DNA of 64,000 bases from a virus. Where the stretch lies: positions 23,837 to 87,836 of the IMG/VR virus record IMGVR_UViG_3300009502_001749, one strand, 5' to 3'. Shown piece by piece: positions 1 through 64,000 of this stretch (position 1 is the stretch's first letter; the number at the start of each line of letters is the position of its first letter). The notes beneath the pieces were generated by a model. That model did not search any database. It saw only the letters and a list, made by a program, of their open reading frames with translations, and was not told the origin of the DNA. Made by a program: the position numbers and the translations under genes.

Positions 1-1
1 A

Positions 2-235
2 GAAGTTATTTATGCACTTCTTGGTGATTTAATTAAAGGTGTGGGAAAACATAAAGATGTTCCATTATCAAAGTTTGATCCGGAACAAATTAAAATAGGA
101 ATAGATATTGAAAAAGAACATACAGATAATCCAGCAGTAAGACTTGAAATTGCAAAAGATCATTTAGCTGAATTTCCAGATTATTATACAAGATTACTTA
201 AATTGGAAAAAGAAGCTAAAGCCGCTAAAAAATAA
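2..235 (+). CDS. DUF5661-like protein, 5' end outside window
   Basis: The frame is open from base 2 and ends at TAA 233-235. The GTG at 41 is internal, so the start lies upstream of the window. The residues around FDPEQIKIGIDIEKEHT and then DHLAEFPDYYTRL match the pattern I recall for DUF5661, a short family of unknown function found in phages and bacteria. The C-terminus is Lys/Ala rich. The next gene starts 15 nt downstream, so it belongs to the same operon of small virion-type genes. No function can be assigned. It could be the C-terminal domain of a larger protein, possibly one carrying the tag seen on its neighbours. Confidence 0.75.
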   Translation, partial: EVIYALLGDLIKGVGKHKDVPLSKFDPEQIKIGIDIEKEHTDNPAVRLEIAKDHLAEFPDYYTRLLKLEKEAKAAKK

Positions 236-249
236 ATAGGAGTTAAATT

Positions 250-543
250 ATGATTAGTGTTTCTTATTTATTTGAAGATGAAACTTTTCGAAAGAAGTTT
301 GATCAAGGTTCTTTAAGACAAGATATGATGATGGGTGCATTAATAGCTCCAACATCATTAGCTTTAAAAACTGCTATAGTTGATAAAGATATATTACATA
401 AATTAAATGTTGATCATCCTATGGCTGCTCCTACTGCTTTAGCTGCAGCTGCACTTGTAGGAGCTGGTAGTTCTGCAGCAGTTCATGGAGCAATTAAAGG
501 ATATTATAAGTTAAAGGATAAAGTAATTAATAAGAGGAAATAA
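250..543 (+). CDS. Small tagged membrane-type protein (capsid-targeting-like N-terminus)
   Basis: This is a 97-residue protein. Its first nine residues are MISVSYLFE, the clearest form of a tag shared with many genes here. It resembles the T4 capsid-targeting peptide, which gp21 protease cuts after Glu in an L/I-x-E context. The rest has an Ala/Gly-rich hydrophobic stretch at residues about 55-80 (PTALAAAALVGAGSSAAVHG) and a basic tail. It has an AGGAG-like ribosome site. My inference is a small protein packaged in the prohead with membrane-active potential. No homolog is recognised. Confidence is high that it is a gene and moderate for the packaging role. Confidence 0.8.
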   Translation: MISVSYLFEDETFRKKFDQGSLRQDMMMGALIAPTSLALKTAIVDKDILHKLNVDHPMAAPTALAAAALVGAGSSAAVHGAIKGYYKLKDKVINKRK

Positions 544-561
544 TTTTATGTAGGAGATATT

Positions 562-1308
562 ATGATATCTGTTATTTTGGAAATTTGGAATCCACCACCG
601 AAAGTGAATTTTACACAAAAAGTCATTAATAGATTTAGTGGTGAAAAACCACCCCCTCCGCCTCCTCCATCAGGATTTGATAGATACAAATCAGTAATTA
701 CTAATAAACAAGTTGAAAATAAAGATGCACGTTCAAATATTAATTGGAGAGATTTTGGTAAAATAAAAGAAAATATATCAAATTATAAACAATCTAAAGA
801 TGTTGAAAAAGGTTTAAATGAAAAATTAACTAGAGCAACAGCTGTTAAAAATACTAATGATGCTAGTAAACAATCTGCAAAATCTGCTGGTGAATTAGCA
901 GCAACAGAAGCTCAATCAGCAGCTTATAGTCAACAACATCCTATAAAAGCTGGATTAAAAAATTTACTTAGAATAGGATATTCTCCGGAAGAAAAAGCTC
1001 GAATATATGCAGATGCTGATCGAGAAAAATATGATTATAATAAAAATATATCTGATTCATTAAGAAATAAAAGTCAATCTTATAACAATGCAAATGAAGT
1101 TTTGCGTACTAATAAAACAACTTCACAAGAAGAACCAAAAGCTGTAACAACTGGACAACAAGCTATTCCTGTTGGTTCTGCTCCAAAAGCTTTACCGCCA
1201 GCCTCAAATAATAATATTCCAATTAGAAGACCAGTTGGTCCTTTAAATATGGATGAATTATTAAGAGATAAATTAAATAAAAAGAAAAGAGAACAAGTTA
1301 ATATATAA
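562..1308 (+). CDS. Unknown 248-residue protein with tag-like start and polyproline
   Basis: The protein begins MISVILEIW, a shorter variant of the shared N-terminal tag (I-L-E in place of L-F-E). Residues about 30-38 form a run of seven prolines. The remainder is polar, rich in Lys, Asn, Ala and Gln, with predicted helical character and no obvious catalytic motif. A second proline-containing linker lies near residues 205-225. It follows the previous gene by 18 nt, with GGAG before ATG. It may be an internal head or core protein. I do not recognise a family. Confidence 0.75.
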   Translation: MISVILEIWNPPPKVNFTQKVINRFSGEKPPPPPPPSGFDRYKSVITNKQVENKDARSNINWRDFGKIKENISNYKQSKDVEKGLNEKLTRATAVKNTNDASKQSAKSAGELAATEAQSAAYSQQHPIKAGLKNLLRIGYSPEEKARIYADADREKYDYNKNISDSLRNKSQSYNNANEVLRTNKTTSQEEPKAVTTGQQAIPVGSAPKALPPASNNNIPIRRPVGPLNMDELLRDKLNKKKREQVNI

Positions 1309-1326
1309 TTTTATATTGGAGAATAT

Positions 1327-1842
1327 ATGAAATCAATTAGAGAACAGTTATTTGAGAGTAAGAAAGAACATTCTGGTTATAAAATGGAAGATGTTGGTTC
1401 TGGTGCTGGTAAAGCAATTGGTGTAGCAGTAGGTAGTGTTCCAGGTATGGCTATTGGTCATTATATTGGAAAAGATTCACCACAACATCCTGATAATTCA
1501 ATTGATGAAAAGAAAAAATCACATCGAGTTGGAGCTATGTTTAATGAAAGATATAATGCAAAAAGAATGGCTAAGGGTGCTGGTATAGGCGCTGGTATAG
1601 GTGCTGGTATAAGTGCTGCCACAAGTGATTATAATCAAGATTTAAAAACAAATTTAATACACACTGCTGTTTCAGCTGGTATGGGTGCTATACCAGGTAT
1701 AATTGGTGGAAAAATGGTTGGAGGTTATAAAGCTGCTAAGAAACTTGGATATGGATCAGTAGGAAAAACATTTGCAACAACAATTCCTGGTTCTCTCACA
1801 GGACTTACAACACCAAAAAGACAAAAAGAAGAAAAGAAATAA
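1327..1842 (+). CDS. Tagged glycine-zipper protein
   Basis: This 171-residue protein starts MKSIREQLFESKKE. Its partner at 5334 starts MKTIREQLFEGKKE. Both recall the T4 internal-protein leader MKTYQEFIAE. Two or three glycine-zipper hydrophobic segments follow, at residues about 22-45 (GAGKAIGVAVGSVPGMAIGH), 83-100 (repeated GAGIGAGI) and 115-140 (GMGAIPGIIGGKMVGG). Such segments pack in membranes or form oligomeric channels. Inference: the protein is packaged in the head, its tag is cleaved, and it may act at the host envelope during ejection. The function is not demonstrated. Confidence 0.8.
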   Translation: MKSIREQLFESKKEHSGYKMEDVGSGAGKAIGVAVGSVPGMAIGHYIGKDSPQHPDNSIDEKKKSHRVGAMFNERYNAKRMAKGAGIGAGIGAGISAATSDYNQDLKTNLIHTAVSAGMGAIPGIIGGKMVGGYKAAKKLGYGSVGKTFATTIPGSLTGLTTPKRQKEEKK

Positions 1843-1856
1843 ATAGGAGGATTACA

Positions 1857-2096
1857 ATGATATCAGTTTGTAGATTATTTGAAATAAGTAAAGGTGGAGC
1901 TGCAGCATTAGGAGTAGCAGGTGGAACAGCAGCTGGAGTTGCCGGTGTAGCAGCAAAGAAAATGTATGATGAAGAAATGGCAAATCGAGTAAGAGAAGCA
2001 AATCCTATTAGAAAAGGTGCAAAATTTGTAGCGAAAATGTTTGATGATGGTGGACAATGGATTGGACGTAAAATTTGGGATGCTCATAATGGATAA
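1857..2096 (+). CDS. Small tagged Gly/Ala-rich protein
   Basis: This is a 79-residue protein starting MISVCRLFE, so the nine-residue tag is intact, with a predicted cut after Glu9. Directly after it comes a Gly/Ala segment (residues 13-33, GGAAALGVAGGTAAGVAGVA) that could span a membrane once, then a basic region. AGGAGG precedes ATG by 6 nt. It is the last small gene before the baseplate spike gene and is probably co-transcribed with it. The family is unknown. Confidence 0.78.
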   Translation: MISVCRLFEISKGGAAALGVAGGTAAGVAGVAAKKMYDEEMANRVREANPIRKGAKFVAKMFDDGGQWIGRKIWDAHNG

Positions 2097-2110
2097 AAAT
2101 AAGGTGTAAA

Positions 2111-2989
2111 ATGGAAATTAAAGATCAAGAATTTCTTGGAGTTATATTACCTGATAAAGATAATAAACATCAAGGGCGTTATAAAGTTTATATACCAGTT
2201 CTTCAACCTTTTATGAAAGATAATGAAGGTATATGGGCTAAGAATCACGTTACTGATTATAGAAATACACCTTCAGCAGATGGTGTTTATGGAAGTTATT
2301 TTCCTTTACATGCAAAAACTCAAGTTATTGTTAAATTTTATACTGAGCAATACACAAGTGCTTATATTACTAGAATCACCTCAGATCACAATCCTGAATC
2401 TATGCCGTTCAAAATTATTGATAGAGACAGTTACTATCAACTTATTAGAACCCCAAAAAATAATCATTTAATTGCTTTATGTGAAGATACTGCAACTGGT
2501 GGAGCTGCCACAACTGCAAACTCAATTCACATATATTATAATAATAAAGCGATTACATTAATAATGGATAGTTCAGGAATGAGTATTAACGTAACAGCTG
2601 GAGATATAAATCTCAAAGGAGTTGCAAATACAAACATCCAAGTTGGTCAAGATTTAAATATAAAAGTAACTGGTGTTTGTAATATTCAATCTGATGCTGA
2701 TGTTCATATTAAAGCTGGAGGAGATGCTAATATTGAAGCTGGTGGAAATGCCAATGTTAAAGCTGGTGGAGATGCTAATATTCAATCTGGTGGAAGTGTT
2801 AGTATAAAAGCAGGAGGAGTTTGTAATATTGATGGTTCTATGGTTAATTTAAATGGTGGTGGTTCTTCAGCTGCTAAAGCGGCAAGATCTTCTGGTGCTG
2901 CTGGAACTGGAACACCAATCACAACAACAGATGAATTTAAATATTATGAAGGAAAAGATGGAACTGCAATTATAACAGCTAAAGGATAA
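2111..2989 (+). CDS. Baseplate spike / gp5-like OB-fold and beta-helix protein
   Basis: This is a 292-residue protein. Residues 1-100 look like the OB-fold base of contractile-tail spikes (FLGVILPDKDNKHQGRYKVYIP). Residues about 145-250 form a repetitive beta-helix with recurring DANI-x-A/S-GG and VSIKAGG units, as in the T4 gp5 C-terminal needle and other spike proteins. The C-terminal 40 residues are Ser/Gly/Ala rich and disordered. No lysozyme domain is present, unlike T4 gp5, so any cell-wall activity must come from another protein, for example the transglycosylase at 26758. The role is to sit at the tip of the tail tube and pierce the outer membrane. Confidence 0.82.
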   Translation: MEIKDQEFLGVILPDKDNKHQGRYKVYIPVLQPFMKDNEGIWAKNHVTDYRNTPSADGVYGSYFPLHAKTQVIVKFYTEQYTSAYITRITSDHNPESMPFKIIDRDSYYQLIRTPKNNHLIALCEDTATGGAATTANSIHIYYNNKAITLIMDSSGMSINVTAGDINLKGVANTNIQVGQDLNIKVTGVCNIQSDADVHIKAGGDANIEAGGNANVKAGGDANIQSGGSVSIKAGGVCNIDGSMVNLNGGGSSAAKAARSSGAAGTGTPITTTDEFKYYEGKDGTAIITAKG

Positions 2990-2995
2990 TTAATT

Positions 2996-3328
2996 ATGAT
3001 ATCAATTATGAATTTATTTTATGAAAATAAAAGTGAAGAGAAAGAGATAAAAGATTTTTTAAAGAAAGAAGTTACTAAAAGTCATATAAAAAATGTTTTA
3101 TCAACAGGAGCTCTTGTTGGTACTGCTGTAACTGGTGGAACAGGATTATATAATATGTATAAAGGTGGAAGTTTTGTTGGAGATGAACCTGGAAGTTATG
3201 ATTCTTTAAAAAGTGGATTACGTTCTGGAGTTGGTTCTGCAGCTTTAACAGGATTATTTAATATTGGAAATGTTAGAAATCAACGAAAAGAGATTGATAG
3301 TTTAAAATTTAAAAAGAAAAAATCTTAG
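2996..3328 (+). CDS. Tagged small membrane-type protein
   Basis: This 110-residue protein starts MISIMNLFYENK, a tag variant where Glu is shifted by one residue (LFYE). A hydrophobic Gly/Thr segment at residues about 33-52 (VLSTGALVGTAVTGGTGLYN) could be membrane-inserted, and a second weaker one lies near residues 75-90. The C-terminus is basic. ATG follows the spike stop by only 6 nt, giving an overlapping ribosome site. It is probably another packaged small protein. The family is unknown. Confidence 0.75.
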   Translation: MISIMNLFYENKSEEKEIKDFLKKEVTKSHIKNVLSTGALVGTAVTGGTGLYNMYKGGSFVGDEPGSYDSLKSGLRSGVGSAALTGLFNIGNVRNQRKEIDSLKFKKKKS

Positions 3329-3339
3329 GAGATTTAATT

Positions 3340-3537
3340 ATGATTTCAATTGTTATGGAAATTAGTCCAGAATTTATTCAGAATAGAAATTTAACAGGTG
3401 ATAATAAATTTTCTCAAGAACAAATTCGAAATGCATTAGTAGAAAAAGCAAAATCGCCTGTTGGTTCTGTTGCTAGAGCTGAAGCTGATAAAGTTATTAA
3501 AGACACAAGAGCAACATTTCCTTATCGTAAAAAATAA
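3340..3537 (+). CDS. Small unknown protein with tag-like start
   Basis: This 65-residue protein starts MISIVMEIS, a short variant of the tag that has Met-Glu where others have Phe-Glu. The rest is charged and helical, with no membrane segment. AGGAG lies before ATG. It belongs to the run of small genes between 250 and 5961. No family is recognised. Confidence 0.7.
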   Translation: MISIVMEISPEFIQNRNLTGDNKFSQEQIRNALVEKAKSPVGSVARAEADKVIKDTRATFPYRKK

Positions 3538-3574
3538 GATTTTGCCGGTAAAAATAATACTTAGTGAGATTAAT

Positions 3575-3856
3575 ATGTTATCAATTATGGAAACCAAATT
3601 TGGTGTAGCAATATTGAATGAAGTTGGAAATAGCAGAGTAATGAGAGAAAGATTAGCAACTAGTTATGATCAAAATTATAAAAATAATCCACTTAAAGCA
3701 GAAAAAGCTGCATTTTTAAATTTGAGAATAAGAGCAAATAGAAATGAATTAACACCTTTTGAAAAAGGTAGTTCAGATAATGACCCGAATAAAGTTAAAG
3801 AATATATAAAATCTTATTTACCAACACTAAATGAAAAAATTAGAACAAATAAATAA
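3575..3856 (+). CDS. Small unknown protein, KFGVA-type N-terminus
   Basis: I chose ATG 3575 because it follows a GTGAG-like ribosome site and avoids overlap with the preceding gene; the same frame stays open further upstream. The 93-residue protein begins MLSIMETKFGVAILNE. The KFGVA block recurs in the gene at 4555 (EAKFGVAVVASVFE), suggesting a second related leader type. The body is basic and helical. The function is unknown and packaging is only suggested by context. Confidence 0.68.
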   Translation: MLSIMETKFGVAILNEVGNSRVMRERLATSYDQNYKNNPLKAEKAAFLNLRIRANRNELTPFEKGSSDNDPNKVKEYIKSYLPTLNEKIRTNK

Positions 3857-3875
3857 TACTTTAGAGGTTAAAATA

Positions 3876-4526
3876 ATGTATATCAATTATGATAATACAT
3901 ATAAGTTACTTACAGAAGATGAAATTGATGAAATGATTAATAACCTTGGGCGTTTGGACAGTACAGCTGACAGACCAGCAATACAAAATAAATTCACAAT
4001 CAATATGAGACCACAAGGTATAATTGTATACGATTCATACAACAATCCATTTTATCCTATTAGACCACGCCCAAGAATTGATACTTCAAAAATGGATTTA
4101 TTTGAAATTTATAAAAGAACTAGAGAATTATATGAAGATTTTGCTCCAACTCTTTTACCATGGCATTATGTAATTGAGTTTATTAATGATCGTTATTATG
4201 TGTTTAATACACGCCCGATCGATATGAAATTTCCCGTTTCAAATGTTGATGTAACTGATGATCGGCAAAAGTTCTGGGATAATACAACAAAACAATTTAT
4301 GAAAGATCAAATTTTTGATATTAGAGAAGCAATTCATATTTTAATTCTTGGAGATTCAAATATTGATGTTTATACTAAGAAGTTTTATGAGTTATTAGGT
4401 CGTATTTGTATTGTTCCATTTATAAGATTTTTTAAGTTACCTGAAGGAATAGGTGAACGTATATTTTATCTAAATATGGGTGAAAAATTTCACGGTCAAC
4501 AAATAATGAAATTTATAAGAAAATAA
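3876..4526 (+). CDS. Unknown structural-type protein, 216 residues
   Basis: The start at ATG 3876 is supported by TTAGAGG 8-14 nt upstream; an earlier in-frame ATG at 3831 would overlap the previous gene by 26 nt. The protein is aromatic and Pro/Arg rich in its middle (YNNPFYPIRPRPRIDTSKMD, then a TLLPWHYVIEFINDRYYVF block) and has a basic C-terminus. It lacks the tag. It is more likely a tail or baseplate component than an internal protein, judging from composition and its position beside the spike. No family is recognised. Confidence 0.75.
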   Translation: MYINYDNTYKLLTEDEIDEMINNLGRLDSTADRPAIQNKFTINMRPQGIIVYDSYNNPFYPIRPRPRIDTSKMDLFEIYKRTRELYEDFAPTLLPWHYVIEFINDRYYVFNTRPIDMKFPVSNVDVTDDRQKFWDNTTKQFMKDQIFDIREAIHILILGDSNIDVYTKKFYELLGRICIVPFIRFFKLPEGIGERIFYLNMGEKFHGQQIMKFIRK

Positions 4527-4554
4527 TAATCAAAAACAAAAGGAGAGTAATATT

Positions 4555-4758
4555 ATGAAGACGAATGAAGCAAAGTTTGGCGTAGCAGTAGTAGCATCAG
4601 TATTTGAAGTAGAAAATGCAATTCCTACAGATGGTGCATCTGATGTAACAACACCTGAAATTATAGCAAAAGCTATAAAGAGTGTTCTTGGAGTAGAAGG
4701 TTCTGATAGCGTTGCAGAAGCAAAAACAACTGGTGGAGATGCAACAGCAGATAGATAA
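4555..4758 (+). CDS. Small acidic protein with KFGVA leader
   Basis: This 67-residue protein begins MKTNEAKFGVAVVASVFEVE. It is Ala/Val/Thr rich and acidic. The leader shares KFGVA with the protein at 3575 and ends in VFE, resembling the L-F-E cut site of the shared tag. The ribosome site is strong (AAAGGAGAG). It may be a small packaged or scaffold-core peptide. The family is unknown. Confidence 0.7.
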   Translation: MKTNEAKFGVAVVASVFEVENAIPTDGASDVTTPEIIAKAIKSVLGVEGSDSVAEAKTTGGDATADR

Positions 4759-4773
4759 TTTCGGAGGTTTATT

Positions 4774-5315
4774 GTGATTAGTGTAAGTTATTTATTTGAG
4801 CTCGATACTTCAAATTTTACAAGAGAAGAAAAGAGACAATATCGTGAAGGTGCAAGAAAATTTCATCCTGATTTTAATGGTGGTAAAGATGAAGAAATGA
4901 AAAAACATAATAGTAGATGGGAACAGTTTGCTCACGCAAAAAAGTCTGGTTATAATAAATCATTTGATGATTATGCTGCTGAACAGAAAGCAAAAAACAA
5001 CAATCTTCTGGTTCTCAGCAACAATCTTCTGGAACGAATCAACCTGGTTCTCAGCAACAAAAGACAAATACTAGTTATGGTCACACTTATAATAAAGGAC
5101 AAGATTCTGGAACAAATCAATCTGGTTCTCAGAAAAACACAAATTCACAAAGTTCTAATTCTAAACAGAACACTGGAACAACAAATCAAAAACAAAGCAC
5201 AAATCAACAATCTTCTGCTGGAATAAATCAATCTAGTTCACAACAGAAAACAAGTTCAAAGCAATTTTATCCTGGATTTAAAAGTTCAATTTTTTCACAA
5301 ATAAGAAGAAAATAA
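4774..5315 (+). CDS. Tagged J-domain protein with apparent -1 frameshift
   Basis: GTG starts a protein beginning MISVSYLFE, the full tag. Residues about 15-65 form a J-domain-like helical hairpin with the HPD signature (ARKFHPDFNGG), the motif that stimulates Hsp70 ATPase in DnaJ proteins. At 4992-4998 the in-frame heptamer A-AAA-AAC occurs. The zero frame then runs 50 more codons of unlikely Leu-rich sequence to 5226. The -1 frame instead gives a low-complexity Gln/Ser/Asn/Gly tail ending YPGFKSSIFSQIRRK at TAA 5313-5315, 18 nt before the next ATG. I therefore annotate the -1 product, about 180 residues. An A7 run misread as A6 would also explain it. Confidence 0.65.
4992..4998 (+). other. 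Candidate -1 ribosomal frameshift slippery site
   Basis: The heptamer AAAAAAC lies in the phase X-XXY-YYZ (gcA AAA AAC) of the J-domain gene. It is a canonical bacterial -1 slippery sequence. Downstream coding sense moves to the -1 frame exactly here. I see no strong pseudoknot downstream by eye. Sequencing or assembly loss of one A is the main alternative. Confidence 0.5.
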
Positions 5316-5333
5316 TTTGGAGGTTTATTATAC

Positions 5334-5765
5334 ATGAAAACAATTAGAGAACAATTATTTGAAGGTAAGAAAGAAGATAATAAATTGAATAAAGCAGCAA
5401 AAATTGCTGGCACAACAGCTTTAACTGGCGCAGGTTTATATGGTGGAAAAGAATTAACAAGAGCTGTTATTGATGCATCAGAAGGTGGCGCACCTGCATC
5501 AGATACAATAGATGCTGTCGCATCACTTCATAATTCTACTATTGGAAAAATAGCAAGAGGAGTTAGCAAAGGTATTAGAAAAACTTTTACAAATGAACAT
5601 CCTTTATCAATTGAAGCAAAAGATAAAATGGGTGAATTAGCAGCTGGTACTTGGAAAGGAGCAAATCAAATTGGAGATATTGGAGGAGCTGTTGCAATTC
5701 CTGCGACAGTAACAGCATTAGGATTAGCAGCTTATAATAAATTAAAAAAAAATAAGAAGAAATAG
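5334..5765 (+). CDS. Tagged glycine-rich protein, paralogous leader to 1327 gene
   Basis: This 143-residue protein begins MKTIREQLFEGKKED, nearly the same leader as the gene at 1327. It has a hydrophobic Gly/Ala segment at residues about 25-42 (IAGTTALTGAGLYGG) and another near the C-terminus (residues 115-135, GGAVAIPATVTALGLAAY), followed by a Lys-rich tail encoded across an A9 run that is correctly in frame. It is a probable packaged protein with one or two membrane-active helices. The ribosome site is TTGGAGG. Confidence 0.8.
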   Translation: MKTIREQLFEGKKEDNKLNKAAKIAGTTALTGAGLYGGKELTRAVIDASEGGAPASDTIDAVASLHNSTIGKIARGVSKGIRKTFTNEHPLSIEAKDKMGELAAGTWKGANQIGDIGGAVAIPATVTALGLAAYNKLKKNKKK

Positions 5766-5781
5766 TTTTGGAGGTTTATTT

Positions 5782-5961
5782 ATGATTTCAATAATGGAAT
5801 CATTTTTTTGGACAGTAGAAGGTTTTGGAGAAAAAACTCCAAAAGAGGCATATACAATAACAGATGAATTTAAGCCTGATACAGAAATCAATAAAGATAA
5901 CTTATTAATACGAGATGAAGGAATAGGAACAGCAAAAAATAATTATGAGTCTCAAAGATAA
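5782..5961 (+). CDS. Small protein, 59 residues
   Basis: This ORF has GGAGG 9 nt before its ATG. It starts MISIMESFFWTVEGFGEK, whose first six residues match the tag family (MISIME). The rest is acidic and polar. It is the last member of the small-gene run. About 100 nt of non-coding sequence follows, with a promoter-like motif. Function is unknown. Confidence 0.6.
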   Translation: MISIMESFFWTVEGFGEKTPKEAYTITDEFKPDTEINKDNLLIRDEGIGTAKNNYESQR

Positions 5962-6007
5962 AACAAATTGATATGAAGTTGAGAACTAATTTCTCTGCTT
6001 CTAAAAA

Positions 6008-6022
6008 TATATAGAAATTATA
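6008..6022 (+). promoter_or_regulatory. Candidate phage promoter, TATAGAAAT type
   Basis: TATATAGAAATTAT lies about 45-55 nt upstream of the ATG at 6064 in a 102-nt gap. The same core recurs before the genes at 11755, 35668 and 45927 and, on the minus strand, before 59116 and 50595. It resembles a T4 late promoter (TATAAATA) in position and AT content. Confidence 0.5.
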
Positions 6023-6063
6023 TTTTATGAAAGGCTTTTAAAAGAATAAAATGTGAGGAAAAA

Positions 6064-7341
6064 ATGTTTTTAGAGGCATATGGATTAAATCCTTCCAAAT
6101 CTGATACAAGTTTAGATATTTCTTATAAGCTTTTATTTTATCATATTAATGATGAATTAATAAAAGCAGCTAGTGATAATAATATTATTATTGCCACTAA
6201 ATTGATCGAGAAGTATTGGGTGGAACTGAAAAATAATTTTGAATCATCAATTCAAGATAGACACCCATTAGTTAAAGGTTTGTTTTATTTATATCAAACT
6301 GGTAATGCTTTGAATAGGTACAACACATTAGATTTAAAAATATCTAAAATTAAGTTTCGTTCAAAGGTTCTGTTTCCTTATTTAATTTATATTCTCCAAC
6401 AATATTTACCTAATGTTCGGCAATTTCTTCAATATATTGTTTGGTCATCTTATGAAGAAATGAAAAAGAAATCTGCCGGTGCAGTTAATTTTTATGTTAA
6501 TTCATTATATCTTGATCAAGATGTTATTAAACATGATGTGTTATTAGAGTTTTTAGGTAATGCTTTAATTAAATTTACACCATTAAGTGTTGGAAATGTT
6601 AACGCATTTTATAAAAAGATATTCAGAAACATTTTTAATTGGTATTTTAAAAATAAACAAGAAAATCAACCAATTTGGTCAAATTTTTGGAATATTGAAA
6701 ATGCATTAACATCAATTAACACTTCTGTGAGATTATCTATTTATCGAGATGTTTTATATGGTCTTGAAGTTGAGAAACTTTACAAACAATCACCAGTATT
6801 ATCTCAACTAGGTTATAATTATAAGATTTTTAGAAATTTAATTATTAATAATGAAATTCAAGATATTTATATGTCACTTGATAAGTATAATTCAGCTGGA
6901 ATTACAAATAATGAATACAAACTACTTAAGATTTATGATGATGATATTATGAATGAACAGATTATAGAAAAAATTCGTAAATTACCAACGATTTTTAAAC
7001 TATTGAAATGTGTTCATATTGTTAATCCAAAAGGTAAACCACACAATGAAATGGTTATAAAGCCTGAGTTATTGAAATTTGCCGTTAGAGATGAATTAAT
7101 ACATCCTTTTAGAAATTTCTTTAATGAAAATTATTTATTACCTATTTTAGAAAAAGTTGCTGAAAATTTTGTAAATTCATTATTGATGGGTGATTATATT
7201 AATTTAATAACGTTGGCACCCATTAAAATTAATCAGATTAGTTTTGTAGAACAAGTACGTAAATTTGTTCGTATTTGTTTGGATGAAATGTCCAACGTTG
7301 GAGGCGAAACGGAAGATGTCAGGATCAGAGCAGTTCGATAA
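6064..7341 (+). CDS. Unknown 425-residue virion-type protein
   Basis: This is a long helical protein rich in Asn, Ile, Leu, Lys and aromatics. It has no signal peptide, P-loop or metal motif visible. It begins MFLEAYGLNPS and is the first gene of a transcription unit preceded by a TATAGAAAT-type motif. It overlaps the next gene's ATG by 26 nt, so translation is coupled. Its position between the packaged-protein run and uvsX gives no firm role. It is most likely structural or assembly related. Confidence 0.72.
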   Translation: MFLEAYGLNPSKSDTSLDISYKLLFYHINDELIKAASDNNIIIATKLIEKYWVELKNNFESSIQDRHPLVKGLFYLYQTGNALNRYNTLDLKISKIKFRSKVLFPYLIYILQQYLPNVRQFLQYIVWSSYEEMKKKSAGAVNFYVNSLYLDQDVIKHDVLLEFLGNALIKFTPLSVGNVNAFYKKIFRNIFNWYFKNKQENQPIWSNFWNIENALTSINTSVRLSIYRDVLYGLEVEKLYKQSPVLSQLGYNYKIFRNLIINNEIQDIYMSLDKYNSAGITNNEYKLLKIYDDDIMNEQIIEKIRKLPTIFKLLKCVHIVNPKGKPHNEMVIKPELLKFAVRDELIHPFRNFFNENYLLPILEKVAENFVNSLLMGDYINLITLAPIKINQISFVEQVRKFVRICLDEMSNVGGETEDVRIRAVR

Positions 7342-7798
7342 ACAAGAAATATCATCTAAAATTGAAGATCAAAAATCACAATTAGAAACACAAATTACAC
7401 AATTAGGTACTAGAATTTTAAATTTACAAAAATACATTATAACTCTTGAACATGCTAATAATGTTATTGAACAATTAGCTAATAACGAAAAAGATGGCGC
7501 AAAAATAAAATCATATTATGCTGCAGTAAAACAGAATATTGAATTATTAGCTAAAATTTTTGAAGTTATTAAAGAGTATGAAGGTGTTAAATTTAAATAT
7601 TATAAAGAAATAGATGATATTATAATTAGTAAGTATAAAATGATTTCTATTGATATTAAAAAATTAGAAGAAAAACTTAACGGTTCAGATGATGTATTTG
7701 GATTTTTTGAAAGATTAACAGATGCATTAAAAAATTCAGGTGCTAAACGAGAACAAGTTACAAGTGAATTACAAAATGATCCAGATTATAAGTTGTAG
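7316..7798 (+). CDS. Coiled-coil protein, 160 residues
   Basis: The start is ATG 7316, 13 nt after GGAGGCG inside the end of the previous gene. An ATG further upstream would lengthen the overlap without a ribosome site. Heptad-like repeats at residues about 10-75 (IEDQKSQLETQITQLGTRIL) and 85-130 indicate a long coiled coil. It is charged and has no membrane segment. It may be a scaffold or tail assembly factor. The family is unknown. Confidence 0.72.
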   Translation: MSGSEQFDKQEISSKIEDQKSQLETQITQLGTRILNLQKYIITLEHANNVIEQLANNEKDGAKIKSYYAAVKQNIELLAKIFEVIKEYEGVKFKYYKEIDDIIISKYKMISIDIKKLEEKLNGSDDVFGFFERLTDALKNSGAKREQVTSELQNDPDYKL

Positions 7799-7806
7799 GA
7801 GGAAAC

Positions 7807-8172
7807 ATGATTTCTATTATAAGACCGAATGCATTTTTAGGTGGAAGAGATTCTGATGATAGAACTAATAATTTTATTCCACTCGGTGGTAATATAATCA
7901 GAATAATCAAAATAAGATCAGTTCCAACAGAAACGGAAGAAGAGGTAAAAAATATGTCAGATTATGATGATGATAATATAGCAGATGACTATGATGATGA
8001 AAACATACAAGATCCAGATTTTTCTGAATTTCAAGATGAATTAGATCAAATTCCAGATGATGATGAAACACTTGATTCACTTCCAGATATTGATATTGAT
8101 GAATTAGATGTTGAAGATTTTGAAAATAGAGATGAAGAAGAAGATTTTGAGGGAATGGAAGATGACTTATAA
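7807..8172 (+). CDS. Very acidic 121-residue protein
   Basis: It begins MISIIRPNAFLGGRDSDD, the tag family by its first four residues but without L-F-E. Residues 45-121 are almost entirely Asp/Glu with scattered hydrophobics, such as repeated DIDELD patterns. A second in-frame ATG at about residue 50 (MSDYDDDNIADD) could serve as an alternative start. Acidic low-complexity proteins of this type can be scaffold-core, DNA mimic or anti-nuclease proteins. The sequence does not decide between these. It overlaps the next gene by 11 nt. Confidence 0.68.
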   Translation: MISIIRPNAFLGGRDSDDRTNNFIPLGGNIIRIIKIRSVPTETEEEVKNMSDYDDDNIADDYDDENIQDPDFSEFQDELDQIPDDDETLDSLPDIDIDELDVEDFENRDEEEDFEGMEDDL

Positions 8173-8347
8173 AGATGATCAAAAAATAGATTTAGATGAA
8201 TTAATTACTGAATTTATGAATATGGTTAATGAAGATGGTACTGATTTAAGTACTGATCCTAATGTTAAAAGAGTAAAAGTAATTAAAGCAAGTGGTGGTT
8301 GTGCTTGTGGAAATTGTTTAGATGAAGAAGATGTTATGGAGGCGTAA
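8162..8347 (+). CDS. Small CxCxxC protein
   Basis: ATG 8162 is preceded by GAGGGAA. The 61-residue product is acidic at the N-terminus and has a C-terminal Cys cluster (SGGCACGNCLDEED) that could bind zinc or form a redox site. It overlaps the acidic gene before it by 11 nt, so translation is coupled. The function is unknown. Confidence 0.65.
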   Translation: MTYKDDQKIDLDELITEFMNMVNEDGTDLSTDPNVKRVKVIKASGGCACGNCLDEEDVMEA

Positions 8348-8352
8348 ATAAA

Positions 8353-8589
8353 ATGAAGTTAACAAAATTTGATAATCAGATAAGTGAAAGGATTATTAAA
8401 AGTGTTATTTTTGAAAATTGGATGGAAATAACAAAACAAAAAATTAAAGATTGTTTAGAAGATATAATTCATGGGTGGTATCAATTTAATTTTAATATTA
8501 GTCTAATATCAAATAGTATTATAATTAATTTTACTTATTGTCCTAGTGAATTTAAAATGAAAACACTTTGTATTAAAGTTGGAGGCTAA
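8353..8589 (+). CDS. Unknown 78-residue protein
   Basis: This small mixed alpha/beta protein begins MKLTKFDNQISERIIKSVIF, starting 6 nt after the previous stop. It has no motif that I recognise. It ends 11 nt before the uvsX start, and its last codons carry the GGAGGC that serves uvsX, so the pair is likely co-translated. Confidence 0.65.
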   Translation: MKLTKFDNQISERIIKSVIFENWMEITKQKIKDCLEDIIHGWYQFNFNISLISNSIIINFTYCPSEFKMKTLCIKVGG

Positions 8590-8599
8590 AAAATAAACA

Positions 8600-9201
8600 A
8601 TGGCAAGAAAAAAAGAAGATACAAATAAAAGTGCAAACAATAGTAGTTATGATTCTTCAAATTTTGAAAGTGCATCAACTAGTCAAGCTGAACTTTTGGG
8701 AACAGCATTTGAATCTATTATTACAACTAAATATGGATTTGCTAGAGCACCAGAACCTTATCTTACTCCATTTGGAATTCAACATTTGGATGGTTTAATT
8801 GGTGGAGGAATAACTTCTTCAGCACCAGTTATGTTAACATCAACTCCAGAAACAGGTAAAAGTACATTAGCTTTTCAGCTTTCAAAGATATTTCAAACAT
8901 TATATCCAAATTCGATGGTTGTTTATTTGGATATTGAAACAGCAGCAAATAAATCTAATAAAAATAATGCAATGTCTCGAGTTAATATATTTGAGATTGA
9001 TGAAAAGAGATTCAGGTATGAACCTTTGGTTATTGATATAAACCAGTTGTTTGAGTTGATCGAACAGTTGTGTCAAGTAAAACAAATGTTTGAACAAAAG
9101 TCACAGAAAGAGTTTAAAGTATTTATTATTTGGGATAGTATAGCGGCAACACCTTCTTCTAAAGTTGCTGACGCTGAAGATCCAAATAAAATAATTGGGG
9201 T
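8600..9201 (+). CDS. uvsX: UvsX/RecA-like recombinase, exon 1
   Basis: Exon 1 encodes residues 1-200 plus two bases of codon 201. The Walker A motif TSTPETGKST lies at residues about 80-90 and the Walker B strand at about 170-180 (VFIIWDSIAATPSSK). This matches T4 UvsX and bacterial RecA, which form ATP-dependent strand-exchange filaments. The N-terminus is a short Ser/Asn-rich linker. The exon break at T9201 joins in frame to 9518, giving IIGVKARQLTFALEKYLP across the junction. Without splicing the frame would stop at 9224-9226. The joined gene is 1407 nt, 468 residues, a little longer than T4 UvsX. Confidence 0.88.
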
Positions 9202-9517
9202 TAGCTCTAGGCTTTGGCTCCAATAAAATCTTGTGAATTGCTGGAACACCCTTAAAACTTTTCTACTACAAAGTAATCTGAAAAGATAAACTTGAATGTT
9301 TAAAAAAGAAAAGATTGGGCAATCAGCAGCCGAGCTCCTAAAGAATCTGCTAAATTTTATGGAGAAGGTTCAACGACTAGTCGAAAGACGTAGAGTTTAA
9401 GTAAACTCGAAGCGCAAGACATTCAGAAATGAATGAAGATATAGTCTGATCTATATGGAAACATATAGCTGAATAAAATTCAGAAGAAGAATTAACGATT
9501 CTTCTTAAACACAAATG
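9202..9517 (+). ncRNA. Group I intron in uvsX, no ORF
   Basis: This 316-nt insertion has the conserved group I core blocks: AATTGCTGGAACACCC (P-like), AATCAGCAGCCGAGCT (Q-like), GGTTCAACGACTAG (R-like) and GATATAGTCTGATC (S-like). The pattern fits subgroup IA2, as in T4 td. The 3' end AAATG follows the rule that introns end in G. About 100 nt of the core (9237-9336) is nearly identical to the capsid-gene intron at 45674. No endonuclease gene is present, so this copy is not autonomous. Confidence 0.88.
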
Positions 9518-10322
9518 AAAAGCTCGCCAGTTAACATTTGCATTAGAAAAATATTTGCCAATGATGGCTTTTAACAGAATCACATTTCTTGCTATTGATC
9601 AAGTTCGTGCAAATCTTCAGATTGATCCTTACGCTCAAAAAGAAAAGTCAGTCGGGATCTTTAAAGATTATCGCGCCGCTACATCAATATCAGCTCTCAA
9701 TCATAGAGTTGCTCAATGGTTATTTTTATCCAGAAAAGCAGCTATAACACCAGATGATGGTTTGGGTATTAATGGTTGGCAGATGAATCTATATGTAGAG
9801 AAGAATAAAATTGCACCATCTCAAGAATCAATTACATGTGTTTTTGATAAAAGAAATGGTCTTCATAAATTTTGGAGTGAGTATATTTTCCTTAGTGAAA
9901 TGATGCCATCTGAAAAGAAATATTATAAAACTGAAGAAAAAATACCTTATCCATTATCAATTATAAAATCTGGACCTCAGGTTCATCTTGAGTTTATAGA
10001 TCCAACAACTGGAAATGTTACTTATTCATCAGATAATATGTATAAGAAAAATATGAACAAAGCATATGATTCAGATGCTCAATTTAAAGCTGCTTTTGAT
10101 TATGTTGTTAGTATGGCTGTTGAACTTAGAATTAAACAAGGTCTTTTTAGAGAGAATGAATCAAAAGTTAATTTAAGTTCTGAAGAGATTGAAGAATTTG
10201 AAACTGAAAGTCTTGTTGATGAAGATATAAATACACCTAAAATATCTGCCGCTGAACAAATTGTAGCAGAAATACCTTCAACTAATATTGAAACCGAAGC
10301 AACATATGAATCAATATTTTAA
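9518..10322 (+). CDS. uvsX: UvsX/RecA-like recombinase, exon 2
   Basis: Exon 2 completes the recombinase core (FNRITFLAIDQVRANL, the strand leading into the DNA-binding loop, then GIFKDYRAATSISALNHRVA) and a C-terminal region rich in Glu/Asp (ESKVNLSSEEIEEFETESL). An acidic tail is typical of RecA-family proteins and tunes DNA access. The small 255-residue reading from ATG 9555 would lack the first 12 exon residues and the ATPase half, so it is not a separate gene. The following gene starts 23 nt downstream. Confidence 0.88.
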
Positions 10323-10345
10323 TATTGTTGTGTAGAGGAGTTATT

Positions 10346-11320
10346 ATGGATGTTAGATTTTTGAAAGAAATTAGTGAAGCATATATTATGGACACAGAAC
10401 TTGATGCTTTTCCAGAACAAATATTTAATGAATTATATGGAATCACCAAATATATTCAAGCGAATGATCTGGAATTATATAATGAACTTTATGAATCAAG
10501 CAGAATCACTCAACAAAGAATTTTAAAAACATATCTTGATTGTGTTTTTGAATTAGATGTTCCTGAAAAAGTTGATGAAGAATTGTTAACTGAAGATCCT
10601 GGAGTTGGAGCTGTTATTGGTATATTGGGTTCAATTGTAATTGGATTATATCGTAAAGGAATAACAAAAAGCTTAATGAAAGCTGCATCTGAACTTGGAA
10701 AATTTTCTGAGTATATTGGAAAATTTCTAACTAAGAAAGGTAAATATTTTCAGCTTAGATATTCTATTATTCAGGAAAATTATAAAAAATGTTATGTTAA
10801 ATGTGGAATTGAAAAACCTTCTGATATTAGTGCGCTTTCATATGGTTCTATTTCTTCATCGGCAAATTTCGCATCTAAAAAGTCAGCAGAGCAAGCAAAG
10901 TGTCTTAGAGAATGTTATCTTGAAAATTTAATAGAAACAATTTGTTTGCATATGGAAGGATATTTCGCTTGTTTAAAAAGAACTGGAAATTTTGCCGCTA
11001 TACAAAATTCTGATTCTGATGATCTTATGAAACTTATATCTTCAACTAATATTGGAGCTGCATGTGCAGATTATTATGATTTAGCTCAATCATCTCTTGG
11101 AAATTTTTACAAAGTTCTTGAATTAGTTTATAATGAGATGGAAGAAGGAGATAAAAAATTAGAATGGATCAACAAACTCAGAGGAAGATTATATCAAACA
11201 AGACAACAAGTACAAAAATATGATAATAATCAGTTACAAAAATATGATTCTAATAGCGGACAAAGACCAGATTTCAAAAACAATCAAAGACCTGATTTTA
11301 AAAAGTTTCAAAGGTCTTAA
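10346..11320 (+). CDS. Unknown 324-residue protein with one membrane segment
   Basis: ATG 10346 follows TAGAGGAG. A hydrophobic segment at residues about 87-105 (GVGAVIGILGSIVIGLY) could span a membrane. The middle holds eight or so Cys residues in helical context (YKKCYVKCGIEK, KCLRECYLE), suggesting disulfides or metal binding. The last 45 residues are repetitive (QKYDNNQLQKYDSN, then RPDF repeats) and look disordered. No family is recognised. It is possibly a virion protein, given the hydrophobic glycine segment like those in the small packaged proteins. Confidence 0.7.
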   Translation: MDVRFLKEISEAYIMDTELDAFPEQIFNELYGITKYIQANDLELYNELYESSRITQQRILKTYLDCVFELDVPEKVDEELLTEDPGVGAVIGILGSIVIGLYRKGITKSLMKAASELGKFSEYIGKFLTKKGKYFQLRYSIIQENYKKCYVKCGIEKPSDISALSYGSISSSANFASKKSAEQAKCLRECYLENLIETICLHMEGYFACLKRTGNFAAIQNSDSDDLMKLISSTNIGAACADYYDLAQSSLGNFYKVLELVYNEMEEGDKKLEWINKLRGRLYQTRQQVQKYDNNQLQKYDSNSGQRPDFKNNQRPDFKKFQRS

Positions 11321-11383
11321 AAGAAATTTATTCCCATTAGGAGGGGTGTTTAAAATATCCTAGATTCAATCAGAGGAGAAAAT

Positions 11384-11647
11384 ATGATTAGAGCTACAAT
11401 GTCTAAACGTAGTAAAGCTGGAAAAATGAATGCACTTGGTGGTGCTTTTGCAATGAGAATTGCGAGAGAAAAAGGCGATCCTCTTTATGTTAAAATGAAG
11501 AAACTTAAATTTTTATACAAAGCTGCGAAACTAACACTTCTTAAAAGATATGGTTCAAAGGGTAAAATGGCTGCTCGTTTGGCTGCTATGGGCAAAGTTC
11601 AGAGTTTTGCTCCTCATGTTTCTGGTCAACCTGTTCACAAAAAATAA
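11384..11647 (+). CDS. Small highly basic protein
   Basis: This is an 87-residue protein rich in Lys, Arg, Ala and Met (MSKRSKAGKMNALGGAFAMR). It could bind nucleic acid or be a head-internal DNA-associated protein. GAGGAG precedes ATG. It stands apart from its neighbours: 63 nt of leader precede it and a strong terminator hairpin follows at once, so it ends a transcript. The function is unknown. Confidence 0.65.
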   Translation: MIRATMSKRSKAGKMNALGGAFAMRIAREKGDPLYVKMKKLKFLYKAAKLTLLKRYGSKGKMAARLAAMGKVQSFAPHVSGQPVHKK

Positions 11648-11651
11648 AAAT

Positions 11652-11693
11652 TTTAAATATTTGGGAAGGTGTCAAAAGCCTTCCCAAATATTA
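11652..11693 (+). terminator. Rho-independent terminator
   Basis: The stem AATATTTGGGAAGG / CCTTCCCAAATATT has a nine-base loop just after the basic-protein stop. It is a different sequence from the shared ATCGGCAAGATC hairpins. Confidence 0.8.
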
Positions 11694-11705
11694 TATTTGC
11701 AATTT

Positions 11706-11722
11706 ATATATAGAAATTATAT
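11706..11722 (+). promoter_or_regulatory. Candidate phage promoter, TATAGAAAT type
   Basis: TATATAGAAATTATAT lies between a terminator and the TTG start at 11755, about 35-45 nt upstream of it. It is the best copy of the repeated motif. Confidence 0.55.
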
Positions 11723-11754
11723 CTTATATAAACTATATTAAATGGAGGCGTTGT

Positions 11755-12723
11755 TTGAGTGACTTAATTAATTTAATGGAAATGATCGAAACACCACAGG
11801 ATATTATTGAAGATATTATTGAAAGAGAGAAAAGTTCTGAAATTGTAGACTGTCCTTCATATGAAATTGTAACACCAAATATTCCACAATCTTATTCTTT
11901 ATTCGATATTGATAAATTTACAAAAGAATTGTATGATAAATCTGCCGCTAAAAATCAAGCTTATCGTGAAATAGTTCAGAATATTAATGCATATGATTTA
12001 GCAAAAAATTGTATAAGAGATATTGTTTATAAATTATTAAATACACCAGTTGAATCTTTTGCCGATAAATGGTTACCTATTTTATTAAGATCAACTTTAG
12101 GAAATGCTATACATAATTTCATTCAAGATAATTCTAATCAATTTACTGAAAGAGAAGTTTCTATAAAAGTTCCATCTAAAAGAATGTCTGTTAGATTAGA
12201 TAATCTTATCGGTCCAAATATTTTAGTAGAAATTAAAAGTTTACCTTATTTAGAATATGAAAAAATAATTAGAACTTGCAAACCAAGATTGGCAGATTTT
12301 TATCAAGGAGTAACTTATAAATATTTATTAGAGAATCATTTAGAAGAAGCAAAAAATTCTGGAGGAAAAGGAAAAACAAGAACTGATCCTCCGGCTTTAG
12401 ATAAATATGATATTCAACAAATTCAGTTCATTTATGTTGCACATGATGTAACAGCAAATGATGTTGAATCTTTAGCTGAAATTTTAGAACGAATCAAACA
12501 ATTAAAAAGACTTCTTAAGTCTAAGTCTAATACATTTTTCTTCATAACAACATTATCAATTGATGTAACAAATAATGTTGCAGATCCTTATATTAATCAT
12601 ATTAAAAATAAATTAGAAAGGATTAATTATTATTTAGATAATAATAAGATACCACCTGATGATGATAAATATATGGAAAAAGAATGTTTTTTCTGTCTAT
12701 ACAAAAAGTTATGTGGAAAATAA
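11755..12723 (+). CDS. Cas4/RecB-like PD-(D/E)XK nuclease
   Basis: This is a 322-residue protein. The nuclease core is visible as GNAIHNFI (residues about 115), RLDNLIGPNILVEIKS (D...ExK, residues about 148-163) and DFYQGVTYKYLL (QxxxY, residues about 180). The C-terminus has the cluster ECFFCLYKKLCGK, which together with an upstream Cys (KNCIRDIVYK) could hold a 4Fe-4S cluster as in Cas4 and AddB. It probably processes DNA ends together with the recombinase upstream. TTG follows GGAGGCG by 6 nt; ATG 11776 is an alternative start. A terminator follows directly. Confidence 0.75.
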   Translation: MSDLINLMEMIETPQDIIEDIIEREKSSEIVDCPSYEIVTPNIPQSYSLFDIDKFTKELYDKSAAKNQAYREIVQNINAYDLAKNCIRDIVYKLLNTPVESFADKWLPILLRSTLGNAIHNFIQDNSNQFTEREVSIKVPSKRMSVRLDNLIGPNILVEIKSLPYLEYEKIIRTCKPRLADFYQGVTYKYLLENHLEEAKNSGGKGKTRTDPPALDKYDIQQIQFIYVAHDVTANDVESLAEILERIKQLKRLLKSKSNTFFFITTLSIDVTNNVADPYINHIKNKLERINYYLDNNKIPPDDDKYMEKECFFCLYKKLCGK

Positions 12724-12764
12724 TAATTTAGAGAAGAGTTAAATCTCTTCTCTAAATTATTATT
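12724..12764 (+). terminator. Rho-independent terminator
   Basis: The stem AATTTAGAGAAGAG / CTCTTCTCTAAATT has a short loop and begins at the nuclease stop codon. The next ATG lies at 12775. Confidence 0.75.
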
Positions 12765-12774
12765 TGGAGATAAA

Positions 12775-12975
12775 ATGGAAACGAAGGATGAACTATTAAA
12801 TAAATATAAACATGATCCTTATTTGTTTATGAAAGATTTTATTATGAAACCAGGTCAAATATTTGATAAAAATCATGAAAAATTATTTATAAATTTACGC
12901 GAATTTTTAAAGAAAAGAATTAAAGCTAATGTGCCGATAGAAGATATCATTCATAAGGAGAGATATAATGATTAG
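12775..12975 (+). CDS. Unknown 66-residue protein
   Basis: This small charged helical protein begins METKDELLNKYKHDPYLFMK. It starts right after a terminator with TTGGAG before ATG, and it overlaps the next gene by 8 nt. No motif or family is recognised. Confidence 0.65.
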   Translation: METKDELLNKYKHDPYLFMKDFIMKPGQIFDKNHEKLFINLREFLKKRIKANVPIEDIIHKERYND

Positions 12976-13405
12976 TGTTAAACATTTATTTGAATCGTTA
13001 AATCAATCAAAGAAAATTGGAATTGTAGGATATTCTGCAATGAAGTTTGATGAAGATTTAGCTAAAAAATTAATTAATGAAGGACTAGATAATGTTGATG
13101 CTAAAGAAGGAGATGAACTAGTTTCTGGATTAACAGATTTAGGAATACCAGGATTGGCTTACAGAATTGGTAAAGAACGAAATATGAAACTTATAGGTAT
13201 AGCTTGTGAAAAAGCACATGATGAAGATAGTGTTTGTTATCCTGTTGATAGAGAAATAATAGTTGGAAAAAATTGGGGAGATGAATCAAAAACTTTTTTA
13301 GATTATATAGATGTTTTAATTAAAGTTGGTGGTGGAAAACAATCTAAAGAAGAATATGAAAAGTTTGATGGTCCTAAGATTAATTTTGAATTAGAATCTA
13401 AGTGA
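12968..13405 (+). CDS. Tagged SLOG/Rossmann-fold protein
   Basis: This 145-residue protein starts MISVKHLFESLN, the full tag. From residue 17 on it has a Rossmann-type nucleotide-binding pattern: KKIGIVGYSAMKF, then GDELVSGLTDLGIPGLAY and KLIGIACEKAH. This resembles the SLOG superfamily (LOG, DprA and TIR-linked ligand sensors). A packaged protein able to bind or cleave a nucleotide signal would be attractive as an early effector, but that is inference. The active-site Glu and Arg set of LOG hydrolases is not obvious. It overlaps the upstream gene by 8 nt. Confidence 0.7.
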   Translation: MISVKHLFESLNQSKKIGIVGYSAMKFDEDLAKKLINEGLDNVDAKEGDELVSGLTDLGIPGLAYRIGKERNMKLIGIACEKAHDEDSVCYPVDREIIVGKNWGDESKTFLDYIDVLIKVGGGKQSKEEYEKFDGPKINFELESK

Positions 13406-13415
13406 GGAAATTATT

Positions 13416-13547
13416 ATGAGAGATTTAGGTTTTCCACCTGATAAGTGTGATAAATGTGGTAATACTTCTTTTAATTTATCTTTTTCTGAATCTGAAGTTA
13501 TTTTTATTTGTGGTAAATGTGGAAATGTTATAAGAGGAGAGAAATGA
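13416..13547 (+). CDS. Small zinc-ribbon protein, 43 residues
   Basis: This short ORF encodes two CxxC knuckles, DKCDKCGN at residues 10-16 and ICGKCGN at 31-37, a complete zinc ribbon. GAGG precedes ATG by 7 nt. Its TGA overlaps the next ATG (ATGA), so the two are translationally coupled. Such mini-ribbons often contact nucleic acid or RNA polymerase; nothing further can be said. Confidence 0.65.
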   Translation: MRDLGFPPDKCDKCGNTSFNLSFSESEVIFICGKCGNVIRGEK

Positions 13548-13916
13548 ATTTTGAAAAATTTTTAGATTTTTATGATAAACATCCAGAATATGTTAATCAT
13601 AATTTTTTTAAATTATCAAGAGAATCTGTTTTGAAATTATTAAAAAATAATTCTCAAGTTATTGTTTCTCTAGTAAATCCAGCAATATTTACAATTTCCT
13701 AATATTTATATAACTTATAAAAGATTAATATTTAAAGAAGAATTTAAAAATCATGATTTTATAAAAAATATAGATCAAATAATATATTCTTGCAATTTTA
13801 AAATAAATAGAGAAATAGATAATAAATTTGAGTGGAATTTTATAACTGAAGAATTTAAATATAATAATAAACAAATTCAATATGTTGGATTTGAAAGATA
13901 TATTGAGGAGAGATAA
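13544..13916 (+). pseudogene. Unknown gene with apparent +1 frame break
   Basis: From ATG 13544 the frame gives MNFEKFLDFYDKHPEYVNHN and stops at 13700-13702. The +1 frame is then open from about 13672 to TAA 13914-13916, coding QFPNIYITYKRLIFKEEF and about 55 further plausible residues. It has no start codon or ribosome site of its own. Removing one base near 13690 would give a single protein of about 123 residues. It could be a genuine broken gene, a +1 recoding site or an assembly error. No family is recognised. Confidence 0.5.
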
Positions 13917-13919
13917 ATA

Positions 13920-14069
13920 ATGGGATTTGTGCCATTTGGATTAGTTCCAAGAAAACATTTCATTTCAAATCAAAAAGGTTATGATTTTGTTTTAAATGAA
14001 ATTAAATATGCTAAACAAAAAAGTTTAATAAGTAAAATTATTAATTTTTTAAGAAGGAAGAATAAATGA
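13920..14069 (+). CDS. Small basic protein, 49 residues
   Basis: This ORF begins MGFVPFGLVPRKHFISNQKG and ends in RRKNK. GAGGAG lies 6-11 nt before ATG and its stop overlaps the next ATG (ATGA). Both ends of the gene are coupled to neighbours, which supports it as real. The function is unknown. Confidence 0.6.
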   Translation: MGFVPFGLVPRKHFISNQKGYDFVLNEIKYAKQKSLISKIINFLRRKNK

Positions 14070-14596
14070 AATTATTTTTCGATACAGAGTTTACAGGATT
14101 ACATAAGAATACAACTTTAATTTCTTTAGGAATAATTTCAGATAATAATAAAACATTTTATGCTGAATTTACAGATTTTGATGTGAGTCAATGTGATCAT
14201 TGGATTTTTGATAATGTTGTGAAAAAATTAACTTTATGCGGTAAAACTGGAACATGTTATATTAATGATGAAAACAATATACAAATTTGTAATAAAACCT
14301 TTACAATTAAAAAAGAACTTGAAAGATGGTTAGAACAATTTGATCAAGTTGAGATGTGGTCTGATTGTCTATCATATGATTGGGTTTTATTTAATGATTT
14401 ATTTGGAACAGCTTTTAATATACCTAAAAATATATATTATATTCCTTTTGATATTTGTACACTTTTTAAAATTAAGGGTGTTGATCCTGATATTAATCGT
14501 GAAGAATTTGCCGGTAGTCATTCTTTAGTTGATAAACATAATGCTTTACATGATGCTAAAATCATTAAATTGTGTTATGAAAAATTGATGGAATAG
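14066..14596 (+). CDS. DEDDh-type 3'-5' exonuclease
   Basis: This is a 176-residue protein. It opens MKLFFDTEFTG, the DxE motif I, and ends with HNALHDAKI, the HxxxxD motif of DEDDh exonucleases. The middle carries WSDCLSYDWVLF, the probable motif II Asp. Its length and pattern fit the small Rv2179c-like exoribonuclease family (PF16473), rather than a proofreading subunit. It likely degrades RNA or short DNA. It is coupled to the 49-residue gene upstream and is followed by a tagged gene 9 nt downstream. Confidence 0.75.
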   Translation: MKLFFDTEFTGLHKNTTLISLGIISDNNKTFYAEFTDFDVSQCDHWIFDNVVKKLTLCGKTGTCYINDENNIQICNKTFTIKKELERWLEQFDQVEMWSDCLSYDWVLFNDLFGTAFNIPKNIYYIPFDICTLFKIKGVDPDINREEFAGSHSLVDKHNALHDAKIIKLCYEKLME

Positions 14597-14605
14597 GGAG
14601 ATATG

Positions 14606-15211
14606 ATGTTATCATTAAGTTATCTTTTTGAAGAAGATGAAGATTTTGATAGAGAAGATATGATTGATCATTTTAACGAAAGAACACATAACCATATTTT
14701 TCTCGTAGAGAAATATTTAGATAAAATTATTAATTTAGAAGATTCAAATTTGGACAATTCTATTTTAGAAAAAGAAAAAGAAGGACATGATGAAAGTAAA
14801 TTTTTAGCACCAGAACATGAACCATATTTAAAAATCAATTGGCGTTATCATATGAAAGATAGAGGAATAGATTATAATCCTGGAAAAAAGATTGAAGATC
14901 AAATGCAAGCGGCAACTTTTCATCATGTGAAGAATAATAAACATCATCCCGAATTTTGGGATGAAAAAAGTACTATAGAAAACGTTAATAATAAAGATCG
15001 TGATAAACCACCAGAACAAATTGTGGATGCAACAAAAATGCAGTTAGAGTATATTGCTTGTATGGTAGCTGATTGGTGTGCTATGTCTGAAGAACGAAAT
15101 AGTGATCCTTATAAATGGGCAAAAGATAACATCAACGTTAGGTGGCAATTTACTCCAGAGCAAGAAAATTTTATTTATGATTTATTGGATGAAGTATGGA
15201 AAAAGAAATAA
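14606..15211 (+). CDS. Tagged DUF5662-like protein
   Basis: Two adjacent ATGs exist; 14606 has the better spacing to GGGAG and gives MLSLSYLFEED, matching the tag. The rest of the 201-residue protein carries HDESKF (residues about 56-61), HHVKNNKHHPEFW (about 110-122) and ADWCAMS (about 155-161), the pattern I recall for DUF5662 (PF18907). The conserved His/Asp set suggests a metal-binding, possibly HD-like hydrolase fold. Inference: a metal-dependent enzyme delivered with the capsid contents. The biochemical activity is unknown. Confidence 0.72.
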   Translation: MLSLSYLFEEDEDFDREDMIDHFNERTHNHIFLVEKYLDKIINLEDSNLDNSILEKEKEGHDESKFLAPEHEPYLKINWRYHMKDRGIDYNPGKKIEDQMQAATFHHVKNNKHHPEFWDEKSTIENVNNKDRDKPPEQIVDATKMQLEYIACMVADWCAMSEERNSDPYKWAKDNINVRWQFTPEQENFIYDLLDEVWKKK

Positions 15212-15228
15212 CTTCATAGAGGGTACTT

Positions 15229-17385
15229 ATGAATATAACAGGACAAAGTCAATACTCGAAAATTGTAGCGGGTCTGAGAGATCCAAAAACACATCTTGCA
15301 GGTCAAGATTTAAATTTAATTTTTGTTTATCCAATCTTATTACCTAACAAATTACCTGATCTGCGAAATGTAGAAACAATAATAAGAAATTTCATATCAA
15401 CAACATTTTTAAAAGAGATATTCATACAAAACACAATTAGTATGATTTCTTTAGCAAATCAAATTCAACCTCTTTCAGATGAAAGTGGAATGAAAATTGA
15501 TCCAAACACAACCATAGCACAAGTAATTCAAAATGTTCAAGCAACTGGATCTTCTGCTGGAATGGTAAGATCAGATACATCATCACCAAATTATAACGTG
15601 AGTTCAGGTTATCGTGATCAAATTCAAAGAAAGATTAATGAGAAGACAGCAGTAATTCAAAAAATAGTAAAAACAGATCCAGTAATGAGTAAGTTAAATC
15701 CTTATATTGAAATGATAACAATGGGAAATCTTATTGATGTTCCTGTTATTGTTGGTACAAAAACATTTCAAGTTGATACTTTATCATTGATTCATATTTT
15801 ATTAGCTTCTATTGCAATGGATAAAAAATTAAATCATGTTGATAATTTAAATTTTATTTGTGATAAACTTAACGGTTTAAATGAAGAACAATATTGGCTC
15901 TTATTAAATAATCTTGCCGCTGCAGATAAATCATTCAATATGTGGCAATGGACTAAAGAACTTGGTGGTAAAATAGGTGATAAAATTCCTAATGTTTCAC
16001 AATTTGTTGGAAAACAAACTGGAAAAATTGGATCTTTTTTATCTGGAATTAAATCATCAACTCAAAATTTTGCCGGTAACAAAAATGAATTTGTTGAAAA
16101 TCCATCCTTTGATATTTTAAGAATTTTAAAAACCAAATTGGATGAAACAAAATTATTTTTTAGATTTGTTTTAGATAGAGATTTTTTAAAATCTCAAATT
16201 GGACTTAATCCATATGATGCAAATGGTGCTAAAACAAAATTAATTTCAGATCTTTTTCCTGATTTGCAAAGGGCAAGTTCATCAACAATTCCCGGATTTC
16301 AAGATGCATTATCAAGCACAGGATTATCTGCTTTAAGATCAAGTGTAACTTTGGTTGAACCTGAACCATTAATGTCTGATAATATTGATTTACTTGATTT
16401 GATAAGAAATGAAATAAATGAAAAATTAATAATTGGAATAGCACAATCAAATAAAGATTTATATGAAAAAATAGCAGAAGGATTAAATAAAACTAATTTT
16501 GATACGACTAAAGGTGATGTTAATATTATTAAAAATTTAAGTTCATTTGATACCGGTGATGAAATTCAAAAAGTTGGTTCAAAACTTCAAAATGAACTAC
16601 CAGTAAATTTTTCAGATAGTCAGTATGAACAATTTTTACAAACATTAGATCAAGCTGGTCAATTATCAGTATTAAAAAGTAAGCAGATTGAGAATATAAT
16701 AACTGGATTTGGTGATGTTAGACAAGATATTATGAAAATTTTAAATGAAATTAGATCTATGATAAGAAATCAAATTAAAGTTATATTTGATAATTGTACT
16801 CGTCAATATATTTCTTCAGGTACAGTTGGAATGTCTCATTTACCAAGGGTAACAGTTAGAACAAATGATAAACGAACAATGGCAGATGTTATTCAAGGTA
16901 TTATACCAACATTAATCACTTATCTTACAGAATATTTTTATTTTTTATTTTTATCATCAGTTAAATTATCAATTAAAAAATTTATGATGAAAGCTGAAAT
17001 ATCAATTGATACAGCTTCAAATGATGTAACTGAATGGCCAAATTATACATTAGTTTTGCCGATAGAAATTGTTTCTGCACTACATGCTGCAATGGTTTCT
17101 AAAGGTTGGTATAATTTAACAACTAATACTAAAACAGGTATTAAATTAACTAGTGAAGAATTAGCAAAAGGTAATGTTATTCATGTGACAGATAATTATG
17201 TTAAAGGAATAGTTAAGTTTGTAAGTATGAAATTAGGTGTTCCAAATTTTATAGTTATTGATTCTAAGAAAGGAGATGTTTATTATAAATTAATGAACCA
17301 ATCTGGAATTAATAAAACTAAATTATCTACATTAGAAACATTTGTAACTGAGTCTTTAAATAAACCAGTAATTAACTATTATTAA
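15229..17385 (+). CDS. Large virion-type protein, 718 residues
   Basis: The start ATG 15229 has AGAGGG upstream. The N-terminal 80 residues (QDLNLIFVYPILLPNKLPDL, then FISTTFLKEIFIQN) are well ordered. The middle is rich in Asp, Asn and Ser, and residues about 560-690 contain a mixed alpha/beta region (TEWPNYTLVLPIEIVSALHA). No enzymatic motif is visible. It leads an operon with two more unknown structural-type genes and may be a tail or head protein. I do not recognise a family with confidence. Confidence 0.72.
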   Translation: MNITGQSQYSKIVAGLRDPKTHLAGQDLNLIFVYPILLPNKLPDLRNVETIIRNFISTTFLKEIFIQNTISMISLANQIQPLSDESGMKIDPNTTIAQVIQNVQATGSSAGMVRSDTSSPNYNVSSGYRDQIQRKINEKTAVIQKIVKTDPVMSKLNPYIEMITMGNLIDVPVIVGTKTFQVDTLSLIHILLASIAMDKKLNHVDNLNFICDKLNGLNEEQYWLLLNNLAAADKSFNMWQWTKELGGKIGDKIPNVSQFVGKQTGKIGSFLSGIKSSTQNFAGNKNEFVENPSFDILRILKTKLDETKLFFRFVLDRDFLKSQIGLNPYDANGAKTKLISDLFPDLQRASSSTIPGFQDALSSTGLSALRSSVTLVEPEPLMSDNIDLLDLIRNEINEKLIIGIAQSNKDLYEKIAEGLNKTNFDTTKGDVNIIKNLSSFDTGDEIQKVGSKLQNELPVNFSDSQYEQFLQTLDQAGQLSVLKSKQIENIITGFGDVRQDIMKILNEIRSMIRNQIKVIFDNCTRQYISSGTVGMSHLPRVTVRTNDKRTMADVIQGIIPTLITYLTEYFYFLFLSSVKLSIKKFMMKAEISIDTASNDVTEWPNYTLVLPIEIVSALHAAMVSKGWYNLTTNTKTGIKLTSEELAKGNVIHVTDNYVKGIVKFVSMKLGVPNFIVIDSKKGDVYYKLMNQSGINKTKLSTLETFVTESLNKPVINYY

Positions 17386-17401
17386 GTTAGGAGGAGTTAT
17401 T

Positions 17402-18088
17402 ATGTATAATTTTTTAACAGATCAAGATCATTTCAAAGTAATGAATGAATCAGCAGAAGCACTTAGAAAAATGAAAAATGAAAAAGTCATAAAGAGAGAT
17501 CCATTGGTAGTTTTATCGGAGCATCTTCAAGGTATAAATATTAATACTGAACTTTTTGAATCTTTTGATATAACTGTTTGGGAAGGAAAAGTTAAAGTTG
17601 ATGTATTATATTTTGAACAATTACTTCAGAAATTAAATGAAGATCAGATTGAATTAGTTGAAAATGCACTTGGTGTATATTTTAAAGATATAAGAATGAT
17701 ATATGAATTCATTAATCTTAAACCAGAAGTGTATGGAAAAAATATTGATATTAAGATTTTAGAAGATTCAAATGAAATGTGTCAACAGAAATTATCAAGT
17801 GTTATTTATGAATATTTTGATATTTATTTTTATGGATTATCTCCTGATAAAAGAGTTGATAAATATATTGAAACTTCTCGAGAATTATCCAGATCTTTAA
17901 TTAATGAAGGAATAGAGCCAGATGAGGCTATTGAATTTAGTATAAAAACAACTATAATGGAAAATTTACTTACAAAGATTGCTTTTCCGTTTGCAACATG
18001 GTCCAGAATAAATTATCTAATAGAATCTGAAGATTATGGCAAAGTATTCGATCAGAAAACATTGATTGAATTGGTCGAATCATTTTAG
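17402..18088 (+). CDS. Unknown 228-residue protein
   Basis: This acidic, helical protein starts MYNFLTDQDHFKVMNESAE after GGAGGAG. It has no membrane segment or catalytic motif that I can see. It lies between two larger virion-type genes in the same orientation, so a structural or assembly role is likely but unproven. Confidence 0.7.
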   Translation: MYNFLTDQDHFKVMNESAEALRKMKNEKVIKRDPLVVLSEHLQGININTELFESFDITVWEGKVKVDVLYFEQLLQKLNEDQIELVENALGVYFKDIRMIYEFINLKPEVYGKNIDIKILEDSNEMCQQKLSSVIYEYFDIYFYGLSPDKRVDKYIETSRELSRSLINEGIEPDEAIEFSIKTTIMENLLTKIAFPFATWSRINYLIESEDYGKVFDQKTLIELVESF

Positions 18089-18160
18089 AAAAAGGTAGGT
18101 TCAATATCGAAGATAGCCGCGGCTGTAATATAAATAAAGAAAACACAAGAGGGGTGTATC

Positions 18161-19390
18161 GTGTCTAAAGTTATCGAAATGTACAATAAATTAGATCAAA
18201 CTTTAAGTTCAAATGTGACTCTTGTTAATAATTTAAATACAGAATTGAGTAGATTAGTTTCACAAGCGTATTCACAAGCAATGGATTCTGATGAAGGATT
18301 TTGTTTTAAATTTACTCTTCCAATTACAGCAGTAATGAATTTATTTTCACTTGTAAAACTTGATGTTGAAGAAGTGGGAAAAGCTTTTCAGAATGATTGG
18401 GATTATCCATCAAATGCAAATATGTATGCTGATCCATATTATCATATATTAATATTATTAATATATTATGGTCTTCGTAAAAAGAAAGATATTTTAGTTA
18501 ATCATGCTTTGTTTATTATAATGATGAAGACATGGAATGGAAGGAAAGCTAAATATTTAAAGTATTGTGATAAGAGAGTTATGAATTATGTTGTAACACA
18601 TATGGTTAATAATAAACATTTAGTTTCAAAATATGATTCACCATTAACTTTAATAAAAGAATATTTTGTTCCTAGTTTATTATCAAAATATGGTAGTGAA
18701 ATTTTAAAAGATCCTTATAGATTAAGACAACTATTTATGCAGATATGGGTTAGAATAGATCAATTATTTGCTTTTAATATGAGAGTAAATCCATTAACAC
18801 AAGCTAACGAAGCACAGGGTGGATTATTACCATTATATATGAAAGCAAAGAAAGAAAATTTAACTTTAACCACTCCAACAATTTCAACAGGTGAAGAAGA
18901 AGAACCAGAATTTGATCAATATTCAACAATACACAATAGAGATGAAATAACATCAGGTACAACAGATTTTATTATTATGAATGTTCAAACACAGTATCCT
19001 ACAAATTTCATATCAACTGTTAATGATTATACAAAAGTATCATCACATATAATTGAAGAAATGTTAAAATCATTACACAATCATAAATATTATGATATTA
19101 TTCATAATATAATCTCTATTATTTTAACAAGAACAAATGTTGTTGATAAGAGCGATATTTGTGGTTCTAATTTTTTATTGAATGTAAAAAAGAATATAAT
19201 TTCATCTAAGAATAATACTGATGTTCAAAATATTCAGAAGTTATTAGATGCTCTTTGTATTCAGATATTTATGGCACCAAATTTGAATTTAGATTTTAAT
19301 AAGTATAGTAATGTTCAAAGAATTCAAATTAGAAATGTTTTGATTTACGGATTGATTTATAATTTGAAGAAATTAAATTGTCAGGGATAA
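18161..19390 (+). CDS. Unknown 409-residue virion-type protein
   Basis: GTG 18161 follows GAGGGGTG by 5 nt. The 72-nt gap upstream holds a small GC-rich palindrome (AGCCGCGGCT). The protein is helical, with an acidic linker at residues about 245-255 (TGEEEEPEFDQ). No motif is recognised. It is the last gene before one of the shared terminator hairpins and so ends the 15229 operon. Confidence 0.7.
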   Translation: MSKVIEMYNKLDQTLSSNVTLVNNLNTELSRLVSQAYSQAMDSDEGFCFKFTLPITAVMNLFSLVKLDVEEVGKAFQNDWDYPSNANMYADPYYHILILLIYYGLRKKKDILVNHALFIIMMKTWNGRKAKYLKYCDKRVMNYVVTHMVNNKHLVSKYDSPLTLIKEYFVPSLLSKYGSEILKDPYRLRQLFMQIWVRIDQLFAFNMRVNPLTQANEAQGGLLPLYMKAKKENLTLTTPTISTGEEEEPEFDQYSTIHNRDEITSGTTDFIIMNVQTQYPTNFISTVNDYTKVSSHIIEEMLKSLHNHKYYDIIHNIISIILTRTNVVDKSDICGSNFLLNVKKNIISSKNNTDVQNIQKLLDALCIQIFMAPNLNLDFNKYSNVQRIQIRNVLIYGLIYNLKKLNCQG

Positions 19391-19394
19391 AATT

Positions 19395-19435
19395 AATATC
19401 GGCAGAATCTTTAACTAGATCTTGCCGATATTTTT
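19395..19435 (+). terminator. Terminator, shared ATCGGCA hairpin family (copy 1)
   Basis: The stem is ATATCGGCAGAATCT / AGATCTTGCCGATAT followed by a T run. This copy has a GA/AG swap in the left arm relative to the others. Confidence 0.8.
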
Positions 19436-19450
19436 AAAATGAGGTAATAC

Positions 19451-20575
19451 ATGGAAACATTAATAGAATATATAAACCAAGCTTTCTTTACAGAAGACTC
19501 TGGTGTTATGAATTATTTTTACCAACAACAATATCAAGATTATGCACCAGATATAAATGGATATTTACTTTGTTTTATGGTTCCACCAGATCTTAGCGCA
19601 TATGCACAAAAATACTCAGATGGAATATATGGTCAAAATGATCCCAATTCATATATGGGAGAAGTAGCTAATATGATGTCTTTTTTAGCTGTTGATTTTA
19701 CTTCTCCTCAAAGTCAAGTTAATACTGAACAGATATCTTCTAGAACTGGAGCTATACCTTATGCAACAGAAGTCACAGAATCTGAAAATTGTTCTATCAC
19801 ATATATTGACACAAAAGATTTAGATATATATCATTTTCATCATTTATGGATAGAATATATTCGTGAAGTTTTAGAAGGAGTAATAGAACCAAAACCACAA
19901 TATTTTATGAGAGAACAAGCTAATGATTTTGCTCCATCATCTGGGTTATCATATGGTGGTATTGATTATGCAGCTTCTCTTTATATTGTGAAATATAGAC
20001 CAGATATGAAAACAATAACATATGTTGCAAAATGTATGGGAATTTTTCCACAAGGTTTACCTAATAAAGAATTAATAGGAACTAGAACATCAAATGAATT
20101 AACAACTTTACCATTTACTTATTTTTGCACAGCATTTAGAGAAGCAACAAGTCTTGATTCTGGAAATGCTAAATGGATACTTGGTGAATTAGAAAGTTTT
20201 ATTTTTAAGAAATTTACAGGATCTTCTAGATCTATAATTGGATTATTAAGTGGATTAGGAATGAGATCATTACTTGAAACTAATACAGGTGCAAGATTAC
20301 TTAAATCTGTTGGACAAATAGGTGATGATGTTGTAAAATATGCAGATTCAGCTTCAACAATTTATAAATCTGCTACAAAATTTGGACAAATTTTTGGAGT
20401 GGGTCAATCAGCAGGAAGCTCAAAAGGTGGTATTGCTAGTGTAATAAATAGTTTTCCAAGTCCATTTAGTTCTTCAAAAGATTCAGGTAGTAATTATGAA
20501 GCTCCTCCAGTTAGTGAATATAATGATATAACTCCTGAACAACAATATGAATATGATGTAGAAGAAAATAATTAA
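19451..20575 (+). CDS. Tail-tube-like or tube-initiator structural protein
   Basis: This is a 374-residue protein. Residues 30-245 show an alternating beta pattern with blocks such as SITYIDTKDLDIYHFHHLWI and ASLYIVKYRPDMKTITYVAK, reminiscent of the tail-tube-like fold used by T4 gp19, gp48 and gp54. The C-terminal 120 residues are Gly/Ser-rich (GLLSGLGMRSLLE, then low-complexity) and end in an acidic tail. It precedes the large gp6-like baseplate gene, which favours a baseplate tube-initiator role. The exact T4 counterpart is uncertain. Confidence 0.6.
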   Translation: METLIEYINQAFFTEDSGVMNYFYQQQYQDYAPDINGYLLCFMVPPDLSAYAQKYSDGIYGQNDPNSYMGEVANMMSFLAVDFTSPQSQVNTEQISSRTGAIPYATEVTESENCSITYIDTKDLDIYHFHHLWIEYIREVLEGVIEPKPQYFMREQANDFAPSSGLSYGGIDYAASLYIVKYRPDMKTITYVAKCMGIFPQGLPNKELIGTRTSNELTTLPFTYFCTAFREATSLDSGNAKWILGELESFIFKKFTGSSRSIIGLLSGLGMRSLLETNTGARLLKSVGQIGDDVVKYADSASTIYKSATKFGQIFGVGQSAGSSKGGIASVINSFPSPFSSSKDSGSNYEAPPVSEYNDITPEQQYEYDVEENN

Positions 20576-20592
20576 AATAAAAGAGGCATAAT

Positions 20593-23500
20593 ATGGCAGA
20601 TTTACCAACTCTTAGTAATTCGTCACCAGAAGATTTTATTAATTATTATTTTAATAATTTAAAATCAGATTTAGGAGTTTTTAATGTTGAAATAGCAAAA
20701 GTTGGTCTTATTGGTTTTTTAATGAATGTTCTAGGAAATACACATTTTGATCAAAAAATGTACTATGATGGTTTATTTAAGGAAGCATTCATAGCAACAG
20801 CACAAAATGAAGAAACACAAAATCTTCATGCATCAATATATGGATATCTTCCTGGATTTGCAAATCCAGCAACAGCAAATGGAGTTATTGAATTTGATTT
20901 TAATACTTGCATATCAACAAAACAATCAGATGTTGTTAAAAGAGAAGTATTTCTTGGTTATAGAGTAGTTGATGGAGTGGTATCAAAAATAAGTAGTTCA
21001 TTCGATTCAGTAAATTATAAATTTACAATTGATGCTATTTATAAATTTGTTGAAGATAGAGGAAATAATCCATTAAATTCACCTTCATATTTTACAGAGG
21101 TGTTAACAGCAGATGGAACAAAATTAATAATTCCTTCAGCTTCAGCTTCAATATCTGTTCCTCTTTATTCTACAACACAATATAATTTTGTTGAATACTT
21201 TTTTCAAATTCCTAAATATAGTTTAGGATCATATCAAACATATTATTTTACAATCAATAGTGGTTATTATTTATCTGATGTTAAAGTTTATATTACTCCA
21301 CCAGGTGGAACAGAAGAACAATATGATATTCAATATGTTAAATATCTTGCCGGTGGAAATGATAAAGTTGTATTTCTTAAAAAATTATCAGCAACAAATT
21401 ATATGATTGAATTTGGCTCAGGTATTCGTGGAGTTTGGGCTTCTCAATATACTGCACGAATTGTAGTTGAATATTGTGAAGGAACAGCTGGAAATTTAAT
21501 AGATTCAACTTCAACAAAAATACCTGTTATCGGCGAAACAATATTACATGATTATACATATAATTCTATTACTGGAGGTTTAGTTCCAACAGCAACTTCA
21601 CCATCTCTTTTAAATAATATTGTTGTTGATTTTTTAAATTCTAGCGGTGGAACAAATACTTTAACAGGTGAAAATTTAAGAAAAGAAATTGTTAATTTCA
21701 TACAAACAAGAAATAATTTAATTAGTGAAGTTGATTATTATAATCTTGCCGTTCAAAATGGTTTTTCAAGAGATTTTAAATTTCTATTTAAAAAAGTAAA
21801 TGTATTTGATAATATATTTTATCTTTACAGAGCTTTTAGAGATAAAAATCAAGATGTTAGTTACACGACAAATCATTTAATTCCAGTTGTAAATACTAAT
21901 TTAAGTCCAACTAGTTTAGCGGCAGTTTCTGCTGTTGATGCTTCTGGAACATTAATTCCAGGTAATACATATGCATATCGAGTTGATGCATATGATTTAT
22001 GGGGTAGATGTATTCCTTGTACACAAGTCAGTCTTGTTTTAGCTGCTTTTAATAATAGTGTTTATCTTACTTGGGATGCTATGGATAATGCTGTTGGATA
22101 TAGAGTGTATGGAAGAACTTCTGTTTCTCAATCAATGTATTGGAATACAACAGATTTATTTTTTACTGATGTTGGAAGTGCAGGAACTACAGGAACTGTT
22201 CCAGCAACTTCAACTCTTGCCGATACAAACTACAATCCAATATTTTATTTAGATAATGCTATTAGTTGTGTACCAAATGCAACAGATGATCTTTTTGCAT
22301 GTACAAATAATGGTTTATCTGATGATAATGTTGTTACATTTTCTGGTACTGGAGGCGGAGTAACTGTTGGAGTTTATTATTATATTGTTAATTCAACAGA
22401 TGATACATTTCAAATTTCTCTTACTGAAGGTGGATCTATAATAGATCTTGTAAACACAACAACAAATGGATTTTATAGACCATTTATCAGTCCTTTCTTT
22501 TATAAAGGAAATAATAGAATGGGATATTTTGATGGTTATATTTTAGATCAATCTTTATTAGTTCAGTTCAGTGAGTTTATTCCAAGTGCATCTGTAATTG
22601 GTACTGGTTTAGATAATCCAGCGATATATCTTAATTTAAATTATAATATATCAACAAAACAAACAACTATAAAAGTTAAATCATATCAAAATATTTCAAC
22701 ATATTCATTTAAAATTACAATTTTTGGTTACACGTCGATTTCAGATGTTAGTATGGTTTGGACTGTAGGAACAAGTTCATTTGATTATGTTTATATTAAT
22801 TCATCAACATTTGGTATTTTAGAAAATGAAATGCAAATTGAAGTAGTTGCGTATCAAACTATTAGTGGAGTTACCACAGAAAGATTTAGAAGCAGAACTT
22901 CTAAGTTTTATCAATTAACAAATATTAGTGATCAATTAAGATTGTTTAGATATATTAATGGAACTGATATGTATATTATAAACGTTCCAGTAATTTATTA
23001 TGGTACTTATATTGAAGATTCAGATTATTATTTAGATAAATTATATCAGTTTATGATTAGTAATAATTTTCAAAAGACTAGAATGATAACTGATATAGTT
23101 CAAGGTAGATTTTTAAACACATATATATTTGCATCTCCTGCTATTGAAGCTAATTTAGTTCAAAGAGGAGAAGTTTTTACAGACTATAATTGGTTAGATG
23201 ATGTTATGATAACCAGAGATAGACCGTATACAACACTTACAATAGGAGATAGATATAAAGTAAGCGATTCTCCTTATGGAAGTGGAGCTTTTAATGGTCA
23301 TGCTAAAGAAATAGCAGAATACACTTCAACAGGTTGGTCTTTTTATAGTCCAAGTGTTAATGATGGAGTTTATGATTCTGATGCTAAAGTATCTACTATT
23401 TGGGGTGGTTCGAGTTGGGGTAGTATTCCATCAATAAGACTTCCTCTAAAAATGACAGTTGATATTAAATTAAATAAAGATTTTATTGATAGAAATCCTA

Positions 23501-23820
23501 TGAATTTAGGACAAGCGAAAGATCAGTTGAATTTAATGTTAGCACAACATTTACAAAGGTGGAGAACTGGAGTTGATGTTAAATTTTACAACAGTCAAAT
23601 AGTTGATATAATACATGATACAGGTCCTTGGATTAAATCTGTTATAGTTTCTGTTACAGATTCATCTCAAGTTCCGAATAATTTAAATAGTGGAATTGAA
23701 ATGGTTTCAGTTGATACAACAGTTCTTAGTGATTTACCAGATAAATTTGAGATTTTAAAATATGTTCCAGCAATGTTATTTTGGGATATAAATGATATTG
23801 TTATAAATTTAAGTTTGTAA
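20593..23820 (+). CDS. Baseplate wedge protein, gp6/baseplate-J-like, with inserted FN3-like domain
   Basis: This is a 1075-residue protein. The N-terminal 300 residues match the general pattern of baseplate wedge proteins (MADLPTLSNSSPEDFINYYF, then HASIYGYLPGFANPATA and VEYCEGTAGNLIDS). Residues about 436-540 look like a fibronectin type III domain: a LSPTSLAAVSAVDASGTLIP start, GNTYAYRVDAYDLWGR, then VYLTWDAMDNAVGYRVYGR. The C-terminus (NLMLAQHLQRWRTGVDVKFY) returns to baseplate-like sequence. It is longer than T4 gp6 (660 residues), partly because of the insert. It forms the iris-like ring that triggers sheath contraction. Confidence 0.68.
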   Translation: MADLPTLSNSSPEDFINYYFNNLKSDLGVFNVEIAKVGLIGFLMNVLGNTHFDQKMYYDGLFKEAFIATAQNEETQNLHASIYGYLPGFANPATANGVIEFDFNTCISTKQSDVVKREVFLGYRVVDGVVSKISSSFDSVNYKFTIDAIYKFVEDRGNNPLNSPSYFTEVLTADGTKLIIPSASASISVPLYSTTQYNFVEYFFQIPKYSLGSYQTYYFTINSGYYLSDVKVYITPPGGTEEQYDIQYVKYLAGGNDKVVFLKKLSATNYMIEFGSGIRGVWASQYTARIVVEYCEGTAGNLIDSTSTKIPVIGETILHDYTYNSITGGLVPTATSPSLLNNIVVDFLNSSGGTNTLTGENLRKEIVNFIQTRNNLISEVDYYNLAVQNGFSRDFKFLFKKVNVFDNIFYLYRAFRDKNQDVSYTTNHLIPVVNTNLSPTSLAAVSAVDASGTLIPGNTYAYRVDAYDLWGRCIPCTQVSLVLAAFNNSVYLTWDAMDNAVGYRVYGRTSVSQSMYWNTTDLFFTDVGSAGTTGTVPATSTLADTNYNPIFYLDNAISCVPNATDDLFACTNNGLSDDNVVTFSGTGGGVTVGVYYYIVNSTDDTFQISLTEGGSIIDLVNTTTNGFYRPFISPFFYKGNNRMGYFDGYILDQSLLVQFSEFIPSASVIGTGLDNPAIYLNLNYNISTKQTTIKVKSYQNISTYSFKITIFGYTSISDVSMVWTVGTSSFDYVYINSSTFGILENEMQIEVVAYQTISGVTTERFRSRTSKFYQLTNISDQLRLFRYINGTDMYIINVPVIYYGTYIEDSDYYLDKLYQFMISNNFQKTRMITDIVQGRFLNTYIFASPAIEANLVQRGEVFTDYNWLDDVMITRDRPYTTLTIGDRYKVSDSPYGSGAFNGHAKEIAEYTSTGWSFYSPSVNDGVYDSDAKVSTIWGGSSWGSIPSIRLPLKMTVDIKLNKDFIDRNPMNLGQAKDQLNLMLAQHLQRWRTGVDVKFYNSQIVDIIHDTGPWIKSVIVSVTDSSQVPNNLNSGIEMVSVDTTVLSDLPDKFEILKYVPAMLFWDINDIVINLSL

Positions 23821-23828
23821 ATTGTTTT

Positions 23829-23866
23829 ATATCGGCAAGATCTGAAATATGATCTTGCCGATAAAA
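23829..23866 (+). terminator. Terminator, shared ATCGGCA hairpin family (copy 2)
   Basis: A perfect stem ATCGGCAAGATC / GATCTTGCCGAT with loop TGAAATAT follows the baseplate gene and precedes terL. Confidence 0.88.
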
Positions 23867-23888
23867 TTTGGAGGCGAAAAGAAAATTT

Positions 23889-24442
23889 ATGATACGGGCA
23901 CCATTTGTTTTAACTAAATATGATGAAGAGTCACTGAATCTTCTTCAAGAAAGTAATGGGATAAGTATTGATGAAATTAAACAAAACGAATGGTTTAAAT
24001 GTCGAGAAAATCCTTTTTATTTTATTTTGAACTATGTTTATCTACCAGAAGTTGGTGGAAAATTAAAATACACAAAAGAGTACTTACACCCAAAATTTAG
24101 AAGAATAATCAAATCAATATATAAAAATCATATGGCAATGTTGATGGCAAGTCGGCAGCTTGGGAAGAGCTCTATCGCTGCATGTCTTTTAGCATGGGCT
24201 TTAATCTTTTTTCCAAACAACAGAGTTGTCATTTTAAACTATCGAAAAATTGCCGCTCAAGAAAACTTAAAGAAAATAAAGTTTATAATACAAAATTTAC
24301 CAACATGGATGAAAATTCCTTATAGATCGAAAAGTGAAATTAAGGAATATGCTGAACTTCAAAACGGTTCAAGAATAGATACATTTTATCCTTCTTCAAC
24401 AAGTTCACCATCAACATTAGCTAGATCGCTTACAGTTCCGAT
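23889..24442 (+). CDS. terL: Terminase large subunit, exon 1
   Basis: The start is ATG 23889, 15 nt after GGAGGCG; a TTG at 23868 overlaps that ribosome site and is unlikely. Exon 1 encodes about 184 residues and holds the Walker A motif SRQLGKSS at residues 88-95, identical in style to T4 gp17 (SRQLGKT). The ATPase half packages DNA into the prohead through the portal. Exon 1 ends at T24442 after LARSLTVP plus two bases of an Ile codon. Joined to 25445, the gene is 1857 nt and encodes 618 residues, very close to gp17. Confidence 0.9.
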
Positions 24443-25444
24443 TAACTTATAAAGTCGCTTTCATCAGTAATGATGATCGAATAATCCGGTGAATTCAGGG
24501 AAACTCCTAGTAATAGGACAATCCTGAGCCAAGCTTTAAATCTTGCCGCTAACAAGATTTACTGAAGGTGCAACGACTATCCCGAAAGGGAGTACATTCA
24601 AGCGAGTGGAAGCGCCGGACAACCTTAAAAATGAAAAATAAAAAAGGAAATAAATATGGAAGAAAATGAATATAATAAAATGAATTATTCTCAAGATATT
24701 TTAAAAAGATTTTGGAGTAAGATAGAAATTCCAGTTGATTGGGAAACAAATGATCAATGTTGGAAATGGAAAGCTAGTACATGGAAAGGATATGGACAAT
24801 TTTTATTATATGAAAATAAAAAAGTAAGAGCTCATAGATTTATATATGAATATTATTATGGTCCAATTTTAGATGATTTAATTATAAGACATAAATGTGA
24901 TAATCCAAGTTGTTGTAATCCTAATCATTTAATAACTGGTACTCAAATAGATAATGTAAATGATATGATTGAAAGAAAAAGACAAAATAATGTTAAAGGT
25001 TCTGAAAATGGTAATTCAGTTTTAACAGAAGAACAAGTTATTGAAATTTTAGAAAATATTAAAAATGGGTTATATTCAACTCAATTACAAATATCTGATG
25101 ATTATTTTATTAGTAAATCTGTTATTAATAAAATTTTAAACGGATATTTGTGGAAATCTATTACAGATAAATATAATCTTGATGAATTAAGAAAGATATT
25201 TACACATCCAAATTCACAATTAACAAAAGAAGAAGTTTTAGAAATTAGAAAATTATTTTTGGATGGAAAAAATAATATTGAAATTGGTAAAGAATTTAAT
25301 GTTTCACCTATCACAATTTCAAGAATAAGAACTGGAAAATTATATAAAAATTTTTAAGGTTGATGAGATAGTCTAATCTACATAGTAATATGTAGCAGTC
25401 TAACAAGACGGGTAGAGAGTAGCGATCTCTATTGAATACAAATG
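24443..25444 (+). mobile_element. Group I intron in terL, carries HNH endonuclease
   Basis: This 1002-nt intron has a 5' hairpin TCATCA-GTAA-TGATGA with a GNRA-type loop, the core blocks CCGGTGAATTCAGGG, GAGCCAAGCTTTAAATC, GGTGCAACGACTATCCCG and GATGAGATAGTCTAATC, and a 3' end of AAATG. The block 24484-24614 is nearly identical to the helicase-gene intron at 36863 and related to the portal intron, defining family B. It splits terL immediately before the Walker B strand. The inserted HNH gene occupies 24656-25357. Confidence 0.9.
24656..25357 (+). CDS. HNH homing endonuclease (terL intron)
   Basis: This 233-residue protein has an HNH_3-type core: AHRFIYEYYYGPI, then RHKCDNPSCCNPNHL at residues about 80-95. 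The C-terminal half contains two helix-turn-helix-like repeats that likely read the target DNA (LTEEQVIEILENI and LTKEEVLEIRKLFLDGKN). It is homologous to the helicase-intron enzyme at 37034. It would cut intronless terL alleles and drive intron homing. It lies wholly within the intron downstream of the R block. Confidence 0.88.
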   Translation: MEENEYNKMNYSQDILKRFWSKIEIPVDWETNDQCWKWKASTWKGYGQFLLYENKKVRAHRFIYEYYYGPILDDLIIRHKCDNPSCCNPNHLITGTQIDNVNDMIERKRQNNVKGSENGNSVLTEEQVIEILENIKNGLYSTQLQISDDYFISKSVINKILNGYLWKSITDKYNLDELRKIFTHPNSQLTKEEVLEIRKLFLDGKNNIEIGKEFNVSPITISRIRTGKLYKNF

Positions 25445-26747
25445 TTTATATGTTGATGAAGTAGCATTTATTAGTCATATGGAAGAAATTTATGGGAGCG
25501 CACAACAAACACTTTCAAGTGCAAGAGACCAAGCTATAAAGAATGATTATCCTTACTTTATTTTAATGACTTCAACTCCAAATGGTGTTGAAGGTGATGG
25601 AAAATTCTTTTATGATTTTTGGACTAATGCAGTTGAATCAGATGATATTTTTGAAGAAGATCCAGAAAATGGAATGGAAGATTGGAAACCAGATATATCA
25701 GGTCTTCTTAATCAAGCAGATAGAAATAGTTTTATAAGAGTTAAATATCATTGGTCTGAAAATCCAGATAAAACTATGGCTTGGTATGAACAACAAAAGA
25801 AAGAACTTAACTTTGATCTTAGAAAAATAAACCAAGAATTAGATATTCTTTTTGTTGGTGGAACAAATTGTATTTTTACTGATGAAGTTTTACAAAAATT
25901 AACTTATATACCCAGAACTAATTATATTGAACTTTCAAATCAAGTTCAATTTGATATGTATGGAGAAATTGATGAACAAGATTATCTTTTAGTTGGAGTT
26001 GATACAGCAAGTTCAATTAAAGGAGCTTTTAATGCTATAGAATTGTTTTCTTATAGAGATTTTATCCAGTTAGGTGAAGCTAATATTCGTTTGGGTTCAT
26101 TAACTAAATATGGTGAAACAGTTGATTCATTATTTAGAAATTTATATAAAACAACTAAGAGAATACTTCTTTGTATAGAAAATAACTCAATTGGTAAAGC
26201 TGTTATTGAACATTTAATTTATCATGTTAAAGATTTTAATTATATGCCTTTTATATATAAAGAAAAGAAATTGGATATGACAGATAAAGATGAATTTGGA
26301 ATATCAACAACAGGTCAATCAAAAGAATTAATGGTTTCACTTTTTTATGATCATATTAATCAAAATCCAGGATGTTTAAAGTCACAGAATTTGATTGCTC
26401 AGTTAGGTACAATACAAAGATCAAATCGTGGTACTGTTAAAGGTTCTGGTTATAGTGATATGTTTATGTCTGGTAGTTTTTGTGCATATGTTAGGAATAA
26501 AACTTATCTAGATATTTTGCCGCTATTAGGACAATCAAATAAACAAGTACAAGATACATTTTTTAACTCAGTAAAAACAGCTGCTGAAATGATGAATGTT
26601 AAATTAATTATTAAAAATTCAATTCAACAAGAAACAGGATATTTATCTATTGAAGAAGATAGATATAGAGATGAAGAAGCAAGACATGAACATGATACAA
26701 TAATGGATGAAGATTGGAGAGTGTTTATACCTATTTTAACACCATAG
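25445..26747 (+). CDS. terL: Terminase large subunit, exon 2
   Basis: Exon 2 starts by completing the Ile codon and then encodes LYVDEVAFISHMEE, the Walker B strand with catalytic Glu. It continues through the coupling region (FILMTSTPNGVEGDGKFFYD) to the RNase-H-like nuclease domain, with acidic residues in LLVGVDTASSIKG, LLCIENNSIGK and a C-terminal HEHDTIMDED. The nuclease cuts concatemers during headful packaging. No start codon is needed; translation depends on splicing. Confidence 0.9.
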
Positions 26748-26757
26748 GAGAAATAGA

Positions 26758-29700
26758 ATGCCTAATTATGCAAATCCTCATTTAGGATTAAATGATAATT
26801 TATTAAAGATGCAATTAAAGGCACAAGCTGCCGCTAGAGATTCAGAACAACAAAAAGGTGCTTATACGAGACAAGGATATAATGAAGGTGGAATGACTGC
26901 CGCTAATGAAATGATTTATCGGCAGTTTCAGAAAAATATTGGTAAAGTTCAGGGTAATAAAGCTTTTATGGCTGCTTCAATTGCTTTACCAATGGCAGTA
27001 GATTATTCAAAAGATATTAGTAAGTTGATTGGTAAAATAAGCGGAAAAGAATTATCAACAAATATTGCAGAAACGATGGGTAAAATGGGAGCAATGTTTT
27101 ATCTTATGCCATCAGCAATGAGTAAAGTTCTTCAATCTAAAAGGGATTCTTTTGAAAAGAATTTTTCAAGAGAACTTGGTAAAGTTGGAACTGCTTATAA
27201 AGTTCTTAATCTTTTGAATCTTATGAGATATCCAATGAGAACTTTACCAGCAGGTTTAGCAATGTTAGCTGGATTTTCTGGTAAAGGTGTAGGAATAAGA
27301 CCAGAACAGATTATGGCTGGATTAGGTTTAGCAACTGGAGCTTATAAAGGTGCAAAAGCTGCTGCTGGATATGGTATTGGAGCTGCTGGTGGACTAGTTA
27401 ATAAAGTAACTGGTGGAGCAGCTGGAAGAACAGTTGATGCTGTTACTGGAACACAACTTGGTGGAGCTTCTGCTGGATTAATAAAGAAAGTTTTTGGAGG
27501 AGTAGATTCAAAAATTTTATCAATACTTGGTTCACCAATGGGTCTTTCTTTAGCTCTTGCCGGTGCAACAGTAGGATTATCGATATTGAAATCTATTAAA
27601 CTGTCAAGATTATTACCATCTAGAAAATCTCCAATGAATTTAGAAAGACAATATTCTGATAGTTTAGCTTTCGATTCTGTTTTAAATAATTTAACTTCAA
27701 GACTTGCTTCTGGTACAATAAAAACAGATCAAGGTATATTAGAATCTAATTTAATAATTGCTCAAGCATCAATACTTACTGAAAGACATACAAGTCTATT
27801 GAGATTAATGGCAGTTGAAACAGAATATAAGAGTCAAGAACGTGAAAAACAAGGTCGTTCATATAGTATTGATGTACTTGGTCAAGATCCAGCTGGAATG
27901 ATTTCACAAGGATTAAATGCAATAACAGGACGTTTACATCATACGATTGCAAAATATGATCCGATAACACAAATGTTAAACTTCATATTTTCCGGTGGTA
28001 AATTAAGACCAATGGGAGAATTAGGAAGACTCGAAAAAACATATGGTATTGGGATGTATGGAAAAATTGTAAAAGGTCATGCTAGTAATTTTGGTTTAAG
28101 TATGTCAGATGCTAGATTAACAACTATAAATTCAGATGAAGTATTACGTATGGGAATAAGTCATGAAGATAGAATGGAAAAATTAGGTCAATGGCAAGGA
28201 GATCTCTTAAAAGGAATATATACTGAAAATATAACTCTTCGTACTGGTTTTGGTTTTAAGAAAAATGTTTTTACTATACCACATGAAAATTTAATGAAAT
28301 TTCTCAGAGGAATAAATCCTCTTAACTTACCAGGTATTCATGCTATAAGTAGTTTAGTTCAAGCCCCATTTAGAGCTGTTAATGCAGTTAGTAGAGGTAT
28401 TACAAATACAATTGGTTTACATCGTGGACCTGGTGGAATTCTTGGTGCAGTAAAAAATATGTTAAGACCAGGTGGACCAGATCAATTAGCATTAGGCGGT
28501 CCTGGTGGTCCTGCTTTACCAGTTAGAATAATGGGTAAAGGTGGTCCATTTAAGAAATTTTCCCCTTTCATTGCTGGAGATCAAGGTCCAGAATTGATTT
28601 TTCCTAAAAATGATGGAAGAGTTGCTCCACATCGGGAAGTTAGAAATAATCTCGCAAAAGCTTTATTTTTAAGAAACAGAACTCTTTCTCAAGAACTTAA
28701 TGAAGTTTCAGTTGGAAAAGAAAAAGCTGCAACAACTAAACATCAAGGTGATGTTAGTGAATTAGTAAAATACATGAAACAAGAGAGAACTGCAGGAGCT
28801 ATTAAAGGTATTATTGGTGGAGCTGGTGGATTAGTTTATAGAGGTGCTGATAAAGCATTTTCTGCCGGTAAAGGTTTCTTATCATCTGGATTAGGTTTTA
28901 TTGGTGATATTTTTAAAGGTTTATTAAATTTTGTTGTTCACAATCCTTTATTAACAATTGCAGGTGGTTTAATAACTTACATAGTTCCAACTTTAATTAA
29001 AAAATTAACAGATAAATTCAGTATCAATTGGGATGCTATTCAAGGTAAAATTGGCGACATGATGAAAGGAGCATTAGATCTATCAAATACTCCTATCGGC
29101 AAATATGCTTCTATTGGTTTTGCTATGGGTATTCCTTATGGTGTAACTCCAGGTATTATGGGAGCTATGGTTGGTGGTGGTCTTGGTGGATTTATTACAT
29201 TAATGGCAAAAATTAAAGAGAAAGATCCTGATAACATCTGGAAGAAACTACTTGAAGGTGGAATGTTAGAGAAAGTTGAACAAGGTGGTTTTGCTTTAGG
29301 CGGTGCATTATTAGGATTAAAATTAGGTACAATGGTAGGTGGACCAATTGGTGGTATCGCTGGAAGTTTACTTGGTGGTGGATTAGCTTGGTATCTCTCA
29401 CTTTTAAAACAAGATAAAGTAAAACCTGGGTGGGAAGGATTTAAAGAAGTTGCAACTGCTATTTGGGAAACTGCAAAAATTAATCTTGAAGCTAATCCAA
29501 TAATTGGTAGACTTGCTGGAATAGGTTTTCTAGCTGGTGTTCCTTTTGGCTTACCAGGTATGATTGCTGGAAGTTTACTTGGTGGTGGTCTTGGAGTTTA
29601 TTTATCATTTTTTAGAACACCTGAAGAAAAAGAGAAAGATGATATATGGAAAAAATTATCAAATCCAAATTCTGAATTAGTAAAAGAAATTGGTGGTATA

Positions 29701-31443
29701 GCTGGTGGAGTTGCTGGTTTTTCTATTGGAGCTAGTTTTGGTCCAATTGGGGCTATTTTAGGTACAACAATTGGTTATTATATTGGAAGTATGGGTCTTA
29801 TTGGTCAAATGTTTGATAAAGAAAAAGGTGGAGTAAGTGGAGTTTTAGGAAGGGTTATTATACAACTTGGTAAAGATGCGTTTAAATTATCAGGTGAACA
29901 TCCAGTTTATTCTGCTATGGGTGGTGCTTTAGCAGGATTAACTGTAACATTACCATTATTAACAGTTAATCCAATGATACCTATATATGGTGCACTTACA
30001 GGTATGCTTATTGGGGTATTATTCAGTTCAATAAGTGAAATGGTTAGTTTATTTGATAAAGATAAAGATTGGAAAGATGTAATTTGGACAGTTACTAAAT
30101 CTATGGCAAGAGGTGTATTTGGTTTACCTGCAACAATAGCTACAAGTGGTTTAGAACGTTATTTTAAAAATCCACCTAACACTTCTACAACATCAGAAAC
30201 ACCAAAAAGAACTGGTACTTCAGGAGAGTTCAATACTGATCCAATAAAAGAATTATCAGGTAGAACACCTAATATAGTTGGACCAGGATCTGGTGGAAAT
30301 TTAACAAAAGAAGAACAAGATGCAGTAATAAAAGATGCATCTTTAAAAACTGGAGTTCCAATACCAATATTACAAGGATTGATTACAACAGAAAGTGGTG
30401 GATTAAATAAACAAAATATAGCAGGAAGTCGTGCTTATGGTCCTATGCAAATAATGCCAGGAACATTTGCAGCTCTTAGAGGTCCAGCTGCAAGTTATGG
30501 TATTGATCTTACAGCAGATGGTTTAAAAGATCCAGTTCAAAATATATATGCTGGAGCTGTGTTTGCTGCTAGAAATATAGAAAGATTTAAAAAAATGGGT
30601 ATAACAGATCCCACAGCTACTGATATGTATATTTCACATTGGTTAGGTCCAGGAGATACACCAAAATTTTATAACGCATATAAAGAAAATCCAAATCAAT
30701 TAACATCTAAAATATTACCTAATATAATTGATAAAAATGAACCATATTTTTATTTTGATGAAAAAAATAAAACTGGCTCTAAATATGATGATAGAAATAA
30801 AAAATATCCTATGTCATTACAACAAACTATGAATAAAATTTCTAGTTTAAAAGGTATTAAAACTGCAACATTAAATACTAATAGTGGTATAGGAACTTCA
30901 GATGTTACACCTGTCACAGGTGGATCCGTTGGTGGTTCATTGATGAGTCAAAATTCCCCAAATAATTTAGTAGCAAAAGATGATATTGATCTTGAGAGAA
31001 AATTAGCTGTGTTAGGAGCATTATATGAAACTGATTATGCTAAAGCAAAAGATGAAATTGATAAAGTAAAATTAAAAGAAGAATATTTTACAAATGTTCA
31101 AAAATTAGTTAATTCTGTTCCTAAACAAACAACAAAATCTTTACCAGAAAAACTTGGAGGAGCACTTTCAGCTTTTGGAAAACTTTTCTCTGGAGAAATG
31201 TCTCTTGATCAAGTTAAAGAATCATTATCAAAAGCATTTGCTCTTACAGCTGAAGTTGCAAAAGAAACAAAAGAAGCTGTCGCTTCAACTGCAAGTAATG
31301 TAACTAATAATTCTTCAAGTAGTTCTAATGTGTCACCAACAACACAACTTGGTGATACTTCATTTGAGTCAATGTGTAAAGAATTATTCAGCACAGTCAT
31401 AAAAGAATTTAAAAATTCTTCAATACTTTATGCAGGTTTATAA
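26758..31443 (+). CDS. 1561-residue structural protein with glycine-zipper repeats and lytic transglycosylase domain
   Basis: The N-terminal 750 residues are helical with Gly/Ala-rich segments. Residues about 760-1100 contain about five successive hydrophobic glycine-zipper modules separated by polar DIWKKL-type linkers (for example GGPIGGIAGSLLGGGLAWYL). Residues about 1181-1320 form an SLT-type lytic transglycosylase: the catalytic Glu in TTESGGLNK, then AYGPMQIMPGTF and a HWLGPGDTPKFYNAY block. The C-terminus is Ser/Asn-rich. The size fits a tape measure protein; a head-packaged ejection protein is the alternative. It follows terL by 10 nt. Confidence 0.75.
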   Translation: MPNYANPHLGLNDNLLKMQLKAQAAARDSEQQKGAYTRQGYNEGGMTAANEMIYRQFQKNIGKVQGNKAFMAASIALPMAVDYSKDISKLIGKISGKELSTNIAETMGKMGAMFYLMPSAMSKVLQSKRDSFEKNFSRELGKVGTAYKVLNLLNLMRYPMRTLPAGLAMLAGFSGKGVGIRPEQIMAGLGLATGAYKGAKAAAGYGIGAAGGLVNKVTGGAAGRTVDAVTGTQLGGASAGLIKKVFGGVDSKILSILGSPMGLSLALAGATVGLSILKSIKLSRLLPSRKSPMNLERQYSDSLAFDSVLNNLTSRLASGTIKTDQGILESNLIIAQASILTERHTSLLRLMAVETEYKSQEREKQGRSYSIDVLGQDPAGMISQGLNAITGRLHHTIAKYDPITQMLNFIFSGGKLRPMGELGRLEKTYGIGMYGKIVKGHASNFGLSMSDARLTTINSDEVLRMGISHEDRMEKLGQWQGDLLKGIYTENITLRTGFGFKKNVFTIPHENLMKFLRGINPLNLPGIHAISSLVQAPFRAVNAVSRGITNTIGLHRGPGGILGAVKNMLRPGGPDQLALGGPGGPALPVRIMGKGGPFKKFSPFIAGDQGPELIFPKNDGRVAPHREVRNNLAKALFLRNRTLSQELNEVSVGKEKAATTKHQGDVSELVKYMKQERTAGAIKGIIGGAGGLVYRGADKAFSAGKGFLSSGLGFIGDIFKGLLNFVVHNPLLTIAGGLITYIVPTLIKKLTDKFSINWDAIQGKIGDMMKGALDLSNTPIGKYASIGFAMGIPYGVTPGIMGAMVGGGLGGFITLMAKIKEKDPDNIWKKLLEGGMLEKVEQGGFALGGALLGLKLGTMVGGPIGGIAGSLLGGGLAWYLSLLKQDKVKPGWEGFKEVATAIWETAKINLEANPIIGRLAGIGFLAGVPFGLPGMIAGSLLGGGLGVYLSFFRTPEEKEKDDIWKKLSNPNSELVKEIGGIAGGVAGFSIGASFGPIGAILGTTIGYYIGSMGLIGQMFDKEKGGVSGVLGRVIIQLGKDAFKLSGEHPVYSAMGGALAGLTVTLPLLTVNPMIPIYGALTGMLIGVLFSSISEMVSLFDKDKDWKDVIWTVTKSMARGVFGLPATIATSGLERYFKNPPNTSTTSETPKRTGTSGEFNTDPIKELSGRTPNIVGPGSGGNLTKEEQDAVIKDASLKTGVPIPILQGLITTESGGLNKQNIAGSRAYGPMQIMPGTFAALRGPAASYGIDLTADGLKDPVQNIYAGAVFAARNIERFKKMGITDPTATDMYISHWLGPGDTPKFYNAYKENPNQLTSKILPNIIDKNEPYFYFDEKNKTGSKYDDRNKKYPMSLQQTMNKISSLKGIKTATLNTNSGIGTSDVTPVTGGSVGGSLMSQNSPNNLVAKDDIDLERKLAVLGALYETDYAKAKDEIDKVKLKEEYFTNVQKLVNSVPKQTTKSLPEKLGGALSAFGKLFSGEMSLDQVKESLSKAFALTAEVAKETKEAVASTASNVTNNSSSSSNVSPTTQLGDTSFESMCKELFSTVIKEFKNSSILYAGL

Positions 31444-31447
31444 AACA

Positions 31448-31489
31448 AATTATCGGCAAGATCTTTAAATTAGATCTTGCCGATAATTA
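31448..31489 (+). terminator. Terminator, shared ATCGGCA hairpin family (copy 3)
   Basis: The stem AATTATCGGCAAGATCT / AGATCTTGCCGATAATT has loop TTAAATT and follows the transglycosylase gene. It overlaps the spacer before the next ribosome site. Confidence 0.88.
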
Positions 31490-31509
31490 TTAGTAGGAGG
31501 CGAAAAAAG

Positions 31510-33759
31510 ATGTCAATTGAAAAAATTGTAAATAAAATTTTACCAACTGCAGTTGCAGCAGCAGCTTTAACTAAAACTGTTACTAATCTATCTGATATGA
31601 AATTTATTAATAATGAATTTTTACCCGGAATATCTGCGGTAACTGGTTTAAAATTAGGTCCTATTCCAAATTTAAGTGATTTAGCTAAAAATGCTATGGG
31701 TTCTGTATCAGATATGTTTGGTTCAGCTAAAGATGCAGTAGGAAATATGTTTGGATCATCCAAATCTGATATAATAAAAGAAGATGCAATACATACTTTA
31801 GATGAAAGTGTTGGTATGGCTGCTTCTCCAGAAAGTATATGTTGCAATACAATTCCAGTAGATGAAGCTGTAAAAACAACAGGTGATAGTTTTGGTGGTA
31901 ATTTTGCTGCTGCGGCAACAAAATCAACATTTTTAGATTCAAATCTTTTACCAGAATTACCTGATAATTTAAAGACAATAGAACCTCAATCTTTTGGTGA
32001 TCTTGGTAGTGATTATGATTCTGCTCCAGAAGGTTATAATCCTTCTTATGAAGGTGAATGGACAGAACCATCATTTGGTGAATTAGGTAGTGATTATGAT
32101 TCTCCTTCTTGGGATGAAAATGCTTATGAAGCTCCTCCAGAAGGTTATAATCCTTCTTATGAAGGTGAATGGTATGAAGATGATTTTAGTATGTTAGGTA
32201 GTGATTATGAAGCTCCTCCTCCAGATTTTAGCGAACTTGGAAGTGATTATGAAACACCTCCTTGGGATGCAGATGCTTATGAAGCTAGTCCTAATTGTAT
32301 AGGAAATAGTATAGATTCTGGTGAAGAATCAATAACAGACTTTGATTCTCCAAGTGGTGGCGGTTCAATGCCAACTGGTAGTAGTCTATATGTTATTGGT
32401 AAACCAGTAGGATTTAATGAATCTATAGATCCAGGTGGAAGACTTAGTAATTATATTAAATCAAAAATGAGTGTTATTGATCTTATTCCATGTGATTATA
32501 AATTAGATTTTACAAAAATGAAAGAACAAAGTATGGAAGGAGGTAATCCTGTTGGTGATGGACTTTACACAATAAAATATGATGAAAAAGTTAAAATATA
32601 TCAAAGGCTCCAGAGACATTATGGATTAGATTCTGGAGATTCTGCAAAATCTGGAGTAAGATTATATACAACGGACGATACAACTTCAGTTGATAATTTT
32701 AGCATTCAATATAAACCAAATATATTTCAAGGTCCAATTGATAAACTTGGTGATGCTACAAGATCATTAGCTGATTTTATGAATTCTGTGGATAGTACTT
32801 GGCAAGCAACTGCTAATAAAAAAGTTTCAGAAGGTATTGATTGGTTAAAAACGAAAATGGGAAATAATAATGCTACTAATGCAGCAGGAGCTTTTTTAGA
32901 AACTGCAATAACTTCTATTGTGAAAGGTAATAGAGTTTCATTTCCTAAAATTTGGCAGAATACATCTTATAATAATACACTATCAACTGTTATTAAATTA
33001 GTATCTCCATATGGTCATCCTAAAGCTGTTTATGAGTTTATAATTAAACCATTAACATATTTAATTTTATTAGCTTCTCCACAAACAATAGATGGTTTTA
33101 CATATGGTGGTTCGATACCATTAACAATAAAAGCATATGGTATGAATCATACAACTTTAGGAACAATTAGTAATATAACAGCTCGACGCGGTGGAAATGA
33201 CACAAGTTTTAATGTTTATCGGCAACCTTTATCTATTGATGTTAGTATAACTTTTGAAACATTATTTGACGGTTTTGCCGCTTACTTACCAAATGGAAGC
33301 GGACAAGGAATAGATGAAATGTTTTCAGCTAAAGATGGTACATTAACAGGTCAATCTGGTCCTGGAAATGAATTATATCAAAAGACACCAAGAACACCTT
33401 TAATGACTGTTGGAAAAGTGCTTGAATCATTAAAACCAATAAAAATTGTTGAAGGTAATTTTGATACATATGGTTCTATGAATAGACCTTCAAGAATAAA
33501 TGCTCCTGGTGCTGGTGGTTTAGGAGATCTTAATCGTTCTCTTGGAAATATTTCTTCTGGTGTATCAACAGCAACAAATACAGTTGGAGATTTTTTAGGA
33601 ATGTCTAATCTTTCAGAATTTACAACTGCAAAAAAATCAATCACAGGTGTTATAAATTCAGTAACAGGTTGGGTTGGAGAGAGAACAAAAGATGTATCTG
33701 TAGGAGATGCAGCAAAAGAAAAAATATTTGGAAATATGGGAATTAACTTAAAAATGTGA
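31510..33759 (+). CDS. Baseplate hub/tube-cap-like protein with acidic tandem repeats
   Basis: ATG 31510 follows AGGAGGCG; the frame is open further upstream but through the terminator. This is a 749-residue protein. Residues about 159-260 hold three to four copies of a repeat of the type FGELGSDYDSPPWDENAYEA plus EGYNPSYEGEW, acidic and aromatic. Residues about 480-620 carry a beta-rich domain (IKLVSPYGHPKAVYEFIIKP, then LDGFAAYLPNG-like) that resembles baseplate tube-cap or hub proteins. The repeat region looks disordered and could be a spacer or a binding platform. The assignment is tentative. Confidence 0.6.
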   Translation: MSIEKIVNKILPTAVAAAALTKTVTNLSDMKFINNEFLPGISAVTGLKLGPIPNLSDLAKNAMGSVSDMFGSAKDAVGNMFGSSKSDIIKEDAIHTLDESVGMAASPESICCNTIPVDEAVKTTGDSFGGNFAAAATKSTFLDSNLLPELPDNLKTIEPQSFGDLGSDYDSAPEGYNPSYEGEWTEPSFGELGSDYDSPSWDENAYEAPPEGYNPSYEGEWYEDDFSMLGSDYEAPPPDFSELGSDYETPPWDADAYEASPNCIGNSIDSGEESITDFDSPSGGGSMPTGSSLYVIGKPVGFNESIDPGGRLSNYIKSKMSVIDLIPCDYKLDFTKMKEQSMEGGNPVGDGLYTIKYDEKVKIYQRLQRHYGLDSGDSAKSGVRLYTTDDTTSVDNFSIQYKPNIFQGPIDKLGDATRSLADFMNSVDSTWQATANKKVSEGIDWLKTKMGNNNATNAAGAFLETAITSIVKGNRVSFPKIWQNTSYNNTLSTVIKLVSPYGHPKAVYEFIIKPLTYLILLASPQTIDGFTYGGSIPLTIKAYGMNHTTLGTISNITARRGGNDTSFNVYRQPLSIDVSITFETLFDGFAAYLPNGSGQGIDEMFSAKDGTLTGQSGPGNELYQKTPRTPLMTVGKVLESLKPIKIVEGNFDTYGSMNRPSRINAPGAGGLGDLNRSLGNISSGVSTATNTVGDFLGMSNLSEFTTAKKSITGVINSVTGWVGERTKDVSVGDAAKEKIFGNMGINLKM

Positions 33760-33769
33760 GGATAAAAAG

Positions 33770-35623
33770 ATGAGTGTTTTTGCTAATAATTTTTCAAGTT
33801 ATTTAAATTATACAGCTAATTATACAAATAGATTGACCAATTTAGAATCTATTTTTAAAGAAGCATATGAAACAGTTAAAGATCCAAATTTTATTTCAGT
33901 TGATTTTTTAGATAAAATTGGTCAGTTTCCGAAATTTCCATATTTTATGAGTATCATGTCAAAAACAAATTATTTAAAAATACCAAATATTTATAATGTT
34001 TCATTAGATAGACCTGAAAGTTTACTTACAACTATGTTAGAATCAAATATAACTTATTTGAAATCAGATTATGATACAGTTCCTAATGAGATTGAAAATA
34101 TTTTAAGACATGCAAATTTTCAATATACTTATCTAAGTACTGTTAATCAAATTTATGATGTGAATAAAACTTGTAAAACAACTAATACAGAAACATCTTA
34201 TCGTAATTTTTTTACAAATCTTTATTCACAGAAATATTTTAGTGTTGGTTATCCAGTTTCAGCTGGTTTTGAAAGTAGTTGTTCAATGAACGAACAAGCT
34301 TTAATATCATTATTTTCAAATAATTTATCAGCTTCATGTTCATTAACAACTAATTTATTAAAATATATTTTATATTTTAATGCTTTACAACCAGGTGATT
34401 TTGGATATTTTCTTGGGATTGAAGCTCAACAAATTAAAAGTGCAAATTTTCAACAAGCTTTTGATTATTTTATTATAAATAATAAAGTTGATATGAGTGG
34501 AAATATTATAGATTTAATTTCTAAATCACTTTATAATTATAATAATTTATCTACTAGTTTAAAAAGTGAACTTACAGTTGTTGTTGAACCTCTCATATTA
34601 GGTTTATCACAATACTTTACAGATTATTTAAATTCATTTTCAAATTTTGAACCTAATTTTGATATCACTTCAAATTTTATTGATTCTCTATATTATCTTT
34701 GTTCTGTTGATTTAACGTCTTTGTGTTTTAAAGATGCTACAATTATGGAACAGGCAAATTCAAATATTTTGGCTATTGAAGAAGATGCAAAATTTACATT
34801 ATATATGAATAAAATTGATTCCATGAATATTCAAGATTATCTCTTTCTTGTTTATCTTTATAAGTTCTGGCCGCTAAAATTTGTGAATGTTTTACAAATG
34901 GTTGTTAAAGAATATATTCAAAATATAATAAAAACAGTAGATATTGAAGATAATGCTTTTGATATTTCAGAATTTACAGAATTCATGGGAAGACTTTACG
35001 CCGATACATATACACCTTTTGATCCATTACATCCTTTTGTAAACTCTAAAATAAATTATACTGCTCTTGATACTTTTATTCAATCAATATTTACATTAAC
35101 TCCAGATAATTATCTTTGGAGAATGGAAAACACAAAAGAAGTTTCTAAATTTGCTTGTGAATTATATTATATTCAATTGATAGATAATTTTATGGCAAGT
35201 GAATATTATATTGATTTTACAAAAGATTTATTGAAAACTATTTTTGAATATTTACGTGATAATGGACATGTTAGTTATTTATTTAATTGGTATAATAACC
35301 ATGAAGTTGTTGATATCTTTATTAAAACATTTTTAAGATATCGAATTTTTAGTGAGGATAGTAAAGGACCAGGAACAAGATTATTTCATTCTATAACGGC
35401 AAATTTTAAAGCAATTTTTGATAGAGTTGTAACAAATACAACTGGCGAACCAGTATATGATATATCTATTACTTACAAAACACCACAACAATTAAATGAT
35501 CAATTTAAAAATTTAGTTGAAGGTGCAACAATTAATAGAATGTATCAATTTAATGAAAATTTATATTTATCAAGTTTGACATGTGAAAGTTTTTATGCAA
35601 TACTTGGAAAATTCTTTTCATAA
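33770..35623 (+). CDS. Unknown 617-residue virion-type protein
   Basis: It starts MSVFANNFSSYLNYTANYTN, 11 nt after the previous stop with GAGG upstream. The protein is rich in Asn, Tyr, Phe and Ser, and largely helical, without membrane or enzymatic motifs. It shares its operon with the hub-like protein and ends before a promoter-like motif, so it is probably a tail or baseplate component. No family is recognised. Confidence 0.7.
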   Translation: MSVFANNFSSYLNYTANYTNRLTNLESIFKEAYETVKDPNFISVDFLDKIGQFPKFPYFMSIMSKTNYLKIPNIYNVSLDRPESLLTTMLESNITYLKSDYDTVPNEIENILRHANFQYTYLSTVNQIYDVNKTCKTTNTETSYRNFFTNLYSQKYFSVGYPVSAGFESSCSMNEQALISLFSNNLSASCSLTTNLLKYILYFNALQPGDFGYFLGIEAQQIKSANFQQAFDYFIINNKVDMSGNIIDLISKSLYNYNNLSTSLKSELTVVVEPLILGLSQYFTDYLNSFSNFEPNFDITSNFIDSLYYLCSVDLTSLCFKDATIMEQANSNILAIEEDAKFTLYMNKIDSMNIQDYLFLVYLYKFWPLKFVNVLQMVVKEYIQNIIKTVDIEDNAFDISEFTEFMGRLYADTYTPFDPLHPFVNSKINYTALDTFIQSIFTLTPDNYLWRMENTKEVSKFACELYYIQLIDNFMASEYYIDFTKDLLKTIFEYLRDNGHVSYLFNWYNNHEVVDIFIKTFLRYRIFSEDSKGPGTRLFHSITANFKAIFDRVVTNTTGEPVYDISITYKTPQQLNDQFKNLVEGATINRMYQFNENLYLSSLTCESFYAILGKFFS

Positions 35624-35635
35624 AAATTCTATTTT

Positions 35636-35650
35636 TATATAGAAATAATT
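35636..35650 (+). promoter_or_regulatory. Candidate phage promoter, TATAGAAAT type
   Basis: TATATAGAAATAATT lies 18-32 nt before ATG 35668. It starts a unit containing a tagged small gene and the helicase. Confidence 0.5.
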
Positions 35651-35667
35651 ATTTTAAAGAGGTGTAT

Positions 35668-35901
35668 ATGATTTCAATTACAAATTTATTTGAAGAAATT
35701 TCAGCAGTAGATGATAGAATGAATTATGCTAGTGAAAGAATTGCTACATTACAAAGAGCTTTTAAAGCTGGAAGAATATCTGCAAAAATTTATCAACAAC
35801 AATTAAAACAATTCCAACAAGTTAAACGTGGAGTTCCATCGAAAGAAATGCCTGAAAGTGAAATTAAAGCAGCAGGCACATATTTAAATACTCAACAATA
35901 G
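35668..35901 (+). CDS. Small tagged helical protein
   Basis: ATG 35668, 6 nt after GAGGTG, gives MISITNLFEEIS, the full tag; an in-frame GTG at 35662 is less likely. The 77-residue product is basic and helical (RIATLQRAFKAGRISAKIYQ), with no membrane segment. It lies outside the main run of tagged genes, next to the helicase, showing the tag is dispersed. It is probably a packaged small protein. Confidence 0.75.
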   Translation: MISITNLFEEISAVDDRMNYASERIATLQRAFKAGRISAKIYQQQLKQFQQVKRGVPSKEMPESEIKAAGTYLNTQQ

Positions 35902-35915
35902 TAAAGAGGAGGCGT

Positions 35916-36821
35916 ATGGATTTTGCATCAAACAGTACAAAAAAAGTTGTATCAAATTCTTTATTAAAAGCTTTCATATCAAGATATGTTGCAGAAGATT
36001 TTTTTACAAATATTGCAAGAATAATTCTTTATCCATCTGATTTTGGTAATTTTATTTCAGATAGAACAAATTCTGTAATTGATTATATGCAAGAATTTTT
36101 AAAGAGTTTATCAATTTTTTCTGGTAAATTACAACTGCAAAATACTAAAGTTGTTAGAAGTCAAATTGCTATTTTAAGTTCTTTATTAACAATTAGAGAA
36201 ACAAGTCCAATTTTATTAACTTATGATAATGTGAATCAACATTTAATGCCAGGACAAGATTTAATTGTTACTAAACTTATTCAAAAATGTGTTGATGAAA
36301 GAATTACTGATCCTGATGAATTTAGAAAAATTACAGATGAAATTATCAGTACAATTTCTTCTTATTATGAAATGATGTCAGCTTCAGATAGTATTACTAT
36401 GGTTGGGAATCTTTATGATTTGATTAATGAAGGTAATCTTGTGCCGATGGAAACATTAAAAAGTTATAAAGATGTTATTAATGTTGCATATAACGATTTA
36501 TCTAAATTACAATCTTTAAGTAAAGCTGAAACAGCTGCAGATTATTTTGTTATTTCAGATGATAAGTCTTGTGATGCATTATCAAAAACATTAGTTAATT
36601 ATGTGTCAAAAGGTTTTTCAGTATTTAAAACTGGTTTTGATTTATTTGATAAATATATTAATGGAATTGAAAGTTCCAGCGTACATTTGATAGGGGCTCC
36701 GAGCAACCACGCTAAGAGTTTGTTTACGATTAATCTCTCATATAGAATGATAAAAAATAATCTTGCCGATTTCGATAAACAAGATTGTATATTATTTGTA
36801 ACATTAGAAGATTTAGTTAAT
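35916..36821 (+). CDS. DnaB-type replicative helicase, exon 1
   Basis: Exon 1 encodes 302 residues, counterpart of T4 gp41. The N-terminal primase-interacting helical region is followed by the RecA-like motor: Walker A variant GAPSNHAKSLF at residues about 260-270 and the next strand CILFVTLED at about 292-299. The P-loop has Ala where GxxxxGK normally has Gly before Lys. I place the splice at T36821 because LVN then joins DIYKLIRRF in frame; 36818 or 36812 are also in frame. The joined product would be 628 residues. Confidence 0.82.
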
Positions 36822-37796
36822 AACTAACTTTGTCTCTTTTACTGGTGACAGTAATTGAAAAAATCCGGTGAATTCAGGGAACATCCTAGTAATAGGACAA
36901 TCCTGAGCCAAGCTTTAAATCTTGCCGCTAACAAGATTTATTGAAGGTGCAACGACTATCCCGAAAGGGAGTACACTCAAGCGAGTGGAAGCGCCGGACA
37001 TCTTGAGAAATTTAATATTATGGAGTTATTAAAATGTTTAATGAAATGAATTACCCAGAAAAATATATTATAAGATTTTGGGACAAAGTAAATGTTCCAA
37101 AAGATTGGGCTGAAAAAGATCAATGTTGGAAATGGAATGGACTTTTATTTATAAAAACTAATTATGGAAGTTTTTCTTTTAATGGTAAAAATCTTAAAGC
37201 TCACAGATTCTCATATGAAATTCATTATGGTCCAATTCCTGAAGGATTAGATGTTATGCACAAATGTGATAATCGAAAATGTGTAAATCCAAATCATTTA
37301 AAAGTTGGTTCCAGAAAAGAAAATATGGAAGATTGTGTTGAAAAAGGAAGATCAAAATTTGGTTCTAAAAATAATATGTCTAAGTTAACAGAAAATAATA
37401 TTATAGATATTATTAATAAAAGTTTAAATGGAACATATACAAATAGAAATCAAGTTATTAATGATTATAAAATATCATTATCAGAACTTTCAAATATTCT
37501 TTGTGGAAAAAGATGGACACATATAACTTCTAATTTTACACAACAAGAAATTGAAAAAGTAAAATATTTATTAGGATGTAGGTTATCAATAGAAGATATT
37601 GCTGATATAAAAATGAGATTAGATAAAGGTGAATCACAAAGTTCAATAGCTAGAAGTTATAATATATCTCAACCGGTAATATCAAATATGATAAAATTTA
37701 TAAAACTCAAGATGATGAGATAGTCTAATCTTATAGGTAACTATAAGCAGTCTAATAAGACGGGTAGGGAGTAGCGATCTCTATTGAATAAAAATG
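36822..37796 (+). mobile_element. Group I intron in helicase gene, carries HNH endonuclease
   Basis: This family B intron of about 975 nt is a near copy of the terL intron: the hairpin TTACTG-GTGA-CAGTAA, the core block beginning CCGGTGAATTCAGGG at 36863, GGTGCAACGACTATCCCG and GATGAGATAGTCTAATC, ending AAATG at 37796. The 5' boundary is uncertain by a few codons. An HNH gene occupies 37034-37723. Confidence 0.88.
37034..37723 (+). CDS. HNH homing endonuclease (helicase intron)
   Basis: This 229-residue protein is homologous to the terL-intron enzyme: FWDKVNVPKDWAEKDQCWKW, AHRFSYEIHYGPI, then MHKCDNRKCVNPNHL as the HNH core at residues about 75-90. The C-terminal region has helix-turn-helix-like repeats (SIARSYNISQPVISNMIK). 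The recognition regions differ more than the core, as expected for enzymes that target different genes. A ribosome site TGGAG precedes ATG. Confidence 0.88.
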   Translation: MFNEMNYPEKYIIRFWDKVNVPKDWAEKDQCWKWNGLLFIKTNYGSFSFNGKNLKAHRFSYEIHYGPIPEGLDVMHKCDNRKCVNPNHLKVGSRKENMEDCVEKGRSKFGSKNNMSKLTENNIIDIINKSLNGTYTNRNQVINDYKISLSELSNILCGKRWTHITSNFTQQEIEKVKYLLGCRLSIEDIADIKMRLDKGESQSSIARSYNISQPVISNMIKFIKLKMMR

Positions 37797-38777
37797 GATA
37801 TTTACAAATTAATTCGTAGGTTCGCGTCAATATATGGAAATTATAAATTTGAATCTTTAAAAAGATTATTTTCAAAATCATATGAAATGACAAGAGCAAC
37901 ACAAATAATGGACATGTCAACTGAAGCAAGTTCAAGATTGTATAATAATTTAGACGGGATGTTTAAAAATGTTTTAAAAACAAGTATTGCTAAAGTAACA
38001 CAAGGTAAAGTTAATATAGCAATTAAACATTGTTCAGAGAATTCGTTTTCTCCTGGTGATTTAGGAAGATTTATAGATCGTTTGAATATTGAAGGTTATA
38101 AGATTAAGATGGTCTTTGTAGATTACTTAGATGTTATGTCTGCGACAATTAACAGATTTGGTGGAGCAGGGAAAGAATATGATATACTCGGTCAGATCAC
38201 ACAAGAACTTCGTAACTTAGCTCGTATACATAAAGTACCAATAATAAGTCCTACACAGAATAGAAGAGAGTCAGAGAATGTAAGCACAAAACTAAGTAAT
38301 GAACAAACTGGTGATTCATATAAAAAAATCAGATATTCGGATTTTATATATTCATGTAGATTAAGACCAGATTTAGATTTTCTATCTGAAGGAGTTAGAC
38401 ATCATGTGATTCCAACAAAAGTAAGTCCAGATGGAACAATTGCAGATTTTATTTCTCCAGAACTTATAAAACTTAAAGAAAGCTTATTTAGAGTATTAGT
38501 ACCTTTTGAAGTTAAAATTACAAAGTCAAAAGATTCAGAAAAAGATTCAACAAAATTTTTCTTATTTTGTAAAGAAAATTTGAGAATGTATAATAATGTA
38601 GATGAATATATTAAAGATGCTCCTGTTCTTGTTGCTAATAGTGAAAAGTTAGAGAAAGATATTGCTATATTAACTGAATTAGCTATTACAAGTGTTTCAA
38701 GTGGAATTAATGAATTTTTTGATAATGATCAGAGTGATATTGAATTTGGTGATATTCCAAATGTTGTTTTTGGATAA
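37797..38777 (+). CDS. DnaB-type replicative helicase, exon 2
   Basis: Exon 2 encodes DIYKLIRRFASIYGN and continues through Walker B (KMVFVDYLDVM), the glutamine motif (IISPTQNRRESENV) and the arginine-finger region (GDSYKKIRYSDFIYSCRLRP) of DnaB/gp41 helicases. The C-terminus is acidic. An ATG at 37794 overlaps the splice site but would give only half the motor. A shared terminator hairpin follows at 38823. Confidence 0.85.
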   Translation, partial: DIYKLIRRFASIYGNYKFESLKRLFSKSYEMTRATQIMDMSTEASSRLYNNLDGMFKNVLKTSIAKVTQGKVNIAIKHCSENSFSPGDLGRFIDRLNIEGYKIKMVFVDYLDVMSATINRFGGAGKEYDILGQITQELRNLARIHKVPIISPTQNRRESENVSTKLSNEQTGDSYKKIRYSDFIYSCRLRPDLDFLSEGVRHHVIPTKVSPDGTIADFISPELIKLKESLFRVLVPFEVKITKSKDSEKDSTKFFLFCKENLRMYNNVDEYIKDAPVLVANSEKLEKDIAILTELAITSVSSGINEFFDNDQSDIEFGDIPNVVFG

Positions 38778-38822
38778 TGGAGATTAATATGAAAAAAGAT
38801 CCAACAGAAGATTAATATTTTA

Positions 38823-38857
38823 ATCGGCAAGATTTAGAAATAAGATCTTGCCGATAT
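38823..38857 (+). terminator. Terminator, shared ATCGGCA hairpin family (copy 4)
   Basis: The stem AATCGGCAAGAT / ATCTTGCCGATATT lies after the helicase gene. The 45 nt between the helicase stop and this stem hold only an eight-codon ORF that I do not call. Confidence 0.8.
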
Positions 38858-38885
38858 TTTAAACTAATAGGGGGAAACTGATAAA

Positions 38886-39125
38886 ATGGATTTAGTGGAT
38901 AATCCAACTAATTGTAATCAACTTGAAAGTAATTCTGCTCAAAATTTTAGAAATTTTTATTGTTGTGAATATGATAATTGCCTCGATAAAGCTATTGAAA
39001 ATAATTGGAGAAGTTTTAGTTGTCAAGATTGTTGGAAATTTTCTTATAAAGAATCTATGAAAAAATTATATTTATTATCATCATTTTTATTATTAATTAA
39101 AAATAGATATGGATTAATAGTTTAA
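38886..39125 (+). CDS. Small Cys-rich protein
   Basis: This 79-residue protein has a Cys pattern (FYCCEYDNC, then FSCQDC) that may bind zinc, and a hydrophobic C-terminal stretch (LYLLSSFLLLIK) that may touch the membrane. AGGGGG precedes ATG with long spacing of about 13 nt. It sits alone between a terminator and a long leader. The function is unknown. Confidence 0.6.
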   Translation: MDLVDNPTNCNQLESNSAQNFRNFYCCEYDNCLDKAIENNWRSFSCQDCWKFSYKESMKKLYLLSSFLLLIKNRYGLIV

Positions 39126-39284
39126 TTTTTAAAAAGTTGAAACCCTTTTAACAAATACATGAAAATAGTCTACATATAATGAAAAATGTAATGGGGTAAC
39201 TATATTAATAACCGGAAAAGTATTAACAAAATGTTGTGAATCAATAGTGATTCAACAAAAAATTAATTTAATGGAGGTTTTTAC
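39126..39284 (+). promoter_or_regulatory. Leader region with promoter-like boxes and hairpin
   Basis: This 159-nt gap contains TTAACA and TACATATAAT-like boxes about 17-21 nt apart (39150-39180), then a hairpin TTGTGAATCA-ATAG-TGATTCAACAA (39234-39259), then TGGAGG before ATG 39285. The arrangement fits a sigma70-like promoter with a 5' leader hairpin that could stabilise mRNA or regulate translation. Neither is proven. Confidence 0.4.
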
Positions 39285-39533
39285 ATGTTAAGAGAGTTTA
39301 TACAGTTGGTAGACGAAGCAGTCGATGAGGGTTATGATCGCGGACTTAATCTTTTTATGGAAAGTCTTGAAGAGGATCTTACTAAGAATGAAGTCATTGC
39401 TGAAAGTGGTGGTTTTGACAAGGTAATTTCTGAGATGATGACTGCAGATGGTATCGAACTTCTGAATGAGGAAGAAATTAGTGAAGATCAGATCGATGCC
39501 CTTTTAAAAGAATTAGAGAAAGAGGAGAAATAA
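39285..39533 (+). CDS. Small acidic protein, possible prohead core component
   Basis: This 82-residue, very acidic helical protein begins MLREFIQLVDEAVDEGYDRG. It lies just upstream of the portal, where T4-like head modules hold small acidic core proteins (T4 gp67/gp68 lie nearby). Its wobble positions use more C and G than neighbours (CTTCTG, ATCGAT, GACGAA), resembling the capsid gene and suggesting high expression. The assignment to the core is by position and composition only. Confidence 0.6.
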   Translation: MLREFIQLVDEAVDEGYDRGLNLFMESLEEDLTKNEVIAESGGFDKVISEMMTADGIELLNEEEISEDQIDALLKELEKEEK

Positions 39534-39914
39534 TTGTATAATATTTTTGCAATATGCTTATCATTAATTGAAATAGGAGTTTTGTTATTAATTTTATTAA
39601 AATTTGATAAAGAAAGAATTCATGAAGATGAATTTGTAATTTCTAACACAGTTTTAAATAATGTTATGAATAATTATTATGAATCAATTCTTGTTTTTAA
39701 AATTGAAGAATTGAAGAAAAATTATGACTTAGATCCGAGTTCAAAAACGAATTCAATTAAGCCATTTACAGAAAATTATAATATAATGCTTAAAGATTGT
39801 TCTAAAGAAATTATAACTTCTTATTTATCAAAAAATTGTTTAAGTGTATTGTTGAAATATTATAGCGTTGAGAGTCTTGTTTTAATTATAATATCAAATT
39901 TGAAGAAAAGGTAA
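39534..39914 (+). CDS. Small membrane-anchored protein
   Basis: TTG 39534 follows AGGAG by 7 nt. Residues about 3-22 (NIFAICLSLIEIGVLLLILL) form one transmembrane helix, followed by a charged cytoplasmic region of 100 residues. Its 126 residues lie between the acidic core-like gene and the portal. It may anchor prohead initiation at the membrane, as T4 gp40 helps gp20, but this is only positional inference. Confidence 0.62.
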   Translation: MYNIFAICLSLIEIGVLLLILLKFDKERIHEDEFVISNTVLNNVMNNYYESILVFKIEELKKNYDLDPSSKTNSIKPFTENYNIMLKDCSKEIITSYLSKNCLSVLLKYYSVESLVLIIISNLKKR

Positions 39915-39917
39915 TTT

Positions 39918-41468
39918 ATGTCATTATTTGGCCAGTTTTTTAAAGATGATTCACTTGAAAATTTTGATGCTAGAATAGATTCACTTGTTAGTCAATTTCC
40001 TTCTACTGAAAAAGGAGAACCAGTTGATTTGTTATCTGGAGATTTTATTTCATCGTTTATGGAACATTCATCTAAAGATGAACTTGAAAAAGTACTTGCA
40101 GGAATATCTGTTTCTAGAGATAGACTTGAAAGATATGCTGTTTATGATGAAGCATATAAATATGTACCAATTCTGAAACGTATGATGAAAGTTTATGTTG
40201 CTAATATTTTACAAAAGAATCCAGTAACAGGTAAAAGCGTTCTCATTCAAGAGTCTGGAGATTTAACAAAAGAAAAGCGTCAGAATAAAGAAATTTTAGA
40301 ATCGGCGAAAGATTTTGCCGATAAATGTATTAAATCATTCGATTTATTAGCTAGATTAAAAAACAAAATTTTACCAAATGAACTAACCTATGGTGACTGT
40401 TATCTTGAAGTTGTTGATGTGAATCAAGAAATTAAAAAATCTGATCCGGAAGGTGCTGCAGCAGTTCAAATGACTACGTTGTTTGAAGGTGATTTAATAA
40501 ATATGACTGCTGAAGTTGATCAAATGAAAAATCGAGCAAATGGTCATTTGCCGATAGGACAAATTGATCAATTATTATATAAGACCGCTGAATATTTGGC
40601 TGATATTGAAGTTGCTTCTATTACAGAGTATGATCCTAATGAAAAGGATGATGAAGATAAAAAGAAACAAAGTAATGGATCAACAAATTATGCTGATAAT
40701 TCATCAACAAAAACTAGTGATAAAGAAAACAAAAAAGAAGTTCAAGATTTTAATGATATTGTTATTAAAATTCATAAACCTCACAATATTATAGTTTTAC
40801 AAACAAACTATGGATCAACTATAGGATATCTTGAAGTTGCAAAAGATGAATTTCCTCAAGTATTTAATTTAACTCAATCTCTTTCAACTTTAGTAGGACG
40901 TATAACATCACTAGTAGGAAAAGATCAATTAAGTCAAGATAATGTAACTGATAGGATTGTTCGATTTATTGTAAAACAAGCATTAGATAAAGCTGATAAG
41001 TCTAAAGCTTTTGATATGAGTCAGCAGAATGTACAGAATATTAATGACATTCTGAAAAATTTAGACCCACAAGTTTACACTTACATTAAAAGATTAATTA
41101 TCGAACAAGGATTAAATCAGACACAGTCACAATATCTTAACAAGTTAAAGATCAGATTTATTTCTTCAAGCCGTATGATTTCATTTACAGTTCCATCGAA
41201 TGAGTATGATCCGTATGGAATTTCGTTTATTGATAATTTAGTATTTCAGTGTAAGTTGTATATTCTTTCACAGTTGTCTAATGTGATTATGAAGTTGAGT
41301 AGAGCTGCGCCAGTAAGAAAATGGACGATAGATACGGGCAGCACTCAAATGCACGCTAACTTGATTCAGAAGTTGAAACGTGAGCTTTACAATACAAGAG
41401 TAACATTAGATGATTTAGGTAGTTTTAAGAGTATTCCCAAGCTGTTAAGTGACTTCAAGGATAAATTT
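39918..41468 (+). CDS. Portal protein, exon 1
   Basis: Exon 1 encodes 517 residues of a T4 gp20-like portal: a helical N-terminus, an acidic linker (residues about 235-275, NEKDDEDKKKQSNGS), and the clip/stem region (SRMISFTVPSNEYDPYGISF, KLKRELYNTRVTLDDLGSFK). The portal is the dodecameric channel that nucleates the prohead and docks terminase. I place the splice at T41468, so that DFKDKF joins FVLAKGGNK. The joined gene is 2124 nt, 707 residues, longer than T4 gp20 (524). Confidence 0.8.
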
Positions 41469-42875
41469 TTGTCCCCTATATCAGTAATGATATTTGAAAA
41501 ATTCGGTGAATTCGGTGGAACTCCTAGTAATAGGACAATACCGAGCCAAGCTTTAAATCTTGCTGCTAACAAGATTTATTGAAGGTGTAACGACTATCCC
41601 GAAAGGGAGTACGTCCAAGCGGACGGAAGTGCCGAATATCCTGTAATAGTAAAATAAAAAGTATGGAGGACAGCGCCGGCCAGCGTTGATAGATACCGAT
41701 TTATCTATCTTACTCCTTTTAAACAATTAACCTAATCGGAGGATTACAAATGAATAAAGAAAAAATTGAAAAAGCAAAACAAATTATAAAAAATTTTAAA
41801 AATGAGGAAGAACATTCAAATTTTATTTTTAAAATGTGTATTGAATGGAAATTATCTATTGAAGAAATTTCAGAATGTTATAATAATTATACTCCAGATC
41901 TCATTAAACAATTTTTGATTGAAGTGTATAAAGTTGAGTTTAAAAAGTGTAAAAAATGTTGTGAAACTAGATCAATAACATCTTTTACAAAACAATTTAA
42001 AGATAGTAATATAACTCGATCTTATTGTAAAGTTTGTAATAATCTTGAAAAAGCAAAATATAGAAAAATTCCAGAAGTGAGACAAAAAATATTGAATATG
42101 CTAAAGAATATAATCAAATGTATAATATTAATAATAGAGAACAAATTAAACAAACACATCATGAATATTATGAAACAAATAAAGATATTATATCTCAAAA
42201 ACAGAAAGAATATTATGAATTACATTCAGATGATGTTAAACAAAGATCAAAAGATTATTATTATGATAATCAAGAAAAATTTATACAACTTAGTATAGAT
42301 TATAAAAAACAACATCCAGAATGTGCTGAATACAGTAAAGAATATAATAAAATACATCATGATGAATTATTAGAATATAAAAATGAATATAATAGAAATA
42401 AATATAAAACAAATTCAAAACATAGATTAAGAGTTTGTTTTGGTTCAAATTTATATAATTCAATTAAGAATTTAAAAAGTGGTAGAAAATGGGAAGAAAT
42501 TGTTGGATATACTCTTGAACAACTTATGGAACATCTTGAGTCTAAATTTGATGATAAAATGACTTGGGATAATTATGGAAGTTATTGGCATGTTGATCAT
42601 ATTGTTGGAGTTGCAAATTTTAATTACACATCTTATGAAGATGAAGCTTTTAAAAAATGTTGGTCGTTAGAAAATTTACAACCTTTATATGGAGTTGATA
42701 ATCTTAAAAAAGGTGACACAATTAGTGAAAAATGGAATAATACTGAGTTAGCAGCTCAATTACTTATGTAACATAAAATTACAGGATAATGATATAGTCT
42801 AGTCTGTATAGTAATATACAGTTGTCTTTAAAAAGACAGGTTAGAAGTTGCGATTCTAGCTGAATATAAACGATG
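41469..42875 (+). mobile_element. Group I intron in portal gene with decayed HNH gene
   Basis: This intron of about 1407 nt is a more diverged member of family B: the hairpin ATATCA-GTAA-TGATAT, AATTCGGTGAATTCGG, GAGCCAAGCTTTAAATC, GGTGTAACGACTATCCCG, then GATATAGTCTAGTCTG, ending GATG at 42875. A GC-rich patch (CAGCGCCGGCCAGCG, 41670-41685) is unlike its surroundings. The encoded endonuclease frame is broken. Confidence 0.85.
41750..42771 (+). pseudogene. HNH endonuclease in portal intron, frame broken at A6 run
   Basis: The first part (from MNKEKIEKAKQIIKNFKN to about KIPEVRQK) contains a Cys4 motif (KKCKKCCETR, YCKVCNN) like that of the capsid-intron enzyme. At about 42083-42088 (CAAAAAAT) coding sense moves to the -1 frame, which continues through YYETNKDIISQKQKEYYE repeats to the HNH core (YWHVDHIVGVANFNY, ENLQPLYGVDNLKKGD) and stops at 42771. 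One added A would restore a protein of about 340 residues. It is a likely inactive homing enzyme, or a sequence error. Confidence 0.7.
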
Positions 42876-43448
42876 TTCGTGCTCGCGAAGGGCGGAAATA
42901 AACCTATAGATGTTGAAGTGACTTCACATGGCGACCCCACAATCAGAGTCGCAGATCTTGAAGATTCAAGAAGGGAAATAATGAGCTTGTCCGGCATACC
43001 CCCAGCATATTTGGGCTACGCGGACGTGATCGAATTGCGCGAGCAACTAGTTCACACAAACATCTCTTTCGCTACAGAAATAATTGATATGCAAGAGATA
43101 ATTACAGCTGGTCTTACAAAATTTGTAGATATTGTAGCAGAAATTTTAAATGTTAAATATAAACCATCGGAATACGTACAGATTAAATTAATTCCACCGA
43201 TAGTTTTAATTCTTCAGTTGATTGAGATGACTCTGTCATCAATTGGTAATATTAATGGAATATTTCAAACGTTACAAACTCCAGTTGATCCTTATTTCTT
43301 CTTAAAACAATATGTACCATATATTGATTGGGATGCGTTTAGAACAGCAGCAGATCAATATGTTACTGATCAAAAAACAAAAGCTGAAATAGATGCTAAT
43401 AAGAATCCTGGAAATTCGAATCCTGAACCTGGAGCTGAAGGAGGGTAG
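42876..43448 (+). CDS. Portal protein, exon 2
   Basis: Exon 2 encodes FVLAKGGNKPIDVEVTSHGD and continues through LSGIPPAYLGYADVIELRE, the conserved portal region that in T4 gp20 follows the channel loop. The first 200 nt use markedly more G and C at wobble positions (TTCGTGCTCGCGAAGGGCGG, GGCTACGCGGACGTGATCG) than the rest, suggesting a recent exon conversion from another phage together with the intron. The C-terminus is Asn/Gly/Pro rich. The next gene starts 3 nt downstream. Confidence 0.82.
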   Translation, partial: FVLAKGGNKPIDVEVTSHGDPTIRVADLEDSRREIMSLSGIPPAYLGYADVIELREQLVHTNISFATEIIDMQEIITAGLTKFVDIVAEILNVKYKPSEYVQIKLIPPIVLILQLIEMTLSSIGNINGIFQTLQTPVDPYFFLKQYVPYIDWDAFRTAADQYVTDQKTKAEIDANKNPGNSNPEPGAEGG

Positions 43449-43450
43449 TA

Positions 43451-43879
43451 ATGTTTTTAGTTGAAGTTTTATTTGAACAACAAACTCAAACACCATCCCA
43501 AGTTCCTCCAGTGCAAATTGTACAACATGTTAATCAGCCTGAAACTAAACAACCTGAACCTACTTCACAACAGGATCAAGATGTTCCTCAGGAACAACCT
43601 GAACAACAACTTTCAGGAGATGAACTGGATGCTGTTCAGGCACAAGAAATGGGAATTGCTCCAGATCTTATGCCGATAAAAAAATATTATTTAATCAACA
43701 GATTAAAAGAGTTAAAAACCCAATTGGGTGAGTACAGTATACAAAATGATGAACTTAATATTGTACTAAAATTTGCCGATAATTTATCTTATAGTTCATT
43801 ATTAAGTATTGGAATGATACTTATTGATTTTATTGAACAACAATTAGCGAGGTTAACAGATGGCAAAAATAAAAGCTAA
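43451..43879 (+). CDS. Tagged Gln/Pro-rich protein, scaffold or core candidate
   Basis: It begins MFLVEVLFEQQ, a tag variant ending V-L-F-E. Residues 10-60 are a Gln/Pro-rich disordered linker, followed by two helices (MPIKKYYLINRLKELKTQLG and a C-terminal amphipathic helix). It lies between portal and protease, where T4 keeps core genes 67 and 68, and overlaps the protease start by 20 nt. A prohead core or scaffold peptide cut by the protease is the best guess. Confidence 0.6.
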   Translation: MFLVEVLFEQQTQTPSQVPPVQIVQHVNQPETKQPEPTSQQDQDVPQEQPEQQLSGDELDAVQAQEMGIAPDLMPIKKYYLINRLKELKTQLGEYSIQNDELNIVLKFADNLSYSSLLSIGMILIDFIEQQLARLTDGKNKS

Positions 43880-44621
43880 GAAATATAATTTTATATTTGA
43901 AACCACCTCGATTAATTCACGTGATGATATTAAAGTTTTAGAAGAAACAAAATTGCCTAATGGTAATGGAAAAATTGCAGCCTCAGTTAGACTTCAGGAA
44001 GCAGAAATGAAGAATAGTAATAGTCGATATTACTCAACTGCGATTTGTGAATCCATAGTGAGTCAGTTATCTCCGAAAGCAACGAGTCGATCATTATTAA
44101 TGGAGATTGATCACCCACTTTTTGTAACTTCAGCTGACGATGTTAAAAGACGTGCGTCAATCGTAGAAATTAATAATTGTGGTGGTTTGTTAAGAAAGAT
44201 AGATTTTGCCAATAATAAAGTAGGTGGAATCTTTGAAACCCTTAGTGGATTTAAAGGTCCGGATTTGTACAACATAATAATGAAAGATCAGGTAGACATA
44301 GGATTTTCATTGAGAGCTCTTGGTGCAGTCGAACAGCTTCAGGATGGAACAATATTAGTCAAAGATCCTATAAAACCAATCACGTATGATGTAGTTTCGA
44401 ATCCAAGTCATGCAACGGCAAAAGTTCTTGAATTCTTACCAGAAAACGTTACAGAGTATATGTCTGAACACAGTGTGATTTATGAAGCTGCTGATATAGA
44501 AATGTTAGATTTAGATCATATAACAATTTCTGACAGTACAATTTCACTAACTGAATTTTTTGATGATATTTATAGACAGAAATTTTCAGATGTTATTAGT
44601 AGAATAACTTTTAGAGTTTAA
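43860..44621 (+). CDS. Prohead protease, T4 gp21-like
   Basis: This 253-residue protein carries the family pattern: KLPNGNGKIAASVRLQEAEM, NSRYYSTAICES, LLMEIDHPLF with the candidate catalytic His, and QVDIGFSLRALG with the candidate catalytic Ser. It would cleave scaffold, capsid and tagged internal proteins after Glu in an L/I/F-x-E context, as T4 gp21 does. That makes it the natural processor of the L-F-E tag found on the small genes. It overlaps the upstream gene and precedes the capsid gene by 34 nt. Confidence 0.82.
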   Translation: MAKIKAKKYNFIFETTSINSRDDIKVLEETKLPNGNGKIAASVRLQEAEMKNSNSRYYSTAICESIVSQLSPKATSRSLLMEIDHPLFVTSADDVKRRASIVEINNCGGLLRKIDFANNKVGGIFETLSGFKGPDLYNIIMKDQVDIGFSLRALGAVEQLQDGTILVKDPIKPITYDVVSNPSHATAKVLEFLPENVTEYMSEHSVIYEAADIEMLDLDHITISDSTISLTEFFDDIYRQKFSDVISRITFRV

Positions 44622-44655
44622 TTACTCAATATTATATTTAAAAGGAGATTTAATT

Positions 44656-45623
44656 ATGTACGATCAAGCGATATTCGAAAATTATGAAATGTTCTTAAAT
44701 GAGCATAGTGATGAATTTTCTACTCCAAGTGGAGCTTTAAAACTCATTACAGATAACGGTATGTTTAGGGGTTACATGGAAGGACTTACAAATGGTCTTG
44801 ATTCAAATCAGAGAGCAGTTGCTATGGCAGTTGCAAATCGTCAGAGAGAATATCTTTTGACAGAATCTGCAAACGTTCCTGGTAGTACACTTGCATTTGG
44901 TTGGACTGTACTTAGCTTTCCTATTCTTGTTGATATTTATGCTGAGCCAGTAATAAGTGAATTATGTAATGTTTATCCGGTTTCATCCCCAGTAGCATCT
45001 ATTCCCAGAATCAAAATCATGGCTTATATTAGAGGCTATGATGGTAACGTAACACAGGTCAGAATGCCTACGCTTAATCAGGCTGTTAGACCCGGTGCAT
45101 TGAATCTTACAGTAACACCTGCAGTAAGCAACAGCATATTTACTATAGCTTCAGCGGCAGTTGCTCCTGCAACAGTAACGTCTGATATGTACAGAATTAA
45201 TAGAAGGTATACACTTCTTACAGCAGTTCAGGTAGCAGAAACTACAGCTCTTGGTCCTGTTGTAAATCATAATGTTGTAGTAACAATAAAGCCTGATAAT
45301 AGAAATCAGTTTGTTGGTACTTTTACATTTAACGATAATACTCCTGCTCCTGTAGGTCCAGTTGCTATCGTTGGTACATTGAATGGTCATATTAATTATG
45401 ATTCTGGAATTTTTCAGTATCAGGTAATTTATGCTGTTGGCGCAACTACTTCTACATTTGCAACAACTTCAGCAACAATGACTATACGTTTTATGTCTCT
45501 GACAACTCAGAATGGTCGTATAAAGGTCAAAATTCAGACTGAAATGACTGACGTAAGTATAGATCAGAATGAAGATTTTCTCATCGAATTACCACCTGAA
45601 GATATACAAGATTTTCGCGCGAT
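44656..45623 (+). CDS. Major capsid protein, exon 1
   Basis: Exon 1 encodes 322 residues plus two bases. The N-terminus (AIFENYEMFLNEHSDEFSTP) contains F-L-N-E, a candidate protease site for removal of a propeptide, as in T4 gp23. The body (STLAFGWTVLSFPILVDIYA, SPVASIPRIKIMAYIRG) fits the gp23 fold. Its wobble bases are C/G-enriched compared with most genes here, consistent with high expression. The splice at T45623 joins RAI to FKIDILRTLSEAIKRQ. The joined gene is 1608 nt, 535 residues, close to gp23 (521). Confidence 0.88.
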
Positions 45624-45865
45624 CAACAATTAAAGGTCGCTTTCACTAGTAATAGTGATCGAATAATTTTCCTAATTGCTGGAACACCCTTAGAGCTTTT
45701 CTACTACAAAGTAATCTGAAAAGATAAACTTGAATGTTTAAAAAAGAAAAGATTGGGCAATCAGCAGCCGAGCTTCTGTAAAATGAAGAAGGTTCAACGA
45801 CTAGAGCGCAAGCTCGTAGACTCAAGCGAGTCGAAATGGAAGAAATCCTTGAATATTTAACATTT

Positions 45866-45881
45866 TCATATAGAAATAATA
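45866..45881 (+). promoter_or_regulatory. Candidate promoter for intron HNH gene
   Basis: TTCATATAGAAATAAT lies about 45-60 nt upstream of ATG 45927, inside the intron. T4 intron endonuclease genes also have their own late promoters, so this placement makes sense. Confidence 0.5.
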
Positions 45882-45926
45882 AATTAAGTCTAGCCAACTT
45901 TGAACTAATTTATTATGGAGGTGAGA

Positions 45927-46823
45927 ATGGAAAAAGAATGTTGTAAATGTCATCAAATTAAAGATGAATCAGAATTTGAAAAAAGAAATGATGTTAATTA
46001 TTGTCATAAATGTACGAGTATTAATAATAGAAGAAGAAAAATCAAGAAAAATACTCCAGAAGAAAACTTTCAATTCTTATATAAACTATATATGAGAGGT
46101 GAAACAGTAGAAGATTGTTGTTTGTACTTTGAAACATCTAATAATATTATCATTGAAGCTTTAAATCTATTTGGAATTTTTCCAGATCAAACTGATAAAT
46201 TATTTTGCTCAAAATGTAATCAAATGAAATCATTTGATGAATTTGATCAAAGTAAGAATAGAAGAGGATTTAAACCTTGGTGTAAAACATGTAATAAAGA
46301 ATATAATGATACATATTATGAAGATAATTCAGATTATATTAAACAAAAAACTCTTAATTACTATTATGAAAATTATGATATTGAAGTTGAAAGACGTATT
46401 AAATATCATTATGATCATAGAGATGAAATTCTTGAAAATAAACGTATAATGAGACAAAATGAAGAGTTTAAACAAAATAAAGCTATTTATGATGCATCAT
46501 ATTATGAAATATATAAAGAAGAAATTAAAGAAAATATTTATCAATGGAAAATAAATAATCCAGCAAAAGTAAGAGAAATACAAGAATTTTATCGTATAGC
46601 AAAATTACAAGCAACACCTAAATGGATTGATAGAGAAGAAATTTTAAAATATTATATTGAAGCTAGAAGATTAACAGAAGAAACTGGAATATTATATTCT
46701 GTTGATCATATCATTCCATTACAAGGTGAAAATGTATGTGGTTTACATGTTCCATGGAATTTACAAGTTATTACACAATCAGAAAATTGTAGAAAAAATA
46801 ATAAAGTTTTAGTAGAAATGTGA
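45927..46823 (+). CDS. HNH homing endonuclease (capsid intron)
   Basis: ATG 45927 follows GGAGGTGAG; the ATG at 45915 would overlap that site. The product is about 298 residues: two Cys knuckles (ECCKCHQIKD / YCHKC, and FCSKCNQMK / WCKTCNKEY), a long tyrosine-rich helical spacer, and the HNH core YSVDHIIPLQGENVCGLHVP with NLQVITQSENCRKNNK. This architecture is shared with the broken portal-intron enzyme but not with those in terL and the helicase. The stop lies inside a terminator hairpin. Confidence 0.85.
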   Translation: MEKECCKCHQIKDESEFEKRNDVNYCHKCTSINNRRRKIKKNTPEENFQFLYKLYMRGETVEDCCLYFETSNNIIIEALNLFGIFPDQTDKLFCSKCNQMKSFDEFDQSKNRRGFKPWCKTCNKEYNDTYYEDNSDYIKQKTLNYYYENYDIEVERRIKYHYDHRDEILENKRIMRQNEEFKQNKAIYDASYYEIYKEEIKENIYQWKINNPAKVREIQEFYRIAKLQATPKWIDREEILKYYIEARRLTEETGILYSVDHIIPLQGENVCGLHVPWNLQVITQSENCRKNNKVLVEM

Positions 46824-46848
46824 TTGGCTATCACATTTCTTTTTGTTT
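46814..46848 (+). terminator. Terminator after intron HNH gene
   Basis: The hairpin GAAATGTGA-TTGGCTA-TCACATTTC is followed by TTTTTGTTTTT and overlaps the HNH stop codon. It could attenuate capsid pre-mRNA unless antitermination or folding intervenes. Confidence 0.65.
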
Positions 46849-46941
46849 TTCAAGGATTATGATATAGTCTAATCTCATAAGAAATTATGAGCTGTCTGAA
46901 TAAGACGAATAAAATTTAGCGAATTTTATTGAATATAAATG

Positions 46942-47581
46942 CTTTAAGATCGACATTTTACGTACACTTTCCGAAGCAATAAAAAGACAGATCATGTTGA
47001 ACAAAGATCAGGATCTTGCTTTCTTCTTAGCAGCTTCAGAAGGCGATATGGCATCTAACGGTGCTGCAGAAGCATTGAATCTTGATAGTTACGATGTAAC
47101 CGGCGGTCGTTTCGAACCTAACAAAGTTATCGATGTATTTAAGGCTGTAATTCCTAAGATTTCTATTCTTACTGGAATTATAAGAAAGAATTTCAACATG
47201 TATCCTTCTTATTTAGTAGCTGGTTTAAAGACTGCTGCTTTGTTAAGATCAGTTCAGACATTTGCACTCCAGATGCCGGGTATTGGAAATGGCGACGGCG
47301 CAATGGGTTGGGCAGGAGATGTTGCACAGATGTTGAAGATGAAAGTTCTTGAATCTAATGCAATCGCAGAAGGTAAGATATATCTTTCAACAAAAGCTCC
47401 GAATAATGCTCTTGAAAAATCTACTATAGTTGATTTGATTTATCAACCTCTCTACATCGTAACTGAGGTAACTGATGGTCAGACCAGAAACTATGTAAGA
47501 TCAAGAACTCTTATTGAAATTCCTAGAACAGATGGTCTTGGAGTTATCAATATAACTGGTCTTGGTACTTATTTTACGTAA
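46942..47581 (+). CDS. Major capsid protein, exon 2
   Basis: Exon 2 encodes the C-terminal 212 residues (DILRTLSEAIKRQIMLNKDQ, NMYPSYLVAGLKTAALLRSV, VTDGQTRNYVRSRTLIEIPR), including the axial and P-domain-like regions of HK97-type capsids. An ATG at 46994 is internal. The G/C-enriched codon choice continues from exon 1. A shared terminator follows 23 nt after the stop. Confidence 0.87.
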
Positions 47582-47603
47582 GATTTAATTAATTAATATT
47601 TAA

Positions 47604-47640
47604 ATATCGGCAAGATCTGAAATATGATCTTGCCGATAAA
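47604..47640 (+). terminator. Terminator, shared ATCGGCA hairpin family (copy 5)
   Basis: A perfect stem ATCGGCAAGATC / GATCTTGCCGAT with loop TGAAATAT ends the head module after the capsid gene. Confidence 0.9.
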
Positions 47641-47662
47641 TTTTATTTTTGGAGAATTAATT

Positions 47663-48043
47663 ATAATTAGTGTGAGTAGTTTATTTGAGATTGGAAAAAG
47701 TCCATTAATGCAAGATAAATTATTACAAGCTTCAAAAAATTATACACAAGATTCAATTAATCTCAAATCATCAAATTTAAAATCTGATAAACAAATGGGT
47801 CAAAAAGCATATTTAAAAAGTCAGAGAGCAGGATTTTTAGCAGATTCTATTAAAAATAGAAATTTAGATCAAACTAATCAAAATGAACCAAATATTAAAC
47901 ATCCAATTATTAATAAAATTAAACAATTTTGGAATCGTGATATAGGTTGGAAGTCTGATATGAATAATGTGAAAAAAATAAGAGAACGAGAATATCCAGA
48001 ACGAAAATTTAGTCAAATTAATAAAAAATTAATAAATAAGTAA
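47663..48043 (+). CDS. Tagged small protein with apparent ATA start
   Basis: The frame encodes ISVSSLFEIGKS directly after an ATA codon at 47663, 8 nt downstream of TTGGAG. Reading ATA as the initiator gives MISVSSLFE, a perfect tag. The only ATG in frame (47624) lies inside the terminator stem, and the first GTG (47672) would cut the tag to MSSLFE. The 126-residue product is basic and polar (KAYLKSQRAGFLADSIKNRN). It could also be an ATG mutated to ATA. It is a probable packaged protein. Confidence 0.62.
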   Translation: MISVSSLFEIGKSPLMQDKLLQASKNYTQDSINLKSSNLKSDKQMGQKAYLKSQRAGFLADSIKNRNLDQTNQNEPNIKHPIINKIKQFWNRDIGWKSDMNNVKKIREREYPERKFSQINKKLINK

Positions 48044-48077
48044 AAACAAAACAAAGAAAATTGGAGGCGTAAACAGT

Positions 48078-48980
48078 ATGGCATTAAGTGAGTTTTTGAA
48101 AGCGATGGAAGTTATTAGTAATATTAAGAAACAAGAGGTTCCACTCCCAATAGCTCGAAAGACGGCTGTCGTAAGTCCTCTTAGGGTTGGAGATGATTTA
48201 TCATTAAGATCATCATTAACTTCACCAGTTAATTATGATAGACAAATGACAAGATTGATATTTGATTTAACAGAATTTATAGCAAGCGAAGGTCAACCAT
48301 TAGTAAAAGAAAATTTTGAATATTATTGTAAAACAACATCTAACATTGATAAAATTTGTTTGATTTGGGGTTTGTACAAAACAACATATGAAACTCTTGG
48401 AAGAAGAACATTTAAATGTGATAAAGAAAATTGTAAACATGAATTTAAACAAGATGTTATGTTAGATAGTTTAATTCAAGAAGATACATTTTATGCTTGG
48501 GATGAAGAAATACCTTTCCATGAATATATTTTTGAAATAGTAGTTCCTTATGAACAATTTGAGTTTATATTTGAAAGTAAAATACCTTCTATTAGTGATA
48601 ATAATAGAGTGTTAAGTAATTTATCTATTGATTCAGTTCAGGAAAATTTTCAAACTGGTGGTAATTTGTTTAGTAGAAGTGAACAGATGACTTTGCTTAA
48701 TAGATCTGTTGCAATTAAGAGTGTTGCTAATCCAAATAACATTCCTAAAACAGAAAATATGCAAGAGATGTTGATAGCTTTTAGAAAACATGTTCCTTTA
48801 ACAGTTTCTGAAAAATTCTTTGTTGAATACAATAAGAAATTCGATAAATATTATACAAAATTTTATACAGAGATTCTTTGTCCTCAATGTGGTAATAAGA
48901 TAAAATATACGGTAGACCTGGAATCAGAATTCTTTCGGAGAAGCATATTTAGTGGAGGGGAGGGCGTCGAAGAATTATAA
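48078..48980 (+). CDS. Baseplate hub assembly-type protein with zinc ribbon
   Basis: This is a 300-residue protein. Two Cys pairs (KCDKENCKHEF at residues about 114-124 and ILCPQCGNKIKY at about 267-278) suggest zinc binding. The position just before gp25-like and tail genes, together with this Cys arrangement, recalls the T4 gp26/PF12322 baseplate family. I cannot confirm homology. The end overlaps the next gene by 29 nt in another frame, which raises the possibility of coupling or frameshift fusion. Confidence 0.55.
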   Translation: MALSEFLKAMEVISNIKKQEVPLPIARKTAVVSPLRVGDDLSLRSSLTSPVNYDRQMTRLIFDLTEFIASEGQPLVKENFEYYCKTTSNIDKICLIWGLYKTTYETLGRRTFKCDKENCKHEFKQDVMLDSLIQEDTFYAWDEEIPFHEYIFEIVVPYEQFEFIFESKIPSISDNNRVLSNLSIDSVQENFQTGGNLFSRSEQMTLLNRSVAIKSVANPNNIPKTENMQEMLIAFRKHVPLTVSEKFFVEYNKKFDKYYTKFYTEILCPQCGNKIKYTVDLESEFFRRSIFSGGEGVEEL

Positions 48981-49167
48981 ATATTTTGTTGATACTTTTA
49001 TCTTATATCAAGCTATGTTTGATAATACTGGTGATCTTAATTCTATTTTGAATCTTCCATATCCTTTGTATAATGATATTATACTTAAACAGATTGAAGA
49101 GAAGAAGAAAGAGAAGAAAGTTCATGATGAAAATATGAGAAAGATGAAAAGTAATAAAAAGAAATAG
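48952..49167 (+). CDS. Small Lys-rich protein overlapping previous gene
   Basis: GTG 48952 starts a 71-residue product containing NYKYFVDTFILYQAMFDN and ILNLPYPLYNDIILKQIEEK, ending in a Lys-rich coil. GGAGAAG lies upstream inside the previous gene. The LPYPLYNDI block is typical of the C-terminal part of hub or chaperone-type proteins, so this could be the continuation of the 48078 product in another frame. A shared terminator follows at once. Confidence 0.6.
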   Translation: MEGRASKNYKYFVDTFILYQAMFDNTGDLNSILNLPYPLYNDIILKQIEEKKKEKKVHDENMRKMKSNKKK

Positions 49168-49203
49168 ATATCGGCAAGATCTGAAATAGAATCTTGCCGA
49201 TAA
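49168..49203 (+). terminator. Terminator, shared ATCGGCA hairpin family (copy 6)
   Basis: The stem ATATCGGCAAGAT / ATCTTGCCGATAAA has loop CTGAAATAGA and begins immediately after the TAG stop. Confidence 0.87.
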
Positions 49204-49218
49204 AACTTGAGGATAAAT

Positions 49219-49752
49219 ATGCAGATCATTAATTTAAGTACTTTACCACAAGACATATTACAACAAATTCCTCTATCTATTAGAACTTTTAAGAAACTAT
49301 ATGCTTGGTATGAACTTCCAAGTGATATTCAGGAATTAATTAAAACATATTATGATTCAACTCCATCTATTAAATATTCAAATGTTTATGATTTTATTCC
49401 AACAATATCAAGATATAGTGATTTTACAACTATTGAAAATAAAGTAGATCTTGTTGTTGAATATTTAAAAAATTATCTTTTAATTTTACCAGAATCTTAT
49501 CCATTTGATCCAAATTTTGGTTGTAGATTAAAATATCATTTACAAACAAAAGATACCAATTTAAGACAAACATTAATATCTGCAGAAATAGATAACCTTA
49601 TAAATATTCTAACAGTTCAATTTGATATTCCAATTACAATTAATAGTATTACTATGAATCCAATTAGGGGTGTTGCATTTAGTGAATATAATATAAAAAT
49701 CGATTTACAGATAAGTGATTATCATAAGAGTTTTAATTTTGAATTTAGGTAA
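49219..49752 (+). CDS. Baseplate wedge protein, gp25-like
   Basis: ATG 49219 follows TTGAGGA. This is a 177-residue protein. The C-terminal two thirds match the GPW/gp25 family: VEYLKNYLLILPESYPFDPN, FGCRLKYHLQTKD, ISAEIDNLINILTVQFDIPI and a final beta strand. gp25 links the wedge to the first sheath ring. The N-terminal 50 residues are an extra helical extension. It ends at a bidirectional terminator facing a minus-strand gene. Confidence 0.75.
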   Translation: MQIINLSTLPQDILQQIPLSIRTFKKLYAWYELPSDIQELIKTYYDSTPSIKYSNVYDFIPTISRYSDFTTIENKVDLVVEYLKNYLLILPESYPFDPNFGCRLKYHLQTKDTNLRQTLISAEIDNLINILTVQFDIPITINSITMNPIRGVAFSEYNIKIDLQISDYHKSFNFEFR

Positions 49753-49786
49753 AAATATCTCAACCTTTATAGTTGAGATATTTTTA
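49753..49786. terminator. Bidirectional terminator
   Basis: The stem AAATATCTCAAC / GTTGAGATATTT has A-rich and T-rich flanks. It separates the plus-strand gp25-like gene from the convergent minus-strand gene. Confidence 0.8.
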
Positions 49787-49791
49787 ATCAA

Positions 49792-50595
49792 TTAATCAAT
49801 ATTTGTAAATTCAGCAATTTTACTTAGAGTTATATCATTACTTTTTTCAAGATTGTAACTAGCGCGTAATAGAATTGGCGATTTTTCATTTCTAAATATA
49901 TCTTTTATAAAAGTTTTACGAAGATATATTTTATAAGTATCTGATATTATAATATCAAATATTGACCAAAGTGGAAGAATTCGTTGAATGATATTAATAA
50001 CTTCAAATTTTGAACATTCTCCAACATATAATTCAGATGGATTCATAATTGAAAAATAGATTTGACAAACTTGTTTATCAATTGTTGTAAAAATAAAACC
50101 TTTATTTAAAATTGATGGAAAAGTTTTAAGAAAATCTGTTTTAAATCTAGTTTTTTGATCATAATTAATTTGATAAGTTTTTGGATCGATGTTTTTGAAA
50201 GTTAATTTTCCTTCTACACCAATTTCTAATTCATTTTGTTTTTTCTTTTCAACAATAGTTGTAAAATGAATTAATCCTGTTTCAGCTTGACCAAACATAT
50301 CATCTGGTAGTCTTTTAACACAATCAAAACTCACAATACTATCAGACACATTGTAAGTTGCAACTCCTGGAATAAGTTCATATAATGATTGTATTTTAGC
50401 TAATTTGCCGATAGGAACAAAAAACTTTGAATAATAATTTTTATCCATTTTAATAAAAGGACAAACAACATCTGTAACTGATTCTCTTATTTTTTTTGCT
50501 AAGATAAATTGTTGTTCAGAAGACATCATTACTTGTGTGAGATTGACATTTGGTTTCTTATATTCCGATTGTTGAAAACTATTAACTAAAGGCAT
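49792..50595 (-). CDS. Unknown 267-residue protein on the minus strand
   Basis: This is a single minus-strand gene inside the plus-strand tail module. It starts MPLVNSFQQSEYKKPNVNLT with GGGGAGG upstream. The protein is mixed alpha/beta with no recognised motif (middle block VEGKLTFKNIDPKTYQINYD). It has its own TATAGAAAT-type motif at 50632-50647 and ends at a bidirectional terminator, so it is an independent unit. It could be a baseplate assembly factor or an inserted accessory gene. Confidence 0.72.
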   Translation of the reverse strand: MPLVNSFQQSEYKKPNVNLTQVMMSSEQQFILAKKIRESVTDVVCPFIKMDKNYYSKFFVPIGKLAKIQSLYELIPGVATYNVSDSIVSFDCVKRLPDDMFGQAETGLIHFTTIVEKKKQNELEIGVEGKLTFKNIDPKTYQINYDQKTRFKTDFLKTFPSILNKGFIFTTIDKQVCQIYFSIMNPSELYVGECSKFEVINIIQRILPLWSIFDIIISDTYKIYLRKTFIKDIFRNEKSPILLRASYNLEKSNDITLSKIAEFTNID

Positions 50596-50631
50596 TTTTC
50601 CTCCCCTTATTTAAATTTAATTACATTTAAA

Positions 50632-50647
50632 TATATTATTTCTGTAC
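50632..50647 (-). promoter_or_regulatory. Candidate promoter, TACAGAAAT variant, minus strand
   Basis: Read on the minus strand, TACAGAAATAATATAT lies about 40-50 nt before the start at 50595 in a divergent intergenic gap. It differs from the other copies by one base in the core. Confidence 0.45.
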
Positions 50648-50674
50648 AAAACTAGAAGTTGATAAGGATGAAAT

Positions 50675-51634
50675 ATGTTAAACTCTTTATACGATCCGCA
50701 ATTAGTTCAAAATTATCATAGTGAATATCTTAAGTTAATAAAATACTACTCAAATATTAAAAGACCAAGTTCGTTTATTAGGTATTATAATATTGATATA
50801 GATAATTCTACTTATGATGAAAAGTTAGAAGCAACATATGATATGTATCATATTTCAAACATCAGATTTAATTTATATGATTTTACTCCATCTTTTTATT
50901 TAGCACCAGTTTTAAATGCAAGTGGTAATGTATCAGATCTTCGTGGACAAATGTTAGATGCGACAACTTCAATTGTTACTTATAGTATTGAAAAACCAAG
51001 AATTCATGATTTGGTTATGTTTTATTCACCAGTTAAAAGTGATGAAATTTTCAGAGTTACAAATTTTCGTACTCCAGTCAATGCTATACATTCTGATCCA
51101 AGTCTTACTTGGTTTGAAATTGATCTTGAATATGCGCCGTTAGCAGATGTTATTCAATTAAAACTTTTAAATCATTATGTTTATGATTTATCTGAAGAAG
51201 TTTATATCACTTATGCAGATTATATAAAATTTATGGAGTTGTTAAAAAATTTAGAAATATTATTAAAACAAATAACAGCATTTTATGATAATTATAATGA
51301 TTTATATCAATATGAACAATTAGTTCCGGTTGAAGTAAATGAATTATTGATATTTTTCAAAAGAACTTATGCTGTTAAATTTAAAAGAATCTTAGAACAA
51401 TTTTTATTACCTTATGGTTATCTTGATAATATGAATTTTCAAATGGTTTATTCAAATGTTAATGAATTACCTTATATTCCTGGAAATTATACATACCATG
51501 TTTATAATTTAGTAACAAAACAAGTTGAAGATTATACTTGGTCAATTTCTCATACAGAAGATCAAGTTGGACTTGATGAATTATTTTTATTATCATTTAG
51601 ACTTTTACAGTTAGCTTATGATTGGAAAATTTAG
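50675..51634 (+). CDS. Virion structural protein, 319 residues
   Basis: The protein begins MLNSLYDPQLVQNYHSEYLK and has an ordered beta-rich N-terminal half (RIHDLVMFYSPVKSDEIFRV) followed by helices. The fragment TYHVYNLVTKQVEDYTW lies near the C-terminus. It overlaps or abuts the next gene (the GTG at 51649 is 15 nt after its stop). It is likely a baseplate or tail component by context; the family is uncertain. Confidence 0.65.
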   Translation: MLNSLYDPQLVQNYHSEYLKLIKYYSNIKRPSSFIRYYNIDIDNSTYDEKLEATYDMYHISNIRFNLYDFTPSFYLAPVLNASGNVSDLRGQMLDATTSIVTYSIEKPRIHDLVMFYSPVKSDEIFRVTNFRTPVNAIHSDPSLTWFEIDLEYAPLADVIQLKLLNHYVYDLSEEVYITYADYIKFMELLKNLEILLKQITAFYDNYNDLYQYEQLVPVEVNELLIFFKRTYAVKFKRILEQFLLPYGYLDNMNFQMVYSNVNELPYIPGNYTYHVYNLVTKQVEDYTWSISHTEDQVGLDELFLLSFRLLQLAYDWKI

Positions 51635-51648
51635 TTTGGAGAAATAGT

Positions 51649-53157
51649 GTGGCTAATCAACTTTCAACAACTTTAAATAACACAACAAAGTCAATTACAA
51701 TTGAACAAGTTAGAAATTTTTTTAATGAATATATTAAAACATATTATCCATATAGAGATGAAGTTGTTTATTCAACATTAATTTCTAACTTAACAGAATA
51801 TTATTATAATAATATGTATAATGTTATTCCTCAAGAACTAAAAGAGTTTATTGAACAACACAATATAGATAATGTTGTTTTATATGATAGACTTCTTGTA
51901 TCTATTGGAGTACCAGACACATTAATTCGAGATCTTACATATGATGAAAAAGCTATATTTCTAAAAAATTTGGGAAATTTTTATCAATATAAATCAACTT
52001 TGAATTTTGTACAAAATCTTGGTGAAGTTTATAGTGAAACAAATATAGTTAATATTTATGAACTTTATATTGATTATGATTCATCATTATCACAACCATG
52101 GGTATTAAAACCTGTAAATATTTTTCATAATGATCAAGTTGATTTAAATGAAAATTCTTTAGATTATGTTGATGCTTATGATAAAATTCCATCTTTATTA
52201 ATTGAAACGACAAGACTTGATGCTATGAAAACTGCTGGTGAAATTGTTTTGCCGCTAAAATCAAACATATTATTTCTTGATTATAATTTAAATTTAGAAG
52301 TCAATTCATTACAATTTTTAATAGTTACAACATTTTTAAAAGAATATAAATCAGATTTTATCGAAGTTTATTTTTCAGATGGAAGTTCATTAAATTGTAG
52401 ATTAGGTTCAATATGTTTTGCTTGGTTTTATTTAATTAGTCAGTATTATTCATATAATTGGCCTGTAATAGGTCAAGTACCAACATATATTCCAATAATA
52501 CTAACAATGTCTTATGATAGTATTTCATTTCCATATAGTATTGGAGATATAAATCAATTAATAACTGATTATAATAATATATCAACAATAGCTGAAAGAG
52601 ATGATTATTATCGAGATAATTTTTCACAATATTTTCTTACACAAACAACATTTCAATCAGTTACACTTTTACAAATGCAAGGAATGTTAAGAAGTTTAGA
52701 TAAAAATTTAGGTTCATATTTGGATTCGTTAATAGATGCTTCTCCAAGTAATATTGAAGGATTATTAACAAATATTTATAATTCATTAATAGTATATAAT
52801 GACAATTTAGCATCATCTGATTTTAAAAAGTATTTTAGCTATTTTTTAAGTTTTCTACCACAAATTTTAGAAGATCCATCAAAAACAGCAACATATAAAA
52901 TTTTACAAGAATTTAAACCATATCATGTTGAATTATATTCAAGATTTCAAGAATCAATTCATTGTGATGATAAATTTAATTCTGCTTGGGTTGAAACATA
53001 TGATTATAATTTTCGATTAATTAAATTTTTAGCAAATATTTTTAATGCATCAGATATAGCAACTCACTCAACAGTATATACATATTCAGATACAGTAACT
53101 CCTGCTTCTATTGAAGATAGATATCAAATTATAGGAGGATCTGATATTGAACCATAG
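51649..53157 (+). CDS. Baseplate-type structural protein, 502 residues
   Basis: GTG 51649 follows TTTGGAG by 9 nt. An in-frame TTG at 51622 would overlap the upstream gene. The protein is rich in Asn, Tyr, Leu and Ser. A C-terminal block (LQEFKPYHVELYSRFQESIH) resembles segments in large baseplate wedge proteins of T4-like phages. It lies between a structural unknown and a tail-fibre-type gene. I cannot name the T4 counterpart. Confidence 0.62.
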   Translation: MANQLSTTLNNTTKSITIEQVRNFFNEYIKTYYPYRDEVVYSTLISNLTEYYYNNMYNVIPQELKEFIEQHNIDNVVLYDRLLVSIGVPDTLIRDLTYDEKAIFLKNLGNFYQYKSTLNFVQNLGEVYSETNIVNIYELYIDYDSSLSQPWVLKPVNIFHNDQVDLNENSLDYVDAYDKIPSLLIETTRLDAMKTAGEIVLPLKSNILFLDYNLNLEVNSLQFLIVTTFLKEYKSDFIEVYFSDGSSLNCRLGSICFAWFYLISQYYSYNWPVIGQVPTYIPIILTMSYDSISFPYSIGDINQLITDYNNISTIAERDDYYRDNFSQYFLTQTTFQSVTLLQMQGMLRSLDKNLGSYLDSLIDASPSNIEGLLTNIYNSLIVYNDNLASSDFKKYFSYFLSFLPQILEDPSKTATYKILQEFKPYHVELYSRFQESIHCDDKFNSAWVETYDYNFRLIKFLANIFNASDIATHSTVYTYSDTVTPASIEDRYQIIGGSDIEP

Positions 53158-53182
53158 TTAAAATATTTTGGAGGTTTTGGTT

Positions 53183-53905
53183 GTGTTAAATAATAATGAA
53201 GTGTTTGTAAAAGATGATTATGTAATTTTTGATAAATTAGCTTTAGAAATGAAAAAAAGACCTGGTAGAGGTCCAATTGGTTGGGTTCAAATTTTTCTTC
53301 AAACAAAAAATGGTCTTGTTTATGATGAAGGTTCAAATCTTGTAAGTGCACGAGGTCGTGAATTTGTTGCACAAAAGTTATTTGATTGTAATACTTATGT
53401 TGGTGGTACAAGAACTGATTGGAGAAAACATTTAGTAAGTCATTTTGCAGTTGGATCTGGTGGTTCTACAGTATCAGGTGGAACAGTAACTTTATTAGGT
53501 CCTTATATATGTGATACACAATTAATTCAAGGAATAGATCTTGGTATAAGTGGATATTTAACAGAGCCAGGAGGAACAATAACAGCTGTTAAACCAATAA
53601 CGTCAGATTTTGGTTCTACAGTTTTAGAGGTGCAAAGTTATAGTGGTGGAATAGTTTCATGTGACTATTATACCAAAATAAAAAACACTTGTATTGTTCC
53701 ATCAGGAGAACCATTTGATTTAAATCCAGGGGAATCTGTTAAAATTGATGAGACAGGACTTTATTTTGTATTGAATTCTGCCGCTAATCCATATACAGAT
53801 CCACCAATATACTCAGATCCACAATTATTTGCTCATATTTGTTTCGCTCCAAAATGGAAAGAAAAAGAGAGCTCACTAACTATTATTTGGTATATTTTGT
53901 GTTAA
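53183..53905 (+). CDS. Tail-fibre or baseplate appendage-type protein
   Basis: GTG 53183 follows GGAGGTTTT. The 240-residue protein has GLVYDEGSNLVSARGREFVA early and then Gly/Ser/Thr-rich beta sequence (VGSGGSTVSGGTVTLLGPY), a composition seen in fibre and collar proteins. It contains three to four Cys residues. An 81-nt gap follows before the sheath gene. The function is uncertain. Confidence 0.6.
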   Translation: MLNNNEVFVKDDYVIFDKLALEMKKRPGRGPIGWVQIFLQTKNGLVYDEGSNLVSARGREFVAQKLFDCNTYVGGTRTDWRKHLVSHFAVGSGGSTVSGGTVTLLGPYICDTQLIQGIDLGISGYLTEPGGTITAVKPITSDFGSTVLEVQSYSGGIVSCDYYTKIKNTCIVPSGEPFDLNPGESVKIDETGLYFVLNSAANPYTDPPIYSDPQLFAHICFAPKWKEKESSLTIIWYILC

Positions 53906-53986
53906 TAAATATTTTCTTTATGTTTTTTCCGGTTAAAATGTAAAGAATAATTTCTATTTGAATTTTTATAATTAAGGAGAGTTAAT

Positions 53987-56242
53987 ATGCCTGTCAATGA
54001 TCGGCGAGAGCCAGCGGTTTACGTTACAATTGAAGATGCAAGTTATGCAGCTCCAACTTTAGAAACAGGTAGGGTTGGTTATATTGCAACAATTTGTGAT
54101 CGTGGGGAACATAATAAAGTTATTACATTAACAAATCTTCAAGAATTTTATAGTAAGTTTGGAAAACCAAACTTTAGAAAAACAAGTCAAGCTCATTATT
54201 TGATAGATAAGTTTTTACAATATTCAAATAAATGTTTGGTTGTTAGAGTTATGCCAGAGGATGCATATTTGGCTAATAGTATAATTGAAGCATCAACAGT
54301 ATCACAGAAAATAGTTTATGGTACACCTGCAGTTGATGGTTCATTTTCATTTGTTTCAGCTGTTAGTGTTTCTGTATGGGAACAGGAAACTGCTTATTCT
54401 ATTGGTGATATAGTATCTGTTACAGATATTATAGGTTACACTTATGTTGCTGAAACTGATGGTACAAGCGGAAGTTCAAATCCAGTTTGGCCATTAACTC
54501 CTACTACAACTGTTTTAGACGGAACTGTTCGTTGGAGATGTGAAACTAATATTTATAACATAGTAACATGTCAGGATGTTGGTTCATATGGGGCAGTTAC
54601 AGCTGGTCAGTGGATTTTTGCAGAAGATGATAGTCCAACAAATGCAGCTCAAGTAGTTTCTAAATCAGATGTTGGTGGTTATTTCTTAACAATTGATAGA
54701 AATTATGATGGTACTGCACCTGTTGGTCCACCAAGTTTAGGTTATACATGTGATCCTTATCATCAGAAAAGTCAATTATCAGTCAGATCATCTGCCGATT
54801 TCAACAATCCTATTGTTAATGATTGGAGTAAAGTTGTTTATTGTTTCTATGCTAAAGGTGCAGGATCTTATTATAATAATGTAAGACTCAAAGGTGTTAG
54901 AAACATTCAGATGGAAAAAATGTATACTGATGATAATGGTGTTGTTTTATATCCTTATCTTTTTATGGATGTTGGAATTTACGCTATTAATTATGATGGA
55001 ACACAAACATTATTAGAAGGTCCTTGGACTGTATCTTTAACAAGAAGAACTCCAACTGGATCTATTATTCGTGACATTACTAGTGGTCAAGTTTTATATA
55101 TTGAAGATGTATTAAACGATTCAAGCAATGTTCTTGGTGTAGTTTCTGGTGATGGTGTAAATAATTTAATAAATGCAATTGATGCTGATCAAAGAAGACT
55201 TGAAGTTATGTTGTTACTCAGTATGTCTGGAACAACTATTCCAACAAGTGGAAATATTGCAGCTAATGGATTAACATTTTATAACGGTACTGATGGTACT
55301 GTAAATATTGATCCATCTTTACCAGGTACAAAGAAACCTATGTATGATGTTAATACTGGATATTTGGAAAGTGATAATACTTTTCTTTTGGGATTATTAA
55401 CAAGAGCTTATGAAGGAACATTAACTTCAACAGATGGTTCAATTGAACAGTTGCCTGAATGTGTTTATCCTTGGTTTGATATTGATTACATTGTGACTGG
55501 AGGGTATCCGGCAATAGTTCAGTATGGTGGAAGAACATTAGCTGATATTAGACAGGATTGTATTCATATTGGTGATACTGGTGCTTATGTAACAGATTAT
55601 CAAGATGATATAACTGCTAGATTAAATGATGTACCTTGGAATAATTGGACATCTATGTTGTATGTTCAGTATAGACGTATTTTTGATACTTTTACTGGTG
55701 AATATATGTGGGTAAATCCTGTATATCATGCTATTGAAAGACATTTATATTGCGATTCAGTTTATTTTCTTGCTGAGCCTGTTGCTGGTATTGAAAAAGG
55801 TGCAATTGGACAGAAGATAGAATTATCATATAAAGGTAATCATACTCAGCGTGGTGATTTACAGGATAAAAATCTTAATATGGTTATTGTAGAACCCCAG
55901 GGTAAATATATATTAACTCAATTAACAACCTGGAAAAGATTATCAGTTCTACAGAGAGGACATGTAGCTAAATTTGTAGCTTATATACGTAAAGAAATAC
56001 CTAAACTTCTCAAAGATATTTTACAGAGAAGGGCAACAGCTTATTGGATAGGTCAAGCACAATATAGGACAACTGAATTTTTGTCCAAGTTTCTTGAATC
56101 AAGTGTTGAAAGATATTCTGCACTTAAAACTTTTACAGTAAGTACAGTTTTTGATGATGTTAGAAGCGAACTTAACGTATATATAGATATTACTCCAATC
56201 AGATCGATTGAGAGAATTAATGTATTTATTATAGTTCATTAA
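53987..56242 (+). CDS. Tail sheath protein
   Basis: This is a 751-residue protein. The N-terminus REPAVYVTIEDASYAAPTLE with GRVGYIATICDRGEHNKVIT is typical of contractile sheath proteins, whose N-terminal strand links subunits. The C-terminal domain shows WKRLSVLQRGHVAKFVAYIR and a final beta-strand region (VYIDITPIRSIERINVFIIV), the conserved sheath core. Residues about 100-230 form an inserted beta domain. It is T4 gp18-like (659 residues) with extra insertion. A GGAGAG site precedes ATG and a shared terminator follows. Confidence 0.88.
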   Translation: MPVNDRREPAVYVTIEDASYAAPTLETGRVGYIATICDRGEHNKVITLTNLQEFYSKFGKPNFRKTSQAHYLIDKFLQYSNKCLVVRVMPEDAYLANSIIEASTVSQKIVYGTPAVDGSFSFVSAVSVSVWEQETAYSIGDIVSVTDIIGYTYVAETDGTSGSSNPVWPLTPTTTVLDGTVRWRCETNIYNIVTCQDVGSYGAVTAGQWIFAEDDSPTNAAQVVSKSDVGGYFLTIDRNYDGTAPVGPPSLGYTCDPYHQKSQLSVRSSADFNNPIVNDWSKVVYCFYAKGAGSYYNNVRLKGVRNIQMEKMYTDDNGVVLYPYLFMDVGIYAINYDGTQTLLEGPWTVSLTRRTPTGSIIRDITSGQVLYIEDVLNDSSNVLGVVSGDGVNNLINAIDADQRRLEVMLLLSMSGTTIPTSGNIAANGLTFYNGTDGTVNIDPSLPGTKKPMYDVNTGYLESDNTFLLGLLTRAYEGTLTSTDGSIEQLPECVYPWFDIDYIVTGGYPAIVQYGGRTLADIRQDCIHIGDTGAYVTDYQDDITARLNDVPWNNWTSMLYVQYRRIFDTFTGEYMWVNPVYHAIERHLYCDSVYFLAEPVAGIEKGAIGQKIELSYKGNHTQRGDLQDKNLNMVIVEPQGKYILTQLTTWKRLSVLQRGHVAKFVAYIRKEIPKLLKDILQRRATAYWIGQAQYRTTEFLSKFLESSVERYSALKTFTVSTVFDDVRSELNVYIDITPIRSIERINVFIIVH

Positions 56243-56252
56243 TAATGTTAAA

Positions 56253-56289
56253 TATCGGCAAGATCTTTAAATTAGATCTTGCCGATAAA
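56253..56289 (+). terminator. Terminator, shared ATCGGCA hairpin family (copy 7)
   Basis: The stem ATATCGGCAAGATCT / AGATCTTGCCGATAA with loop TTAAATT lies between sheath and tube genes, giving the tube gene separate control. Confidence 0.88.
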
Positions 56290-56313
56290 ACATTTTATTA
56301 AAGGAGAATTTCT

Positions 56314-57090
56314 ATGCCAGATTCAACTTCAATTATAAGTAGATTCGCAACTAAATTTAATGATGCTATTAAAGATCGGGATAAACCTGATTTCTTAACT
56401 AGAGATATTGGTGGTCAATGGAGAACAAATCAACCTTACATATCAGGATATTTTCAGTTGATATTTGGTTTACCTCAAGTTCTTTATAATGGTGCCGTTA
56501 ACGCTGCAATTGCTTCAAGATGGTTACATAGTACATGTGAAGGATTTACTCCTCATACACAGAGTATTACAAAAATAGATATTATGGGACAAGGTCAAAT
56601 TGGTTCTTCATATATCTCAAATATGATAACATCAAGAGAATTCACAACTACATTTAGAGAGTATCAGAATTTACCAATGTTGAATATTATTAAACGTTGG
56701 AATCCTTTTGATCCTTTTACAGGTGTGAGTGCTTTATCCGGTAGTCAATTCATTCCTATAAATTATAAAGGTTGGATTGCTGTTATTCAAACTAAACCTG
56801 TTAAATCTCAGAATCAGGATCTTGCTGTTGAAGATGTTGAAGAATGTTATATTTATCAAGGTGTATTTCCAACAACTATTCCTATTGATGCATTTGGATC
56901 AGATATAACTGCAAACGATACAACTCAATTATCTGTAACATGGTCTTTTGATGGTGCGCCTCTTACATCTGCTGAAAGTGGTGTAACTGATAAATGTATA
57001 AGTTTATTAAAAGATCTTAGATATATGGGAAGTTCTGATAGTACATTTGATCATTATCATTCACATGGTTTATCAATTGGTGGTATATAA
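56314..57090 (+). CDS. Tail tube protein
   Basis: This 258-residue protein directly follows the sheath gene. The body has ISGYFQLIFGLPQVLYNG, SITKIDIMGQGQIGSSYISN and TTQLSVTWSFDGAPLT, consistent with the gp19-type tail-tube fold, though longer than T4 gp19 (163 residues). It polymerises as the inner channel for DNA. Strong AAAGGAG upstream. It is the last plus-strand gene of the block. Confidence 0.78.
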   Translation: MPDSTSIISRFATKFNDAIKDRDKPDFLTRDIGGQWRTNQPYISGYFQLIFGLPQVLYNGAVNAAIASRWLHSTCEGFTPHTQSITKIDIMGQGQIGSSYISNMITSREFTTTFREYQNLPMLNIIKRWNPFDPFTGVSALSGSQFIPINYKGWIAVIQTKPVKSQNQDLAVEDVEECYIYQGVFPTTIPIDAFGSDITANDTTQLSVTWSFDGAPLTSAESGVTDKCISLLKDLRYMGSSDSTFDHYHSHGLSIGGI

Positions 57091-57102
57091 ATAAAAATAA
57101 TC

Positions 57103-57157
57103 TTGAGAGCACAAATAATACTGAGTTAACGCCTCCCTAGTGTATTTCCTTGCTCTC
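57103..57157 (+). ncRNA. Imperfect long hairpin downstream of tube gene
   Basis: GAGAGCA at 57105-57111 pairs with TGCTCTC at 57151-57157, and inner arms AAATAATACT and AGTGTATTT pair imperfectly, giving a hairpin of about 55 nt with a GC-richer loop (GTTAACGCCTCCC). A clear terminator follows 8 nt later. It may be a 3' UTR structure or a small RNA; I see no coding sense. Confidence 0.35.
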
Positions 57158-57164
57158 GCCCTCT

Positions 57165-57197
57165 GAGACCTCCCTTCAACGGGAGGTCTCTTTTTAC
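57165..57197 (+). terminator. Strong terminator ending plus-strand late block
   Basis: The stem GAGACCTCCC / GGGAGGTCTC with loop TTCAAC is followed by TTTTT. It is the most GC-rich terminator in the window. Confidence 0.92.
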
Positions 57198-57211
57198 CGC
57201 AAATAAAAAGA

Positions 57212-57244
57212 ATTTGGGCTACCAATTAAGGTAGCCCAAATTTT
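57212..57244. terminator. Bidirectional terminator at the convergent boundary
   Basis: The stem AATTTGGGCTAC / GTAGCCCAAATT has T- and A-rich flanks and lies just beyond the last minus-strand gene stop (57246). Confidence 0.85.
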
Positions 57245-57245
57245 A

Positions 57246-57590
57246 TTATTTTCTATCTTCAACTTGTTTATTCAAAGCTGCCCAGAACTCATCTTTTGTA
57301 CAAATTTCATATTTAATATATTGATCTTCGTAGTGCCACCATCCATCTGTTCTAAATCCCCAGATTAATTTGAGGGCTTTTTTGAATTCTTCTTCAGATT
57401 CTTCCCAAAGTTGTTTTACAACTGGAAATTTTTCAGAAAGTTCTACTTTAACTTGATCTTTTATTTTCCATTCAACACAATTAATTTCATGATATTGTGA
57501 ATTATGAATTTTTATCAAATTATACAAAAATTCATTTGCTATATTTTCATCATCTGTAAAGATTTGAAGTGTTATAGTTTTTTCGATCAT
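57246..57590 (-). CDS. Unknown 114-residue protein
   Basis: This minus-strand gene is the most distal of its block. It begins MIEKTITLQIFTDDENIANE and is mixed alpha/beta, acidic, with a Trp-rich C-terminal part (LIWGFRTDGWWHYEDQYIKY). GGAG lies 6-10 nt upstream of ATG. No family is recognised. Confidence 0.68.
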   Translation of the reverse strand: MIEKTITLQIFTDDENIANEFLYNLIKIHNSQYHEINCVEWKIKDQVKVELSEKFPVVKQLWEESEEEFKKALKLIWGFRTDGWWHYEDQYIKYEICTKDEFWAALNKQVEDRK

Positions 57591-57600
57591 TTATTTCTCC

Positions 57601-58420
57601 TTAACTGAAATAATACATTGCATGTTCTCCACAATGAGAAGTTTCTCTAATAAGTTTTCTTCCTTCCCATTTAATAATTTTCAAATATGTTCCTAAATTT
57701 TGTTCATCAACTATTTTTTTAAGAATTTGATGATTTCTTGAATTATATCTGAAACATCTGTGGTAATTATATTTCTGATTACTATCAATTTTTAATGTAT
57801 CACAGAAATCAATATATGATGTTTTCTTAGAAATTTCTGTATTATTATATACAGAAAACTTAATGATAATATTATTATTAAAACACCATTTATTAATATT
57901 GTTATTTTTATGACATTGACCTCTCATGCGGAAAACATTAATCCACATATTATTAAATACATCAACTCCAACACAAAGGTACAAAGTCTCCTTCGATGAT
58001 AAGAGCAGGAATTTGAGCGTCATATACATAGTAGATTTCAGCCCAAGTTCTGAAAGTTCCAGTTGATGAAGTTTTAATTTCAACAACTACTTGAATATCT
58101 TTCAATCCAAATTTATCACCAACACATGTAAATGCTTCAACAAGTGTTATATATTTATCAATTGTTAATGGAAGGTATTCATATGTTCGTTGTTTAATCA
58201 TCCATGGACCATATCCAAAATCAACAGAATTTGGAGGTGATGTTTTATAATCTTTACCAACTCCAAGTTGCCATTCTTTTAAAACGTTTATAAATGTTTT
58301 AATTTTGAATTTTTGTAAATGATCTGTTGATAAATCATGAAGATCTTTATCTATTGGTAATATAATATTTAAAGTTACTTGACCATATCCATGTAAGTTT
58401 AAAATCCAAACGGTTTTCAT
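57601..58420 (-). pseudogene. Unknown gene with apparent +1 frame break
   Basis: From ATG 58420 the frame codes MKTVWILNLHGYGQVTLNII and runs to IIEGDFVPLC, then stops at 57962. The +1 frame continues sensibly (CVGVDVFNNMWINVFRMRGQ, then YNYHRCFRYNSRNHQ) to TAA near 57601, without its own ribosome site. Removing one base near 57975-57985 restores one protein of about 272 residues. It could be a mutation, recoding or assembly error. No family is recognised. Confidence 0.55.
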
Positions 58421-58431
58421 TTTCTTCTCCT

Positions 58432-58593
58432 TTATTTTTGACTAAAATATTTTTTGTTCCAATTTTTCTTTTTCTTTTGATGGAGATATTGTTTTAGTCG
58501 TTCATATGATTCTTTATCTTCTTTTAATTTTTCAGAGTTAATTTTAAGTTCAAATATCATTTCTTTTTCTGTTTCAATTTTAAATTCATCCAT
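58432..58593 (-). CDS. Small coiled-coil protein, 53 residues
   Basis: The ATG at 58593 overlaps the stop of the upstream gene (ATGGATGA arrangement, 8-nt overlap). The product is Lys/Glu-rich and helical (FKIETEKEMIFELKINSEKL), ending in a Lys run. It is likely translated by coupling. The function is unknown. Confidence 0.55.
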   Translation of the reverse strand: MDEFKIETEKEMIFELKINSEKLKEDKESYERLKQYLHQKKKKNWNKKYFSQK

Positions 58594-59116
58594 TCTTTTT
58601 CCATCCATATCTTGGTTTAATATTCAAGTTTTCACAAATCAACTTTTCAATTTCTGGATAACTTGAAATCTTATCACCTTCATTTTCATAAACAGCTCTT
58701 GCTGAATTAATATCATTAATTTCTAAATAATGAATTAAAGTTCGAACAGAACTAACTCCTCTTCCATTATTTTCTTGTTTTTGAAGATCAAATAATTTTT
58801 TAGCTAAATTTTTTATTTTTTCAAATTCTTCTTGAGTAAACTTCATATCTTTTTCTTCTTGAGTTTCAGTTTCACCATTGACTAGATATTCTCTAGCATT
58901 GTGTATTGCACATTCCAATTCGAACAAACTGTTATCTGAATCTGTTTGAACAAATGATTGTGCCGCTTGAAGTAATTCTCTTAATCTTGTTTCTGGTATT
59001 TCTTTTCCAGCGTTAAAAGCCAATCCAAGAGCGAGTGTTTTTGACATTCTTCCTTCAGCAATTTCATCTAATAATTTAATAACATGTTCATCTCTTTTGT
59101 CGTTTATCTTTTTCAT
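58586..59116 (-). CDS. Unknown 176-residue helical protein
   Basis: It begins MKKINDKRDEHVIKLLDEIA with GGAG upstream and is acidic and helical throughout. It is the first gene after a candidate TATAGAAAT promoter on the minus strand (59170-59184). No catalytic motif is visible. It is co-transcribed with the downstream minus-strand genes to 57246. Confidence 0.68.
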   Translation of the reverse strand: MKKINDKRDEHVIKLLDEIAEGRMSKTLALGLAFNAGKEIPETRLRELLQAAQSFVQTDSDNSLFELECAIHNAREYLVNGETETQEEKDMKFTQEEFEKIKNLAKKLFDLQKQENNGRGVSSVRTLIHYLEINDINSARAVYENEGDKISSYPEIEKLICENLNIKPRYGWKKNG

Positions 59117-59169
59117 TTCTTCTCCTTTTTTATAATAAGATTTAAGTAATAAACATACCTAATTTACTA

Positions 59170-59184
59170 TATTATTTCTATATG
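59170..59184 (-). promoter_or_regulatory. Candidate promoter, TATAGAAAT type, minus strand
   Basis: Read on the minus strand, TTCATATAGAAATAATATAG sits between a terminator (59206-59240) and the gene at 59116, about 55 nt upstream of its start. It is nearly the same string as the motif inside the capsid intron. Confidence 0.55.
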
Positions 59185-59429
59185 AAATCGCACAAAATTA
59201 AAAATTGGCGGCAAGATCTATTTCTAGATTCTTGCCGCCAAAAGTTATTTATTTTTTCAATAATTTCCCAATTTTTACTTCTTTTTTGTTTTTCACTTAA
59301 TTGTTTACATAATTCATCAAAGCTTAAATTATCAACGTTAATATCAATTGATAATGTACTAAGTCTTAATAAATATATATTATTTATTTCTCTTTGTTTT
59401 ATTCCATTAAATGCAGTTAATAAATCCAT
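59178..59429 (-). CDS. Small protein reading through a terminator; true end may be 59245
   Basis: From ATG 59429 the frame codes MDLLTAFNGIKQREINNIYL and a helical, charged product. As written it reads through a terminator hairpin and a promoter motif to stop at 59178, giving 83 residues. If the A6 run in GAAAAAAT (minus strand, about 59253-59258) were A7, the frame would stop at TAA 59245, five bases before the terminator, a far more normal layout of about 60 residues. I trust the N-terminal part only. Confidence 0.5.
   Translation of the reverse strand: MDLLTAFNGIKQREINNIYLLRLSTLSIDINVDNLSFDELCKQLSEKQKRSKNWEIIEKINNFWRQESRNRSCRQFLILCDFI
59206..59240 (-). terminator. Terminator, shared hairpin family, GGCGGCA variant (copy 8)
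   Basis: The stem GGCGGCAAGATCT / AGATTCTTGCCGCC lies in the minus-strand block between two units. It keeps the CGGCAAGAT core but has GGCGGC in place of ATCGGC. Confidence 0.82.
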
Positions 59430-59435
59430 TTGTTC

Positions 59436-59786
59436 CTAATCAATATATGAAACTGATTTTGCTATTTTCATACAAGTACAAAAAGCAAATCTTTTTTCAT
59501 CATAAATTACTTTTATTAATTTACCATTTACTGTTGCATCTTTAAATACTTTAATCATTTCTGTATTGTTTGGTATAAGAACACTAACATCTTCTTTTGA
59601 CATTGATCCAATTCCGTTTCTCATTATACCTAAACTTATATCAGCTTCAATATAATCTGGACATAATATTGGAGTTTCATTAGTGACTTTTTTAACTTGT
59701 CCTACTAAGTCACTATCTCTTTGAGAGTATCCACATCCAATAAGTAAACAAGTTATAAATATCAGTGTTATTATTTTTGATTTCAT
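59436..59786 (-). CDS. Small lipoprotein
   Basis: This is a 116-residue protein. The N-terminus MKSKIITLIFITCLLIGCGY is a type II signal peptide with lipobox LIGC, so the mature protein would be acylated at Cys18 and membrane-anchored. The mature part has three more Cys residues and is mixed alpha/beta. Phage lipoproteins can block superinfection, but no family is recognised. Its start overlaps the stop of the phosphoesterase gene (ATGA). Confidence 0.75.
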   Translation of the reverse strand: MKSKIITLIFITCLLIGCGYSQRDSDLVGQVKKVTNETPILCPDYIEADISLGIMRNGIGSMSKEDVSVLIPNNTEMIKVFKDATVNGKLIKVIYDEKRFAFCTCMKIAKSVSYID

Positions 59787-60334
59787 TCTTTCTCCTTTTG
59801 TATTTCTTGAACATAACGATTCACAATCTCATCTATTGAAACTGGCCGATAATTCCAAACATCAACCCCAACATTAATCACATTTTTACAAAGTTTGAAT
59901 AAATTATGAACATGTCCACACAGTTGAACATTTGGATTAAATACAACTGACCAAGCTGGATCATGATGTAGAAAAAATTTAATTTTTCCATTTTCTCCAT
60001 TTATTGAAGTATAATTCATTTCAGTTGCTAATGTTGTATGAACTGAAGCAAATCCAGCTTCAATCAAATCCCATGGTCTTTGTCTATCATGGTTACCTAA
60101 AATTAAATGATGTATACCATTCAGTTGACCTAAAATTCTTTCTATCATATGAACATCTCCAATAGGTAACATTGTGAAATCTCCAATATGATATGTTTCA
60201 TCATCTGGTCCAACAATTTCATTATGATTTTTAATAAATGTTTTGTTCATTTGTTTTGTTGTTTTAAATGGTCTTTCACATGGAAATATAATACCTTCAT
60301 GATAATAGTGTTCATCTGCCGTTAAATATTTCAT
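59783..60334 (-). CDS. Calcineurin-like metallophosphoesterase
   Basis: This 183-residue protein has the family signature in order: a variant motif I (LTADEHYYHEGII, with D-x-H), GDFTMLP, GNHDRQRP (GNHD), LHHDP and GHVHNLF. These residues bind two metals. Such small phage phosphoesterases act on nucleotides, 2',3'-cyclic phosphates or RNA ends. It lies two genes downstream of rtcB in the same operon, which suggests a joint role in RNA end healing and sealing, though this is inference. Both ends overlap neighbours by 4 nt. Confidence 0.82.
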   Translation of the reverse strand: MKYLTADEHYYHEGIIFPCERPFKTTKQMNKTFIKNHNEIVGPDDETYHIGDFTMLPIGDVHMIERILGQLNGIHHLILGNHDRQRPWDLIEAGFASVHTTLATEMNYTSINGENGKIKFFLHHDPAWSVVFNPNVQLCGHVHNLFKLCKNVINVGVDVWNYRPVSIDEIVNRYVQEIQKEKE

Positions 60335-60528
60335 TGATTATCATCTCCACTATATAAGATAATATTACTTATTCTATCATTTGCTCCTTGCAAACCATTT
60401 TCCAACTTTTTGATTCTTTTAATTAAATCAACATTTGTTTCTTTTAAAGATTTAATATCTTTTTGTGATGTAAAAACTTCTTTTTCAAGAATTTCTAATT
60501 TAGCTTTAAGACTTTCAATTGTTGGCAT
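60331..60528 (-). CDS. Small coiled-coil protein
   Basis: This 65-residue protein, MPTIESLKAKLEILEKEVFT onward, shows clear heptads of Leu/Ile. It overlaps rtcB by 14 nt upstream and the phosphoesterase by 4 nt downstream. It resembles the small SlyX-like or spacer coiled coils common in phage operons. It could be an accessory subunit for its neighbours. Confidence 0.68.
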   Translation of the reverse strand: MPTIESLKAKLEILEKEVFTSQKDIKSLKETNVDLIKRIKKLENGLQGANDRISNIILYSGDDNQ

Positions 60529-61825
60529 TTTTGTTTTTATTCTCCTTTCTTTCTTGTCGTATTTCTTTCCATGATTTTTGATTATCGCTGCGATCTTTTA
60601 AACTCAAAATTGGCTTAAATTTATCAATAACAGTTGCAGTCGGTTCAATTAACATTTCAGTTAATGCACTATCTTTATATGCATCTGGAGATTCATCTAA
60701 TGTTGAAGCACAAACACTTGTTGAATATATTCCTTTCATATCTTTTTCAAATTTTTCAAGTTTTAATGTAGCTTTTGCTTGTTCTCTACTTAATAATCTT
60801 CCAGCTCCATGAGGAGCAGAATAATTCCAATCTGGATTACTTTTACCTTCACATAGAAGAATACCATCTCTCATATTTAATGGAATAACCATTTTTTGTC
60901 CGATATACGAAGAGATAGCTCCTTTTCTAATTATGTTATCTTTTGGATTTATATAATTATGAACAGTTTCAATATAATTTGTTGATTTAGTATTTAGAAG
61001 ATTTTTAATGGTTTTCATAATTAAGGCTCTATTATAGTGAGCATATAATTCAATAAATCCCATATCATCTAAATAATCTTTAGCATGTTGATCTTGTAAA
61101 AATGATAAATCGTTTGGAACATTTCCAACAAATAAATTTTCTCTTAATTTGTTTATATTATGTTCTATTTCTTTACCTTTATAATCACTTTTAATTCGAT
61201 TAATTTCTTTGATATAAAACTCTTTTTTTGGTTTATTAATATCTTCTTCTGCTATATTTTGATGATATTCGCAGATTTTTTTACCAAAATTTCTTGAACC
61301 ACTATGTATAATTATACAAGGCTTTCCAGTTTTTTCTGAAACACCAATTTCTATAAAATGATTACCACCACCTAATGTTCCGAGTGAACATTCTGCATAT
61401 TCTAAATCAATTCCAATTTGTTTACATTTCTTTTTAAACCAATTATAATCATATTTAAACCATTTAAGTTGTTCCCATTTATCAAATAATGGTGAATTAT
61501 GAACATTGGTTCCGAATGGAATTTGTTCTCTAATCATTTCATCCAATGTTTTCAAATCAATACGATTAATTTCATCTTTATTAATCTCAAGAAAAAGCAT
61601 TCCACAATCACCATCAACACCAATTACATTAGGAATAATTTTATCAGTTTTTTCCATAGTGAATCCAATCACAGAACCTGTTCCAGAATGTGTATCTGGC
61701 ATTATTACTACTCTATTTGTGAATGCTGGATGACTAATAAAGTGATGAATTTGATTAATACAAGTTTCATCTATTTCTTCTGCATAGATTATTGCTGTTG
61801 TATATTTTCCTTTTATTTCAAACAT
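60515..61825 (-). CDS. rtcB: RtcB-type RNA ligase
   Basis: This is a 436-residue protein. Motifs are GVDGDCGM (residues 69-76, metal-binding Asp and Cys74), SLGTLGGGNHFIE (about 145-157), HSGSRNFGKK (about 172-181) and SAPHGAGRLLSR (catalytic His for GMP, about 340). RtcB joins 2',3'-cyclic phosphate RNA to 5'-OH ends with GTP and Mn. In phages it can reverse tRNA cleavage by host anticodon nucleases. GVDGDCGM differs from the usual GVDIGCGM but keeps the ligands. The C-terminus is Lys/Asn-rich. Confidence 0.92.
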   Translation of the reverse strand: MFEIKGKYTTAIIYAEEIDETCINQIHHFISHPAFTNRVVIMPDTHSGTGSVIGFTMEKTDKIIPNVIGVDGDCGMLFLEINKDEINRIDLKTLDEMIREQIPFGTNVHNSPLFDKWEQLKWFKYDYNWFKKKCKQIGIDLEYAECSLGTLGGGNHFIEIGVSEKTGKPCIIIHSGSRNFGKKICEYHQNIAEEDINKPKKEFYIKEINRIKSDYKGKEIEHNINKLRENLFVGNVPNDLSFLQDQHAKDYLDDMGFIELYAHYNRALIMKTIKNLLNTKSTNYIETVHNYINPKDNIIRKGAISSYIGQKMVIPLNMRDGILLCEGKSNPDWNYSAPHGAGRLLSREQAKATLKLEKFEKDMKGIYSTSVCASTLDESPDAYKDSALTEMLIEPTATVIDKFKPILSLKDRSDNQKSWKEIRQERKENKNKNANN

Positions 61826-61968
61826 TTTATACTCTCGTCTTTTTTAATAATATTTAAATATTTTTTACATGTTACTCTTTTTTTATCATTACTCCAAGTA
61901 TGACCTGAAGCTAATGATTTTGAATCAGAACATGGAATAGTATCATTTTTGACCCAATGTGTTTTCAT
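61813..61968 (-). CDS. Small Cys-containing protein, 51 residues
   Basis: It begins MKTHWVKNDTIPCSDSKSLA and has three Cys residues (IPCSD, VTCKK, IKCLK). Its ATG overlaps the stop of the upstream membrane-protein gene (ATGA) and its own stop overlaps rtcB by 13 nt, which supports real translation coupling. The function is unknown. Confidence 0.6.
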   Translation of the reverse strand: MKTHWVKNDTIPCSDSKSLASGHTWSNDKKRVTCKKYLNIIKKDESIKCLK

Positions 61969-62195
61969 GGTCTCAAAATAATATTGTATATTTTATTATC
62001 ATGAATTAATCCACCAAGTTTAATAGCTTCATCCATTCTTTGTTTATATAATTGTCTACTAACTACTAAACCAAAACATGTTCCTATCATTATCCAAATT
62101 AATAGAATTGTTAAATGAGATTTAACCCATAAACTAATTTTATGACCTTTCATAATTTCATTTTTTGTATGTTCTAAAAATTCATCACCAGTCAT
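61965..62195 (-). CDS. Small single-span membrane protein
   Basis: This is a 76-residue protein. A transmembrane helix lies at residues about 28-46 (LTILLIWIMIGTCFGLVVS), flanked by basic residues on the N-terminal side. It ends in ATGA overlap with the next gene. The role is unknown; small phage membrane proteins may affect lysis timing or exclusion. Confidence 0.68.
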   Translation of the reverse strand: MTGDEFLEHTKNEIMKGHKISLWVKSHLTILLIWIMIGTCFGLVVSRQLYKQRMDEAIKLGGLIHDNKIYNIILRP

Positions 62196-62196
62196 T

Positions 62197-62688
62197 TTAT
62201 GTCTCCTTTATTATATTTTCTTTTATAAAATCTAAAAGATTACCACCTTCAAATTTAAATCCTCTTATTCCAATACGTTGTGCCGCTAACATATCTTTAT
62301 CACGATCCCCAATCATAAAAGAATTATCTAAATCAATTGGACCTTTATCATATATAGCTTTCATAAATAATTCTGTTTTAGGTTTTCTACATAAACATTC
62401 TTCTTCTTTAGTATGTGGACAAATATAGAATCCATCGATTTTTTTGCCGATATTAACTTTTAATGTTTTATTTATCCATTTATGTAACTCATCAACTTGA
62501 TTTCTTGTATATAAACCTTTATTAATACCACTTTGGTTAGTGATAATAATAATTTTATATCCTTCTTTCTTTAATAGTTTTATAGCTTCTTTAACTCCAT
62601 CAATCCATTTGAAATCTACTTTATCCCAAACATATCCAACGTCATGATTAATAACACCATCACGATCTAAGAAAGCAATTTTATTCAT
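62197..62688 (-). CDS. gmhB: GmhB-like heptose bisphosphate phosphatase (HAD family)
   Basis: This is a 163-residue HAD phosphatase of the histidinol-phosphatase/GmhB type. Motif I is FLDRDGVIN (DxDG, residues 7-15), motif II ITNQSGI, and motif III plus IV KP...GDRDKDM. A zinc loop CPHTKEEECLCRKP (about 110-123) is characteristic of GmhB. The reaction is removal of the 7-phosphate from heptose-1,7-bisphosphate in ADP- or GDP-heptose synthesis. The adjacent heptose kinase supports this. It overlaps the zinc-finger gene by 4 nt. Confidence 0.82.
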   Translation of the reverse strand: MNKIAFLDRDGVINHDVGYVWDKVDFKWIDGVKEAIKLLKKEGYKIIIITNQSGINKGLYTRNQVDELHKWINKTLKVNIGKKIDGFYICPHTKEEECLCRKPKTELFMKAIYDKGPIDLDNSFMIGDRDKDMLAAQRIGIRGFKFEGGNLLDFIKENIIKET

Positions 62689-62996
62689 ATTTTATCCTTA
62701 TCAAAATGACCAACATCATAATGTTGTTTTAATTCTTCCATATTATTAATCACAACACCACATTTACAAGTTACTATTTCTTTTCCTCTTACAGATTCAA
62801 TAACTTCATCAAAAGTTGGTCTTATTGATTTTAATAAAAGATTAGAAATGAAATTTACTTGATTAATACATTCATTTATTTTATTCCATATTTCACTTTG
62901 CCAATTATGTCTTGCTTGTGCTCCTTGTTGTTGTCCAGTTAATTCATCTATTATTTCTTCAAAAAATGGTGGTAAATGTTCAATTATTTTTATCAT
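62685..62996 (-). CDS. Small C2H2-type zinc-finger protein
   Basis: This 103-residue protein is helical at the N-terminus. The C-terminus VTCKCGVVINNMEELKQHYD ending VGHF has Cys-x-Cys and two His residues spaced like a C2H2 finger. It lies between the heptose kinase and phosphatase genes, overlapping both by 4-17 nt, so it is made with them. Its role in the pathway is unknown. Confidence 0.65.
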   Translation of the reverse strand: MIKIIEHLPPFFEEIIDELTGQQQGAQARHNWQSEIWNKINECINQVNFISNLLLKSIRPTFDEVIESVRGKEIVTCKCGVVINNMEELKQHYDVGHFDKDKI

Positions 62997-63927
62997 AATA
63001 AATCTCCTCTTTTAATTCTTCTTGAGTTATAGCGGCAGTTCCGCGTTTTTCAACAACAAGTCCTGCTGCCATATTTGATAATTCAACCGCTTGTTCAATT
63101 TCTGCTCCGGCACCAATTGCCAAAGCTAAAACAGCAACAACTGTATCTCCTGCGCCGCTAACATCAAATAATCTTTTAGCTGTTGGTGGAAAATCTAATC
63201 GTTCTTTATCTCTACGAAGAAGAGTCATACCATTTTCACCTCTAGTTATGAGAATATTTTTAATATCATATGTTCCAGTTAAATAATTCAAACTATCAAT
63301 ATCAATACTTTCAGTTGCAAGAAATAATTCTTTCATATTTGGAGTTATAATAGTTGCTCCAGAATATTTTATCCAATTTTTTCTTTTAGGATCTATTATA
63401 ATTGGTTTATTTTTGAAATGTAGTTTTATCACATCTAATATATCATCTGTTATTGTTCCTTTATCATAATCAGATATCACAACAACATCAACATCTTCAT
63501 AATTATTTATTATGTCAAAAATTATTTTTTGTTCATCTGTTGTACATATTTTATGTTGAGGTTCTGTGTCTATTCTCACAATTTGTTGATTATGAGCAAT
63601 AATTCTATTTTTAGTTATAGTTGACCAAAAAGGATCAATAATTATATTATGATCTATATTAAAATAATCAATTAAACTAGCAAGAATTATTCCAGAATCA
63701 TCATCACCAATAACACCTATTATATTTACATTTCCATTAAGAGATTTAATATTATATGCAGTATTACCAGCTCCACCTGGTCTCATAATAGATTTTTCAA
63801 ATTTTACAATTGGAATTGGGGCTTCTGGTGATATTCTATTAACAGTTCCATAAGTATATTTATCTAACATTACATCACCAATGATGAGAATTTTAACTTT
63901 ATTAAATTTTTCGATTATCTCTTTCAT
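62980..63927 (-). CDS. hldE: Heptose-7-phosphate kinase, HldE N-domain/RfaE type (PfkB family)
   Basis: This 315-residue protein is a PfkB/ribokinase-type sugar kinase: ILIIGDVMLDKYTYG (residues about 13-27), RPGGAGNTAYNI (about 50), and the signature FDVSGAGDTVVAVLALAIGA (about 258-277) with catalytic Asp in GAGD. The start and length match the kinase half of HldE (HldA); the nucleotidyltransferase half is absent here and could be encoded beyond the window. With GmhB it covers two steps of heptose activation. Confidence 0.85.
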   Translation of the reverse strand: MKEIIEKFNKVKILIIGDVMLDKYTYGTVNRISPEAPIPIVKFEKSIMRPGGAGNTAYNIKSLNGNVNIIGVIGDDDSGIILASLIDYFNIDHNIIIDPFWSTITKNRIIAHNQQIVRIDTEPQHKICTTDEQKIIFDIINNYEDVDVVVISDYDKGTITDDILDVIKLHFKNKPIIIDPKRKNWIKYSGATIITPNMKELFLATESIDIDSLNYLTGTYDIKNILITRGENGMTLLRRDKERLDFPPTAKRLFDVSGAGDTVVAVLALAIGAGAEIEQAVELSNMAAGLVVEKRGTAAITQEELKEEIYYDKNN

Positions 63928-64000
63928 TTTTTATCCTTTTTCTCATAACATTCAATACATATTGAACCATTAAAACAATAATGACCTTCAATAATACATA
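63924..64000 (-). CDS. C-terminal end of a small Cys-rich protein (partial)
   Basis: The minus frame entering from the window edge codes CIIEGHYCFNGSICIECYEK and then Lys residues, stopping in a 4-nt ATGA overlap with hldE. The C-x6-C ... C-x2-C pattern suggests a zinc ribbon. The overlap supports it as a real upstream gene of the operon. The start is outside the window. Confidence 0.5.
   Translation of the reverse strand, partial: CIIEGHYCFNGSICIECYEKKDKK

Follow-up and report, generated by a model that had tools for sequence, protein, structure and literature searches.

What does the short stretch at 4774–5315 encode, given that it opens with a nine-residue tag, continues into a helical segment carrying an HPD tripeptide and ends in a low-complexity tail that lies in a different reading frame? 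We examined this locus, here called the J gene, within a 64,000-base window (the whole stretch of DNA analysed, bases 23837–87836 of an 87,836-base virus record), alongside a sister phage (IMGVR_UViG_3300021520_000002) and a third relative (IMGVR_UViG_3300028920_000044). The reading that we lean towards is of one accessory gene from a large T4-related phage, encoding a plausibly packaged protein formed by tag, J-like domain and tail, with its frame most likely broken by a deletion or error.

One gene in two reading frames

The 0-frame ORF starts at a GTG codon with a GGAGG upstream and ends at 5226 (Table 1). Codon scores, based on usage trained on 28 clear window ORFs (12,369 codons), separate true genes (0.355 ± 0.17 per codon) from wrong frames (−0.62 ± 0.21). 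Before the junction, the J gene has a frame-0 score of +0.32 per codon; past it the −1 frame scores +0.385, against −0.679 for the 0 frame. These scores show that coding proceeds in the −1 frame from 4998 to 5312, and that the Leu-rich 0-frame end resembles any wrong frame and is no selected product. This −1 frame reads QQSSGSQQQSSGTNQPG... up to a TAA that falls just upstream of the ribosome-binding site of the next gene (GGAGG). The −1-frame stops flanking the junction are at 4980–4982 and 5313, so the switch between frames must fall after 4982, at or near the A run.

Two other readings of the tail were rejected: the +1 frame, which scores −0.46 and holds several stops, and a separate ordinary gene, since the tail frame has no ORF of at least 50 aa starting with ATG, GTG or TTG. 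Because the −1 frame is coding-like and the tail ORF has no start of its own, we assign the tail to the J gene as its second half. The earlier note had claimed that the tail can be reached only through the −1 frame, and codon scores, stop positions and the missing tail start all agree with it.

Table 1. Features of the J gene and of related genes, in window coordinates
Feature	Position	Strand	Basis
Ribosome-binding site of the J gene, GGAGG	4763..4767	+	sequence
Tag MISVSYLFE (codons 1–9, GTG start); resembles a capsid-targeting peptide, with an LxE cleavage motif at its end	4774..4800	+	
J-like domain, matching known J domains over helix II, the HPD loop and helix III; for helix I an overlap with the tag is expected	4810..4977	+	
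HPD tripeptide, residues 31–33	4864..4872	+	sequence
A-AAA-AAC heptamer at the frame junction, over 0-frame codons GCA AAA AAC	4992..4998	+	sequence
−1-frame basic tail, Gln/Ser/Asn/Thr-rich, 105 aa, 76% Q+S+N+T+G, pI 10.5; stop TAA 5313–5315	4998..5315	+	
Leu/Ile-rich 0-frame continuation, without coding signature	4999..5226	+	ORF list, codon score
Next tagged gene (MKTIREQLFE...); lacking at the matching site of the sister phage	5334..5765	+	
Head-maturation protease (Peptidase S80-like), presumed tag-cleaving enzyme	43860..44621	+	Pfam S80 and PHROG

The frame junction

The earlier note saw a slippery heptamer at this junction and proposed programmed −1 frameshifting there, which would give two products, one long, with the J-like domain and Gln/Ser tail, and one ending in the Leu-rich stretch. 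As regards the heptamer itself, A-AAA-AAC does lie at the junction in the phase given, and it shares the X-XXY-YYZ pattern and phase of bacterial −1 frameshift cassettes (dnaX, IS1/IS3 families). The same heptamer is a strong site under eukaryotic rules, and frameshift stimulators are not always present in bacteria. Its strength in bacteria is another matter: Sharma and colleagues list A-AA.A-AA.C among the low-efficiency heptamers in E. coli, although some bacterial insertion sequences very likely use it despite this (PMC4066793).

Where the J gene departs from the dnaX and IS1/IS3 cassettes is in this low efficiency, in the lack of a detected stimulator and in the absence of a nearby 0-frame stop. 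No Shine–Dalgarno-like element was found 6–17 nt upstream of the heptamer; a stimulatory RNA structure was rejected, because downstream folding does not stand out, with z scores of 0.16 and −0.57 and a place at the 24th percentile of random windows; and the 0-frame end runs on, unselected, for ~75 codons. Two structural genes that seem intact, a portal-region ORF (40359) and the gene at 53681, also contain A-AAA-AAC in phase, and its in-phase number among the window ORFs (2, against 1.5 in synonymous shuffles) is about that expected. In-phase A-AAA-AAA, by the same count, is under-represented (2 against 10.7). The phase of the heptamer is no independent evidence, because the loss of one A from an in-frame GCA-AAA-AAA-C yields the same heptamer in the same phase. 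Single-genome cases of this sort are mostly of other origin, a survey of more than 200,000 predicted frameshifted prokaryotic genes having assigned unclustered cases mainly to sequence errors, indels and gene overlaps, while allowing for orphan recoding (PMC3711429).

Recoding retains some support beyond the heptamer, its phase and the insertion-sequence precedent. The tail is intact, with good codon use throughout and no further lesion, and no other indel frameshift was found among the window proteins that match sister proteins, the single two-frame case being an intron-like insert; the assembly therefore seems sound. (This comparison was made at the protein level, the raw blastn indel list being too noisy through compensating gaps.) Taken together, these points leave programmed frameshifting improbable, and the two-form proposal of the earlier note is not sustained, given a 0-frame end without coding signature, a low-efficiency heptamer without stimulator and the same heptamer in two intact genes. 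The frameshift proposal is in itself probably unimportant.

Low heptamer efficiency in E. coli, the lack of stimulators and the unselected 0-frame end instead point to a recent loss of one base, or to a sequence error, as the most likely cause of the offset. If assembly or sequencing alone produced it, the true phage gene is continuous and functional, which suits the clean full-length tail with its gene-like codon use, and homopolymer A runs are typical places for errors; set against this, the sister-matched proteins of the window hold no second indel frameshift, and a recent real deletion would give the same pattern. We see in such an error a serious candidate that falls short of an even chance. 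The same may be said of a genuine pseudogene, in which a real deletion has stopped production of the long form: the locus is accessory and patchy, being absent from both the sister and the third relative, but the tag and J-like domain are intact and no second lesion is present, so that any decay would be very recent. With the gene as written, most ribosomes would produce the tag, the J-like domain and 75 unselected residues.

A J-like domain of weak but consistent similarity

The Pfam DnaJ profile matches residues 18–43 of the J gene product (E 1.7e-3, 18.8 bits) without reaching its curated cut-off of 27.8 bits, and for this reason we term the domain J-like. A DnaJ search of the whole 87.8 kb record returned the J gene as its sole match (E 2.5e-4). 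The best PDB sequence match (E 2e-4) is the J domain of DNAJA1, with an alignment that spans helix II, HPD and helix III, and the 35 PDB matches listed at E ≤ 1 are nearly all J-domain proteins, SV40 T antigens included. The J proteins of Aeromonas phages 65 and Aswh_1 can also be aligned with the domain, with 21 columns in common that include YR, HPD and GG. The HPD-containing J-like domain described in the earlier note is thereby upheld, with a Pfam score that stays sub-threshold and a similarity that is weak but consistent.

In J domains the residue after HPD is usually Arg or Lys; here it is Phe. Together with the overlap between the helix I region and the tag, this means that full J activity is not assured. 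The J fold has four helices; an AlphaFold model made from one sequence has three helices at poor confidence (pLDDT 67), and a PDB fold search with it returned no match. The HPD stretch might accordingly be no more than a chance tripeptide in a helical hairpin that does not bind DnaK, a reading that would account for the sub-threshold Pfam score, the absence of helix I outside the tag, the non-canonical following residue and the model without fold match. It has to contend with the E value of 2e-4 to DNAJA1, with PDB matches that are nearly all J domains, with helix II, HPD and helix III all agreeing in position with J domains and with the alignable phage J proteins, and we consider it very doubtful.

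A tag family resembling capsid-targeting peptides

The tag that the earlier note placed at the amino terminus is confirmed: read from the GTG, codons 1–9 give MISVSYLFE, and the identical nine residues open the ORF at 250. Searching the window with a degenerate form of the pattern gave 5 occurrences, whereas 100 shuffles gave 0. With a strict pattern we found 8 sites in the phage's own record, 13 in the sister and 4 in the third relative (0 for a reversed-pattern control), and a loose one opens ORFs preceded by ribosome-binding sites, of which the window has 12 and 39 kb of the sister 16. Many tagged ORFs are small and basic, and most carry an LxE-like motif near the start; the Leu and Glu are residues 7 and 9 in MISVSYLFE and residues 8 and 10 in the window tags MKTIREQLFE (5334) and MKSIREQLFE (1327). 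The tags are conserved at the residue level while their codons vary, and they occur on unrelated domains.

Several carriers have recognizable similarities. The sister encodes a tagged protein with a LigD 3′-phosphoesterase domain (L050 2283–2717, MISLTNLFE..., Pfam LigD_N E 2e-19), which by its domain match suggests that the tagged set includes an enzyme of DNA-end repair. The tagged window protein at 14603–15211 matches DUF5662 (E 1.8e-22) and has a looser start, MMLSLSYLFE, and that at 12968–13405 has weak, sub-threshold SLOG-like similarity; the sister has both.

In phage T4, packaging needs no more than the first 10 residues of IPIII, its capsid-targeting sequence, in which positions 4 and 7 are important in targeting and positions 8 and 10 in cleavage (PMC9026906). 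T4-type internal proteins are a highly diverse set with only this targeting sequence in common (PMC3012670). The tagged proteins are like T4 IPI, IPII, IPIII and Alt in having a short N-terminal peptide that ends in (L/I)xE and in being small, mostly basic and hypervariable (PMC9026906, PMC3012670). A head-maturation protease is likewise present in both T4 and the window record, the gene here having a Pfam S80 match just under the cut-off (E 1.6e-4) and a PHROG match to head maturation protease (E 4.7e-15). In these respects the tag is similar to capsid-targeting peptides of the T4 type, which are cut at (L/I)xE, and by analogy with T4 we infer prohead targeting and cleavage through these tags. 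The two systems differ in that most tags here have nine residues (MIS[VI]xxLFE) and are far more numerous. The claim of the earlier note that the J-like protein is packaged gains plausibility, by this analogy, from the tag family and the head-maturation protease. Cleavage after LFE would strip away the stretch equivalent to helix I and could thereby weaken a J domain.

Another common N-terminal motif, such as a conserved region of translation initiation or a peptide that binds a different phage protein, could in principle produce a similar family, and some tagged ORFs are indeed acidic and several tags end without a clear LxE. Conservation of residues despite varied codons argues against this, as do the LxE ending, which is the cleavage motif of T4-type proteases, the unrelated and mostly basic small carriers and the nearby head-maturation protease gene. 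We regard such a motif as an unlikely explanation and retain the resemblance to capsid-targeting peptides.

An accessory orphan gene in a large-phage genome

Pattern searches gave 5 matches in viral contigs and 54 in genome contigs, none of them confirmed as a J-gene homologue, and neither set yielded a homologue with a continuous frame from J-like domain to tail. Protein and DnaJ-family searches found none in the sister or the third relative, the tail had no match in the sister, and a plasmid search gave weak matches only (best listed E ~0.04). A DNA pattern combining tag and HPD picked out 36 contigs, which were rejected because they all hold the same recurrent stretch of prophage, without relation to the tag; the DNA pattern of ribosome-binding site plus tag had no match.

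A neighbouring 425-aa protein is 87% identical in the sister; with its two-sequence alignment as the query we recovered the sister again and nothing else, and genome contigs held no relative of it. At the matching place in the sister, an MKTNE... gene (L003 8685–8888) is followed directly by an MISIMESFF gene (8922), the J gene and the MKTIREQLFE gene being missing, and the third relative has no ORF there that resembles the J gene. In the present data the J gene is an accessory orphan, as expected of T4-type internal proteins.

At least five core genes of the window are interrupted. A RecA/UvsX-like gene (8600–10322) holds an insert of ~310 bases (9211–9519) that is absent in the sister, a candidate intron without its own ORF, and the terminase gene (23868–26747) has an insert of ~1 kb with an HNH-like ORF (24656–25357) where the sister has none. 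The DnaB-like (35916–38777), portal-like (39918–43448) and major-capsid-like (44656–47581) genes each contain an insert bearing endonuclease-like ORFs, one of which (45915–46823) matches endonuclease VII families. At 17402–18130 the sister protein aligns 14–15 residues past the stop of the window ORF at 18088, so the window gene has an early in-frame stop near its end. In the upstream part of the phage's own record, an ORF with a long low-complexity repeat of the GTSGSSG type (L045 3747–4529) may encode a tail-fibre-region protein.

Comparison with known phage chaperone genes

T4-related phages are known to encode J-domain proteins, and the window protein, with its J-like domain, is similar in this respect. 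Rki (gp057w) of phage RB43 is a J-domain protein that binds DnaK and can aid phage growth, its J domain and C-terminal part both being needed for the effect, and it has homologues in RB16, RB42, KP15 and Aeromonas phage 65 (PMC3486835). The window protein differs from this family in its packaging-like tag and low-complexity Q/S/N/T tail, and the C-terminal domain of the Rki type is absent; conversely, the J proteins of phage 65 and Aswh_1 lack the MIS[VI] tag, starting MSK... instead, and their C-terminal domains are long and unrelated. Large phages that encode chaperone homologues also include the moraphages, with DnaJ and DnaK genes for which the cited sections describe neither virion packaging nor a tag (PMC12619734). 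Among the T4 internal proteins, none is described as a J-domain protein in the cited sections (PMC9026906, PMC3012670), and packaging in the window phage is proposed by analogy with them. Both elements have precedents, J proteins in phages and capsid targeting in internal proteins, and their combination is new; a targeted literature search of small extent found no report of a J protein with a packaging tag.

A proposed role at the start of infection

The features above would fit the following sequence of events. The J gene would give a basic protein of ~180 aa, in which a nine-residue tag of capsid-targeting type precedes the J-like domain and a polar basic tail that is probably disordered. 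The tag would draw this protein into the prohead core, where the head-maturation protease may cleave it after LFE, and it would then be injected alongside the DNA and many other tagged proteins. In the first moments of infection the HPD domain would engage host DnaK, as the earlier note had suggested, for example to help co-injected proteins fold or to redirect the chaperone. Possible ligands of the basic polar tail are DNA inside the head and substrates inside the cell.

In its fullest form the proposal is of a virion-packaged J cochaperone, injected beside dozens of tagged proteins, that at once recruits DnaK to refold this payload after tail passage or draws it away from defence or the sensing of stress, and in which cleavage in the prohead might change helix I; as a whole this is speculative, and less likely than not to hold. 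One bacterial NLR-like defence system requires host DnaJ for phage sensing (PMC12169576), and diversion of DnaK thus has a possible link to defence through DnaJ-dependent sensing. Should the proposal be true, the phage genome would enter the cell accompanied by a cochaperone of its own, and the folding or activation of tail-injected proteins would become testable. The wider tag family provides a candidate list of injected proteins in an undescribed group of large phages.
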